Shown here piece after piece: positions 1 to 64,000 of a DNA stretch of 64,000 bases (positions within the stretch are counted from its first letter, which is position 1; every line of letters begins with the position of its first letter). Position numbers and translations under genes: made by a program. The notes under the pieces are model-generated. The model was not told the origin of the DNA and did not search any database. It saw only the letters and a list, made by a program, of their open reading frames with translations. The DNA is from Hansfordia pulvinata (lineage: Eukaryota; Ascomycota; Sordariomycetes; Xylariales). The stretch covers positions 1,550,001 to 1,614,000 of the forward strand of contig BJKQ01000005.1 in NCBI GenBank assembly GCA_006538405.1, in the 5' to 3' direction.

Positions 1-39
1 CCTCTTCTGGTCTGGCTCATTGATATCTCGCCCACTACT

Positions 40-636
40 TCACCCGGCCAGGGGGTTGGCGTGGATGGTCACCTTCTCGATGATCACCTTCTCCTTGGGG
101 CGGTTCTTCTTGTCGACCTCGACACCCTCGATCTGGGCCAGAGTCGCGAGGCTGTCGTCGCCCAGCAGCTTGCCGAACACCGTGTTGAGGCCGTCGAGGT
201 GAGGCGCCTTGTCGCAGAGAATGAAGAACTGGGAGCCGTTGGTGCCGGGACCCTTGTTGGCCATGGAAACGGCGCCGCGGGCCGTGTGCTTCAGGGCGGG
301 CCTGATCTCGTCCTCGAAGGTGCCCCCCCAGATGGACTTGCCGCCCTTGGGGTTCTCGGGGGTAGGGTTGGCGGGGGCGCCGGTCTGGACCATGAAGTTG
401 GGGATGAGTCGGTGGAAGGGGGAGAGGTCGTAGTAGCCGGAAGCGCAGAGGGCGAGGAAGTTCTGCGATGGGCGTGGTCAGTGGTGGGGCCCAGCAGCGC
501 AACCGCCGAATTGGAGCAGACCGGCGCGGCGGCCACGGGGAGGGAGCGGCTGGCTTACCTCTGCGGTCTTGGGCACGCTCTCGCAGAAAATCTCAATCTT
601 GAGATCGCCCTTGGTGGTGTGGAGGGTGACGGACAT
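40..636 (-). CDS. cyp10: PPIL3-type cyclophilin (peptidyl-prolyl cis-trans isomerase-like 3)
   Basis: This is a small single-domain cyclophilin of 166 residues, which isomerises X-Pro peptide bonds; PPIL3 relatives associate with the spliceosome. Two exons: 559-636 (26 codons, ending KTAE) and 40-462. The phase-0 intron has donor GTAAGC and acceptor CGCAG. The signature FHRLIPNFMVQTG at about residues 47-59, GPGTNGSQFFI, and HLDGLNTVFGK are all visible. The position equivalent to the cyclosporin-contact Trp of cyclophilin A reads HLDG, as in PPIL3. There is no targeting signal, so a nuclear/cytosolic location is expected. The start at 636 gives the normal family N-terminus (MSVTLHTTKGDLKIEIF). 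The length matches the family (about 160-167). The symbol follows the name used for fungal PPIL3 homologues. The stop codon lies only 40 bases from the window edge. Confidence 0.93.
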
Positions 637-3600
637 GGCCGGGCGGGTTCAGTTGGACGTGGGCGGGGCGTGGAGGAGGTGCGGACGAGGTGCGGACGAG
701 CGGACAGGTGGGCGGGAGGGCGGACGGGCGGCGGGGGATTCGTCGAGGCCAGCACGCGGAGGCTTGCCGACTGCAACAAGCCTGCGAGATGCTTTTGCGC
801 GGGTGGGCGGCGGCAGGAAGCTATCTTGAAGCAGGTCGAGCGGGAGTGGCGACGGGTTTCTGAAGGTCTGGGCCAGACCCAGCCGGAACCAGCCACAGCC
901 GGGCTTAGGTACCGCCAGTGCCCCGGCCGTGTGTACGAGTAGCCCGGTGGGCCCCTCACGACTGCACCTGCAGTGATAGACCCCGGCTCGCCACAGTGCC
1001 GAGTGGGAGTACGAGTGGGAGTACAAGTACTCGCGCATGGAGCTATGGACCTGAGTAAGAGGTATGCTGCAAGGCACAGGTTCCTCATCACATTCCGAGA
1101 TCCCGATACATCAAGTACTCCAGTCGCATGTATGGAATTGAATATGACACGGACTGTGAAAGACCCCACTATGAGGATTCATGTTGCTGTTGGGAGTGTA
1201 TCGGAGCTGCTAATCAGTTGTCCGACTCGGTATTCACATCAGATGGAAGTACGCGTACTCGAGCCATGGAGTGAAGTTGGTGAAGACCTCTCCGGCGGAT
1301 CAGAAAGACAGGACGCTCGCGGGGTTGTAAATAGACGACTCGAGGTTACTATTGACGCAGGTGGAGTGCTTCAGATGTTGACTGCCGTAACTCACTGGGT
1401 ACACTCGCTCTGGACTTCTTTTCAAGTTAAGACGATGTTCGTAGCCAAATGTAGCTGAAATGCATTCCTAACAACCTCTCAACTTACATGTGCTCGTGGG
1501 ATATCCATGGAAGACATGCAGGTAGGGTATGCCCACTTGGGCAATGGGGCGTAAGCTTACCGCCTCGGGAGTTGTTTTCGTAGTGTATGGGGAGCCTCCC
1601 ACGCCCTCCTTGTTTAAGGCCGACCAGTGCACCGCGCTCCTGGAACCCAACCAAAGGCCAACGATCTGCGGCGCCGCCGGCATCGACGCCCATCCAATGG
1701 CGCTATTGGTCGCACGGGTTTCAAGCCTTGAGAGCGAGCACGCATCTCTGGTTTGTAATCACAGGCAGATATCTACTTTAGGTAGGCAGTTCCACATGCA
1801 TGAATAGGTATTCTCACACTCCGGTATCTGCTGTATGCAGGGACGGAGTGCTCGCGTGTGGTATTCGTGGAGAAGTGGAAGAAACCTACCTCCTTACTGG
1901 ACCTTCACTCGGACGGGTGCCCGAAATCCGGTGGGTCAGTGGGCAAAGAGAACCTTAAGGCACCGGAACCACTGCGAGTACCCTGCCTAGTGCCGTTGCC
2001 TGCAAGGGACCTGTCTATGTAGCCTAACCCAAGACGAAGAAAAAGAATGTCGACTACGAGTACTGGGTCCACGTGCCTTTTCTGATTGTCACCACCGCGG
2101 GCGCATTTTGAGTCTTGGATGGAAGTAAGCCATGGAAATCATCTCTCATGAATGCTCGCTCGATGGGATTACATTGGAGGCATGTGACTTGCCCGCCTAC
2201 GTTCAGCATACTCGTAACTACGACGGGTCTACCTCCACTGCGAGCTGCAAGAGAGCCGGCTGTTGCTGCTGTGTTCTCCGCGGTCTGGCATCTGAGCGTG
2301 TTGAGCATGAGTGGCAGGCACGGCAGGGACGAGTGCCAACTGGTAGAAGGAAGGCGTGTGTGGTGGGCCCCGAGCTGCGCTGAGTGGGGCACGTGCGTGC
2401 GTACCTTGGTGGAGGCCGTAGGGCGCGGGGCGATCACCGCAGCTGCCGCGCAAATCCGCCATCGCTGCCCATCTCGTACTCCCAGCTGCGGCACATCTCT
2501 GCGTCCTCCTGCGCCTCGACATGCTGCCGCTACGAGTATACCTTGCGGCCTTGCCATGCACGCCCACGCCGTGCCGCCCTCCCACCTCCCTCTAGCAAGC
2601 TCACGACCTGCGCTGTCAGCTGTGCAAACCGTGCCAGCCTCCAGGGCTGCTTGAACAAGCACCCGCACGCGCCGACAAGTCGCCTGTCATTCATGCCCGC
2701 CAAGCCAAGTGTCGCCCCCGAGTCCAACGCGACATCTCCGATCGAGATCCAGAACCGTACGAGTGCCCTGCCCTTTCAGCCATATGTATCCGTACATACA
2801 CGTTGGGCGCCGCCACCACGAGAGACCCCGGCCGGCCCAAGGCTGCGCCGGCTTCGACCCCTTGGCGCCCCCACACCCGGACAGCGAGCCGCTGCCGCTC
2901 TGGGTGTAGAACGCTGACGCACCATACAAAGCCCTTGGACCCTTGTTTCGGAGCCTTGCCGGGGCTAAAAGACGACCAACCGTTTGCTTGCCGGAGCGTT
3001 AGGCCGAGTCGTCAAGTTGCTCCCACTCAAGTCCTGCGCCCGTCCCGCGACCACTGATCAGTCACTCTATACAAACTGAATCATGAAAGCCCCCAGCATG
3101 AGGTGCTCGTAGTGGTGGTGGTGTTGCTGCTGCTGCTGCTGCTGCTTGATGCTGCTCTGCTGTCCGGGGACCCGGAAAGCAGATCCGGATTGCCGATTCG
3201 ACTTCGCCGCTTGGGCGTCAAGATTGCAAACTCAGGACTCACCATGCGGATTCAGCCGCATTTCCCGTCAACCCCCCCCCTCCGGAAGTCAACGTTACCC
3301 AGTCTCGGTCCGCGGATATCCCATTTTCCGAGAGCGCGGGCTGAGAGTGGCGGCTACTTACGGGGTCCTGGGGCGCGCCAATTCACAAGTGGCAGCAACA
3401 CCGCTATCTTAGCAAGTCACCAGTCCAGAACCGAATTGGTCCAGCTTGACAGGCATTCCAGGCATTCGCAGGCGAGGGACCAACAACATTCAGCATATGT
3501 CGTAAGTTTGTCGTAACCTTGCAGTTGCCTATCGCCGACGTCTCGACCCTTCACCACCGGCTCCACGCTGGATTGCCCGACGATCATGGCCTGGGCCCAC

Positions 3601-3862
3601 GCGGGACTCGTACATATACATCCGCGCCCCAGCTCCCTGGACCCTGGACCCTGGATCGCGGCTAGCGCTTGGCCCGGGGCGTTGGTGAACTTGGCCATGT
3701 CGACGCTATTCCCTTGCCCAAGCCCGGATATACAGAAGCGCGCGTCGGCGCGGGCGATTCCCGCCATACCTGTCGATGCCGCTCGGCCTTCATCGCAGGG
3801 TCTTGATACCATACTCACCACTTCTTCTCCTCGCATTCCCCAGCAGAGCGACCTCCATATCC
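637..3862. other. Intergenic region, no supported gene
   Basis: About 3.2 kb between divergently oriented genes (cyclophilin - and Zn2Cys6 regulator +). Open frames here are short, overlap on both strands and show no recognisable domain. It contains four of the dispersed TACGAGTA/TACTCGTA 8-mers (934, 2054, 2210 and 2531) and a GTG/CTG trinucleotide run at about 3112-3150. No RNA gene was recognised. Confidence 0.6.
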
Positions 3863-6073
3863 ATGTCGAGTCAATACCGGCCCATCTTCCCGGCACCCAG
3901 GGCCAGTACACAAGGCGCGGAGCGCTCACCCGGCAGTCCTGATAAATCCGCCCAGCAACTCAAATCGCAGGTCAGAGCCGCCTGTGAGCAATGCCGCAGG
4001 CGCAAGACTAGGGTGCGTGTTCTCTTTGGCGTTGACCGACGAGAGTTGACTAACCAGCCGACAGTGCGACGGGCAGCGGCCGACTTGTGGGCGCTGCCTG
4101 CAAGGCCAGCGGGACTGCAGCTACGAGGCGGCCCAGGGCGAGACTCACAGATTGGCCCTCGTGAGAAAACATCAAGAACTTCAGGAGGAGAACGACCAGT
4201 TGAGAGAATTGTTCAGCCTTGTCTATGGCCGCTCGCGAGACGAAGCCCAAGAGATTTTTAATCGAATGCGCTCGAACAAGGACCCCGCCGCGGTTCTGCG
4301 CCTCGTGAAACATGCCGACCTGCTTCTACCAAGCTCGGCGTCGCCAGGCGAAAATCTGACTGATCAAAGGGTCCGGGGCCTCGACGCCTCATACATGCGG
4401 GACAGCTTTATTCGCATATCCTCCAAACCCTGGGTCACCATCGCGGGAGATGGACTGGTCTCATCGCTCATCTCCGACTTTTTCGCCATAGACAACCCTT
4501 ATCTCGTTCCTCAGATCCACCGGACCTCCTTTCTTCGCGAGATGAACAGTGGTAGGCCGCGTTCGTCTCGCCTATGCTCCCCTTTTCTGATCAACGCAAT
4601 CTGTGCGTTCAAAAGCGTTAGTTCTCACGGCGTGACTCGTCACCACTCAAAGGCTGATCCTGACGTTGAATCAGTTGACCTCGCCAAAGGCAAAGATGAT
4701 GGGATTCATATTGAATAAGGATTACACAGAGAGCTTCCTGGACGAGGCGCGGAAGCTCTTTGAGCTGGACCAGTGCCGCGAAACGATTGCTACAGCGAAC
4801 GCACTGTGTCTCCTGTATCTGACTATGGGCCTGCTGGGACGAGATCGCATCGGAGTGATGTACAGGCTCATGGCTTACAAAGTGCTAAAGCGTCTTGGTC
4901 TTGAGCGCCAGTTCAAAAGGCTCCGCGAGCATGTTCCAGAAGAATCCGAAATGAGGCACATTATATCCAGAACACTGTGGGGTGCATTTTGCTTTGAAGG
5001 GTTGGTTACTGTCAGTGCGAGATTGAACGCCAGATATGTTCTTGCTGACAAGAGAATCAGTCGCATCGCCTACTTCTACTCGGAGCCTTCACTCATACCG
5101 CCCCCGGCAATTCCGAATCTTTGCGATGCAACACGCGAAGCTATTGAGTTGGATCTCGAGGAGCCTTGCCCAGACTCGTTCTGGCGACCTACGGCAGGGC
5201 TATTTGCCGCAAACTGCGAGATATCAAAGCAGTTCTACGAAGTCATGGCATACAACACCTTTCCTAGGGAATCCATGACAGGTACCCACGAGATCGCCAA
5301 AAGAGCCGAGCTACTGGCAAACATGATGTCATGGTATGAGGCGTTGCCCCGGGACCTTACGAAGGACGACACCGACAATGGCCACAAGATTTCTCTACAG
5401 TAAGTGACACAAAGGCTTGGCAGTTGGTACAGCGATAGCTAACGCTTGGGGTAGCTTTCATATCAGCGAAACGGTCTTTGTGATCTTACAGCTGTTGGCC
5501 CCGGACATACGCCTCCCAGGACATACGTTGACAGTTAAAGGCCTGTGTCTCAACTACTGCGAGGTCAGTAGCAGGATAACTGAGCGGTATATGAGTCTGA
5601 AGACGCCAGATTCATTGGTATGCCGGAACATATTCATTTGCCTCATGGTTATGGTCCCGTACCTTGACGACCCAGATACTCATGACTTGTTCTCTCGGGA
5701 GTGTCTCCTGCTGCGAAACAACATCACGCCGATGGTCAAGGTATGCCTGATGAGCGTTCAGGCCAGCGCGTGGGCCTTGGATATGGCGATACCACCGTCT
5801 GCCGAGGCGGCATTTGAAGGCCTGGACCGCAGCTGGGACAAGGGTGAGATGGCCATCAACTTCTCAACACAACACCGAGAGGATATTAGAATGATTCTAG
5901 ACGGCAAAGACGATGACGATGACGATGACGATGACGAAGAATCCCACGAGAACTCGGGCGTTCTTCTGAGCACGTTGATCTCGAGATGGGAGGCGTTTAA
6001 TGGCCGTTCTGCCACGTCTGCGTCTTCTTCAATACCCAATGCTCGACGGCGCTGGACTGGCTCTGGAGACTGA
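3863..6073 (+). CDS. Zn2Cys6 binuclear-cluster transcription factor
   Basis: A predicted nuclear DNA-binding regulator of 681 residues. Four exons: 3863-4012, 4065-4616, 4675-5399 and 5455-6073. All introns are 52-58 nt with GT-AG ends; the first and third have clear branch sites (TGACTAAC, GCTAAC). The zinc cluster is split by intron 1 and reads CX2CX6CX6CX2CX6C (ACEQCRRRKTR joined to CDGQRPTCGRC) at about residues 38-65. A short leucine/glutamate-rich coiled-coil linker follows (LVRKHQELQEENDQLRELF). The middle region (about 170-420) fits the fungal-specific transcription factor domain, with PYLVPQIHRTSF near its start. The C-terminus has a run of nine Asp residues and two Glu (5911-5942), a possible acidic activation segment. 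The start was chosen as the first ATG giving a short basic leader before the cluster. Its target genes cannot be inferred, because no metabolic cluster lies beside it. Confidence 0.9.
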
Positions 6074-9000
6074 CGGTTCCCACGCCGACCTGCGAGATTT
6101 GGTTGGAATGTGACTTGGGTCACGTCACACGACACGGAACGAATAGCGTTGGCAATTACGAAGGCATAGACCGATAGACCGTCATCATTCAAGGGGGTTT
6201 CCAAGTCTGGAATAGTACGAAGCCTCGCGAGCGAGTATATGTTGAGTTCTGCAAACCCAAATAGAGCTGGCGCGCCCGACGACGACATATCAACCCTTGC
6301 GCACTTATTGTATGGTCGTCCCTATGCAACCCCGCAAATGGCGGACCGCCGGCGATTGCAGCAACTGGTGGACTCGAGCAACTCTTTTAGCAGTAGTTAC
6401 TGATAGCTTGGCTTCTTAAGTCGACGAGCTGCATAAGCTCCCGGTCCTTCTCATTCGGCCACTGAGCTTGCGCCTGCGATGGACGTTGGACTTGGTCCGC
6501 GGGCGTTCGATGCTATTTATGGCTTTGAATAACTGCCCGAGTCGAGACGTGGCTTTCTGAACGCGTTGTGTTGGCGACTCCGGCGCGCTGGCCCGAGACC
6601 TGTGGCCCGTGGGCATGGGCAGCGCTGCAGTGGGCCTCGGCTTTGAAGCGGAAGACGATCGACTCGAAGACAACGAGCGTGTCCGCAGCACCATCACCCA
6701 ATTGACGCAGTTTTCACGAGATGTCCAGCCCGGGGCCCCCCGTTTGGACGAGGTGTTGCCGTTTCCAGCTATAGGCGCTGCGCGCAAAGCTATCTAGCAC
6801 GTCCAACTTCGTCGATCCGGCCCAGGCTCGGCCCTCCAGAACTGATGCCAAGGAGACTTTAAAGGAGACATGCGGCTCGATGCCCAGGCTTGATTACGTA
6901 CGTCTTTCTTTTCATGCGCGCGGGATATGACGGGCTGCTGACCAGCAAGGCTCCTCGCCTTGGTCCATCAGGATCCTCGGGAGATGGCCGTGATGAGCTC
7001 GCCATTTACGTGCCTCGCTCGCCAGCCCCGGTGGCGGACGAATATACCGATTCAAAGCCTGGGAGAGCTCATTTCTGACTTCTACGGATTGCCTCCAATG
7101 CCACTCGTCATGACAGATAAAGGGGGTCGGAGTATCGAGGGCGAGTAAGCTGAAAGAAGACCCAACTTCCAAGGCACCACAGATTCACCAAGTCCCTTGT
7201 CCTGCTCGCGGTGCATGAAGAGAACCTCGCAAGCCTGGCGGTCATCAGAAGCCCGGGGGTTGCTCGCCGGCCAACCGTATCGTTGAGCCGGCACACCGTC
7301 GCGGTGCCCGGACCGGCGTGGGCGGGGGGTTCCGGGGCGCGGGTGGGGCCAAACACCCGCCCTGCGGGACAATGCAGCCGCTTTCACGCATCCCGCACAA
7401 AACCACCTCTCGCAGCGGAATAATTCTCTCATTATGTAACAAGGCCTGCGGAGTAGATAATGTACGAGCAGACGGGGACCGAATCAGATGCAATGCGGGG
7501 GCGGCCTGTCAGCGGGCAGAAAGAGGGAAAAAAAAGAAAGAAAAAAAAGAGAGGCACGGTGGACAACCAACAGGAAACGGCGAGCAGAGTCCTTCGGGCA
7601 CCCGCCGGATCCACCTCGAAGTCGCCCGATGCCGCCTCTGCCAATCCAACATCTCCCCGACCACGCATCCGCGGCATCCTGAGGGAAGGCCCTCTTGCCA
7701 GCGCAGGCGACGGGGCGGACAGCGTCCTGACTTGGGACAGCGGTCAGAGACTTTGCAGAGAGAAACCTACCTCATCTCAAGATTGTGTAGCAGTGTGAGG
7801 TTAGGTTGAGTGCGTCCAGATAGTCTGGTCCATACATCAATGGCACATCAAAGGCATTGTGGGAGCGCATCCCGGATATCTACAAGTTCTGCATACTCGA
7901 ATAATCCCGAACACGATGTACCTCGTCCAACTTGGACAGGGCCTCATTTGGCCTGGACACTTTGCGATACCGGGAATGGTCCGTGCCAGAACGCGAAACG
8001 GCGGGTTCGCGGTTTCGGGTCTGAGACCCCGTGAGTATACATATCAAGTGCCTTGACAAACAAACACCAATTGATGCGCGGGACGTCAAGACGGGAGTCA
8101 GGGTGCTTTACTGAGGCCGTATGGACAGAGAAGCCACGTCCCCCAGGACAAACAAATCGACGCGCTCACGGGGTCTCTTGGACTGGTGGCGCAGAGAGTC
8201 TCTCAGCCCGGCGCTGAGCAGCCACGCCCGTCTTGCGTGCGCCATACCCACCTCACCTTTTAACTTGTCCCAGTGCTTGCCGCCCGTTGTAAGCGCTATA
8301 AAGCCGGTCGGAAATCATTGGAAGCGCGTGGAAGCGATGCCTGTCTTTACAGCCGGGCTTGTTGCTTGCTGGATTGGGTACTCGGACTTGTTGCTTGCTG
8401 GGTTGGGTACTCGAACTTGTGAGTATGTGTGCTGGCAACAGTCGGCTTTTGTGTTCATGTTGGCTTCCTCTCTATCGTAACATTGGTCATTCCAGCCCGT
8501 TGCTCAGTGAGCTGTCGATCAGCCGGGCCGCCTGGACAATGGAACGACGGATCTGGCCCAAATCGCATCGAGATAGAACCCCGGGTCGGCCAATGAGCAG
8601 GTACATGTCCCAGACCGACACCCCAACAAACGCGTACGACTACGCACAGCCTGCCTCCGGCTGGCGTCATCAGGCTGTCCCCTCGAGGCGGCCGTCCTTT
8701 TCATGAACAGGTAGCCCGGCCGGGGGACACAATCGTGATGCTTGCACGGCGGCCACTGCAACGTGCAGGCTTGCTGCGCTGCCCAGAGTTGCCGCTACCC
8801 GCAGCCTCAGCCGTCTCCCACGCGCCCTGATGTTTGTTAGCACACAGATGGGACTCATCAGACGCCACCCAGCCAGTTGTCACGATCCCACCGAGCCCAG
8901 GACGGATGCTCAATCCTGGCCCCGCTGCTAACCCCGGCGCCAAACCCTGGGCAGGGCTGGAGAGGGCTGGAAAGAGGGCTTGACAAGGCGGGCTGGAGGG

Positions 9001-10928
9001 CAGGGCCCCGGGCCCCAGGACCCCGATCCTCAACCGGGACCCATCTCATCTCTGCGAATGGAGGTAGCCGCTTTGGAGCCCCGACGAAGAGCAGGGACCG
9101 GGAGTGTCCGCCCGAGTGCTCGTGACGGTTCCGACGAGGACTGCCGGGCATGGGTTGGTGGTGCTGCGGTTCTTCTCACTGCAAGACTCCTTGCTTTCGA
9201 TTCTTCAGCTGACACGAGGCTCTGGCAGAGCGACCGTAATGTGAGCCCCGCGTGAGCGCCTGTCCCCAGCTTCATCCATCTTGCGCGTCCGGATACACAA
9301 GATGTGTGCCGCGATGGTGTTGGTTCCATACGAGTAATAAGTATACTCGCAAGAGGGAGGGTGGGTGGATGCACTCAAATACCTGCCTGGGTACTTTGGG
9401 TATCTGGCCCGAGGTAATGGCATGTACTCATAGCTGGCCCTCGTCCATCGCACAGCGCGTAAAGTACCCGACCGAGAGTTGCGTGGACGATTGACGCCCC
9501 CTGGCCGTCACCGGGATTCCAATCTGGATGCACCGGCGATGGGAGCAGTCAGTATTTCAGCATCGTAGGTACACTGCGGTCTCGCTGTACCGATCGTCGA
9601 ATGCAGAAGCATGTACCCGAGGAGGAGGGACCCCGAGATCCAAATCCAGATCCGTGTAAATTAAAGTGGCAGCAACTGGGACGCCCCGGAGGAGGAACCC
9701 AGGAGCCCAGGCAACAACGGCGTGGCCAACCCAGGCGTGCCAGGCACCGCTGTCTCACCCTCGGGCAGTCGAACAATGGCCACCCGCTAAATAGCACCCT
9801 GCAGAGGTACAAAGAGGTACGCAGCATTTGTGAGCGCGGGGCCTGCAGCAAGGTCCTCAGCGAGTACCTCAACCCCGCCACGCCCAGCTTGGTCCTATCC
9901 ATCCACCCTCGCAGCCAAGCAGCTGCGTCGCTGTGCCTCTCCCGCCCTCCCGCTCGCTCTCCCACTCACCACTGGCATCCATACAACCACTGCAGCCCGG
10001 CTAAGCGACTGGACCGACGACGCCTCTCCCACCACCAACGCCGTCGTAGCACGGGTCAGCTACCAAGTCGAGTCCACCGGCGCAGTGCACTACATTGAAG
10101 CACATTGGATGCAGCACAGCACGACGCAGGACCCTCCGCCCTCCGCCGCCCAGGCCGCTCTGAGCTGGCCGACTGCACCACCACCACCGCCACGGCACCG
10201 CCGCCAGTAGCCCGGCACCCTAGTCACCACAGGCAACAACAGCTGGAGCCTCCGTCATCTCGTGCTCGTGCTCGGGCTCTCCAGCTCGCCTGTCCAACAA
10301 CCCAACTCGACAACCTCACACCACACCTCACCACACCACAGCCCAGCCTTGGCCCTCTCCGCAACACCAACACCGACCTCGATCCCGTTTCCAACACCCG
10401 CCTGCTGCTCGCCACCCTCGGCCCCTCCCGTCCTGTCTCGACCTCGTCGTCTCGCCGCCCTTGCTGCCGTCGCCAGCCTCGGGCCCCCCACTCCCACCGC
10501 CGCCGCTGCCGCCTCCGCCGCCGCCGCCCACAACAACCCAATTATCCCGTAGCGCCAGCCGTCCGCACGCCCGTCGCGGCCGTCGCAACCTCCACCACCA
10601 CTGCCGCCTCGCCCACCACCACGTCACCAGATCTCCCACGGGCCACCCCTCGAAGCCCCTCGACGTCGTCGCCGCTGTCACCGCTGTCACCGCCATCGCC
10701 GTCACTACTACTGCCGCAACTATAAGCCCCCGCTCCGGCCTCCGTCCCTCCCCGACGACCCGCCACCCAGCCTGACTACGCCTCCGCTCCGCACCCTCCA
10801 TCGCGTCCGCCTCGTGTCCCTCCGGACCTCGCCTCTGCTGCGACTCTCCTTCTCAGGCGCCCCCGCGCGCGCGTGCGGGTCGCCAGTGCACACATGCCCT
10901 GCTTGCATCTCCTACACCTACCGTCAAC
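6074..10928. other. Long intergenic region with C/A-rich leader before the arrestin gene
   Basis: About 4.9 kb without a supported gene. Short overlapping frames show no domain. There is a purine run at about 7524-7555 (A-rich with G) and one TACGAGTA 8-mer near 9328. From about 9850 to 10928 the + strand becomes markedly rich in C and A (CCACC/CACAC runs) right up to the arrestin ATG. This looks like a long promoter and 5' leader rather than coding sequence. Confidence 0.55.
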
Positions 10929-12310
10929 ATGGCCGACAGAGTATCCGCCTTTGTCCGGGTCTCTGGCCCCCCGAATAGTAGCTTCCTCGTCGGCTACCCG
11001 GGTATATCCGCCACTTTGGTACGATGACCTGCCCCCACCCCCCTCTCAAGCCGCCTCCCATCGCCCGTTTACTGTACTGACTGGCGCCTCTCCTCAGCCG
11101 CGCATCGAAGGCAAGGTAGAAATTAGGCCTGACCAGGGCTACACGGCCCCGGTCGCCGTTTCTCTAGTCCGCATATGTCTGCAACGTCGAGAGACCATTC
11201 ACCCCGCCGCCGAGAACTCGGCCAAGCGCTACCTCGGCACCCCGAGGCGAGACACCACCGATGTCGTGGGCAAAGAGCTGCTCTTGTTCCGCTGTGCCAC
11301 CGGCCGGGAGTCGGAAAATGTCATGGCTATGGATCTGCCCTTTGTGCTTTTCATCCCCTTCGGACGAGGCGGCGAGGAGAGCAATCGGAGGATACCTCCG
11401 GCTTCATTACAGCTCCCAAACAGGACCGCCGAGACGTATTACGAGCTGGTCGTCACGGTTCAGCAGGGCCAAAACGTGCGCAGATACGCCTTCCCCGTAC
11501 CCCTCCAGAGATACGACACCCTCTCCACATTCGGCATGTACAACCGACCCGAAACCAAAATCGCCTCTACCGACAACATCGTGTCCCTCGGCATATCGCT
11601 CCCGAGGTGGAGCTACGGGCCCATGGACCCCATTACCGTTTACATCAAGCTCGCGCCGAATCTGGACTGGATGAGCAAAGCCAAAAAGGTCACGATAAAA
11701 CAGATCACATTGACCATTGAGGAGGAAATCACCTACAACCCCGAGGGCGACGAGCCAACCAAGAAGATCAACCGTCTAACAAAGCACGCGCAAAACGTGG
11801 GGACCAAGTTGCCAGAGGCCGGTTACGTCACGAATATGGGCGTCGTCTTCCCACATAAAGACCTGCGCGACTCGATGGGTATAATTCGCAGAGGCCAGCC
11901 AGGGTTTCCCAACTACGAAGTCACCTCGTTCACCACCACCTCTACTCTCTACAAGATTGAGTTTTTCCTCTGCATCAAGGTACGTACGTGCGGCGCCGTG
12001 GCGTAGCATCGCTGCTCTGCACGGCAGGCATATGCCTGAATCCACATGTTGACTGTCCTTTGCCCAGGCACACTTAACAAGCGCGCGCGACATCACACTC
12101 CGACAGCCCATTGTTATCTGCCCGATGGATCACCAGGCTTGCAAGGAAGAGATGGATGCCATTGAGCAAGCAGCAAAGGACGCATCGTCTGTCGACCAGA
12201 ACAATCCGATGCTGCCGGCCAGGCGCATTGTGCTAGCTAATGATTGGAACGCGCTGGAGACGCTTGGTCTGGTTCTTGTCGGTGGTCACAAGAAGCCATT
12301 AATCGACTGA
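10929..12310 (+). CDS. Arrestin-domain (alpha-arrestin-like) protein
   Basis: A 404-residue protein with the arrestin fold. Fungal alpha-arrestins act as adaptors between ubiquitin ligases and plasma-membrane cargo, or in signalling. Three exons: 10929-11018, 11098-11979 and 12068-12310. The introns are 79 and 88 nt; donors GTACGA and GTACGT, acceptors CTCAG and CCCAG, both phase 0. The N-terminal arrestin sandwich covers about residues 5-170 (VSAFVRVSGPP, then IEGKVEIRPDQGY). The C-terminal half (about 185-390) begins around LSTFGMYNRPETKI and includes PITVYIKLAPNLDW and, in exon 3, TLRQPIVICP. I see no membrane segment and no obvious PPxY motif, so classification as a Rod1/Art-type adaptor is not certain. 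The ATG follows CAAC and is the first in frame after the long C/A-rich leader. Confidence 0.88.
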
Positions 12311-13568
12311 TCGAGCTTTGCGTATACGATTTTCGCAATGTTTCGCGGCAGCGCCACCTTTGATACGTACGGCTGGAGACTGTACGAGGATATCATATCA
12401 CCTTGGGAAGCCAGGGCCGCACGACCAAAACCCATGCACCCGCTGAAACGAAAAATCAGGGCATCACTGCGTCAGATATCGCATGCGACGATCGCGAGCC
12501 CCAGAGAGATGGACCGGACATTTGGTCAGAACATGGATATCGCAAGGTCCACGATTCGCCCAGTGAATCGCAACAGGGCCGATCGTCAGAGGGGCAGCTC
12601 GCAACTATGAATCAGATGGATGGCTTCGTGTCATTTCAAGGACAGCGGGGCAATGCGCGGATGAGCTCTGGTCACGAGGCTGGGACCGACGCATTTGGCC
12701 CGTGCAAGCCACGAAGCCGTGCTCGCGAGAAACATCGAGCAACTCCACCTAGCTTTGGGCACTGGATCGGCTCGCTATGATGAGCTGAGGGATCTTTGGA
12801 CGCAGGGCGATTGTTGGAACCCGCCCAGCTTCTTCTCTCCACCCAAGATATTGACGTTGCAGATGACTTGTGGCTACTCATCTGACGTCCTTCGTCTGAG
12901 TAGGAGCCCGGGCAGTGCTGTGGAGTGGTGGACGAGGATACCCATACGGCAAGGACGTGGGCATTATCTGATACAGACTGCTCGGCGGTACGTGAGAGGT
13001 TGGCTGTAGAGGCTATCGATGGGACAAGAGAGGTTGGGGATGACTCTCAACGGTGCTGTCACGGCCCCGGGAGCAGAGAACTGGTTTTTTGGATCGCCTG
13101 GAAGCCTGGAAGGGCCGACATATTTGAATGTGCAAAGATACCCCATTCTTGAGTGTGCACTTGGCCGGGGGGGGGGGGGGGGGGAGCGAATGGCGTGGCT
13201 ATGCAGGCAGGAGCTTCGACCATGTCCAAAAACGACCGAGACTGCGCACCAGCCTTATATGGCCACGCTGTTGACAGTCTCGCACGATATGAATGAATGA
13301 GATAATTGATATCACCATGCGGACGGAGTATACGAGTTAGTGACTGCAGTGGCAGAATCGCACCACGTGGGTGTGTAAAGACGGCACATTATACTTGAGT
13401 TAGGTATAAGATGCTGCTCACTGCCAGCATAAGACGCATTGCTTTTTTCATCATCACAAGACAAATGCCAAATAATCGAGTTGAAGAAAAAAGTGGAATG
13501 CCAATACTAGTAGGCTCAGGTGATATCCGGCTGGGCCATTGGCGATGTGGGCGGCAAAAGCAAAAGAT
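12311..13568. other. Intergenic region with an 18-G homopolymer
   Basis: About 1.26 kb between the arrestin gene and the tRNA. Frames up to 125 codons overlap each other and show no domain or splice continuity with the upstream gene. An uninterrupted run of 18 G lies at 13167-13184. The 3' part presumably holds the arrestin 3' UTR and tRNA 3'-flanking DNA. Confidence 0.5.
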
Positions 13569-13678
13569 TGAGAGCTGCAGGATTCGAACCTGCGCGGTTT
13601 CCCATCGCGGGTTGTAAGTATCGCCAGGTAGACTGGGATAACCTAAACACGACGCCTTAACCACTCGGCCAAACTCCC
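13569..13678 (-). tRNA. tRNA-Leu (anticodon UAG) with a ~31-nt intron
   Basis: The minus strand folds as a class II tRNA. The acceptor stem is GGGAGTT paired with AGCTCTC (two G-U wobbles). A D-arm GCCGAGTGGTTAAGGC serves as box A. The anticodon stem TCGTG pairs with CGCGA, and the anticodon loop is TTTAGG plus C. The long variable arm is TGGGAAACC. The T-arm GCAGG-TTCGAAT-CCTGC serves as box B. The discriminator base is A, as expected for Leu. The anticodon TAG reads CUA codons. An intron of about 31 nt follows position 37 (begins TTATCCCAG, ends CTTACAAC), the canonical place for nuclear tRNA introns. The mature length is about 79 nt. It lies 284 bp upstream of the Sen54 gene on the opposite strand. 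Confidence 0.93.
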
Positions 13679-13962
13679 TATTGTGCTGATTGATATCATA
13701 CCATTTGCTTATCAGCTAATATGACCACTGTACCAGCGCTATAATCTATCCCGAAGACCCCACCACACGCCAGCTTCCGATAGAGGCTGATCTGAATAAA
13801 GACCCTGGAATCGCCCACATACTGTCGACATGAGCCATTGATCCTGAACACGACCACCCGCCCCGCACCCGTCAACCCGAACTTGCTGGCCCGACCTTTT
13901 ACCAGCACCCATCCGACCGAAAAGGGCGGCTACGAAAGCTCGGCCCGGGCGCCACCGCCGCC

Positions 13963-15887
13963 ATGCCCTTCGACGACGACGACGATGGCCGCCAGCCTGC
14001 CGCCGCCGCCGCCGCGCCCCAGCAGCACGGTGCGCCCGTCCGCGGCGATGCCACTTCCTCCTTCCACGCAACAGCAGGCGCCAGCGCCGCCGCCGCCGCC
14101 GCAGGAGACAACAACGACGAGGACGACGACGAGCCCGGCCAGCGCGACTTCTTGGCCTTCGCCGCGTCGCTGCAGCAGCAAAGCCACGGGAGCAGTGGCG
14201 CAGGCAACCTGCGACAGCACCCCAAGACGGCCGCCAGCGGCAAGACGCTGCGCCGCGGCGAGAAGGACTTTGAGAGCCACGGCACGCGCTCCCAGGAGGG
14301 CCTGCTCGAGTCGTCGCGCGACGCCATGCACTCGGTGCTGGGCTACGAGCGCGCGCACCGCCCCGGGACCGCGGTGCGCGGCTGGCTCTTCCCGGACCGC
14401 TGGGCCGGCGCCGCCCCGGACGATGGCGGCGCAGCGACGAGCACCACTCCCGCCGCCGCGACGACGACCGCGTCGGCGTCGAGAGGGGGCGGCGAGGACA
14501 AGGACAAGGACAAGGACGCCGGCACCGCGGGCTTGTCCCTGCCAGACCGCGTCGTCGTCCTCGACTCGGACGCCGGTCTCACCCTGTTCCGGAGCACGGG
14601 GCGCGTCGTCGCCGGCCTCGCCCGCGACACGCCCGCCTGGGGAAGACGTGGCTTCTGCCCGAGGAGGCGCTGTACCTCGTCGAGCGCGGCTCCATGGACC
14701 TGCGCTGGCCCACGCGGCCCATCGCCGAGGTCCTGCCCGCCCCTGCGTCGGGTGGGGAGAGGCAAACCGGTGCGGAGACCGAGACTGGTGTTGCTGCCAC
14801 CGCCGCCGCCGCCGACGACGACGACGCTTCCGCCCAGCCCGAAACGAGCATCTCGGCAGGAAACGAACGAAGAGACGGAGAGGAAGCCGACGACCTCGAC
14901 TACGACATGGGCGTGCCCTTGAGCCTTCAAGCCGCCTACTCCCTGCTCATCGGCCGCGAGGGCGAGAGGGGCAAGATCACGCTGGAGAAGTACCAGGTCT
15001 ACGCCCACCTGCGCCGCTCCGGCTACCAGGTGCTGCGCGCCTCGGCGACGCCGATACCCCTCGCCCCGGCCCAGAAAGAGCAGCAGCCGGAGAGCCTCTG
15101 GCAGTGGCTCTGCTCCCTCATCCAACGCCCCTCGCCCTTAGCCCAGCCCTCCTCGCAACCGCAACCGCCTCCGCCGGCACATTGGCGCCGCGCCAACACC
15201 AAGGAAGACGGGCCCCTTCTCAAGCCGGGCCTGTACCGCTCGTACGTCCCTGTCTTCAACCAGCTGGCCCTGATCCCGCGGCACGTCCCCGCTCCGAACA
15301 CAGTCACCGCCGCCAACACATTACCCCAACCGCCGCCGCCGCCGACCGAAGACTCGCCCTTCCGCATCTACTACCACGTGTGGAAGGCCTCGAGCGGCTT
15401 CACCAGCAAGGTGCGCCCGCCGCTGCCCCCGGACTTCCGGATCGCGGTCGCCGACGCCCGGTCCACGGCCGTCCCGTCGCTGGAGCAGCTGGACGAGCTC
15501 CTCGCGGGCTCTTCGCCCTGGGACCCGCCGCCGGGGGGCGGAAACAGCGGCCCGGGGGGCATCGGCCCCACGTACCGCCGCCTCAAGCACGGCTGGCGCA
15601 GCGCCATCATCGCCGTCGTGGACCGCGGGCTCATCAGCTACATGCGCGTGGGTGAGATGGCGTTCGGCGAGGAGAGGCTGTACGAGCGGATGGACGGCGC
15701 CGGCGGGGGCGCTAAGGGGGCAAAGGCGGCGGGAGGGGTGGTGGGGGTGGGGGAGGTAGGGGCAGAGGGGGCAGAGGGAGAGGGAGAGGCAGGGGTAGAG
15801 GCGGGAGAGGAGGGTGAAGTGTTTGATCAAGGTTGGTGCGCGAAGGCTGATACTTCTGGCACGTTTGCTCTGCCTGGAGCGATATGA
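13963..15887 (+). CDS. SEN54: tRNA-splicing endonuclease subunit Sen54 (apparent 1-base frameshift)
   Basis: Sen54 is a structural subunit of the heterotetrameric tRNA-splicing endonuclease (Sen2/34/15/54). The N-terminal family domain is clear: LRRGEKDFESHGTRSQEG, HSVLGYERAHRPG, RGWLFPDRW, then after the break KTWLLPEEALYLVERGSMDL, LSLQAAYSLLIG and LEKYQVYAHLRRSGYQVLR. The C-terminal half has FRIYYHVWKAS and a nuclease-like strand AIIAVVDRGLISYMR. The reading frame changes at the G run 14639-14642; one missing G (TGGGGG instead of TGGGG) restores continuity exactly. No plausible intron bridges it: a 41-nt GTCGTC...GAAG alternative is too short and lacks a branch site. Corrected length is about 641 residues. 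The tail (15700-15810) is Gly/Glu/Ala-rich. The ATG at 13963 starts the family-like acidic MPFDDDDDG. A sequencing or assembly error is likelier than loss, since the gene is essential. Confidence 0.9.
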
Positions 15888-18800
15888 TACCCCCTCAAAA
15901 AATATATAGCATCCTCTTTGTGGCCATGGCTTGGTGTGGTACGGCGTTCATGGGATGACGGGGGGGGGGGAAACGAGGAAGAGATTCTGTACACTACTGG
16001 GACCACCAGACTCTAGATTGGGTTCTGCGGACGACGCAAGGGAACGGACATGAACAACGACGTAGGCGTGGCCGCGGCCTGATGATAAAGATTCAGTGAG
16101 CTTGTGGCTCTGTGTACACGGATCTGAGCGATGTTATTCCCGGGCTGTGAGGCTTGAACGACCAGCCGCACTGGTCGCAACCCTGGACAGCCTAGTGGGC
16201 GACGCGACGGAGGTAGGCGCGCGAAGGCGCATCGTTTCTGCGAAACACCAGGAGAAGAAGCATCCGTCTGCCGCGAGTCTCGTGTGTGCCCTAGGTCTTC
16301 CCAATTTGTCTTGTTTACCATGAAGTGCAGGCAGCCACATTGACCTCTCAGTAATTCCGTGCACTCCGTGAGCGCAACGTGGGAGGCCTGGCGGCACAAG
16401 TTTACAGCTCGTGTTCTTCTCCGTACTCGCCCACAGCCCGTAGCATTGCAAGCCCAAGTCGGTCACATTCTACTTCATGCGCACCTGCCGAGATCTCCTG
16501 CGCGCTTGGGAGCTTTTGTGTCCAGAGAAGCGGGCAGTCGAGAGCCGATTCTTCCTCTTAGAAAAGACATCCTATGCATCTCGGCAGCTTCTAGGGATTT
16601 TGTCCAAGTAGGTATCCACGGGCAGGGCGCAGATAGCCAACTTGGGCCCCTATTCCCGCCTACGCTGGCAGTTTCGAGACACGGTGAGACGATGGGAATG
16701 ATGGAAAAACGCGACCCCGTCTGGGCTGCTTCTCGTAACTAGAACAGGCCAAAAGCCTCAGGAGGCCTGCCCAGTCGCTTACCTGAGGTTACTTACTTCC
16801 CACCTTAGGTACCTACCTAGGCTTGTCATATCAGGGCCCGAGTCATGGGAGAACCGCGTGAGAGCGTGGGTGCCGGGGTGTGACGCAGTGTGACGCTCGT
16901 CGTTTGCATGATTGTGATGTCAAACCGCACGGCCTGGACGTGGGATCGCTGGCCTTTTTGCTTTACTTTACCACCATACGTTGGGTACTGTGGTTCTTGA
17001 GCCTGCTCGACGCGCTGGCGTTTCTCTGCTGCTAAGGTAGAGAGGGGGGGATTTGAGATCACGCGTGTATCAGTCTGTGTCGTCTGCGCAAACAGCAATC
17101 CGTGCTCGTTGAGTCGTTCGTGGGGTCCCGTCCTGAGAGGCGAGAATTCCAGGATTACGCGTTGGTTCTCGTTACAAGTTGCTTATTCCACGCAGACGCC
17201 GCATTGGCTTGCAGGCGCTCCTCCGGCTTACGGGACGAGTATCGCATTTTTGTGCCTTTGATTGGGTACGAGCGCAAGGGCACGAATCATGGATCCATCT
17301 GCTCTCCCATTGATGCATACCTGCAGCTACCTTACCTAACGAGGTATGTAGGTACTCGCGCTCCAGTCGTGTACGAGTACCGCCTAGAAGTACCTGCCTG
17401 GTCTACCTAACTCATACGAGGACCTCGGGCCTGACAATGCTCTATGTACATGTAGGGCAGGCCTTGCGACGGAGAAGACGACTACTACTCGGCTAGAGCT
17501 CCAATATGTATGAAATGAGTTGTTTGTCAGGTGAGTATTTCGAGGGTCTCTGTCAGTAAGTCGCTGACGCTGGCGACTTGAGTTGACGCGACTGTCACGG
17601 TCCCGAAGTGCCTCTTGGTTCGCGCCGGCATACGAGTACTTCTCACACGCGTACAACGGAGTATCGGGGGATCGAAGTGGAGTGCTGATATCCACTCAAA
17701 TCACGGGGACCTTGGGGGTACTCGTACGAGTTAGGTATCTGCAAGTACGATTACGCATACTCTTTGCCGGCTAAAGCACCCGATGGCTTCAAGAGACCGC
17801 CCGTGGATGTACGCGAGCGGCCGCGCATCTTGTGGTCTGGCTCAACATTCGCAACTCAACGGACGACTGGCGACTGGCGACTGGTACGAGAAAAGCAGCA
17901 GCGGCCTTGGCTTTTGGGAAAGACACGAGAGACGCGCGAGCAGGAAAGAGAGGGGCAGGGTCGCTCGCAACTCCACAAACATTGACCTGTCTCAAAGCCG
18001 CCGCCACTCACATTGCTCCATCCGACATGCCGTGCTCACCTGGCGAGACCCAAGGGCGACGGTTCATCTCGACACAAATTCCATGCATTCTCCCTTGGCT
18101 CGAGCATCTGTGTGCGAAGAACTGTCAAGACTTGTTGGAGCATCTGTCAACCAGCAGGCAGGCTCCGACCCACAGACAAGAGTCGAGAGGGGAAAGGGTA
18201 TGTAGTTGACAGGTAGGCAAGGTACCTACACAGCGAACTCCCTCGGTCTTTGCCTTCAATGGTCCTCATTGGTGGACCCGTGCTCTACCTGAACACCGTG
18301 CCACCGAGCAGGCGAGTTTCTGGCCGATGGCAGCAGCCTTTGTATCGCGCCACAGCTGATGAGGAACGACCGCAACTACGAGTCCGTTGTGCCATCGATT
18401 GAAGGAGCCGGCACTTCCCAACGCTGCCCGGAAAGGCCCGTGGACGCGCGCGACGTGACTACGCCGGGCACTCAGATCGAGAGGGAGCCTTTGATCTGAT
18501 TTATTAGCGCCGCGTGGTGCTGATAGGGCGGTGGGCCAATCAGGGCAAGCCAGGGCGCTCTCACCCTCTTACGTGCTCTCGCGCTGCGTGCCCCGGGTTG
18601 CGCGCCACCGCGCGCCCCCGGGGTCCCAGTCTTTTTCTGCTCACATGGGCCTCGGCGGAACCTCGATGCTTTGATCAATCAGAATCATCGCCCGCCGGTT
18701 TGGCCCGCCGGCCAGACGGCCGGCCGCGTCGGTGATCAATCATCTGAGCACCACCGACGGGCGCGGCGGGCGGATGAATTACTCATCACACGCTGCCTGG

Positions 18801-21522
18801 CCCCCTGCGAGTCATGAGCCGGCCATGCACACGGTCAGCCACCCCGGCGCGTTGGTCGCCTTCCAGTGCCCTTGTTGTACGAGTATTGTATGTGACGTGA
18901 AATTAACAACTGTTATTACCCTTGGCCCCCGGGGCATGACACAATCGCGAAGCTGTACGAGGACTAGGACTCATACGCAAGTACTTCACAGCGAGCTCTT
19001 CTCTTGTCTGTTGCCACCGCCACCCCGCCCGGCCTGCGCGCTGCTCGTCTATCCCAAACAGCGCAGACAGAAGCCTGCCACGGGCATCAAGCCAAACACG
19101 ACGCGAAACGCGTCTCTTGCGCAGTGTCCTTGCGAGCTTGACTGGGGCTGTGTGCGGCAACTCGGGTCTCAATACGCTGAGAGATGGAGGCGGCATTGCT
19201 TGGTTGATGGATGGGTTCAACAATGGACTGGCCCACTGACTGACCTGACCGGTTAACTGGCTGACCGAAGGGGTGATGGATGCGGCCAACACTCGATGAC
19301 TGCAAAGCGAGACAGCCGAAAAGGCAAGAAAAGAGGCGGGCCTTGGACGCACAGAGAAGAGAATGACGAGCGCGGGATTTAGCTTTGGCCATGCGGCTTT
19401 GTCAACCTGGCCAACCTGCCTATGTGGGCTGGAAAGGGCCCGGCAAAGTCCCCGTCAAGTCACATTCTTCACCCTACCTCGTTCAGAGGTACTCGTATAG
19501 AGGTAGGTAATGGCGGGATTCCAAAGGGCGCCAAGGAAAAGAAAGGACAGGAAACACAGAGGTCGCGTCTGCATGGGCACTTCATTAGCAGCAGCAGACA
19601 ACAGCAGACAGCATCAGCAGCAGCAGACAGCATCAGCAGCAGCAGACAGACAGCAGTGCAGAGTGGCGCTGCAGCCAGTGGTTCCATTATTATACTTTGT
19701 GTGCCAACCTTCGGGGCGGGTCCACGTGTCGCAGCGAGTCTTCTCCCCTGTCTGTTCATGTAATAAGGTAGGTAGGTATCCATGAATGGATGTATTTATC
19801 TGTGTACTCGTAGCAGGTGGTAGGTGTCCAAGGTCAACCAACTCTGGTCGGGCCCTGCGTCCAGTGCTGTGCTGTGCTGTGCGTGCGGTGCTGTGGTGTC
19901 CGGGTCTGTCTTGGATTTAATTCCTGCCCTTCTCCTCTCCAACAACTAGCGCTTGGCGAATGTCATTCCTTTCCCTCTACAACCACAACCCGAGACTCTG
20001 TCGACTCTCGACTCTCGACTCTCAACGCGGCGAAGACCTGCTCTTGGCCCTCGCTCCGCACCCAACCCACTGGCCCCCGCGCCGCTTCTCTCTGCTGGAT
20101 TCAACACCGACCGAATCGGCGCTGTTGCTGCGGCCTGCCACTCAAAGAGTGTGCTACCAGCTACCAGGTGGGTAATTGAGACCTTTTCTTTGCAACCCCC
20201 CCCCTCAGCAAACCCGTCAAGGCACGAGCGCGAACAAACACGGGTGGGTGGGTGTGTGGCACCGGCTCGGGAGTAGGCTGGAGGTGTCCAGTCGCGCGAG
20301 TTGCCGGTTGGCGCGCCCTAATGACTCCACTGCTGGAAGCCCCCTGTGCCACCTCCAGCTCCCCATTGCCCTAACAAAGCAAAGCACCACCCCAAGCCCC
20401 ATCCATCTCATCCCATCCCGTCCCATCCCATCACACCCCAAAGCAGCTTTCCCAGGTTGGTTGGAAGACGCTGGAGCTGTGCTCGAGCAGCTGCCCCCGG
20501 ACGATAGCACTCGCGACATCCATCCATTCGGGTCCAATGTTTCCGTACCATTCGACGGAGGTACTGCGCTCATCATCAGCGCTGGCGCCAACAGCACACC
20601 GGACCCCACCCGCGCCGGTTAGAGTGGAGCGGAGGCCACCAGATAAGGCAACAGTCGATTGTACTCGTACCGAGTACCAGGCAGACTCGCAGACTCCGGT
20701 CGCCTCCAGACATCCATCCATCCATCCATTGGATGGTTGTACTTGCCGTGCCTGCCTCCGCTGCCCGGTACCTGCAACATTTCAATGACCAGGGCAAATG
20801 GTTCAATTGGAAGACTGCACATGCTCATCAGGTGCTGCACGCACCAGACACTCGCGCCGCACGCCGCGCCGCACAGCTCCAGTGCCACGACCGGCCCGGT
20901 CCATTTAACCACAACGAGCCTCCCCTAAATCCACCGCGCTTGGCTGTGGTCATCCTCAGTCGCAATCAAGCAAGCAAGCACTCAATCAATCAATCAATTA
21001 ATCAACCAACCAATCCATGTCCATCCATCCCTTTGATTTGATCCGCCCATTTCCATGCCCTGCGGCGTAACCGTGCTAACTCGGCAACTCACTTCAGTCG
21101 CGGCTTCTTGTCTCCTCCTTCCTCTTCCTTTCCCTCTTCTGCCTCTTTGTTCGCGCGCTGCCTCTCTGCAGACCACCCTGGGCCCCGACGACTCTTCGCC
21201 CGTCTGCCGCCCGCCAGCTTCTGATGAGTGCTGGACGCTTGCTCTGACCCAACAGCGCTGTCTATCATCTCATCTCCACCACCACGCATTTCTAATCTCC
21301 TCTTCGTGTCCTCGGCTTTGCTGAGCTAGGTACCTTTGCGAGTACCTACCTACTCGTACCTTGCCCACAACCTAACCTCCGCTGCCGCGTGCATTGCCCC
21401 CGGCCCGCTCCACCTTGCAAGCACCGCGCGCCTTTTCTCCCTTTGCCCTCAATCCCATCACCACAACCAACCCCAACTCGTCTCCAGGCGCGCTCAGAGG
21501 CACCGCCCCGAGACTTTGCATC
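15888..21522. other. Long intergenic region rich in short repeats
   Basis: About 5.6 kb without a supported gene. It has a 10-G run near 15960, CAG-type runs at about 19588-19660, CATC/CAAT tetranucleotide runs near 20711-20735 and 20975-21010, and GGTAGGTA/TACCTACC clusters. TACGAGTA/TACTCGTA occurs about eight times (17370, 17631, 17719, 18876, 19489, 19805, 20662 and 21350). The last kilobase is C-rich and pyrimidine-rich and probably serves as promoter/leader for the gene at 21523. Overlapping frames of up to 174 codons have no recognisable domain. Confidence 0.5.
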
Positions 21523-24500
21523 ATGGACTCCAACGAGCCCGAGGTCAGCAAGGCCGAAGAAGAGAACCCCCAGCCTGTCAACGGCGTTTCTTCCCCGAAG
21601 CCTGATGAACCGGCCCCGACCGAGACGTAAGTTACCTACTTTTTCTTCTCTCCCTTTCCGCTTTCTCTATCTTTCTCGGCCTCTTGTTACACCCCCGTCC
21701 GCTCTTGTCTTGGTTGATCATCCATGCGCTCTTCACATCTCTGTCAGGCGTGGTCTTTGGCCCTTGTCTGCTTGGCTCTATTGCTCGCTCTTTTCTCTCT
21801 CTCTGTCTCTCTCATGCTTTGCTTTTCGCCTGGCCACGCCCAACCCACCACTTGCCAATTCCTTGCACGTTCGCTGGGCTTCGTCAAAACGCCGCGCTGT
21901 GCCGAGGTTCCATCGGCTCAGCCTGCCCTGTCATGGCTGGTGCTTACGGCTTCGTGCCCCTCGGCGCTTTCCTTCCTCTCGCCATGCGCACGCAGCCGGG
22001 GCGCACACGCTCCTGCCCAGATGGCGACCTGTCTGGCCTCTTCTTGTGCCACCGCCATAACCCCTTCAACGCCACCAGGCTGGCCTGCTCGCTTATCGTC
22101 AGTCTTTGGTGACCTTATCATTTTCATCATCGATTGCATCACTCTTTTCTCTTTGGGTTGTTACAAGCCTGGCTATCGCCGGTCGCAAACGATTCGGCTC
22201 CCGACGGTGCGCGCCCCGACGTGCCACAGGCCCTCAGTTGAGCCACGTCACGGCTTGACCGCTGCAGCTTTTCATGCGACCTGCGTGGCAAAGCCACATC
22301 ATCCTTTGCACCTCAACCCATATTCAACTTGACTTCATTCGCGATCAGCCTCAATGCCCTGAACAAGTTCGGCTTTTCAACCCATCCCCAATTCCCTCTC
22401 TTCATCTTTGCTTCGCCAGAAGTAGCTATTCGGAAGCGACTTCCTGCATCGTCTGGCCTATCCCACGTATCCTTTGCAATGAGGACACGGTCACAATTCG
22501 GCCGTTTGCAGGATGACTCGAGACTGTAAGATGCTGCCACAATTACCCGCACCTGTTCAATTTTGGGTTGCCTGGCTCCTTTGTCACTGCTGTGCACAAA
22601 CAGACTCGAGACTTTGAGCCTCAACCACTGCATTAGTCCAGTGCAAACTTTTCACCGCCGTCCCCATGGCTGCCTATACTGGGACTCATAGCCACTGGCC
22701 ACATTGTTGTTGAGTCACATGGTTCATTCACCACCCCCACTGCCAGAGTTGAGACTTGGCAAGTGCTCTCAGTTTGCCTGTGCAACCAGAACCTGTTTCT
22801 AGGCAGATGGTTGTCCAACCTGGCTCTTGTGTCATCCACTTGTTTCTGCAAAGCCGTTCACAGCTACCCGCCTTCACGTTGTGATCCTTGCCCCCACTGC
22901 TGCAACTCTTCTCCCAAAGATACTTAAAGTCGGCACTGTTCTGTCTATTCGTGCCATCCCCCACATCCATTTTCATCCACCTCGAGCGTCCCCCACGTCT
23001 CGTCTCATCAGATTCCATCAATACCGAGGCCGAAACCCGGATTTTGTCACTATCATTATCGAACATCATCGTCAACCTTTGCTTCTGATTATTCAATTTG
23101 CTGACCATCATGCTCAGCCGTCCTGTCGTCGCCGATGGAGCGGAATCGGTCACACCAAGGCCCAACCCTGAAGCCGAGGCGGAGAGCCCGACTGCCGATA
23201 ACGATGGCGAGCTGAGCCCTCCTCCGGACTCGAGTTCGGTTTCTAGCGTGAACCCAGACATGCTGGGCGACGAGATTGTTGTCAACGATGGCAAAGACGA
23301 GTCGCCCCGTCGAGAGAACCCTGAGCCGGAGGATGAGACGATGGCGGACGTGGAGGATGGCGAGCCTGTTGTGTCTCACTACCCCAAACGAAAGCGCCCC
23401 TCTTTGTTCAACCACCTTGCCGAGGATAAGATCGAGGCGGGCGGCGATGCGTTGAAGGACGAGGACGCCGACGCGGCAGCCCGCCGTGCTGCTGCCAAAT
23501 CCCGGCCTGCACTCAAGGGCGCCATCATAGGTCACTGGCGCGACTCGTCCGTGCCAGAGGATGAACACAAGCATGCGGTGATCGGATTTATGGACATCCG
23601 GGATCGCCTCCGAACCCGTATTCAGACTATCGACCGCTCCGGCAACTCCATCAGCCTCCGCGACTACGCGATACCCCCCGGCCCTGGCGGCAGCTGGGTC
23701 ACCTTTGAGCGCATCGTCTTTGATGACCACCTGGTCGGCTTGGATCACAACGAGATCAAAGAATGGGTGAAGGCCAGGGAGGAAGGCTACACCCCGGAGG
23801 ACCCCCCAGAGGTCAAGGAACGCCTCGACCTCGCCGCCGTGGAGGAAGCCAAGCGCCGGCTGGCCGCCAACCCTCCCCCGGACACCCCTGTGCCGCCGGC
23901 CATCGCCTGGGGCAAGGTGATTCCTGACGACGCCTTGCTGTCGCGACCGGAGAAGCGACGACGAATCAACGGCCAGTCCCTGGGAGGCACCTCGGAGACC
24001 AAGCCCCGTAGTGCGGGCACCCCGACCAGTGGCACCACGGCCAACACGGCTTTCTTCCCTTCTTCTGGCGGCCATGGTCAGCTCGACCCGCTCCCTGGCA
24101 CCCGGCCAACGCGCATCCTGATCGGCTGCTGGTCCAAGTCAGAAGCCCCTAACGACCAGGACAAGCACGCCGTCTACGGTATCCTGGGAGCCAACGACAT
24201 GTTCCGCGTCAAGCTTGTCCGCGAAACCCTCGACGGCCGCTACCTCGACGCTAACTTCCCCACGGGCGCCGGCGCGCTGTGGATCGCCTACGAGGAGGTG
24301 GCCTTCCTGCCGCACCTCCGCGGCTTGTCGCGCCCAGAAGCAAAGGAATACGTGCGCGTGCGCCAATCGCAAATCGATGCCGGCGAGGACGAGACGACAC
24401 GCGTGGCCAACGAAACGAAGGCAGTCTACGAAGCGCAGGCACGCGCCGCCCTGCTGCCCAAGAGCGCCGCCAGCGCCGCCGCCCTCAACAACCCGAACTT

Positions 24501-25053
24501 GGCCCCTCGGCACTCGCTGCCTGGTCTGGGCGACTCGCCCGACGTTCCGAAGATCGAGACGAGAGCCCTAGAGCACCGCCAGGGGCGTCGTGAGCTCCCA
24601 TCTCCTCACGTCATGACCCGGCAGCCGCGCCACTCCCTCCCGGAGGCTGCCGGTCAGCCGCTACACCAGCCGCAGCCGCAGGCCAATGGAAATGACGCCG
24701 AGAGGCAGCGGGGCATCGTGGGGCGCGCCATGGACCGCATGGAAGCCAACCAGGTCCGAGATGACCGGTACGCCGCACAGCGCGCCGGCCAACAGCAGGC
24801 GCAGCCCGTGTCGGCCCGCGAGGACTTTGATCAGAACCTGCACCGCATGCAAAGAGTTTGGGCTGCGCAGGAGACGAACCGGTCGCGGTCGGGCGCCGCC
24901 TCGGACGACACCAAGGTGCACATGGGAGTCAAGTATGAGCGCCGTCAGAACGGTCCACTTTCGGGCAAGCTGGTCAGCCAAGGCACCCTCATCAGCATCG
25001 ACGGCGAAGATTACGTCGAGTACCGCGTCCTCACCAAGCCCTCGTTCTTCTAA
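21523..25053 (+). CDS. Unrecognised protein with an internally duplicated ~85-residue domain
   Basis: Two exons are proposed: 21523-21626 and 23118-25053, giving 679 residues. The intron of 1491 nt has donor GTAAGT, branch CTGAC and acceptor GCTCAG, and the phase-2 junction keeps frame. If exon 1 is not joined, the ATG at 23110 would start a product only slightly shorter at the N-terminus. The first 150 residues are acidic and disordered. Residues about 170-256 and 368-452 are two copies of one domain. Shared positions include G-x-W, KHAV-x-G, D-x-x-R-x-(K/R), P-x-G-x-G-x-x-W, PHL/DHL-x-GL and E-x-K-E-(W/Y)-V-x-x-R. A basic KRKRP sits before copy 1 and EKRRRING between copies, so nuclear location is possible. 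The C-terminal third is Gln/Arg-rich and ends with a short folded-looking segment (GKLVSQGTLISIDGEDYVEYRVLTK). I do not recognise the family, and no function is claimed. Confidence 0.75.
21627..23117 (+). other. Proposed 1.5-kb intron in the duplicated-domain gene
   Basis: Spans from a consensus donor (GTAAGTTACC) to CTGACCATCATGCTCAG. It is pyrimidine-rich at first (TCTCTCT runs near 21790-21830) and shows no conserved coding segment. At about 1.49 kb it is some twenty times longer than the other introns here. It could instead be a leader intron with an alternative start in exon 2, or hold an unrecognised non-coding RNA. Confidence 0.5.
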
Positions 25054-28000
25054 ACTAGAGTGGTGAGTTCTTTTCTTTGATAACCCAGGTGCGACAGTGA
25101 TGGGTGCTTGTGCCGCAGTGCACCACTGTCGCGTCTATATCTGATGGCGCTGAGCTGACTGGCTGTCGTTCTAGGGAAATGAGTAGCCTGTCGATGTCTC
25201 CCTAACACTAAAAGCAAGCCTGTGCCACGGAGCTGAGTTTGCTCCGACTTTTATGGCTGGCGCGTACATGCTCGCATAATCTGACCAGCAACGGCCTCTT
25301 TTCCAACCAAAAGCACTGTCTATTTCCCGGCCGTCGGCACATGAGTACGAACTTGCGCTCGCTCTTATTGATGGAGCCGTATTGCCACCTTGTCTCCGTT
25401 CCCAGACTGGACAATTCCTTGTAGTGTTCTTTCTACTTTCCATCTTCTTGGCTCCTTGTCTCGTATACCCCGGATGGATTATTTCCCTATGTGTTATTTG
25501 ACGGCAGCAATCTCTGCCCTCTACCTGCGCGACGGAGAGAGATTGGATGGGTAATGGGTGTGTGTGGGCCACGAGGCACTTGCTCGCTGGGTTTCTTCTA
25601 GGGCAGTTCGTGTGTTTTGCCCTCTTAGTCTATTCTATTTCTTTGCTGTCCTTGCTCCGTCTCCGGTTGACTTCCTTTTTTTCATTGGAAGGGCGGGGTC
25701 TTGCTTTTGTCATTCTCGAGTCTTTACCACAAATAGGCGCCGGCGGTGCCAGGCGTTTTCTTACTGCCGCATGGCCGGGCGCTGTTTCAGCAGGCCCTGG
25801 CTTTGGGATGAGTTGTGTGCGAAAACTTGAGGAGGGGAGAAGACCGGGAAAGGCTAAGCAGTGGATCAATGGGTGATGTGATTGTCAGCCCATTGGGCGC
25901 CCTGCGGACTCTGCTCGAAGGCCCACAAGAGCAGGGCAACCCGTCATAGCCGCCTGCGAAATTGCTCAGCTTTTTAGTTCCTTTTCTCAAAATGCTCTTC
26001 GGCCTCTCATGTGTGCATCTGGAACGCAGCGGGGCTTCCATGGGGCCTGCTTTTCATCATTCTCCTCTCGCGGTTCCGCTCATCCTGGGACTCTGCCGGG
26101 CCCCATAACCCCTGCGGTGCAGACGAAGATGCGCGCGCTGAATTGGCGGCCTGCCGCGCCGAGATGGCCTTAGATAGGACCAATATATGCGTAATATATC
26201 CTATACTCGTGCGCTCTGACATGATCAGTAGTCCTCGGTGGTGACCAGCCTGGTTCTTGTTCATCCTCAGCAACGACGTTGAATGGCCTACCTGTAGGTA
26301 CGTAGGTAAGTAGGAGGCGAGAGACAACCCGAGAGTCGCGGGTCACCAGGTAGGTTTCGAGTCCCCGCGCAGAGAGACAAAATACTTCCAACGGCAACTG
26401 ATATCACAGCCACGCCCGGAGCGCCCACGGGCCTGGGATCAGCGGTTGCGCCCTTGATTGGCCCCTCTGACGTCGAGCGGTTCGCCGCTCTCACCCGCAC
26501 CCTCGCGCGACCTGTAAGAAAAGTGCGAGCGGCCTGGCATACCTGCGAGAGTGTTCTCCGAGGTCGTAGGGGGGGGAAGGGCCATGTGTGTTGGGGACAA
26601 TGATCATCAGCACAGGATCGGATTCGGTCCCCATACCTCCCGGACCAGAAGCCCTACGAGTATGAGGGCCGAGGATGCAACTCCACAGCTCCCTCGTCTT
26701 CGGTCCCTGGCTGAAGTCGGATAGCTTTTGGAAGAGTGCAGTAGTACAGAGCGCTCGGGCTCCTCTCCTTCTATTGGAGATATATCGGGCTGTCACGTCG
26801 TGGGCTCTCTAGGTGCGTATTCACATGCCACGAGATGTTCCTCCTGCATGCGCTGATATTCAGCGGCAAAACCAGGTCGAAGCTACCCCGTTGCAGTTGC
26901 TGAGCCGGGCAGGGTGCTCGTGATCAAGGTCCCCTCGCTTCAGCTCTGGATGGCGACGATGTAACGCAGAATCAGGAGCCGGCAGCGTCGGTGGCCCCCT
27001 GAACCCCCACCGCCTGGCTGGGTATCTTGGGGTTGCGGCTGCTTCCCCGGGCAAACGCCGGGGTGCGGGGGTGCGGGGTGCATGGAGCCTCGCACACGTA
27101 CGCGGCATGGTCGCCGAACCCCTGGCCTGCGCGCAGCTACTCCGTAAGCATCTGATGCTATGGGGACAGAGGGATTCCCGGCATGGATGCTATTCGGGCC
27201 GGCTTTGTCACTTCTTGCTTCGAGGAGCGTTCTGCGTTTCCGTTGCGATTATGCGACGGGGTGCGCGCGCCTCGAGCGAGAAGCTGGCAATGCCCGGCGT
27301 GGAAGGGACACATCGGGGCCGGGCAGAGCCGGGGTCATCGGACGGGGTTCCGGCCCATCTCCGTGTGAGAGCTGCGCTTCGCGGCGGCGTCGTCACGACG
27401 GAGCGGGCAGCCTTTCACAGCTCGCCATATCCGCCGCACGATAGGATCGTGACCGCTTCCCCTCTTTACCCCGCAATTCAGTGGCTCGTTGGATCACGCG
27501 CCGGCGACATATTCACGACGGGTATCCACAGAGCATTGACCAAAGTCGTGGTGTGGGTTGCTTCGGTGCTGTGCTGACGGGTTTGCAAGCAAGCACGCCG
27601 AGTCGGTTGCGGCCTTTGAGAAAGGGCCGACCAGCCCGCGCTACGGGCCGCTTCGGCGATCGGCCTGCGTAGATGGCTGGTACTCGTAGAGCAGTGTCGG
27701 TCACGGAACGTGCGCATTTCTTCGGCTTCGGGCACCCGCGCTCCTTGCCTGCCGTGGATCCGTCGTGCGGAATCTCCGTGTTGCGTGACAGAAGTGGTGA
27801 GAGCTCCCTCGCTATCGCCGGGGAAACCGAGGGCCACAGAGATGGGAGGCCGCAGCTGCACTGTCGCCGTGGCCCTCCCCATGTGCGCGCGGGCTTCGGC
27901 TCGTCCGGCGACGGGAATGTGTTCAGGGTGGTTCGGGAGATGCGCTGCCGCTAGTTCGGGGTCTCGCCAGGTCCTTGGGAAGATGACTGAGACATGCGTT

Positions 28001-29587
28001 GGTGAGGGAAGAAAGCGGACGATGGGAGACAATGATGAATCGGTTTGAGCCCGAGTCAGGTGGGTCTTCACCAGTGCTTGTGCGTGCAGCGCAGCTTTCG
28101 GGTTCGGAGAAGCAGGCCGACGGGTCGGCCGCAGCTTCCAATGTCAAGGAGTGAGGTCCATTTGAGTTCAGTTTGTCAGTCAATGAGGTCCAGTGGGCGC
28201 ATAGATGCAATCACATCATGCAAGGTTGCTGGTTACTTACCTTAGGTGTAAGTAAGGAGGGTCTCATACGAGCAGGTTCGTGGCTTCCATTTCGGCAACA
28301 GGTTACCCGTACTCGTGTCAATGGGTAACTGCCCTCATCACAGCTCCCGACGTCAGCGGCGGGACAGACCTCAGTACCCAAGGTACTTTGAGACACGTAC
28401 CTGAACTAGAAGGCCCCAGTCCAGGTCGGTGCACTGTGTCCGCAAACCCTTCACCCTGTGACCCTTCACCCTTCACCCTCCGCTCTGGAAATGATGGGTG
28501 GTAATACTCGCAAGAAGGCTTTAGCTCGTGTCTTTGACTTGCAGCCGACTTCCACCGCCCCAGGAGACGGCACGCCGCCGCCTCTTTCTCCCATCCATCT
28601 CCCCAGCGTCCCCGCCAGCCAATGCCAGTCGCCAGTCCCACCCCAACTACCTCCACACCACGACCTCCTCACCTCTCCACGCTCTCCTCCGTGCCCCTCT
28701 GATCGCAGCACAGAATCGCATCCCGGCCTAGCGTCGCCGTGGAGCCAGGCTGCCAAGCTCACGAGCCCGCCCGCTTCCCGATTCGTGTCGCGCCCACGGC
28801 CGCCCATTGGCCGTCGGCTCTCCTCGCCAGCCCCCGACCCGCCCGCGCTCGACTGCCGATCCGCGCCCTCAAGCCCGGAAGGGTGAGCTGTCGCATGGCG
28901 AAGGATCGCACCCGAGTTAGCCCCAGTGCCCCAGACGATGCCTGCGCGACCTGCGCGCCCGCAAGCCCGCAAGCCCTGCGCACTGCCGGCGGCGACCTGG
29001 CGTGCCTGGCACCCCGGCCACCTTGGCACCCACGACCTACGTCAATGGGAGATTGCGCGCGCCCAACTGCCGCGTTGAAGCCGCCCGCCTCTGCGCCGAT
29101 TCGATGATGCCACAGTCCCCGAGCTACGACCTCTGCCCTTGCCCGCCTGGGCCCGCGCTGGGCCCGGGATCTGTGCATGTGTGGTGGCCCCTCTCGGCCT
29201 TGTGTCTTCCCAGCAACGCCGCACATGTGGCCAAGCTAGGCGCGTAGCGGCTGGGCAGGAGGCAAATCTGCCTGTTGCGTATTTATTCTCCTGTCGCCGC
29301 CGCGCCAGACCCTTCGTCGATCTGGGTCAACTCTCTCGGTGTCTCTCCCCGGCTGTCCTGTGCCGTCCTGTGCCTCCGCTTTCCGCCTGCTTACTTTTTT
29401 CACATGCGCGTCTCACATCGCGGCCTAACGACACGGGAGTACTCGGTCGAGCGCATCTCGTCGCCTTTACTGCAACTGCTCGGCAGGAAGCTGGTCTGAA
29501 CTTGCCATATCAGCGTCAGGAACGCAACCCGCTCAGCCACCTGGGCTTTCGCACCGACTCCAACACACACATTCGTGCCGGGTCAGC
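25054..29587. other. Long intergenic region, no supported gene
   Basis: About 4.5 kb. Frames up to 197 codons occur on both strands but overlap and lack domains, as expected from the GC-rich composition. Two TACGAGTA-type 8-mers are present (26655 and 27680). Around 28440-28480 there are short direct repeats of CCCTTCACCC. From 28540 to 28900 the + strand is C-rich like a fungal promoter/leader, about 0.7 kb before the esterase gene. Confidence 0.5.
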
Positions 29588-30808
29588 ATGATGTCCTGGG
29601 CTTCCCTCGCTGTCACGACCCTGGCGGTCACGCACATGGCTGCTGCGCAGTCTTCGACAAGATCCAAGGGCTGCGGTTCCACGACAGACATACCCACGGG
29701 CCAGCGCATCAACCAGACACTGGCCAGCCTCAACCGCCCATACTTGCTCTGGCTGCCTCCGGGATACAGCAGTGACAAGCCTTCGCCCCTCATCATCAGC
29801 CATCATGGCGCCACGCGCACCTCAGAGATGCAGGCCGACCTTGACCTGCTGACGACTCCCGAGTTCAACACTGACCACATTGTCGTCTACCCCCAGGCCC
29901 TGACTTACAACGGCGAGATCTTCTGGGAGGGCTCGCCGGGCATCACCACCGACGACGTTGGCTATGTCATGCAGGTTCTCGACCGCCTCGAGGAACAGTT
30001 TTGCGTGGATACGTCGCGGATCTATGCCACCGGCAAGTCCCAGGGCGGTGGCATGGTCAACAACATTGCCTGCGATGAAAAGGCCTCGGCTCGCATCGCT
30101 GCCTTTTCACCGGTCTCTGGCGCCTATTATGCCCCGGTGCCGGGTGTTTGCGACCCCATGAACGCCCTGCGCGCATGCACGCCAAGCCGTCGCGACATAC
30201 CGCTGCTGGCTTTCCATGGCCAACGCGACCTGAATATTCCCTTCCTCGGTGCCCCGAAGCGAGGCCAGTGTCTGCCCGACGTGCCCCGCTGGGCATCGAA
30301 CTGGGCCGTCCGCAACGGCTTGCCCCTGCCCGCGGCTGACGTCCTTGACATCACGAGCCAGGCCACCATGTCGTGCTACGGAAGCGGCAACAGGACAGGC
30401 GAAGTCCGCTTCGTTGCCTCTGGCCCGGGTGTCGACCATGATTGGCCCGCGACCATTCCGAACCCGGACAACATCGAGCATGGATCTGGACCTGCCAGCT
30501 TCAATGCGAGCTCCATCATTATGGACTTCTTCCGGAACCACACTCTGCCGTAAGTGACACCGCCGCCCTGCCGAGCATGTATCAGCGGGACGATTACTGA
30601 CATTTGACGCAGAAGCACCGACAAAGACTCTGACACCGGCTCAACTTCAACATCGACATATTCGACGCAGCCTACCGCTTCGTCAACCAGTACGGGCAGC
30701 CCAGACGCGCCAGCGACACCCACCACGGCTGCCGCGGTGGCTCTCAAAGGCATGGGCGGGCTCGAACTCGCTGTTGGCATCGCTGCTATGGCATGGGGTG
30801 CTTTATGA
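29588..30808 (+). CDS. Secreted GPI-anchored feruloyl-esterase-like protein (CE1 / LpqC-type alpha/beta hydrolase)
   Basis: A 385-residue serine esterase of the feruloyl esterase / polyhydroxybutyrate depolymerase-like group, which in fungi cleaves ferulate or acetyl esters from plant cell-wall xylan. Exons: 29588-30549 and 30613-30808; the 63-nt intron has branch TACTGAC. A signal peptide of about 21 residues (MMSWASLAV...HMAAAQ) precedes the mature start. The nucleophile is Ser in GKSQG (YATGKSQGGGMV). The likely acid is Asp in HGQRDLNIP and the His is in GPGVDHDWP. Several Cys (CGSTTD, FCVD, ACDEK, VCDP, ACTP, QCLPD, SCYG) fit a disulfide-rich secreted enzyme. Exon 2 adds a Ser/Thr/Pro-rich linker and a hydrophobic tail (GLELAVGIAAMAWGAL), a typical GPI-attachment signal. 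The substrate is inferred from family only. A second ATG lies one codon downstream. Confidence 0.88.
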
Positions 30809-31572
30809 CGGGTTGTGGAGGGAGAGCGGCCCGGGTGGCTTTCGAGCCAGCTCTGGTTGGTGTTGTGACCGTCGTCGCTGGGAGCGACGATGTGATGATA
30901 TTATGGGGGTGAGAAAGGGTTCGGGAGAAGCCCTGGAAGTCTGATTTACCTTGTTTGATACCACAGTAGCGACTGGTTTTGCAGTTATTGCCCTGATAAA
31001 TGACGAACGACATCATGTCAGCAACGGGTCAACCTGCTCATGACAGGGACGGTGAAGTGGCCTGATGAACGCGTCGTATGAACAGAGATAGGATTTGTGC
31101 CTGGTGTCTGCTGTGGCCAATGGTCTACCGGCCGGCTCTCGCAGAGGCCCTGCCTTCATCAACATTTGCTAATAGAAGACAGGGCGTGCCAATTGGCCCC
31201 AATTACGTAGTGTACTGTGCACTCCGACGTTGCGCCAAGCGAAGTCAGCCACTCGCGCCACACTGTGATTGGTCACTTCGGGAGCAACCGTGAGTCATGT
31301 CCACGTGACTTGGCGTCGTGATTTCAAATCTGGTCCCTGAAAGAGGGCGGGCAGGCGCGTGTGCAGCGGAGGGGCCATACGCGCCTCCTGAACATGACCT
31401 CCGACGGGGTTCTCAGCTATAAATCGGCGGCCCCATCAACCGCCATCTCAGACTCAGAAACCCTGAAGCCTGGCAGGCTTACACGTCTGTCTCTTCTCTA
31501 GCTGTATTGCCCACAAGCACGATCGTCAATGCACCCTTTAGAGAGGCACAGAAAGCAGATCCAGCACGCGCC
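30809..31572. other. Intergenic / promoter region of the MGMT gene
   Basis: About 0.76 kb from the esterase stop to the methyltransferase ATG. It includes the presumed esterase 3' UTR, a CACGTG E-box in TCCACGTGACTT near 31300, and a TATA box at 31418-31423. Confidence 0.5.
31418..31423 (+). promoter_or_regulatory. TATA box of the MGMT gene
   Basis: TATAAA in the context CAGCTATAAATCGG, 150 bp before the ATG at 31573. The spacing is compatible with a short 5' leader. Confidence 0.55.
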
Positions 31573-32298
31573 ATGGCCATCACGCGGAAAATCAAGCCGG
31601 CCGCGGCCAGCAGAGCGACCGGCCCGGCCTCCAAGCAGAAGCGCAAGGCCTCCTCTGCGCCCAGCACCAGCACCAGCACCAGCACCACCACCGCCGCCCG
31701 CCCATCGGCATCACCACCCGGAGCGGGAACATCATCGCCCCACTTCCCACCACGAGCCCGCGCGCCAGCAGCCACGGAACCACCACCATCGCCTCCGTCC
31801 ACCACAGCCACCACCACCACCTCATTCCGCCCCACCACCGTCTCAGCAGCAGCAGCAGCCGGCGAAGCGGACGCAGACGTTGACCCCCTGAGCCTGGTCG
31901 CGGCCGCGACGTCGCGGACCCCCTTCGAGCGGCGGGTCTGGCGGGCGCTGTGCGCGATCCCGCGGGGCCGCACGAGCACGTACGGCCTGCTGGCGGCGCA
32001 CCTGTCGTCGTCGCCGCGCGCGGTGGGCAACGCGCTGCGCCGCAACCCGTTCGCCCCGCTGGTGCCCTGCCACCGCGTCGTGGCCACGGGGGGAGGCATG
32101 GGCGGGTTCAAGGGGTCTTGGCCCGGGCGGGGTGGTGGTGGTGGTGGTAAGGAGAGAAGGGAGGGGACTACGATCGACGAGAAGAGGAGGCTGCTGCGCG
32201 CCGAGGGGGTCAGGTTGGACGGGAGGGGGAGAAGGTTCTTGGTTCGCCTTGGGATGGGTGGAAGGCTTAAGGTTGGGGGTGGGAGTGAGGATGGATAG
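31573..32298 (+). CDS. MGT1: Methylated-DNA--protein-cysteine methyltransferase (O6-alkylguanine repair)
   Basis: A suicide DNA-repair protein that transfers the alkyl group from O6-methylguanine to its own Cys in the nucleus. It has 241 residues in a single exon. The first ~110 residues are low complexity (a Ser/Thr alternation STSTSTSTTT, then Ala/Pro). The DNA-binding/catalytic domain runs from about 116 to 225: TPFERRVWRALCAIPRGRTSTYG, a helix-turn-helix (SSPRAVGNALRRNPF) and the active-site motif PCHRVVA with the acceptor Cys at residue 166. A GGMGGFKGSWPG loop follows. A Gly/Arg-rich insertion (GGGGGGKERREG) precedes the usual KRRLLRAEGV helix. The start at 31573 is the first in-frame ATG and has a good context (CGCCATGG). 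The N-terminal roof domain of bacterial Ada/Ogt is absent, as in short eukaryotic forms. The symbol follows the yeast gene. Confidence 0.9.
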   Translation: MAITRKIKPAAASRATGPASKQKRKASSAPSTSTSTSTTTAARPSASPPGAGTSSPHFPPRARAPAATEPPPSPPSTTATTTTSFRPTTVSAAAAAGEADADVDPLSLVAAATSRTPFERRVWRALCAIPRGRTSTYGLLAAHLSSSPRAVGNALRRNPFAPLVPCHRVVATGGGMGGFKGSWPGRGGGGGGKERREGTTIDEKRRLLRAEGVRLDGRGRRFLVRLGMGGRLKVGGGSEDG

Positions 32299-32966
32299 AG
32301 ATGGTGGAGGGGAGAGCTGGGCCAGCTACCCTGGGAAACCTCACATGACGGCGTTCAGGAAGACGGGGGTTTGCATTCGTTTGTCGTTTTGAGCCACCCA
32401 TCGGCGCGTGGGCACGAGGTGGACGGGTTGGCTACAGCCGCTTTGGTATTTTCGGTTATTAGTATGGGTCATTCGATCTGGCGGGCATCCAAACGGAAGC
32501 GTGGCCAGCTCAGTGTCAAGTCTTGTCGTCTGGTGTTGCCCCGTGTCCGAGGCGCAGTGCTCCAGGTCGCCTGACATTCGTGCCAGATATCACAGTTTAT
32601 TCCATAAGACAACGGCAGACTGTTGCACAATGGCCGCGAAAAAATTGGTGGCATTCGAGCGAGCGATCTATCTTGACAACGTCTATTATTATTACTGTGT
32701 CGTGGTCGGTGTTGCGAAGCCGCCAGAAGTTGGTTCTTCGTTGCTTCCCCGTCATTGCAACTCCATGGTGGCCCGCTACCAAGAAGACATGCTCGTGCGC
32801 CTCACTCGATGTGTCAACGCACTAGAGTCGCAGGGTGGCGCCCTTCCACCCGCAGCGAAACCCAAGATTCCCAGGGCAATGCAGACAACACGACGACGAG
32901 AAGCGCCCACCTTGCAAAGTGACGTACCACAGTCATCGTCCGATATCGTCGACGATGACGCACCCC
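32299..32966. other. Convergent 3' intergenic region
   Basis: About 0.67 kb between the stop codons of the convergent methyltransferase and SR/Hub1-like genes. It presumably holds both 3' UTRs. No feature was recognised beyond short overlapping frames. Confidence 0.5.
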
Positions 32967-33715
32967 CTAGTCTCCCGTGTCGACCTCGAGGTCGAGCTGC
33001 ACGCCGTTGCTGATCTCGTAGTCGGCCAGCGAGAGCATGTCCTTGAACGGGCGCATGCCCTGCCGCCTGAGCATGATCTCGTGCGGCTCGCGGCCGATGC
33101 GCGCCGCCACCATGACCTTGAAGCTCTTGATGCTGTCCGACGCCAGGCACGGGATCGCCGCCTTGGTGCCCAGCCGGTCGTTGACGTGCACGATGATCAT
33201 CTCCTCCCCGGGGAAACCGCCCGCGGCAGCAGCAGCAGCGGGGGCTCGCACCGGTGGCTTGGTGGTGTCGGGCTTGGCGGCCTTCTTGGAGGATGAGGAC
33301 GAAGACGAGGAGGGCCCGGGGACGCCGTCGCGCTCGCGCTCGCGGTCCCGGTCGCGGTCCCTCCGCCGCGGCGACGGCGAGCGGTTCCGGTAGCCCCGGT
33401 ACGACGAGCCCGGCGGTCGTCGTCCCTGTCCCTGTCCCTGTCCCGGTCGCCGTCGCCGTCCCGCCGCTTCTCCTTGTACTTGAACCCGCCGAAGTTCTTC
33501 TTGGGCCGCGGGCGGTCTCTCCCGCCGTCGCGGTCGCGCCGCGGGCTGGACCCCCTCTTCCTGCCGTCGCGGTCGACACCGGCGTTGCGGTCGCGGTCGC
33601 GGTCCTCGCGTTCGATGGCTCGCTGGCGGTCCTGGTGACGGCGGGGCGAGCGGCTGCGGTCGTCGCCACCACCGCCGCCGCCGCTCCGCCTCGGCGAGGC
33701 GGGCGTGTCGGCCAT
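32967..33715 (-). CDS. SR-like protein with C-terminal Hub1/UBL5-type ubiquitin fold (apparent 1-base frameshift)
   Basis: About 249 residues once one base is restored. The N-terminal ~165 residues are Arg/Asp/Ser-rich and SR-like (DDRSRSPRRHQDRQR, many RD dipeptides) with a less repetitive block KKNFGGFKYKEKRR. The last 77 residues (MIIVHVNDRLGTKAAIPC... FKDMLSLADYEISNGVQLDLE) align in layout with Hub1/UBL5: MI-x-V-x-x-NDRLG at the start, FKD-x-x-SL-x-DYEI near the end. The C-terminus is VDTGD instead of the usual YYQ. Hub1 binds Snu66 non-covalently and modulates splice-site choice, so a nuclear splicing role is inferred. The frame breaks in the run CCC at 33409-33411 (GGG on the coding strand). 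One extra G gives RRGSSYRGYRNRSPSPRR, and no GT-AG intron is available. Error is likelier than inactivation. Confidence 0.8.
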
Positions 33716-34764
33716 GGTGATGCGCCGAGATGGGGATTGGGGGGTTTTGTTGCCACGAACGGGCTGCGCGGTCGGGCTCGGGGGGTCTCTTTTGTCTGTG
33801 GGCTGTGAAACCGGCGAAATGCGGCGTGGGGAGGCTGGGGTTTGAGGCGGTGATGAGGTTTGTGCGATGGTGGAACAGACGGGCTGCTGGGATGAATGGA
33901 ATGTCGGGCCGAGGACGGTGCTTCAATTGAATCTGGGTTGGGCGTCTGCAGCACAGACGCGCGCCAAGTGACGTCGAGCTGGGCTGGAGTGCGCTTGCAG
34001 TAGCCGGATCTCGTTAGTGCCACCATTGACCTGCGCATATCTGCTTAATTGGTTTATGCAACTAATGTACTTATGCCGGTTCTACATAATGGCTGGGGAT
34101 GGCGACCAGACTGGGCCACATCGATGAACGACAGCAACATCTCAACTATTGGGAATGTCGGGTGATCCTGGGGCAGAATCGGAGAAACAAGCTATACATG
34201 TAGTGCCGAGGCTGAAAGCGCAGCTCTACAGATTCGCTTAACACGGCATCACCACCAGCACACTGTTACCACCGCCGTGTACTAGCCTACTAGGAGTGCA
34301 ATGCTTTCATCTGGAATCGGCCTCTTTGCAGATTCCTGACTCATTGAAACATTGATAAGTATGTGATTCACTCTCTCGAGGCTTAAAATCCCCCTAGGGC
34401 TTCCAATTGTAGAACATAGACGTGTTCGCCGTCGTTTAATGCTGTTTTTGTCAACGCGACGGACTGCCGCAAGTACGCAGATCGATAGACAACCAGCCAG
34501 GTCGACTCCAGGATTCCGAATTGAACACACATTATATTACTGGATACAAAGATAGATATGTTCGGATCCCTCCGCCTGCGATCATCTCCCATAGCTCTCC
34601 AGCTTCCACGCAAACATCCACTGGCAACACTGCTGATCATGTCCCGAGCTCGTGTCTCGGTGTACCAGCACTGAAAGAGAAAGCAATAATCACCACGCCA
34701 CTGTCCAAGCATCAACGCCGTCAAACACCATCGATAGAGATAGTTGTCGCCGCTGTCGCCGCCA
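33716..34764. other. Intergenic region
   Basis: About 1.05 kb between the 5' end of the SR/Hub1-like gene and the 3' end of the arabinanase gene, both on the minus strand. It should contain the SR/Hub1-like promoter and the arabinanase 3' UTR. No further feature was recognised. Confidence 0.5.
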
Positions 34765-34888
34765 TCAAACCTGCACCGACGGCCAACCACCGGACCAGCT
34801 CAGAACGTTCCAGCCAAATTGGTACTGCGAGTCCGCGAGGCCGATGTTGGTGTTTGCTGTGTGTTGGCGCGATTAGCCTTGGTATCTC

Positions 34889-34924
<36 letters not shown>

Positions 34925-36086
34925 TTATGCAGGGGTTCACGAAAGGGACGCATTCTCACCGTAGTGGTAGTACAGCACGGTGCCGTGCGCCGTGTCGGCC
35001 AGGACGCCCTGCCCGCCGGGGCCGTAGACGTAGCCGTGGCTCTCGAGGACGGTGGTGCCGCCGCCGGCGAGGCAGCTGGCGCCGTCGCGGTCGACGAAGC
35101 CGGACGAGGGGTTGGCGCTGGCGCAGACGCGGATGCGGTACTCGGCGCCCGCGGCCGGCTTGCTTGTGTCGTAGCCGCAGCACACGCCCTCGCTCCAGAA
35201 CAGGTAGTACAGGCCCGCGCGGTAGTACACGAACGCGCCCTCCTCCGGGTGCTCGCCCGCGGGCTGGTAGGCCAGCTGGGCGGCGGCCGGGGAGCCGGCG
35301 GCCGGCGACGTCGCGTCGGCGCTCAGGGCGACCTGGTACAGGTCGCCCCAGAACGAGCCGAAGGTCAGCAGGTACTGCGCCGTGTCCGGGTCCTGGACCA
35401 GGTTCGGGTCGATGGCGTTGTAGGGGGAGCCGGAGGAGGAGGACACGCCCGTGGCGCCGCGGTCCGTCCACGAGCCGTACTCGAGCGTGTCCGAGGTCGC
35501 GTAGCCGATGGCCGAGTCCTGCGACCCGAACGTCGAGACGGCGTAGTACAGGATGTATTGTCCGTTGACCCTGTGGACGTCTGGGGCCTGTGGGTTTGTT
35601 TGATTTTTGAAGGCGTTAGACAGGCTCTCTATGCTCGCAAAGATCAAAGCGTTTCGTTCTATGGGCTCTCCACTGGACTCTTTTCGCCTCTTCTCTGATA
35701 CCGTTCGAAACGAGAACCGAGGTGTCCCACTGAGAGGCGCGCACAGGCAAGGATCCTAGGCATCAGACGAGAATAAGGAAAAGGCCACTCACCCACAGGT
35801 CGGTGTTGCCGGGCAGGTCGATGCTGCTGCCCTGGGGCAGGGCGGCGCCCTGGTAGGTCCAGGGCCCCTCGAGGGCGGCGGCCTTCCAGATGCCGATGCC
35901 GGAGCCCGTGCCGAAGCGGAAGTAGGCGCCGTCCGAGGCCCGCTGGACCACGGACGGGTCGTGGGCCCAGCAGTCGCCCGAGCACGCGCCCGGGTCCGCG
36001 TAGTCGGCGGCGGCCGGGGCTGACAGCAGCAGCAGGGCCGAGGCGGCGGCCGCCAGCGCCGAGACGGCGTTGGGCAGGACGAGCAT
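34765..36086 (-). CDS. Secreted endo-1,5-alpha-L-arabinanase, glycoside hydrolase family 43
   Basis: Hydrolyses internal alpha-1,5 linkages of plant arabinan outside the cell. It has 337 residues in three exons: 35793-36086, 34960-35587 and 34765-34856. The introns are 205 nt (donor GTGAGT) and 103 nt (donor GTGAGA, acceptor ACACAG). The final exon supplies the expected family end (NTNIGLADSQYQFGWN...GGWPSV). The signal peptide is about residues 1-27 (hydrophobic LAAAASALLLLSAPAAA). In the five-bladed propeller the catalytic Asp is D43 (AHDPSVV), the pKa modulator D158 (YNAIDPNLV) and the acid about E214 (PEEGAFVYY). The family marker GPGGQGV is also present. Intron 2 contains a long (GA)n run. 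It sits 4 kb from a cell-wall esterase, which fits plant-biomass use; substrate specificity is inferred from the family. Confidence 0.92.
34892..34922. repeat. (CT)n microsatellite in arabinanase intron 2
   Basis: About fifteen CT dinucleotides in a row, reading (GA)n on the coding strand, inside the 34857-34959 intron. Length polymorphism is expected. Confidence 0.9.
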
Positions 36087-36283
36087 TGTGACGGGAGGAA
36101 AAGAGAGAGACACACGAATAGAGAGAGGGGAATGAAAACCGAGTGTCTGTCTTGGGTGATTGTGATTACGGTATAGTGGGAAAAAAACGAACGTCCTGGA
36201 GGGGCCCTGCGCGAAACCTCCCGCGTTCAACCTCGTTGATGCGTCAACTCACCCATCGAGTATTCGCCGGCGCGACATCTCAA

Positions 36284-36290
36284 TTATATA
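36284..36290 (-). promoter_or_regulatory. Candidate TATA box of the arabinanase gene
   Basis: The minus strand reads GGTATATAATTG here, about 200 bp before the ATG at 36086. It is the only TATA-like site in the upstream 250 bp. Confidence 0.4.
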
Positions 36291-38928
36291 CCCTGTACAT
36301 CACGTCCCGAAGCAGCCAGACCCCTGGCGGGTGCTGCCCTGAGCGAGGACGCGGCGGCCATGCGCGTAATGTGCATGTAGGGCGCATCCGGGGACCTCTC
36401 CGGGGGGCCGACGTAGACTGCGATGCGGCGGCATACGCTGGCCTTGATCTGCCGCTGGGCACGTCCCATCCGTATGCCAATAACTTTGCTATCGACAGGC
36501 GAACATGGCCAGGCATGCTCCCTGATTGGTGGAATACCAGGGGTTGGACGGGGATTGCCAGAAACGACGAAGTTGGGTAGAGAGAAAGACACGAAAAGGG
36601 GGCAAGGGGAGGTCAGCCCTGTCGGGCCATGGACTCTTTTTCTGGGAACTCGGGCCCTGCAGCGCCGCGGATGGAGCAGTGCCTCACCCATGCCAACCTT
36701 GCCATTCGCGCGCATAAGCCCGGCCCTGGGGTAAACGGGCGGCGTGGGAGCACGAACGGGGTCAGGTGGGAGGGATCCAGGGCTCACAGTGGTATCGGCC
36801 GACACAGCCAAGAGGCAATCAACAAAGTCTAGGCCCGGCCTGTCCCCTTGGCTTGGTTCTACCACTTACATCATCTGCCCGCATCAACTATAGAACTCCA
36901 GAAACCTCCATATTCGTGAGCTGCGTTCGACCGAGGACGAGCCCTATACAGGACAGACATCCCTACCGCCTTCACTGCCGCCATAGCCCCGCGTCATGAG
37001 GGCATCGGGGCATCGAGCCATCCCATCAGGGATGATATGCTCTTGAACACTCCAAGAGGACACCCCCCCGCACCGAAGAAGCCCTCCGTGCGACCCTCCG
37101 GCGCTCGGCTCGAGCGCGCGGCGTTGCATGCTTCGCATGCGCACCGCGTTTGTGCCATGCGATGCGCCTGCGAGGTGTGTCTGTGTCTGTGTGCGGCGCT
37201 CCGTCGAGCGGATCGGCCTTTTCCCTGCACGCATGACCCATCGGTTACGTGCATATCAAGGGACCGCTTCGCTTGGAACATGGCCCCCCCTCTCTCTATC
37301 TCCCTCTGTCCCGCTAAATTCAACTCTGTCTTCCACAGGACGAGAAACAGGGCGCCATCTGCTGGATGATGTGTGTCGCCTCACGACGGGCGGCTCGCGC
37401 TGAGCTTCCGGCTCGGTACAAGCAAGTCCCAGTCCCATCGGCATTGATAATGAGGAAAAGGCAGTTCTCCTGCGTGGGCGCGACTGGGCTGAGTCCTTAA
37501 GCCGCTGACCATGACGCGGCAGTGGGACCGCCGATTGTATAAGTCAAGTCTCTACGATCGTGTGCTGTGCGGTACGAGTAGGCTCGGCCTCGCGCATGTG
37601 CGAGTAGCTGGCGGGCCAGTTTCCGCGGAAGACGCTGACAGGGTCGTGTCAGCGCGCGATCGCGCGAGCGTCGAGGTTAGACGCGGAATCGCAGCGGGCT
37701 GTCGTGGGCGGGTACGCCTCTCGCGGCCGCGCAGTCATGGTGAAGGCCCGGAGCCCCGGGCCCCGTCAAGGCCCCGGCCGCCACCACACTACCTAGGGTG
37801 CTAGGTACTGTCTATGAGTACTATGGATACCCATACAGACGAGTGATTGGTGGTGGTGGCCAAGGATATCGAACCCTGGTTCTGTGGCGGATCTTCGCCA
37901 GGGTTGCAATCCTTTTTTTTTTCTTCTTATTTCCTTTTTTTATAGATATGATTCTCCCTGTCTCTTGATCCTTTCCTTTTTCGTCATGTCCACGACTATG
38001 TCAGTACTCGTCCTGTCACCTACTCCGGGCCAGACCCCACTTGTGGCCTGCCTGTGGACAAGGGCTTATGTTTGCAAGTCGAGCACAATGACAATGTGGG
38101 CCTGGGTTGGGATGCCCTTTCCGTCGTGCTACTACAACGCCCATCTAAGTTTGAACCCTTCTCTGGCTAAAGCTTCGTAGATACGAGTTCGGCCGAGGGG
38201 GATCGCCCGGGTGGGGAGGGCAAGACACGCGGCGTCGCCTATAGCCATATCCGCCGCCTCGTCGTTGGAGTATAGGAATGGCGATACTGGCCGTTCTGCC
38301 GGGAGGGAGAGACGAACGAGACTGGAATGGGCGGGCGGGCATCCCCCAAGCCACAAGCCCTATGGCGGGAGCAGATGCGGGCCTCGCCTGTCGTGCCTGT
38401 CGTGACGACGACGACGGCGGCGGCGTACTGGGGCCGCTGCTCGTGCTCGCGGGGAGCTCGGGTATACGGTAAGGGGCGGGCCTGGCTCCCAGCCCGGCGG
38501 CCAACCAGAGCCGGGCGACGGATGGAGCATGTCGAGGAAGAGGCGGGCGACCGAATATATCTAATGCCGAACCAAACCCGAAGCCACGGGCGCCGTGGAT
38601 CGAGGTGAAGCCGCTAACATGCGACGGCGCTCGGCCCGCCGGGAGGATGAGCCGAGCTCTCCGTCGATAAGGGGACAGGTAGGTATGTAGTCGACTTGTC
38701 TTGTGCCTGGGGCGAGGATAATATTGATCATGTGTTGTGTGCTTGCTCGAGAGGCGAGCATGTCGAATTCCACGACGGCCCAGCCGTGTAAGTCGGACGG
38801 GCTTGATGAGAGAAGTTAGAGGCGCGAGTATGTCTCGTACCCCCCTAGCAATATGGACATTGCCGTATAGGAGGTAGGTAGGCTGGTAAGGATGCTCGGA
38901 GAGACAAGAATGCCTCGATGCGCCTCTA

Positions 38929-38953
38929 CCCCCCCCCCCCCCCCCCCCCCCCC
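38929..38953. repeat. 25-base C homopolymer
   Basis: An uninterrupted run of 25 C about 300 bp outside the left inverted repeat. Its length is likely to be unreliable in any assembly. Confidence 0.9.
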
Positions 38954-39247
38954 AGTAGCTGATTTCTGCTGATATCTCTGTTCTGAATGAATAGAACCTG
39001 TCTTTCGACCGGCCTACATGTAAATACCTTACCCTATACCTGATAGTTCATCAACTTTGCCGTAGTTCCGCCACAAGTTCCATTCTTGGGCCGGGTTCTA
39101 CGCTGGTGCGGGCGGGCACGAGGTCGTATAGTACTTAAGATACGTGGGTACCTCCAGCGAGCCCCCGACCTCACTCGGTATATAGGTACCTTACTATCTC
39201 ATGTACATCTCAACCACGCCAGCGATGCTATGGAACGGCGCCCGTTA

Positions 39248-39256
39248 CCATGCAAT
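39248..39256 (+). repeat. Left copy of flanking direct repeat (candidate target-site duplication)
   Basis: CCATGCAAT just outside the left inverted repeat; the same 9 bases occur at 50018-50026 just outside the right one. Similar bases continue (GAGGGTG versus AGGCGTC), so the true duplication could be 9 bp or longer with later changes. Confidence 0.6.
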
Positions 39257-39263
39257 GAGGGTG

Positions 39264-39372
39264 CAGGTCGCGGGGGGTAATTAGTGGCTCGCGGGGGGTC
39301 GCTCCACTTTTCGGACCCACACACCTCGCAGGGGGTCTGGGATATATGCTGGATTAGCGGTTAAGCATATGC
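39264..39372 (+). repeat. Left terminal inverted repeat
   Basis: Begins CAGGTCGCGGGGGGTAATTA and ends TAGCGGTTAAGCATATGC. It matches the reverse complement of 49903-50017 along its length with a few substitutions and small gaps. The outer part is GC-rich, with motifs TAGTGGCTCGCGGGG and TTTTCGGACCCACACACC. The inner edge carries the palindrome GCATATGC. Confidence 0.88.
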
Positions 39373-41499
39373 CACACTTAAAGTGTTAAGTGAATTTAAT
39401 ATAAAGTTATTATTAATAAACTTACACTTTAACACATTTTATTTAATATAAAGTAAACGTTTATAAGGTTAATAAAAGTAAGGCTTTGCCTTAACACCTA
39501 CTGTATATAACACACACTTTATAATAATTTATATATATATAAATTAAAATGTATACTGCCCCCCCTTTTACTTACTTACTTCGTTTACTTCCTTTATTTC
39601 TTTCCTCCTTTCTTCTCTTTTATAATAACTTTATATAATTAATATATGTTAATCCTTTAACCCGCTCTTATTAAGCATATATTAATAATATGTTTATTAT
39701 ATAAAAGTTATTTATAATTAAGATATCGATTAATATTATAATTTAATATTTCCGTATAATATACCTTAATTTAATATATAATAAATATATATTAACACGT
39801 TATAAGTAACACCGTTAAAACTAACCGGAACTTAACCATTTACGGTTAATATTATAATATATACGCTTAATATATACTTAATTAAAAGATATTAATATAT
39901 ATAAGCCCGATATTTAATTTTAACCTTAATTAAAAACTTAATAAAAAGCTTATATTATATATATACTTAACGTGGTATTAATAAAAAATTTAAAAGCGTA
40001 ACGTTAATAATAATAATTATATTATTTATAAGTATAATATAAACTTTATATATATTAAATAATAAGTTAATATAATAATAATATTTACTTAAAAATAATT
40101 AAATAATAAGTATAATAAGGTTAATGCGATACTTAATATATATTAATTATATAAATAACTGCCTTTAAAAACGCCGACACCTTATTTAATATTAATACTT
40201 AATAATAAGTTTTTAAGGTTTTATTATACGCTTTATATATATTAATTATAACTTTAATTACTTTATTTAATTATGCTTTAAGTGTAAGTACGGATAATAT
40301 ATTAAGGATTAACTTAATATAAGTTTAAGTATAATATATACTTAATATATATTAACTTAAAAGATAGCTTTATTATTATATAAGTTAAACTTATTTAAAA
40401 GCGTGTAAATAACCCGTTTTTTAATAATATTAAGTATATATTAATTATAAATTAATTTAAGTTAATACTTATCGTAATATTAATATTATTAAAAAGGATA
40501 AAGGTAAGTTATAAGTGATTTTATTAACGCTTAATATATGCTTCGCTTATATATAATAATACTTTATTAAAATATATAATAATTAAAGGATAATACCACG
40601 CCGACTTTTATAAAGAGTTAAAGTAAGCGTTAATATATATACTTTATATATATTATATATATTAATTATTTATATATAATATTCTTATTAACGGCCCGAT
40701 CCGTAAGTATTATAACGTTATTAAGTGTATCGTATAAATTATATTTATATTTTATATATATTATATATATATTAACTTTTTATAACGTTACCGATATTAA
40801 ATTCGTTAATAAGTTTAATATTAAGTTTTATTATATAAATACACGTAACTTAATATAACCTTTATATATATTAAGTTAATAAAAAAATAAAAGTAAGTTA
40901 ATAAGCCGGACTCGGACCTTAAACCGGTTACCTTAAAGCTGAAAGGTAAGGCTTAAGTTAAAGGTAAAAAGAAAGGTTAATATATAAAATATAAGGTTTA
41001 TATATATTAAGTTAATAATAATTAACGACACTTATTAAAAAGCTTACCTTAATAAAGCTTAATAACGTTAAGGCCCTTATAATTATAAGCGTGTATAATA
41101 AGTTTTTATAAAGCGATATAAATAAGATATATATTAACCGTATATAAAAAGCGAACGCGTTTATAAGCTTATTAAAAAGTTTTAAAGTTACGATAATTAA
41201 AAGGAGTTTAAGGATAATAAGGCTTAAGCGTAATATATATTTAAATATATATACCGGTAAAGGATAAAGAATATAAGGAAGTAAATAAGTGTGAGCTCGG
41301 TATATATTAAGTAAGGATTAAGAATTACAGTTAATTTTTTTAAATAAGATTAAAGATAAGTTATAAATATATAATATATGCTTAATATAAAGTTTAAAAG
41401 GACCCGTTAATTTTTAATAATAAGATAAATTTATAATAAGCATATATTAAGTATAAAAGTAAAAAAAAATTAAGACGGTTTAAAAAGTAATTATATTTA

Positions 41500-43715
41500 A
41501 TTAATACTTATACTTAAAGATTATAAATAAAATATAATTTAATTTATAAGACTTAATATATATATATATATATTTAAAATAATATAAGTATCATAAATTA
41601 AATCTTTTTATTTTAACTCTATATATTATAAATTTTAAAAATATAATAAAATTAAAGAAAATATTAATTGTATATTTATTATATTAAATTATATAAATTA
41701 AAATTTAATTCATTTTAATTATTTTAATTTATTTTATTAATTTTTATAAATTTTTAAAAAATAATAAATATTAAAATAATTAACTTTTTTATATAATTTT
41801 ATAAATAATAATTTAATAAGAAAAAGTATTATTATTATTATTATTATATTATTATTATTATTATTATATATTATATATTAATTTTTTTAAATATATATAT
41901 TATATTTTATATAATTTAAATAAAATATAAAATATAATATGTAAAATATAAAAGAGTTTAATATAAAATATTTATATGTTAAAGTTAATAATTTTTTTAT
42001 AAAAAACTTATATATATATTTATTATATATATATATAATATAAAAGTTTAAATAATAATATTATATTATTTAAAAATAAAATAAAATAAGTATTAAAGTC
42101 TTTTATTATATTTAAGTATTTTTTTTAAAAAATAATATAAGTATTATTTTTTTATGAAAATAAAGAGTTTTTAATAATTTCTTATAATATACTTATAAGA
42201 TTAATTTATTATAATAAAAATAGTTTTTTTTAAATATATTTTATTTATAATATATTTTATAAATAAAATAAAATATTTTTTATAAAAGAAATTACTTATA
42301 TAAAAATTAATATAAAAATAAAAAGATATAAGTTTTAAAATAAAAAGGTTCTTTTATTTTATTTTTATTTTTATAAACTTATAAATTTATAAATAATAAG
42401 TTTTATTTTAATAAAAAGTTAATTTTAAATTTATTATTAAATATATTATTAAAAAACCTTTTATATTATATATATATATATATATAATATTAAATATTAT
42501 TTATTATAATAAATTTATTTTATTTTAATTTATTAACTTTAATAATTATAAATAATATTAATAAATAATAAATTAATCGCTTTTAAAACTTAATTTATAT
42601 ATTAAATAATCCTTTTTTATACTTTATAAATAATATATTATAATATAATAAATAATATTAATATTATTATATATATATATATATATATATATTATAAATA
42701 TTATATTTTATATAATTTAATTAATAACTCTTTTAAAGGTTTAATTATTATTTATATATATTAATTATATAAAAGTTTAAATATATATATAATACCTTTT
42801 AATAATATTTTTTTAAATAAAACTTTATTTCTTTTTATATAAAATAAATTATATATTAATAAAAAGTTTATTATAATAAATAATATTTAATATATATTCT
42901 ATATATATATATAATATATAAGATTTATTAATTTAATAAGATTTTATTTATTTTTATATAAAAATATTAAACTTATTTTAAAAAAAGTCTTATTTATTAT
43001 ATTTAATATTATTTTAAATTTTATTTAAAACATTTTTAAAATAAAAATATAATTTAATATATATTTAAAGAAAATTTATAATATTAAATTTTATATATTA
43101 TAATTTAAAAGTAAAAAGAAAAGATTTAAAGTAAATATAAAAAAATTATAATTAAAACTATTATATTTTTTTAATATAAATTTTTAATTAAATAATTTTT
43201 TATTTATTAAATATATTTTAAATAAAGTTATTTATTATATATATATATATATATATATATTAAACTTTATTTATATAATTTAAACTTTTTAATCCTTTTT
43301 AATAATTATTATTTTATATTATTAAATTATAATATTTTTAAAAATTTTAAAATTAAATTATTTTAAATTAAAACCTTTTCTTAAAATTAATTAATATAAA
43401 ATAATAATAATAAAATTATAATTAAAACTTAAAAAAAATTAATTATATAAATAAATTTTAATATATATATATATATATAATATTTTTTATTTTTTTATTT
43501 AAAATCCTTTTTTAATTTTTATTATATATTATAAGTATTTTAATTTAATTTAATTTTTAAAAATGTAATATTTAAATATATATATATATATTAAATTAAT
43601 ATAAATATTATAAAACTTAAACTTTTTAAAAAAGAATAAAAACTTTTTATTATTATTATTATTATTATTATTTTAATTTATAAAGTATTACTTTTTATAA
43701 TATTATATTTTATAA
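41500..43715. repeat. Near-pure A/T core of the element
   Basis: In this core the sequence is almost only A and T; for example 42241-42300 contains two G/C bases in sixty. CpG, still frequent on both sides, occurs once by my reading (42578). The core starts after the last CpG near 41475 and ends at the abrupt return of CpG near 43731. It could be an older or separately mutated insertion nested in the element. Confidence 0.65.
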
Positions 43716-46700
43716 GTATATGCTAAGCGGACGCTCACTCTTATTACCCTTTTAATTTACATATTTTAAACCTTTTAATACAGTATACGCCTTATATATA
43801 TAAGGGCAATTAAATAATCTTAAAAATTCACTTATCTCTTTTTTATACCGTTACCGTTACTCTCTTAGCTTTTTTAAAGCTTATATAAGGTATATAATAA
43901 TAATCCTTATATAAAGTAATATAATCTTTCTTATAATTATATAAGTTAAGTATATACCGAGAAGTTTAACACCTTTTATTACTTTACTTTTTACCCTTTA
44001 CCTTTATATCTTCTTTTACATATATATACAGCTTATTTAATTATTAAAATAACCTTATCCTCTCTTTAAACCGATATTAACTCGTTTTTTAACGATTTTT
44101 AATAATTAACGTATATTAAGTATATACCGTGTTATTTTAAGTTTAATTAATCGAACCTTTATTTTAACCCTTTATTACTTACTTACTTTATATTATTAAA
44201 GGTAATTTACATAAATTATATACACTTTATATATTAACCTTACACGTAAAATACACTTTATCGTTATAGCCTTTATATTAATAAATTTAAGTATTATAAA
44301 ATTATTATTTGTAAAGTTCGGGACTTCATTATTATTCTTAAATACCCCCTTATTAATAAAAATAGTATTTTAAGCTTTATTTTTATATTAAAACCATTAC
44401 TTTTATTAAAGTTAATAATTATTAAAGTGAAGCAAGTATTTTAAAACATAAAAAAGAAGGTGTGCTTATCCTCTTTATACGCGGTGTATATATTAATTAT
44501 ATAAGTGTTTTTTAATCTTAACCGGAGGTCTTTTAAAAGTATAAAGGCTAACCTTACTTAATATTATATCCTTAAGTACGTTTCTTATACTTATACTTTT
44601 TATATGCCTTTTTAACTTATTAAATCCTATAAATTAAATAATTAAGCTTAATATATATAATTAACTTACTTAAATATTCGATTATACAGTTATACTTTAA
44701 TATTTATATATAGCTTATACACCGTATATAATAAGGTGTAATTTCCTCTTTTTATTAAGAATAATAAAAGGCTTAATAAGCCTTTAAAGACGCTTAATAA
44801 AAAGGTGAAAAGAGAGATTAAGAAGTACGTTTTATGCTTATTATATGTCTTATATATATTAATGTTTTTAGCTTTTATTAATTTGTTTAAAGTAAATAAG
44901 TAATATATGGTTAATTTAAGTGTGTATTAACCGGGAATCGTACTTATAAAAATTAAGACTTTATAATCTTTACTTAAAATAAGGTAATTTTTAATCCTTT
45001 TATAATCCGTATATATTAAGTATAATCTTAAATTAAGTATATTAAATATCCGGCCAGTTTTAATAATAAGCTATAGCATATAATATATATTATTTATTTA
45101 AATATTAATTATATTAATATCCGGTACTTAAAAGTATTATATTAATTTAGTATATACTTAATATAAGATACTTATTATTAAGTTAAATCTTTTAAATTAA
45201 AGCGGAAGATTTATAATATAAATTAATAACTCGTGTTTATAATATATATTAATTATATATATAAAATATAATTATATATATAATTTAAAGCCAATTATTT
45301 TACACCTTTACTTAATGTTTTTTAATATATATATCTTATATAATATAGTCCGGCACTTATATATATTTATTATATACCGAGGCAGCCATTCGCATTTCTT
45401 ACCCTTGCTTATTCGCTTATTAAAAGTTATTATAAAGGATATTCTTTAATAATTACTTAAACTTAACTTTATAACCGTTATAAAACGTATATATATTATA
45501 TATTATTTATACACACGACCTTAATTAACGTGATATAAGTTAATTCCTTATAAGCTTTTAATTTAACGTTATAAGGAGAGTATATAATTAAGATACCTTT
45601 TAAGTTATTTATATAAGTTTAAATATTAAAGACCGGATTTAACGTTTAATTTATAAGGCCTGCTTATTATAACACTTAAACGGTTATTAATTCGTAAGTT
45701 TAATTTATATACCTTGTATAAGCCTTATATATATTAATTATATTAAGTGCTTAATATAAGTTTTCTTTTAAATAAAATAAGCTTACTTATAATAAATAGA
45801 TCCGGGACATCGTTTAATTTAATAATAATAAGTGGCTTATTATATGCTTTGTATATAAGTTTACTCTTTGGTTTCTTAATTAAATAGTATTTAAAATAAA
45901 CCTTTCTTATAAGTTAATAAAATATGCTTATACTTTTTTAATAATTAATTAAGATAACGAAGTGAATCGTAAGCAAACTATATACGTTTTATATGCCTTA
46001 TTAATAAAACCAGGATTTAAGACTTATTTTATTATCTTTTATAATTCTTATAAAATAAAGACTTATAAAGTTATCCTTTTATTTATTTTTTAATTAATTA
46101 TTAACGTTATAAGCTCTTTTATTCGTTTTTATTATATTAATAATTTTAAAATTTAATTTATTATAATAAATATAAATAAAGGTTAAGTATAAGGTAAGTG
46201 GATACTTAATATATATTACGTACTTTATTAATTAAATTAACCTTAAAAAGTACCTTATTAAAAGGGACCCTTATTATTATTAAGAGATATATCTTTAATA
46301 TGTGTTAATCTTTTATAAAGTTTATGTTAAGCGGAACTTTTAAAAGGTTAATAATAATTATATTAAGGTTTACCTTTTACGTAACCTATAAAAGTTAAAG
46401 GATACGGACACGTATACTTAATATGTTAAAAGTATATACTTTTTATTCCTTAATTTACAGTTATAATTTTAAGGTAAGTAAAAGCTATAAATTATTAACG
46501 TATTAATTTAATTTAAATCGCTTATACTTATTATAACTTAAATATATGCTTAAAAGTATATAAACTTAAAGGAGTTATCGTATTTTAAAATTAATAACGT
46601 TATTAACCGTAATTTAATATTAATAAGTGATATCCTTAAATATATTTTTTAACTCTTTATATAACTTACTTATAATTAACTTATATTAATTATACTTAAA

Positions 46701-46995
46701 ATAAAGAAATTAATTATAAAGAAGAATAAAATTAAGGAAATTAAGTTAAGGATTAAGTAAAAGAAAACTTAACGAAACACCTTAAATTAAGCATGTTACA
46801 CGTATATACTTAATAAATAAGAATTTAATAATCGGTCTTAAGCTATTACTTATTCTTAAAATAATAAAAAAAGCTTTAACCCTTATAATTTATTCGATTT
46901 ACTTAATCCGTATATATTAAGCGTTAATTAATTATATACCGCCTTTTCAGAGTTAATTAAGCTTAATAATCCTTCTTTAAATTTATAATTATAAG

Positions 46996-47295
46996 CTTAA
47001 CTTACCTTATCCGCTTTATATATATTTAACACCTCTTTAAGTAATCCTTTATTAAATCGTTAATTTTTAACTTAACTTACCTTATCCGCTTTGTATATAC
47101 TTAACACCTTATTAAGTAATCCTTTATTAAATCGTTAATTTTTAATTTAACTTACCTTATCCGCTTCGTATATACTTAACACCTCTTTAAATAATCCTTT
47201 ATTAAATTATTAATTTTTAACTTAACTTACCTTATCTGCTTTATATATACTTAACACCTCTTTAAGTAATCCTTTATTAAATCGTTAATTTTTAA
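46996..47295 (+). repeat. Tandem array, four copies of a 75-bp unit
   Basis: Units start near 46996, 47071, 47146 and 47221 with a constant 75-bp period. Each contains TTACCTTATCCGCTTTATAT, then TTAACACCTCTTTAAGTAAT and CTTTATTAAATCGTTAATTT. Copies differ by a few single bases, mostly transitions such as CCGC/CTGC and TATATA/TGTATA. Confidence 0.9.
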
Positions 47296-48162
47296 TTTAA
47301 TTAATTATATTAATATATATTAATAATATACGTAATAAGGGCTTACCTTTACTTAAACGCTTAAGGCCTTATATATTAATCTTACCGGCCTTTATTACTT
47401 TAAGATCCCCTTTAACCTTACCTCGTTAACGAACATAACGGAGCGAATCGATCTTAAAAAAAGAAAAGTAAGTATATATAAAGCGTATACGGAATATAAG
47501 GTTATTAATTAATTTAAAGCGTGAATAAAAGTAAATATAATTAAAGGAATAAAAAGCGTAAGTTAAATTAAATCGATTAAAAAATAAGATTTAAGCTTTA
47601 TATATAATTAACACTTACTTAATATTTCCCTTTTTTTACTTTATATATTAATAACCGTTATTACTTTAATATATATAATATAATTATATTTTAATTAATT
47701 ATATAATTAATATATACTTTATATAAAAACTTATAAGGCTTTTATATATAAATAATTAATTATTTATAAGATAAGCATATAAATAATTCTTTAAGTATAC
47801 CTTAAGGTTCGTACTTTAAACGGCCGCTTTTTATAATATATAACTCTTAATTATATAAAGAGATATACGTTATATATATTAAGCAGATTATTAATATTTA
47901 ATTATAATAAGTTAAGGTTACTTATTACTTATAATATTATTTTTTATATACTTAATATCTTTTTATATATTAAAGTAAAGGAGCGGCGGTAAAGATAACT
48001 TTATATTATAACTTATATTAATTATATAAAGATCTTAATTCTTATTGTCCTTAAATTATAAGGTATAATAAGAAAGTAATAATAATAAAAGTATCTTTAT
48101 ATATTTAATATCGATTTCCTTTTTATTTAATGTGTTAAAAAATAATAATATAAGCATATCGC

Positions 48163-48455
48163 GTATATACTTAATATATATATCGTTATTTTAAAACGCT
48201 TTATTAATAATTAAGGATTATTATTTTACCTTATTATCGTTTATATACTTAATATATATATCATCGTTTTAAAACGCCTCGTTAATAATTAAGGATTATT
48301 ATTTTACCTTATTATTATTTATATATTTAATATATATATCGTTATTTTAAAACGCCTTATTAATAATTAAGGATTACTATTTTACCTTATTATCGTTTAT
48401 ATGCTTAATATATGTATCGTTATCTTAAGACGCCTTATTAATAATTAATAATAAA
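48163..48455 (+). repeat. Tandem array, three full and one partial copy of a 78-bp unit
   Basis: The anchor TTAAGGATTA recurs at 48211, 48289 and 48367 (period 78). Each unit holds ATACTTAATATATATATCGT, TTTTAAAACGCCT and TTATTTTACCTTATTAT. The fourth copy loses similarity after TTAATAATTAA. The unit is unrelated in sequence to the 75-bp array 0.9 kb to the left. Confidence 0.88.
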
Positions 48456-49902
48456 ACCCTTTTTATTTCTTAACTCTTTATATACTTAACTTATAATATA
48501 TATATAAGTAATTAAGTCGTTTAATTTAATATAATTATAAAGGTATCTTATAAAGGGAGGCAAGGTAAGATATTAAATAATAAGCTTAATACTTAAAATA
48601 TAATTAACTTATAATATATATATGTTTTTATAATTCTTATTACTTAATAAAATAAGGTGTTATTATATTACTTTTTAAAAGCCGAGTTTACGTTATTACA
48701 TATTAATAATATATATTACTTAAAATATAAAGGTAATCTTACGTTAAATACTTATATTAAAATATAAGTTAATAAATAATCTTATTTATTAAGTTAATCT
48801 TAAGCAGTTTAATATATATATCGTATATAATTATTTATAACTTACTTAAGCTCTTATAAATATTATGCGTTTTACCACCCTTTACTTAAAACTTATACCT
48901 TTAAAGCGTTATATTATAATTAATATATAAACATTATATATTATTATTTATAAATCTCACTTATTTTAAGCTTATAATACCTTTTAAAATCGAATAATTA
49001 ATTTAAGGCGTATTTAAAACTATAATTCTTAATATATAATTATTATATAATCGGTTTATCCTTCTTTATTAGCTTTAAAATAAAAGTTCCGGATATAACG
49101 GCGAAGCTATATAATTAATATATGTAATTAATATATTTAAAAATTTAATACTTATATTAAGTTAATCCTTAAAGGCCACTCCGTATATTAACCCACCTTT
49201 AACATCGATATTATATTTAATAATTATATAATTAATATATAATAAATTTTCTTATTTTATATATTATCCTTACACGCTATTATTTATATTAAATATTATA
49301 ATTACGTAATTTAAGAAGTTTATATAATTAATATATACGTAACTCTTAAGTATACCGCTTACTTACCTTAATATATTATAATTATAATTAATAAGCTTAA
49401 ACATATACTTAATAAATATTATTATTTTATAAATATATTATTAACGTTTTTATCCTTTATTAATAGCTTATTAAACTTTAATTAATACTTAATTATTACT
49501 ATTATTTAAGATAAGCCTTAAATTTTAATTAATAAGCATATACGTGGTATAAAGTCGGTATATACTTATTATAATAATATCCTTAAGATAATAAATTAAA
49601 AATATTATTAATAAGCTTTAAGTTTATACTTAATTAATATATATATATAAATAACGTATATAAGGTTAAACTTACCCTTTATTATTATTAATATCGATAT
49701 AAACTTAAATAATATATTATAAATAAGTGATTTTAATTAACTTAACGTAATAAAAAGGAAAATATAATAAAACCGTGTAAGATTTATTAAGTTTTTATTA
49801 AGTATATACGTAACGTATAATTAATATATATAATATTAAGCTATATATAATTTAAGTCTTATATAAATAAGCGATAACCGGTCTTTAACTTAATTAAGCT
49901 AA

Positions 49903-50017
49903 GCATATGCTTAACCGCTAATCTAGCATATATCCTAAACCCCCCGCGAGGTGTGTGGGTCCGAAAAGTGGCTCGACCCCCCGCGAGCCACTAGTTACCC
50001 CCGCGAGCTGTAACCTG
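49903..50017 (-). repeat. Right terminal inverted repeat
   Basis: Reverse complement of the left repeat. Reading outward-in on the minus strand it has CAGGTTACAGCTCGCGGGGG, then TAACTAGTGGCTCGCGGGGG. Compared with the left copy, its inner part carries RIP-type changes (GCTGGA to GCTAGA, CTGGGA to TTAGGA). The outer CpA sites in CCCACACACC remain in both. Confidence 0.88.
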
Positions 50018-50026
50018 CCATGCAAT
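50018..50026 (+). repeat. Right copy of flanking direct repeat
   Basis: CCATGCAAT immediately after the right inverted repeat, identical to 39248-39256. Confidence 0.6.
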
Positions 50027-50537
50027 AGGCGTCCACTGCTAACCCAGAGCCGAGTCACGGGCCCGGAATAGCCCAAAGTTAAGTGGTTAGCACGCTCCCT
50101 GAGCACCAGAGGCACTCCACTGGACCTGATGGGGCTACAAGCAGCCCTAAGCCCTCCAACTGGAGCCCTCGAAGCCCTGTAGAATCCATCCGTCGTGAGC
50201 TGATGGCGTGTCGCCGCCCGTCTTGCCGCATCGAACTACTACATGTACGAGTAGCCCTCCATCATCATGGAACTCGGTCGGATCGCCCCTCTGCTCTATT
50301 AATCCTCACGCCGCCATGGCTCGCCCCGCCCGTGCGCGCCTATAGTTTCGTCGTCTTCCGCCCTTCTGTTGCGACAGTTTCGTGGTTCGAGTTTTGCACC
50401 TCTTAACCCCGTCCGCTATCCGCCTCCACGCCCGGCTCTGCCACCACCAACTCCATCCACCGCATCGTGACATCGTCGCCTCTCACTCACCCCCCACGCC
50501 CACCATCGCCAGACAATCTCGGTTCGCCTACCCGGCC
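50027..50537 (+). other. Promoter/leader between the AT-rich element and the second Zn2Cys6 gene
   Basis: About 0.5 kb with normal composition, resuming abruptly at the element edge. It has one TACGAGTA 8-mer (50245), and a C-rich leader from about 50400 to the ATG. This is the only unique DNA available as a proximal promoter for the downstream regulator. Confidence 0.5.
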
Positions 50538-53303
50538 ATGTTCACAAAATTCCACGCTGTCGACGCCGATGGCGCCCGCCGGAAGAGACGCAGAATCATC
50601 CTCGCCTGCGAGCCCTGTCGCCTCTCCAAGATCCGCTGCACCGGCGAGCGCCCCTCCTGCGTAGCCTGTAACAAGCGCGGCCGCCAGGGCCACTGCAACT
50701 ACGAGAACCATGATGGCGACAACGAGAGGAGGTCCGTCTGTCCAGCGCCTCGGGGCGGCGCGCCCTCCCGCACATCCAACCACCCTCCCCGCCCGCTGAC
50801 CCCGAACACAGAGACGAGTTCAAGCGCCGGTCCACGCCCACGCCCAAGCCCAACCAGGGCCGTGGCCGCGCGCAGCAAGACCAGTTCCGCCTGTCGGCAG
50901 AGCCCCGGCAACTAACCCCCGAGAGCCAAAGGGGCCCGGACGAAGGCCGGGCGCCCCATCTGTCCATTGATACACACAGGAAGCCCAAGAGGCCGCGTAT
51001 CGCAAAGTGCGACCCCGCGCTCAACCAGCCCATATACGGTGGCTCCTCGGCCAGCACCCTGCTCTCCCAGCTGCGGACGGCCTGCCAACAGCGTGCCTCG
51101 TCCCAGAGCCATCTCGCCAGCGCTAGGAAGAACTCGACGACGACGTACAGCGGCGGTGAGCCCATGGGCAACTCGGGCAAAGACCTGCCTGTGAAGAGCC
51201 GTATGGAAATAAGGGGCGAGCCCGACCCCGGAGACCTCGTCCTGCCCCCTCGCCACATCGGCGACGCGCTGCTGGCCTCCTACTTCAACCACTGGCACAA
51301 CCTCATCCCCATCGTCCACATGCCTTCGTTCACCACTCGATACGAGAGCCTGTACATGGACTCGGCCGATCCGGATATTGGCTCCCCACCCGACCCCAAC
51401 ACCAAAGTCCTCATCCACATCCTGATGAACCTAGTCTTCGCCATCGGCTCGCACCACGTCACCCTACTGACCCCTCATCAACGATCCGGCTACGGCGAGG
51501 AGTTCTACCAGAGGGCGCGGCGCCTCATCTGCTTTGAGATTATGGACGGCATCGACATTACGGCCATCCAGATTTATCTACTCACAGCTCAGTATTTGTT
51601 CTACGAAGATACCCCTCGATATGCCGACAGGTGCTGGAACACGATCGGCATGGCGATCCGCGCCGCGCAGGGGCTCGGCATGCACCTCAACGAGGTCACC
51701 AACCACCAGACGACGAGCCAGCTGCAGCGCGAGATGCGCAAGCGCATATGGTACTCGGCGCTTTATCTTGATCGGTAGGTCTTGATGTGCATCCGAGTCG
51801 CGACGCGTGCTTGGTCGCCTGCTGACCACCCGCAGAACCCTGTCCATGATAGTCGGCAGGCCGCCAGTCTACCACGTCGCGCCGCCGGTGGAGCTGCCTC
51901 AGTCCATTGACGACGAGTACCTGCAAAACGAGGGGGAAGGTGTCCAGCCAGCCGGCACAACCTCCAAGCTGGAGGTCTTCATCCAGTCCATACACATGTC
52001 TGGCCTCTTGGGGGACATCCTGAACCAGCAATATCACCAGCGTGCGGGTCGCTTGCCGGCTCTCGGCGGCGACAATCGTGAGCTTGTAGAATCGGTCCTT
52101 GCTCTCGAGACCAGGATCGAGACGGTGCGCAAGAACATCCCGGCCGATGTCTGGCCCACTCAGGAGAAGCGGAACACAAGCGATGATCGCGAACGACTAC
52201 TGCACTCCAGCGTCTTCTACAACAGGTTCGTTTTTGCCTCGGACCTTGCCCCCCACGGCCTCCCGCCGCATGTGATTGGGCACAGCCAGGCGCCAGATTG
52301 ATGTGTAGCTGACTCGTGCCGTGACGGCAGATACAACTATACTCGGCAGCTCCTCTACCGGCCTGTGCTTCTCGCCAGTGTGTGTCAGCTTGACGAGGCC
52401 ACCGAGCTGCTGATGCTGCCCTCTCAGAAAGCCCTCCTGGCCTGCTTCAGCAACTCGTGTGTCGAGACCGCGCTGAACCTCATGGCCAACCTATCGGGCG
52501 ACATCACCGACTGTCGGCACGATGCCCATCACCCGTGGCACTACATATTCTGTGAGTGCTCCTTTCCGTTTCCCGCACGGGAGCGACGCATCTGCCAGCG
52601 CGCGCTCTTTGCTGACAGATGACATCAGATGCGTTCAACTCGGCCTTAGTTTTGGTGGCTGGGCACCTGAGCCCGATGGCCGAGGTCACCTTTGATGACC
52701 CGCGCATGGTGCGCGCGTGGGCCCAATGTCAGGCCATCTTCACCAGCCAAGCAGCACTGCTGCCGTCAGCCACCGAAGCTTTGAAGTTCCTCGACTCGCT
52801 TCGTGGCCAGGTCTACAACAGCCACACGGCCGAGCATGCCGCCAGTGGCTTACATGAGCATGGTGAGTCTCTACAATAGGAAACGACTCGTCTATCTCGG
52901 CCGATGTGTTGAGTTAGACACCCTCTTTCGGGTCGTGCCCGCCGGTTTGGGGCGAGGAAAACCAGATTCTAACCAGCATTACCCCCTTTTAGGCGCTGAA
53001 ATCACCGATAGCGCGATCAGCATCACTGGCCCGCCGACGGACCTATCGTCTGGCGGGTCCGTCACGCGCCCGCTGTCCCCGCCGGCCACGGCCACGCTGG
53101 CGGCGGCGCCCCCCGTCGACGGGGGCGCGTTCCTGAGCGGCGGCATGAGCATGGGGCCGGCAGCCGCCGGCAACGTGGGAGGGCTGGGGCAAGGGTTCGA
53201 GGAGATGTTCCGCGGCTTCGACTTTGACCAGCTCGGCGTCGTGGGGCTGTCGGGACCCGAGACCACCTTCTGGGCCAACGACTGGGCCCTGGGTCTTTCC
53301 TAG
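50538..53303 (+). CDS. Zn2Cys6 transcription factor with fungal-specific domain
   Basis: A predicted nuclear regulator of 770 residues in six exons: 50538-50731, 50812-51774, 51836-52225, 52331-52551, 52629-52862 and 52993-53303. All junctions keep frame. Introns are 61-130 nt, most with CTGAC/CTAAC branch sites; intron 1 has a weak donor (GTCCGT). The zinc cluster CX2CX6CX6CX2CX8C (ACEPCRLSKIRCTGERPSCVAC) is at about residues 24-55, preceded by a basic RRKRRR. The linker (65-200) is disordered and Pro/Gln/Arg-rich. The fungal-specific domain starts near residue 220 (YFNHWHNLIPIVHMPSF) and includes AAQGLGMHLNEV, MRKRIWYSALYLDRTLS and IVGRPP. The C-terminus is Gly/Ala-rich and ends with an aromatic acidic segment (FRGFDFDQLG...FWANDWALG), a possible activation tail. 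Its targets are unknown. The nearest downstream genes are a HET protein, a synthetase relic and a transporter. Confidence 0.88.
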
Positions 53304-55106
53304 TTCCGGGGTTTGCAAGGGGTTGCCTGATTGGGCGGGCGAGGGATAAGGGGCGAGGCTGATCACGTCGGTGGGAGGTAATGTGATTTGATTCCGGTTC
53401 GGCGCTCGAGACAAATTTGAGATGACTGGGTACTTTTGTGGTATGATGATAACGATTGGGGGATATAAACGTGGGCTGGCGTTAAGGCTGTGGACTATAT
53501 GCCCTTGGAGTGTACCAACATGGAGAATAGACGCGAAAAGTGCGGCGAATACTGGATGATCAAGTTCTGTCGATTACTTGATTGCTTCGCTCCCTCGCGT
53601 TCTCTCCCAGCCTCGCCGCCATCACACGCTGCTGCCGAGCGCCGCACCGCCTCTGTGAAGCCAGAGAGGGCGTGCCTCGCGAGGCCGAGCGGGGCCTACA
53701 CATGCCGCACCTGTTGAATGGGAACGGGGCTCCAGGGCACAGCCTGCGTCGTCCAACATCTCCGCCACGACGGGGAAAGGCGGGCTTGCGACTCAAGGGT
53801 CTACTTCTTCTCTGGAGTTGTTTCGCAAGGATGCTCTGCTGACTGCGGAGCAACGAGCCATTTCAGGGAAGCACTGGACCCAGCCGCAGAACATACTTGC
53901 CGTTTCAAACCCAGCTGTTCATGGCTTGCAGCGTGAACTTGAGGAGCTGAACCTTGTAGTCCTACCAAAGGCACCAATGCGAGGAGCCGAACCTTTGACT
54001 GGAGGGCCACCCGTGGAAAAGATGCGAGAGGGGGCGGGGAGTCAGCAGGCATTGCTGACCAGTGCTAGTGCGGGGCTGTCCTTGCATCTTTTCCTCGTCC
54101 TGCCGCCGCCGCCGCTGTTGCTATTGCTGTTGCTGTTTCTTGAGTACTTTGGGCAGGGGGTGGGTGTCTAAGGGCTCCATTCCTACGATGATATCCATGG
54201 AGTTTTTCACATAGCTCGAGGTCCCCTTACATTCTTGTACTGGGGTATATTAGGTAGGTAGGTAGGTACATAGTAGTAGTGGAGGTGCTCGTATCAATTT
54301 TCCATGTTCAGGTGGAAGGAGCGACTGTCGAAGAGGGAGGAGTGCGGGCAGGTATTTCCAAGGAAATGTGCCACCTGGGCCGACCTCACTGGCGGACCCT
54401 CCCTTTTACATCATTCTTCATTCTGATACAGCAATTTTCTTCCCCCTCAATTGCATGCTCCTTTTATTCCTCTGCGCGAGCGGTCAGAATTATGACCCTC
54501 CCGCGGTCCCTCCAAGCCAATCGTGGAGTGCCCCTGTTCTTTTGAAGATGATCTGGCCATTCGGTGTTCGTGACCGGAATCTGCTTCTGTTCATTGATAT
54601 CACAGGGGCAGCAGTTTCCATCGTCTACTTTTACCAGTCCTCCCGTCAATCAGCCCGTCGATCAGCCCGTAAATCAGCCTCTCGAGGCAGACGCGCGGGC
54701 AACACCACCTTCGGACAACAGCGGATTGCGCAGTAATACCATATGGGAATCACCGCCTTCAGCTAGTGGCTTCATGAGCCAGTTGCTCTGCCCCCCCTCC
54801 CCCACTCAAAACGTGCACAATCCGAGCTGCACCGCCAACTGAGAAAATGGATCCAGATTCTGTCCAATCTGGACTGGGGACATGGTTTGGAGACTTGCAT
54901 GGGCCAATCGTGCTCGGTCACGCAGGTAAGCGAGGGGCTGAGCCGAGCCTTGGCCGCCTATGCCTCTACCTCTTCTCTCCGAGGCGTGCCGCAGTCCGAT
55001 CAATCGATAAATACAAGCAGCTGGGAATCCGGGGCCGGGGAGCTGGGGCTGCCACGATCGCTCTCGCGCGCGCCATTCCGGCCCATCCGCCGATACGGCA
55101 GCAGCC
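53304..55106. other. Intergenic region between the regulator and the HET gene
   Basis: About 1.8 kb with no supported gene. Contains GTTGCT/CTGTTG-rich sequence near 54110-54140, a (GGTA)n tract near 54253-54268, and a short upstream TCGATAAATACAAG near 55003 that could be a weak TATA element for the HET gene. Confidence 0.45.
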
Positions 55107-58100
55107 ATGGCTTCCACCGACGATGCCGACGACGAGGGACTCTGTGTCAACTTCGATGACAGTGAAGCCGTGGAGAAAGCGATTCGCAAGTACGAGGCCA
55201 AACAGGCCATCGACGATACCAACAACCTCTGCGCCATCTGCAATGAGCTGCTGCCGTCCATCTTCAACATCGACTATGAGGGTGGCCATGGGGACGACGA
55301 CGGAGCCCGCTGCCCGTTCGAGAGCAGCAAGCACTACCACAGCCCCGTGACCTTGCACCTCCCCCGGCCCCCGGAGGCTCTCAACACCCGCAACGCGGAC
55401 TGCGGGCTGTGCCGCCTGATCGTGGCGATAGCGTCCCGGCGGAGCGGTGACGACAGCGAGGACGAGCCGCCCCTCCACCTCACACGAAGATCGGAACACA
55501 CCATGATGAAGTATGACCCCGACCAGCGCCTTGGCTACTTTCCGGTCATGACGATCATGGGCGGCATCCACGTGGCCAACCCCCAGCGAGGGAGCCGGAA
55601 CGAGCCTCTCGGGTCCATCTTGCTGGCCGAAGACCGCGACAGCCACACCGACGGGACCGTGCCCAGACACAAGCAGAAGGCCGGAGCCAACGGGACGATA
55701 TCCTTCGTCGCCGGGCAGCCCGTGGCGGCCATCATCAACTTTGCGCTGGTCAGGGAGTGGATGAGCTACTGCGACACGAGCCACCCGGGCTGCCGCAGCG
55801 TCCCAGGCGCCTGCAGCTCCAGCTCGGTGCACTACCACCGTCGGTTGATCGACGTCCGGCTCGGGCAGATTGTGCCTGCCTTCCCAGGCGCCAGATACAT
55901 GGCGCTGTCGTACGTATGGGGTCGGGATGCGCCTCGCCTGGCTACGACCAGGTCAATCGAGGCATTCAGCCGGCCGGGAGGCCTATTCAGCGACAAGGCG
56001 GACCCGGCCATCCCGCTGACCATCCGGCACGCCATCCGGGTCGCCGGGGCGCTGGACATCCCCTACCTCTGGGTCGACAACCTGTGCATCATCCAGGACG
56101 ACGAGGCCGACAAGGCCGCCCACCTGCCGCACATGGACCACATCTTCGGACACGCTGCCCTCGTCCTCATCGCAGCCACGGGCAAGGACTCGAGCGCCGG
56201 GCTGCCGGGCATCGGGCCTGACTACCCGCGGGCAGCTACAACCCAGCACGAGGCCAGCGTCACGTACGGCCAGGGGCACGAGAGGTGGCGGAATCGCCGT
56301 CTGATAACGGTTCAGCCGTCCATGAACCAGGCTCTCCGGGCGAGGACGTGGTCGCGGCGAGGCTGGACCTTCCAGCAAGCCCTGCTTACCCGGCGAACGC
56401 TGGTTCTCACCGAAAATCTGGCGTACTGGAGCTGCCGGGGCAGCTCCTCGCAGGAGGACATCCTCTTCACCTGGGCCACCGCCGAGGGGGTCCCTCATCC
56501 ACCTCCCCTGCCGTCGTCGCCACCGCCGTCCGCGAATGAGCACAAGCAAGAAGACGGGGACGTGCTCATCAGCACGGGACAGAGCATCGAAACGTCCCAC
56601 TGGGGCACGAGCATGGCGCAGGCCTCGGTTAGCTGCCATATCGCCAAGTACTGCCAGAACGCCGAGGACTTCTCGCAGCGCGTCTTCGGCCACGAGAGCG
56701 ACGCCCTCTGGGCCTACGTCGGGCTCCTGCGCCAGCTGCGCACCAGCTTCCCGCGGGGGTTCATCTGGGCCATGCCCTACGAAGAGATGGACATGGCCCT
56801 CCTGTGGGACACGGGCTGCATATGCCGCGAGTACCGGCACTGTCGCCACAACATCTTCACCGCTACCACCACCGCTACCACCACCGCTACCACTTCCTCT
56901 CCTAGTAGCTCGATTACGGGTGGCAGTCAAGCCTACCGCCTGCCCTTTCCCAGCTGGTCGTGGCTCTCCATCAGCCACGCAATCCGCTTCCGCAACCAGT
57001 GTAACGAGCCCGTCGTAACCGAGGTCGCCTGGGGACAGCCCTTGCTGCAGGTCTCGCGGTGCGCGTTCCTGTCGCCGTCACCCGGGCGCCGTACCCGCCG
57101 CCTCCTCTGGTGTCACCTGAGAGCCGCGCTCCTCTGCAAGCCCAGCGTAGCCCGGCTGCTGCCTGCGTCAGTCTTGGCGCGTTTGCCGAGCTCGTGCTGC
57201 CACAGCAGCAGCAGCAGCGCCGCAAACGCCACCGACGATGGCGCGGTCGTCACCACCAACGCTACCACCACCGCCGCCAAGGACGGCAAAAGCGGCGGTG
57301 GCAACAGCAACAACAGCAGCAGCAGCAGCAATAACAAAGTGGCTATAACGACCCCGGACGACACAGCAGAGGAGATGGAGACGCAGACGGAGTCAGCCCC
57401 CTTACCGCTGCCCCCCCAGCGAGCGCCTACCCTGGAGGCGGCGCACGAGAGCCTGGACTACGGCTACCTCCGGTTCAAGGCACGGACCGCGAGGCTCTGG
57501 CTGTCGTACAAGGCGCCGCCACTGGATGCGCGGAGAATTGCCCCGCGGCACCGGAGACTCGCCTCGAGGAGCGTCTGGTCGAGCACCCCGCACGCGCTGC
57601 GGGCCCTCTTAGGGCGGTGCGAGCACCTGTCGCGGCCAGACGCGTCTCGCGCGACCGAGATCGTCGCTGACGTGAATCTGGAAATGGGAGACGGCGGCGA
57701 CGGTGGCAACGACGACGACAGTGGCAACGACGAGAACGATGAAGACGCCGAGGTCGCTGGCGGACCCAAGAAGGAGGCAGCGCGCCTGACGCAGATGATG
57801 GTCCCGAGGAACTTCTTCGAGGGCGGGAACAACGTCCGGAGGTCGGCCGACGGCACGGCGTGGCGGGAGGGCGAGTTTGTGTTGCTCTCGGCGAACGCGG
57901 CGGCAGACCCTCAGGACGAGCTGTGCCGTCCGTCCGAGTCGCCGCTGGCGTGCGGCAACATTGTGCACCGGAAGGGCTGCGGCCACGTCGAGAGCTACAA
58001 CCTGCTGCTGGTGGAGAAGTGCGGGGGCCTGCGGTACCGAGCCGGCATCGTTCGGGTGACGAAGCGGACCTGGGAGCGGGTGATGGGGGCCAGTGGGGGC

Positions 58101-58139
58101 AGGAGGGTCAGAGACGAGGCGGACATTGTGTTGGCTTGA
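55107..58139 (+). CDS. HET-domain (heterokaryon incompatibility-type) protein
   Basis: A 1010-residue intronless protein. HET domains in fungi trigger regulated cell death upon non-self recognition, although most family members are uncharacterised. The HET domain spans about residues 264-430 with all three usual blocks: YMALSYVWG, then LDIPYLWVDNLCIIQDD, then RTWSRRGWTFQQALLTRRTL. Before it are Cys pairs (CAICNELLP, CGLCRLI) commonly seen in such proteins. After the domain, residues of about 450-760 contain Pro, Thr and Ser/Asn-rich low-complexity insertions (GGGNSNNSSSSSNNK), including a CAG-repeat-coded stretch near 57315-57335. An acidic Asp/Asn/Gly run lies near 57690-57750. I see no partner domain (NACHT, patatin, ankyrin), so an effector/receptor architecture is not shown. 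The ATG at 55107 is in good context and gives an uninterrupted frame. Confidence 0.9.
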   Translation: MASTDDADDEGLCVNFDDSEAVEKAIRKYEAKQAIDDTNNLCAICNELLPSIFNIDYEGGHGDDDGARCPFESSKHYHSPVTLHLPRPPEALNTRNADCGLCRLIVAIASRRSGDDSEDEPPLHLTRRSEHTMMKYDPDQRLGYFPVMTIMGGIHVANPQRGSRNEPLGSILLAEDRDSHTDGTVPRHKQKAGANGTISFVAGQPVAAIINFALVREWMSYCDTSHPGCRSVPGACSSSSVHYHRRLIDVRLGQIVPAFPGARYMALSYVWGRDAPRLATTRSIEAFSRPGGLFSDKADPAIPLTIRHAIRVAGALDIPYLWVDNLCIIQDDEADKAAHLPHMDHIFGHAALVLIAATGKDSSAGLPGIGPDYPRAATTQHEASVTYGQGHERWRNRRLITVQPSMNQALRARTWSRRGWTFQQALLTRRTLVLTENLAYWSCRGSSSQEDILFTWATAEGVPHPPPLPSSPPPSANEHKQEDGDVLISTGQSIETSHWGTSMAQASVSCHIAKYCQNAEDFSQRVFGHESDALWAYVGLLRQLRTSFPRGFIWAMPYEEMDMALLWDTGCICREYRHCRHNIFTATTTATTTATTSSPSSSITGGSQAYRLPFPSWSWLSISHAIRFRNQCNEPVVTEVAWGQPLLQVSRCAFLSPSPGRRTRRLLWCHLRAALLCKPSVARLLPASVLARLPSSCCHSSSSSAANATDDGAVVTTNATTTAAKDGKSGGGNSNNSSSSSNNKVAITTPDDTAEEMETQTESAPLPLPPQRAPTLEAAHESLDYGYLRFKARTARLWLSYKAPPLDARRIAPRHRRLASRSVWSSTPHALRALLGRCEHLSRPDASRATEIVADVNLEMGDGGDGGNDDDSGNDENDEDAEVAGGPKKEAARLTQMMVPRNFFEGGNNVRRSADGTAWREGEFVLLSANAAADPQDELCRPSESPLACGNIVHRKGCGHVESYNLLLVEKCGGLRYRAGIVRVTKRTWERVMGASGGRRVRDEADIVLA

Positions 58140-58265
58140 AGAAGAGTCGTGCTTTTCTCGGGTGGTGGTAGGGCTATCTCAGGGCTAGGGTAGGTCGTGA
58201 GGAGGTGGGATATGTCAGCTTCGCGATCAAGGAATTGGTGGTGACTGAGGACTGTGCGGTGTCTG

Positions 58266-58301
<36 letters not shown>

Positions 58302-58441
58302 ATGTACCTGCCACGATGTTATGTATATGGAATAAATCACACGCGCTGCGCCTTTACAACAAATAGAAGACAGCACACAACTCAGCACCGTTCTCATCTT
58401 TCTCCCATCACGCCTCTCTTTATAAGGGGACCATTCGGCAT
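58140..58441. other. Convergent 3' region with an (AT)n microsatellite
   Basis: About 300 bp between the HET stop and the end of the minus-strand synthetase relic. An (AT)16 run occupies 58268-58299. Confidence 0.7.
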
Positions 58442-59762
58442 TTACAGAGGCTCGGCCCGGGCGACGCCGAACCTCTGGGAGATGACGACCCACTGGGCGA
58501 CGGTGAGGATGTAGCGCAGAGAAGGGTCCTGGCCGAGCTCGAGCGCGCGGCGGCGCCGCTCCTCGATGACGGGCCAGTCGAGGAAGCCGAGCTGCTCGAC
58601 GTTGTCGCGGGTGACGAGGTTGGAGAGGACCTTGTGCAGGGCGCCGCCGATCTTGATGCCGGGAGGGGCGGTGAAGCGCTGGGTAAGGCGAGTTAGCATT
58701 CTTCTTCGTCTTCTTCGTCTTCTTCTCCTTTGCTTCCCTGGCTCTCTGGATGAGAGATGTGCGGGTGGTGGGTTCGGGATTCACATGCTTCTTGCGCCGG
58801 TAGATCTCGTCCGGTCAGGTAGGGGCGCATGGCCTCCTTGAGGAACCCACCTCTTGTTGAAGGCGCCCGTGTCCGGGTCGAACCTGATCTTGACGGAGGG
58901 CGGGAGGGCGTTGGCGTCGTCCTCGCCGGTGTTGGTGGTGGTGGTGGTGGCACCGTTGGTGGTGGTGGTTCCGTTGGCGGCTCCGTTGGTATTTCCGTCA
59001 CCGTGACCGTCACCTTTGCCGCCGCCGTTCACGACCGGGGCAGCGCCGCGCCCGGGGCTGTCGGACAGGCCCGGGCCCGGCGATCCTGTCCAGGCGCGGG
59101 GATGCCGAACTGCCTGAAGACGGCGCGCACGCGCCTCCTCGACGCGCCAGGCCACCGCCCTGCGCTCCGCCGCGGGCATCGCCGCCACCGCCTCGTTCGT
59201 CGGGCTCGAGGTGCTGGAGGTCCGGGGCTCGCGCAGCAAGCAGGTCCGGGTACGAAGAGGGTGTAGCCGCCAGAGTGCTCGTCGGCGCCCTCGCCCGTCA
59301 GAATGATCTTGTAGCCGGCGCCGCGCGCCAGCGCCGACAGCAGGAACTTGCCCACGTGGGGGGGGGGGGGGGGGGGGGGCGGGTGGTAACAAGAAAAAAA
59401 GAAGATAGCACAAAAAGAAAGAAAAACAAAAACAAAGGACTCACCAGACTTGTCAAACCCGGTCTCCTCGTCGAACCCTATGCAGAAACACTTGAGCAGC
59501 TTAACGGGCCACGGCCGTCGCGTGCGCACTCCTCCTTGAGCACGTCGACGGCGACGCCCGGCCACGGCCACGGCCGACGAGTCGAGCCCGCCCGACGGGT
59601 AGATGCCCCCATGGGCACATCGGCGCGCAGGCGGCGCTGCCACGGCCTCGCGGGACCTGCTCGCGGGCCCCGAGGACCATCTCGGCCTCGGTCGAGGGGG
59701 GCGGACGGGGACGGGGAGCGCTTGTCCGGGAACGTCTGGTCCCAGTAGGGCTTGGACTCCAT
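58442..59762 (-). pseudogene. 5'-truncated, frameshifted asparagine synthetase (glutamine-hydrolysing) relic
   Basis: The minus strand carries collinear pieces of the asparagine synthetase domain: ESKPYWDQTFPDK, TEAEMVLGAREQ, RLRADVPMG, PSGGLDSSAVA (the ATP-pyrophosphatase loop), VAVDVLKEE, CFCIGFDEETGFDKS, IILTGEGADEHSGGY, LREP, FLKEAMRPYLT and the intact last exon 58442-58678 ending VAQWVVISQRFGVARAEP. The pieces lie in alternating frames. I count at least five indels, e.g. around 59700, 59600-59560, 59245, 58850 and 58810. The acceptor of the intron at 59358-59448 is missing; a 22-C tract (coding strand) stands in its place. The N-terminal glutaminase domain is absent, with non-homologous AT-richer DNA beginning beyond about 59770. 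This is a decayed copy and should not make a working enzyme. The well-preserved last exon suggests fairly recent loss. Confidence 0.82.
59358..59379. repeat. 22-base G homopolymer inside the relic intron
   Basis: A run of 22 G on the + strand at the position where the splice acceptor would be expected on the minus strand. Confidence 0.9.
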
Positions 59763-62585
59763 TAAGGGGGTCGAAGGAGGGGGGGGAGTGGAACGGCTGC
59801 TCGCTTGAGGGGGTGAGGTCGTTTAATAATCGGTCGAGAGTGGCTGAGAGCTTTTATATTAATCGCAAGGGTTCTCGTTAAGGGACAATAAGCGAGTTTA
59901 TCAGTGTCATGTGAGCAACTATAGAAGGGAAAAGACTCATTATTGATGGACGGGTACTAATCAAGTTTCCAAAATATCATAACAGAAATCAAAGACGTTT
60001 TAATGAATTAACAACAAGGTTATAAATATAAATATTGTTCACGCTATTTAATATATATGACGTTGAAAAGAGACTTTCTTTTTATAAAACCTTTTAAACA
60101 TTTTAATTTTTATCATAATAACTATTAAACCCGTGACAGAGTATTCATAATAAAGCGCCAGGTATATCGGCGATGATAACGATGATAAGAATAACAGTCC
60201 AATCACGTACGAACACGGTTGTTTTTCCTGATTAAAGTCTTTTACGAGTCCGGCCCTCGGTGTCGGATCTGATCCAGGCCTAAGAGTTAGCTCTATTTAA
60301 CGCTGCATATCCTCGCGGTACTGTGCTCGGTATGCTGTCCAGCGCAACGGGGGCTAGTGATCCCGTATATAAGGATGGTGAAAGGGTTATTAAGAAGAAG
60401 AGGTATGGATGATTACAGAGTTCTAGTTAATGAAAGGGGGGAAAAGTCGAAAGTGAAGGGCCACGCCGCCGTGATTTACGTGAGTGTGCGCGGAAGGGGT
60501 GCATCAGTGGCAGTGTCAAGCTTTAAGACCAGACTGATAAAGAACGTCGAAGAGAGCAGACGAGAGCAACTGCAGTCTGCGGCATAAACTAATAAAGGGC
60601 GAGATGCGCTAAGGTCGAAACAAGAAGAAAAGAAGGAAAAGAAGAAGAAGAAGAAGAGGAAAAAGAAAAAGACGAAGGCGAAAGAGTGATCTGGCTCTTG
60701 AAAGACAGAAGAGGCAAAAAGGCGAGGAGACGAAAAGATAAAGAAAGACAGGGTTTAAGCAGTACACTCCTTCAAGTGATCCAAGACCTTTTCAAACAAG
60801 ACCTCTTCAAACAATCTGTAACCCAGACGAAGCAGTGAGACCCAGAGCTACCTCTCGCTCGGCACCGGATGGCAGATGTGCAGGCCAGAGGAGGCTGCTA
60901 CTCGTGCCTTCCATCTTCTACATGTTAGCTGATAGCTAACTCACGAGGGCGCGCCGCGATGGCTGGGAATCCTGGCCCCCGTGCCCGCCCGGTCAGCAAT
61001 GGTGGATGGATGATGGGGGATTTCCCGCCGCCGCGTGAGTGCTCTCGGCGCCGAAAGTGTTGATAATAGCCCCGGACGAGGATGCTGACGATAGCCCGAG
61101 GGAGGAGAGGGGGCGAGACGAACACACACACGGGGTACGACGCGGCGCGACTCAAACACAAGCAGCATTGTCGTCGGGGACCCGCGAGGCCGTCCCCCTT
61201 GCTGACAGGGGACAGGATAAGGTGAGTCGTGGCACGAAAGGCTGTTCTAACTTTTACAAGCTTGCGAATCCTTCAATGGGGTGTGGCTCGTACTCCCTTT
61301 CATGTCTGCCTGTCTGACGTGAGAACCAAGATCGGGAGTTGTCGCTATGTACTCTACAAGGCTCGTAAGATCACGCCGGGGGGTGCCTGCCGATACGCCA
61401 GGGGTGCGACGAGGAAGTATCCTGGCCCCGAAATACATGCTCGCTGGGTATTAGTCGTAGTTGCCATGCCGTTCCGTTCCTGTGCCGGCTGAACTCATCA
61501 GCCCATTCGGGCAGGTATAGTTTTCATCCGGCCCACATTAAGATCTCGCGGGATCCGCGCGCCTCACGTCAGATCTCGCGTCAGACAAAAACCCTGAGGA
61601 CATAATACACACTGCTCATTCGGCAACTGTCCAGAGACGTCGGGCACTGCCTACGTTACGGGCTGTGCGAGGTTCTCGCGTCTCGCATCACTCCCCGACT
61701 GGCCCCCAAATCAGCCGGGTCTATCCCCAGCGCTCAGGAGTTCTGTCGACGATTGGCCGGGTACGAGAGCGGGTGGATCATGCATGACCTTGGTCCAGCG
61801 GGGATTGACGACACGGGCCAAATAAACGACCGACTGAAGCCGAGAAGGTCCCGCGACGACTCGCAAGCTCCCCATAGCACAGCCTATAGGGCTGCTGTCC
61901 CTTGCCGGCGACCAGTGGTCTCGCCGGCGAGCTTACCGGGGGGGAAAGGGACCCTGGCGCTCGAGCAGCGGCTAACGAAGCCCCTGCTTATCAAAAACCG
62001 CAAAGCGCAGGGGCCCAAATGCGCAGGGACCAAGAGCCCGAGAAAATTGCGTGCTATTCTCCTGGTGGCCGCGGTAGAACGCCGACATAGGTTGGGATAT
62101 GACAGGGCGTAGTGTTCGGCGACTGTCAGCTCGAAACTGCGAGAGAGTGACACGGGTTGGAGATTAAGAGCATCGTTGACAGGACATGTCGAAACCAGGG
62201 TCGCCGATGGAATGAGTCAAGGTGAACCCGGCTCTGCCAGGGTGTCGGAAAGGCCAGGCAGCGAAATGATGGGTATCGAGCGCAAATGGATCTTGTCGAT
62301 AGACATACGATTCACCATGGCATAATGATTCATAAACATGCGAAATAGTAAAGAGAATGGGGAAGAAGAAAGGGAAGAAGACAAGGAAGAATGCCGTCAA
62401 ACGCCCAACGCTCCATACGATGCAAACTTGAAACGCCCCTTTCAGATTCCTTAGCTACCCTGAAGCCCCTAAGCTCTCGATTTAGTGACCTAGTAAAGCC
62501 AGATTAATGCCGTGTCTAAATACAAAGAAAATAAGAAGAATTGTGATTGATTTGTCGTGCTGAGACCCCGCTGACCGCATACCCA
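59763..62585. other. Intergenic region with an AT-rich island and purine runs
   Basis: About 2.8 kb without a supported gene. From 59880 to about 60240 the DNA is AT-rich but keeps many CpA sites, so it is not RIP-like. It starts near the truncation point of the synthetase relic. A purine-rich (GAA/AAG) stretch runs from about 60615 to 60740. A 76-codon frame at 60357-60587 has no recognisable feature. The rest (60.9-62.5 kb) has normal composition and short overlapping frames only. Confidence 0.45.
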
Positions 62586-64000
62586 TCACACCATAGTCCT
62601 GGGCTGCATAGCGGACAACCCCGGCGGCTTCGAGGGCCCGGCCCCCAGCGCGCGCGGCGGCGGCCGTAGCATACTGGTCCTGCCGCCGCCGGGAGTAATA
62701 GCACTAGGAGCAGTCGCAGCAGAAGCAGAAGCGGCTGCCGCTCCCGGGGGGATGCGCCACACGGTCTCGTGGTTCCAGCTGTGGTGGTGAGGGTGGCGAC
62801 CGTCGGGGGTCGAGGCGTCAAAGCCGTGGTAGGCGACGGCGCTGGGCGAGACGCCACCACCCTGGAAAGACGACGGGGTGGTGCAGGTCGTGGGCGACGG
62901 CGTCGTGGTCAGCCAGCTGCCGTCTCCGCCATCGCCGTGGCCCATTCCTGCGGTGGCGCCCGTCGACGAGGGCGGCGCTGATGTCCGGGGGTGCTGCCAG
63001 GCCAGCTCGAGGCCGAGGGCGGCGCCGTCGGGACCCGGGCGGCAGGGGGAAGCTGGACGAAAAGGAGAAGAAGCTTCTTCATCGCCGCCAGTCTGCTTCT
63101 TATTCTTCTCCGACTCGAGCCGCTGGAAGCCCTGGTCTGTTTTCATCTCCTGGTCAAGGGACAGGCGGCCGACCAGGCCGCTGCAGACGAGCCCGATGAC
63201 GGCAAAGGCGCACACCAGGGCCCACGTGTACTGCAGCGAGGCGACAAAGGCCCCCTTGAGCTGCTCCTTGGCCGGGCCAGGCGCCATCTCCTTGATGACG
63301 TGGACCAGCGCGATGGCGTCTCCCGACAGCGCCCCCGCGCCGCCCGAGTCCGGAAGGGTGGCCAGGCGGGACTTGACCGAGTTGAGGAAGACGCTACTTC
63401 CGGCGGCGACGCCGAGGGTCTGCCCCAGGTTGCGCAGGAAGGTAAACATGGTCATGCTGTGGGCCTGCAGCTCGGGGGGGCTGGCGGCCTGCAGGGCGAT
63501 GGCCATGGCGGTGAAGAGCATGCCGAGGCCGACGCCGCCGACGACCGTCAGGAAGATAAAGCCGGCCACGGAGGTGCCGGCGCGCAGGAGGACCAGCAAG
63601 CCTGCGCCCAGGACGGCGAGCGCCCAGCCGGCCCACAGCGCCCACCGAACGCACCCGAGGCGGGCCACGGCGAAGCCCACGGCCCCGGCCGCGGGGGCGA
63701 CCGTCAAGCACATCGGGAACAGCGCGACAGCCGCCAGCGTCGAGCCGTATTCCTGTACGCCCTCGTAGTACAGCGGCAGGTAGTACATGATGCACCACAG
63801 GATCATGCCGTGCAGGCAGTTCTGCGCGTGCACCGCCGCGGCGGACCGCCCCCGCGTGAACAACTCCAGGCGAACCGTGGGCTCCACGTCGGGGGCACGC
63901 CGTGGCAGCCACAGCGCCTGGTGTGCGAGGAAGAGCGCGACGCCGCCCGCACCAACGAGCAGCGGCACCAGCGTCTGCCAGCTGTCCCACGCGAACTGAA
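62586..64000 (-). CDS. MFS transporter, DHA-type (14-TMS drug/H+ antiporter-like), 3' part only
   Basis: The gene runs off the right edge; at least 470 C-terminal residues are visible in one frame from QFAWDSWQTLVPLL (edge) to the stop at 62586. Membrane segments include GAGGVALFLAHQALWLP, MILWCIMYYLPLYY, LAAVALFPMCLTVAPAAGAVGF, WALWAGWALAVLGAGLLVLL, FIFLTVVGGVGLGMLFTAMAIAL, TLGVAAGSSVFLNSV and YTWALVCAFAVIGLVCSGLVG. This order and the QEYGSTLAAVALFP / MFTFLRNLGQTLG segments fit the fungal DHA14 group (toxin/drug efflux and related exporters) in the plasma membrane. After the last segment there is an unusually long, disordered ~180-residue cytosolic tail, rich in Pro, Ser, Gly and His. Substrate and full length are not visible. 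The region 62586-63200 could instead contain an unrecognised intron, but no stop interrupts it. Confidence 0.85.
   Translation of the reverse strand, partial: QFAWDSWQTLVPLLVGAGGVALFLAHQALWLPRRAPDVEPTVRLELFTRGRSAAAVHAQNCLHGMILWCIMYYLPLYYEGVQEYGSTLAAVALFPMCLTVAPAAGAVGFAVARLGCVRWALWAGWALAVLGAGLLVLLRAGTSVAGFIFLTVVGGVGLGMLFTAMAIALQAASPPELQAHSMTMFTFLRNLGQTLGVAAGSSVFLNSVKSRLATLPDSGGAGALSGDAIALVHVIKEMAPGPAKEQLKGAFVASLQYTWALVCAFAVIGLVCSGLVGRLSLDQEMKTDQGFQRLESEKNKKQTGGDEEASSPFRPASPCRPGPDGAALGLELAWQHPRTSAPPSSTGATAGMGHGDGGDGSWLTTTPSPTTCTTPSSFQGGGVSPSAVAYHGFDASTPDGRHPHHHSWNHETVWRIPPGAAAASASAATAPSAITPGGGRTSMLRPPPRALGAGPSKPPGLSAMQPRTMV

Follow-up and report, generated by a model that had tools for sequence, protein, structure and literature searches.

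A 10.8-kb terminal-inverted-repeat DNA transposon with an AT-rich, RIP-mutated interior, present in four full-length copies in Hansfordia pulvinata

Repeat-induced point mutation (RIP) is usually regarded as the end of a fungal transposon. The large TIR elements of fungi include the KDZ group (Kyakuja/Dileera/Zisupton), which make 8-bp target-site duplications; Polinton/Maverick elements are also large and have long terminal inverted repeats (TIRs), and Pack-MULEs carry captured DNA. Our literature search returned nothing on 9-bp target-site duplications in a fungal or RIP context, and nothing on DUF6589, which we take to be the Academ transposase. Among the described systems closest to the element reported here, Mutator-like elements (MULEs) are given duplications of 8-11 bp and TIRs of 14-500 bp in one account, where TIRs of 85-99 bp are listed for one sub-group of Hop in ascomycetes (PMC6446971). 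AcademH elements are listed with duplications of 9 or 10 bp and Polinton/Maverick elements with 6 bp (PMC10045372), and AcademH is described as a low-copy transposon of Basidiomycota, Ascomycota and Mucoromycota (PMC10799480).

The window, by which we mean the whole stretch of 64,000 nucleotides that was analysed, contains an AT-rich block that, read directly and aligned, is an element of 10,761 bp (39257-50017; Table 1). Its TIRs, of 116 bp on the left and 115 bp on the right, directly adjoin a perfect 9-bp duplication, and are 90% identical over 115 bp by blastn. The preliminary description had recognised near-perfect inverted repeats at the ends and the same 9 bases flanking both. The duplication is indeed perfect and both ends were confirmed; only the left start, given as 39264, lay 7 bp too far in, as the element begins GAGGGTGCAGG at 39257. 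When up to 3 mismatches are tolerated, a 20-bp word from the TIR is found at two places in the window, one at each end of the element, compared to a mean of 0.00 in 100 shuffles. The left and right ends agree at 7 of the outermost 11 positions and this difference is kept in all four copies of the element (see below); the sole change within the outermost 11 bp among the copies is RIP-like and affects the last base of the right end of the copy on C18. The TCGCGGGG repeats within the TIRs look like putative transposase binding sites. They are partly lost in the other copies, the right TIR of C18 retaining one exact repeat.

Table 1. Features of the element in the window and its full-length copies in the genome
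Feature	Position	Strand	Remarks
Left target-site duplication	39248..39256	.	CCATGCAAT; identical to 50018-50026
Left TIR, 116 bp	39257..39372	+	TCGCGGGG at element positions 12 and 33; outer 58 bp almost RIP-free
Left arm	39373..41450	.	~18% GC, RIP-mutated; purine/pyrimidine periodicity at null
Ultra-AT core	41450..43700	.	~5% GC; 95-98% identity to the three other copies; few C/T, G/A differences
Relic LTR	42430..42765	+	Family ~325 bp; 88-90% purine/pyrimidine-code identity, alignment confined to the LTR
Right arm	43700..49902	.	~18% GC, RIP-mutated; periodicity near null apart from three short stretches
Tandem array, 75 bp x 4.5	46963..47300	.	
Tandem array, 78 bp x 3.7	48157..48448	.	
Right TIR, 115 bp	49903..50017	-	TCGCGGGG at positions 12, 32 and 69 from the outer end
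Right target-site duplication	50018..50026	.	CCATGCAAT
Full-length copy	window copy		
Full-length copy	C9:1979740-1990460		
Full-length copy	C18:438809-449513		
Full-length copy	C9:2101670-2120386		

A blastn search of the 46.8-Mb genome with the TIR matched at least 8 places, which are the two ends each of four elements. Every one of the four is flanked by a perfect 9-bp duplication and all of these are different (CCATGCAAT, CAACGCCCT, TCCATTCCC and CGTGTCGCG). Inverted terminal repeats together with a fixed 9-bp duplication at 4/4 loci identify a class II TIR transposon; the element clearly exists, has well-defined limits and belongs to a general kind that is already known. The original proposal, that the block is a single insertion of a very large TIR transposon and not an AT isochore, is borne out by these four loci and their four duplications. 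It had been staked in advance on the TIR not being confined to this site, and at least four elements were found at separate places. Short copies had been envisaged alongside full-length ones; three further full-length copies were found, and no solo or short TIR copies were present among the TIR matches listed genome-wide. A pattern scan of the genome with the TIR word (up to 3 mismatches) gave 15 matches, 7 of them true element ends. The other 8 all had 3 mismatches and were at the level of the reversed-pattern control (9), and therefore no solo TIR is claimed. There was no exact match to the TIR word in viral contigs.

The copies are colinear and their main blocks are 90-94% identical. The copy at C9:2101670-2120386 is 18.7 kb long owing to a nested insertion of ~7.9 kb, which carries 159-bp direct repeats of 83% identity and looks like an LTR element. 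The earlier suggestion that the element was later filled with others was thus partly right, with this LTR-like insertion in one sister copy and a relic LTR in the core. All eight of the 600-bp flanks have a GC content of 53-65%; the insertions therefore hit ordinary DNA.

Nearly all of the differences between copies are C/T or G/A. Outside the core, 8,392 columns are free of gaps; they contain 31 singleton transversions (window copy 6, C9a 10, C18 12, C9b 3) and no transversion that splits the copies 2:2. With 3-12 transversions per copy and no such split, the copies were near-identical at the time of their spread, which was recent and star-like. In the arms, variable transition columns number 1,151 and are distributed over CpA (220), CpT (394), CpG (396) and CpC (141), and CpA and TpG are depleted in the arms to 0.25-0.38 of expectation, even under the most C/G-rich reading of the columns. 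This transition signature is RIP-like; given the large proportion of CpG, ordinary deamination of methylated C may have played a part as well. At columns bearing C or G the proportion of mutated cells rises from 2-3% in the outer 58 bp to 18-20% at 58-116 bp and reaches 29-37% at 500-2000 bp, and the low rate toward the ends shows that the TIRs were partly spared from RIP.

The core has 38 variable transition columns, compared to 334 in the left arm of similar length. At 29 of these 38 columns three copies have T or A, and some may therefore be new mutations rather than spared sites. The relic LTR within the core has 72-84% base identity to a family of ~325 bp in nine other genome regions examined, which was probably bounded by TG..CA before RIP. 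Two such LTRs lie ~8 kb apart, with shared sequence between them, at C25, C26 and C12. Outside the LTR itself the window copy has no clear similarity to the regions of this family, and its core LTR is for this reason taken for a solo LTR. We also considered the ultra-AT core as a module common to other elements and rejected this; in the purine/pyrimidine code the clear similarity is the ~330-bp LTR alone, and alignments longer than the LTR run at near-control identity. The left and right arms have no similarity to each other above control.

The columns suggest what the interior was like before the burst. Columns in which any copy has C or G make up a fraction of 0.53-0.57 on the TIR side of its inner edge but 0.19-0.20 beyond it, at both ends of the element. 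In the zone 116-200 bp from the ends, taking both ends together, 33 of 168 columns hold C or G in any copy; 21 of these visible sites are unmutated, while 9 have changed in a single copy, 2 in two copies and 1 in three copies. Post-burst mutation here was mild (CpA 22%, n=9; CpG 12%, n=4; CpT 8%, n=18; CpC 0%, n=2). Because the outer 58 bp are near RIP-free and C/G drops at the TIR inner edge, where later mutation was mild, an interior that was already AT-rich before the burst is moderately favoured rather than proved. The presence of a relic LTR in the ultra-AT core fits with this. Ancestral GC was also estimated by a profile likelihood allowing for site-to-site variation in RIP, which is one model of uneven RIP applied to small counts. 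The best fits were 0.20 at 116-200 bp (0.5 being worse by 4.3 log units), 0.34 at 200-300 bp (0.5 worse by 0.3, and so fitting as well), 0.24 at 300-600 bp (0.5 worse by 2.7) and ~0.32-0.34 at 600-2000 bp (0.5 worse by 2.3). Inside the TIR, at 58-116 bp, the best fit of 0.64 lies at the limit of the grid, and a simpler form of the model had returned 0.99, which is impossible; the method should therefore not bear much weight.

Alternatively, the history may have had a single phase, with an interior of normal GC at the burst and all RIP coming afterwards, independently in each copy and saturating at susceptible sites. Simulated uneven RIP does yield similar proportions of sites mutated in 0-3 copies, in a simulation that retained C/G in 33-39% of columns vs ~24% in the real arms, and at 200-300 bp no value of the ancestral GC fits appreciably better than 0.5. 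A GC of 0.5 is however worse in the three other zones outside the TIR, by the values given above. Furthermore, the zone at 116-200 bp was only mildly mutated and yet C or G is found in just 20% of its columns, the step occurs at both TIR inner edges, and the ultra-AT core is common to copies that differ there by few C/T or G/A changes. A single phase is therefore a possible history, but we are inclined to doubt it.

The question of whether the interior once encoded a transposase was approached in the purine/pyrimidine code, in which identity is left intact by RIP (C to T, G to A). The mean period-3 signal of the left arm is 0.9 and that of the right arm 1.4, compared to 0.98 for a random null, 3.5-6.5 for the seven ORFs of at least 400 aa in the window and 2.2-2.8 for four RIP-mutated LTR elements; a second giant element has a mean of 1.8. 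Stretches above the 95% point of the null make up 21-27% of the LTR elements vs 6% and 8% of the arms. This periodicity is a weak test: judged by their medians, the LTR elements (1.13-1.45) lie near the right arm (1.14), and parts of the neighbouring regulator gene likewise drop to the null. Three stretches of the right arm reach 3.8-5.9 and one of the left arm 3.7, and both tandem arrays have periods (75 and 78 bp) divisible by three, so that a short or fast-evolving gene in the arms is possible. GC period-3, purine/pyrimidine frame scores, a probabilistic coding score and helicase motif scans gave no consistent gene; the probabilistic score peaks on the minus strand at ~47.9-48.4 kb, over the 78-bp array. 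SF2-helicase motifs formed no clear pattern in the decoded frames, and 6 of the 12 arm frames, decoded and compared to Pfam at E<=1, returned nothing. A six-frame read-through of the arms against Pfam gave weak matches to DnaA_N (E 3.9e-5), HCV_NS2 (E 0.059) and BH3 (E 0.43), all below the cut-offs and taken for chance; the approach has low power, having found nothing credible in a RIP-mutated LTR element either. Overall, the interior holds little sign of former protein-coding sequence.

In a RIP-proof HMM scan with profiles of 31 fungal MULE and 17 DUF6589 proteins the arms scored no higher than 22.5 bits, compared to at most 25.6 for reversed controls. Simulated genes scored 519-713 bits (MULE, n=8) and 273-621 bits (DUF6589, n=8), simulated single exons of 200 aa 82-209 bits, and a held-out distant MULE (P0036) 68 bits vs a control of 19; the simulated genes were drawn from the same proteins as the profiles, with one protein truly held out, and no real RIP-mutated transposase served as positive control. 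Earlier scans with a RIP model had reached 28.5 at best for MULE (control 26.2) and 30.6 for DUF6589 (control 30.0). When MULE and DUF6589 scans were applied to 12 other genome regions and the nested insertion, 5 of 156 forward scores (27.3-30.8) exceeded the largest control (26.8), all of them near the profile end and unconvincing. Genome-wide, PF10551 and PF18758 had no match at E<=1 and PF20231 had one match below the cut-off (E 0.145), searches that RIP-mutated copies may escape and in which, for PF18758 and PF20231, no control genome matched either.

The element is built like a cut-and-paste TIR transposon, and its structure fits both MULE and AcademH elements, a fit that stops short of membership of either. 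A decayed autonomous AcademH-type transposon, whose transposase and helicase genes were destroyed by RIP, would share with that group the 9-bp duplication, the low copy number (four) and the ascomycete host (PMC10045372, PMC10799480), and 10.8 kb would accommodate two long genes. It nevertheless seems unlikely, as the scan with the DUF6589 proteins, whose named sources are basidiomycetes, did not raise the arms above control, coding periodicity is weak, and the element has neither clear helicase motifs nor a transposase match above control. Less likely again is a decayed autonomous MULE, although the duplication and both TIRs fall within the ranges given for MULEs and the TIRs are, like those of the Hop sub-group, about 100 bp long (PMC6446971). 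The element differs in its 10.8 kb and in that no MULE transposase was detected in the arms or the genome: the 31-protein profile found nothing above control in the arms and could still detect the held-out P0036, PF10551 has no genome candidate (RIP-mutated copies aside) and periodicity is again weak. An autonomous MULE of the sampled FAR1/SWIM type is thus largely refuted; a clade that the 31 proteins do not represent could have gone undetected. The KDZ group differs in its 8-bp duplication from the 9 bp seen in 4/4 copies, and no KDZ domain was found in the genome by a search that matched no control genome either. Polinton/Maverick elements likewise differ, with duplications given as 6 bp (PMC10045372). 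Chance inverted repeats round an ordinary AT isochore, or a segmental duplication, can be dismissed, for other AT-rich blocks do exist in the genome but four copies with different perfect 9-bp duplications refute such an origin.

We consider it probable that this large TIR-type DNA transposon was non-autonomous and moved in trans, and that its interior was AT-rich and RIP-scarred before the burst. A DDE transposase would have bound the CGCGGGG-bearing TIRs and, because of the duplications, would be expected to have made 9-bp staggered cuts. Since the interior shows little trace of coding sequence, the element would be non-autonomous, with the enzyme supplied in trans. Before the burst, the interior would probably have been AT-rich already, scarred by RIP and with a decayed LTR at its core; the ends may have been kept intact both because RIP spares the edges of repeats and because a copy needed working ends in order to move. 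After their spread to GC-normal sites the copies were RIP-mutated. As the genome yielded no matching transposase, all four have probably lost their mobility by now.

More tentatively, the element could be a vehicle for DNA that had been silenced already. Its better-preserved, RIP-spared ends would enclose 10.5 kb of AT-rich, RIP-scarred DNA that bears an LTR but no genes, and movement in trans would have brought this DNA to at least three new GC-normal sites; the AT-rich cargo would then derive from a decayed element or from heterochromatin that had been captured. Were this so, RIP would inactivate genes without immobilising elements, since the edges are spared. AT-rich DNA is a likely heterochromatin trigger in fungi, and each jump of such a vehicle could seed new heterochromatin beside host genes. 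If the spread did follow RIP of the interior, TIR elements with silenced genes would still be movable given a transposase in trans, and AT-rich DNA could be carried next to genes. This hint of a family that spread after its interior was RIP-scarred may surprise specialists, and the four copies with their clear footprints make it testable by comparison of strains.

The neighbours of the element in the window are a possible arabinanase gene on one side and a Zn2Cys6 regulator gene on the other, both recognised by eye, followed by a HET-domain gene (55107-58139; PF06985 relatives).

Two side observations concern sister copies of the transposon, which is 10,761 bp long in the window. The fourth copy (C9:2101670-2120386) carries a nested, LTR-like insertion of around 7.9 kb (loci L014 and L015), the direct repeats of which are 159 bp long and 83% identical. 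In the copy at C9:1979740 one unit of the ~20-bp repeat is missing from the right terminal inverted repeat (TIR), and this loss is probably a deletion between TCGCGGGG repeats.

A second giant element with long TIRs, of around 10.44 kb, was seen at two places in the same genome (loci L016-L019). It is likewise AT-rich, with an ultra-AT core that holds two relic LTRs; its TIRs are around 1.95 kb long, its terminus is CGGCGGGCGATAGGCGTCACT and TA lies on either side. Since the C22 and C5 copies have one 4.6-kb flank in common, segmental duplication or rearrangement was also involved.

An LTR retroelement family mutated by RIP was also observed at three loci of this genome, and was described, compared and additionally used for the read-through control. 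Each member is around 8 kb long with LTRs of around 325 bp; these LTRs are present in six more of the fetched regions.

For the HET-domain gene in the window, the database relatives among the best 120 of 378 listed are at most 37% identical, so the protein collection seems to lack this gene from the host fungus, or from a fungus closely related to it. Both tandem arrays have periods that are multiples of three, and it is possible that they are the remains of protein repeats.

Coordinates of features in the window and elsewhere in the genome
Feature	Position	Remarks
Second giant element, copy 1	C5:804709-815150	TIRs 90% identical
Second giant element, copy 2	C22:4604-15046	TIRs 71% identical
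~8-kb LTR retroelement	about C26:111575-119700	
~8-kb LTR retroelement	about C25:110175-118420	
~8-kb LTR retroelement	about C12:1510270-1518810	
HET-domain gene (PF06985)	window 55107-58139	
Tandem array, period 75 bp	window 46963-47300	0% indels reported
Tandem array, period 78 bp	window 48157-48448	0% indels reported
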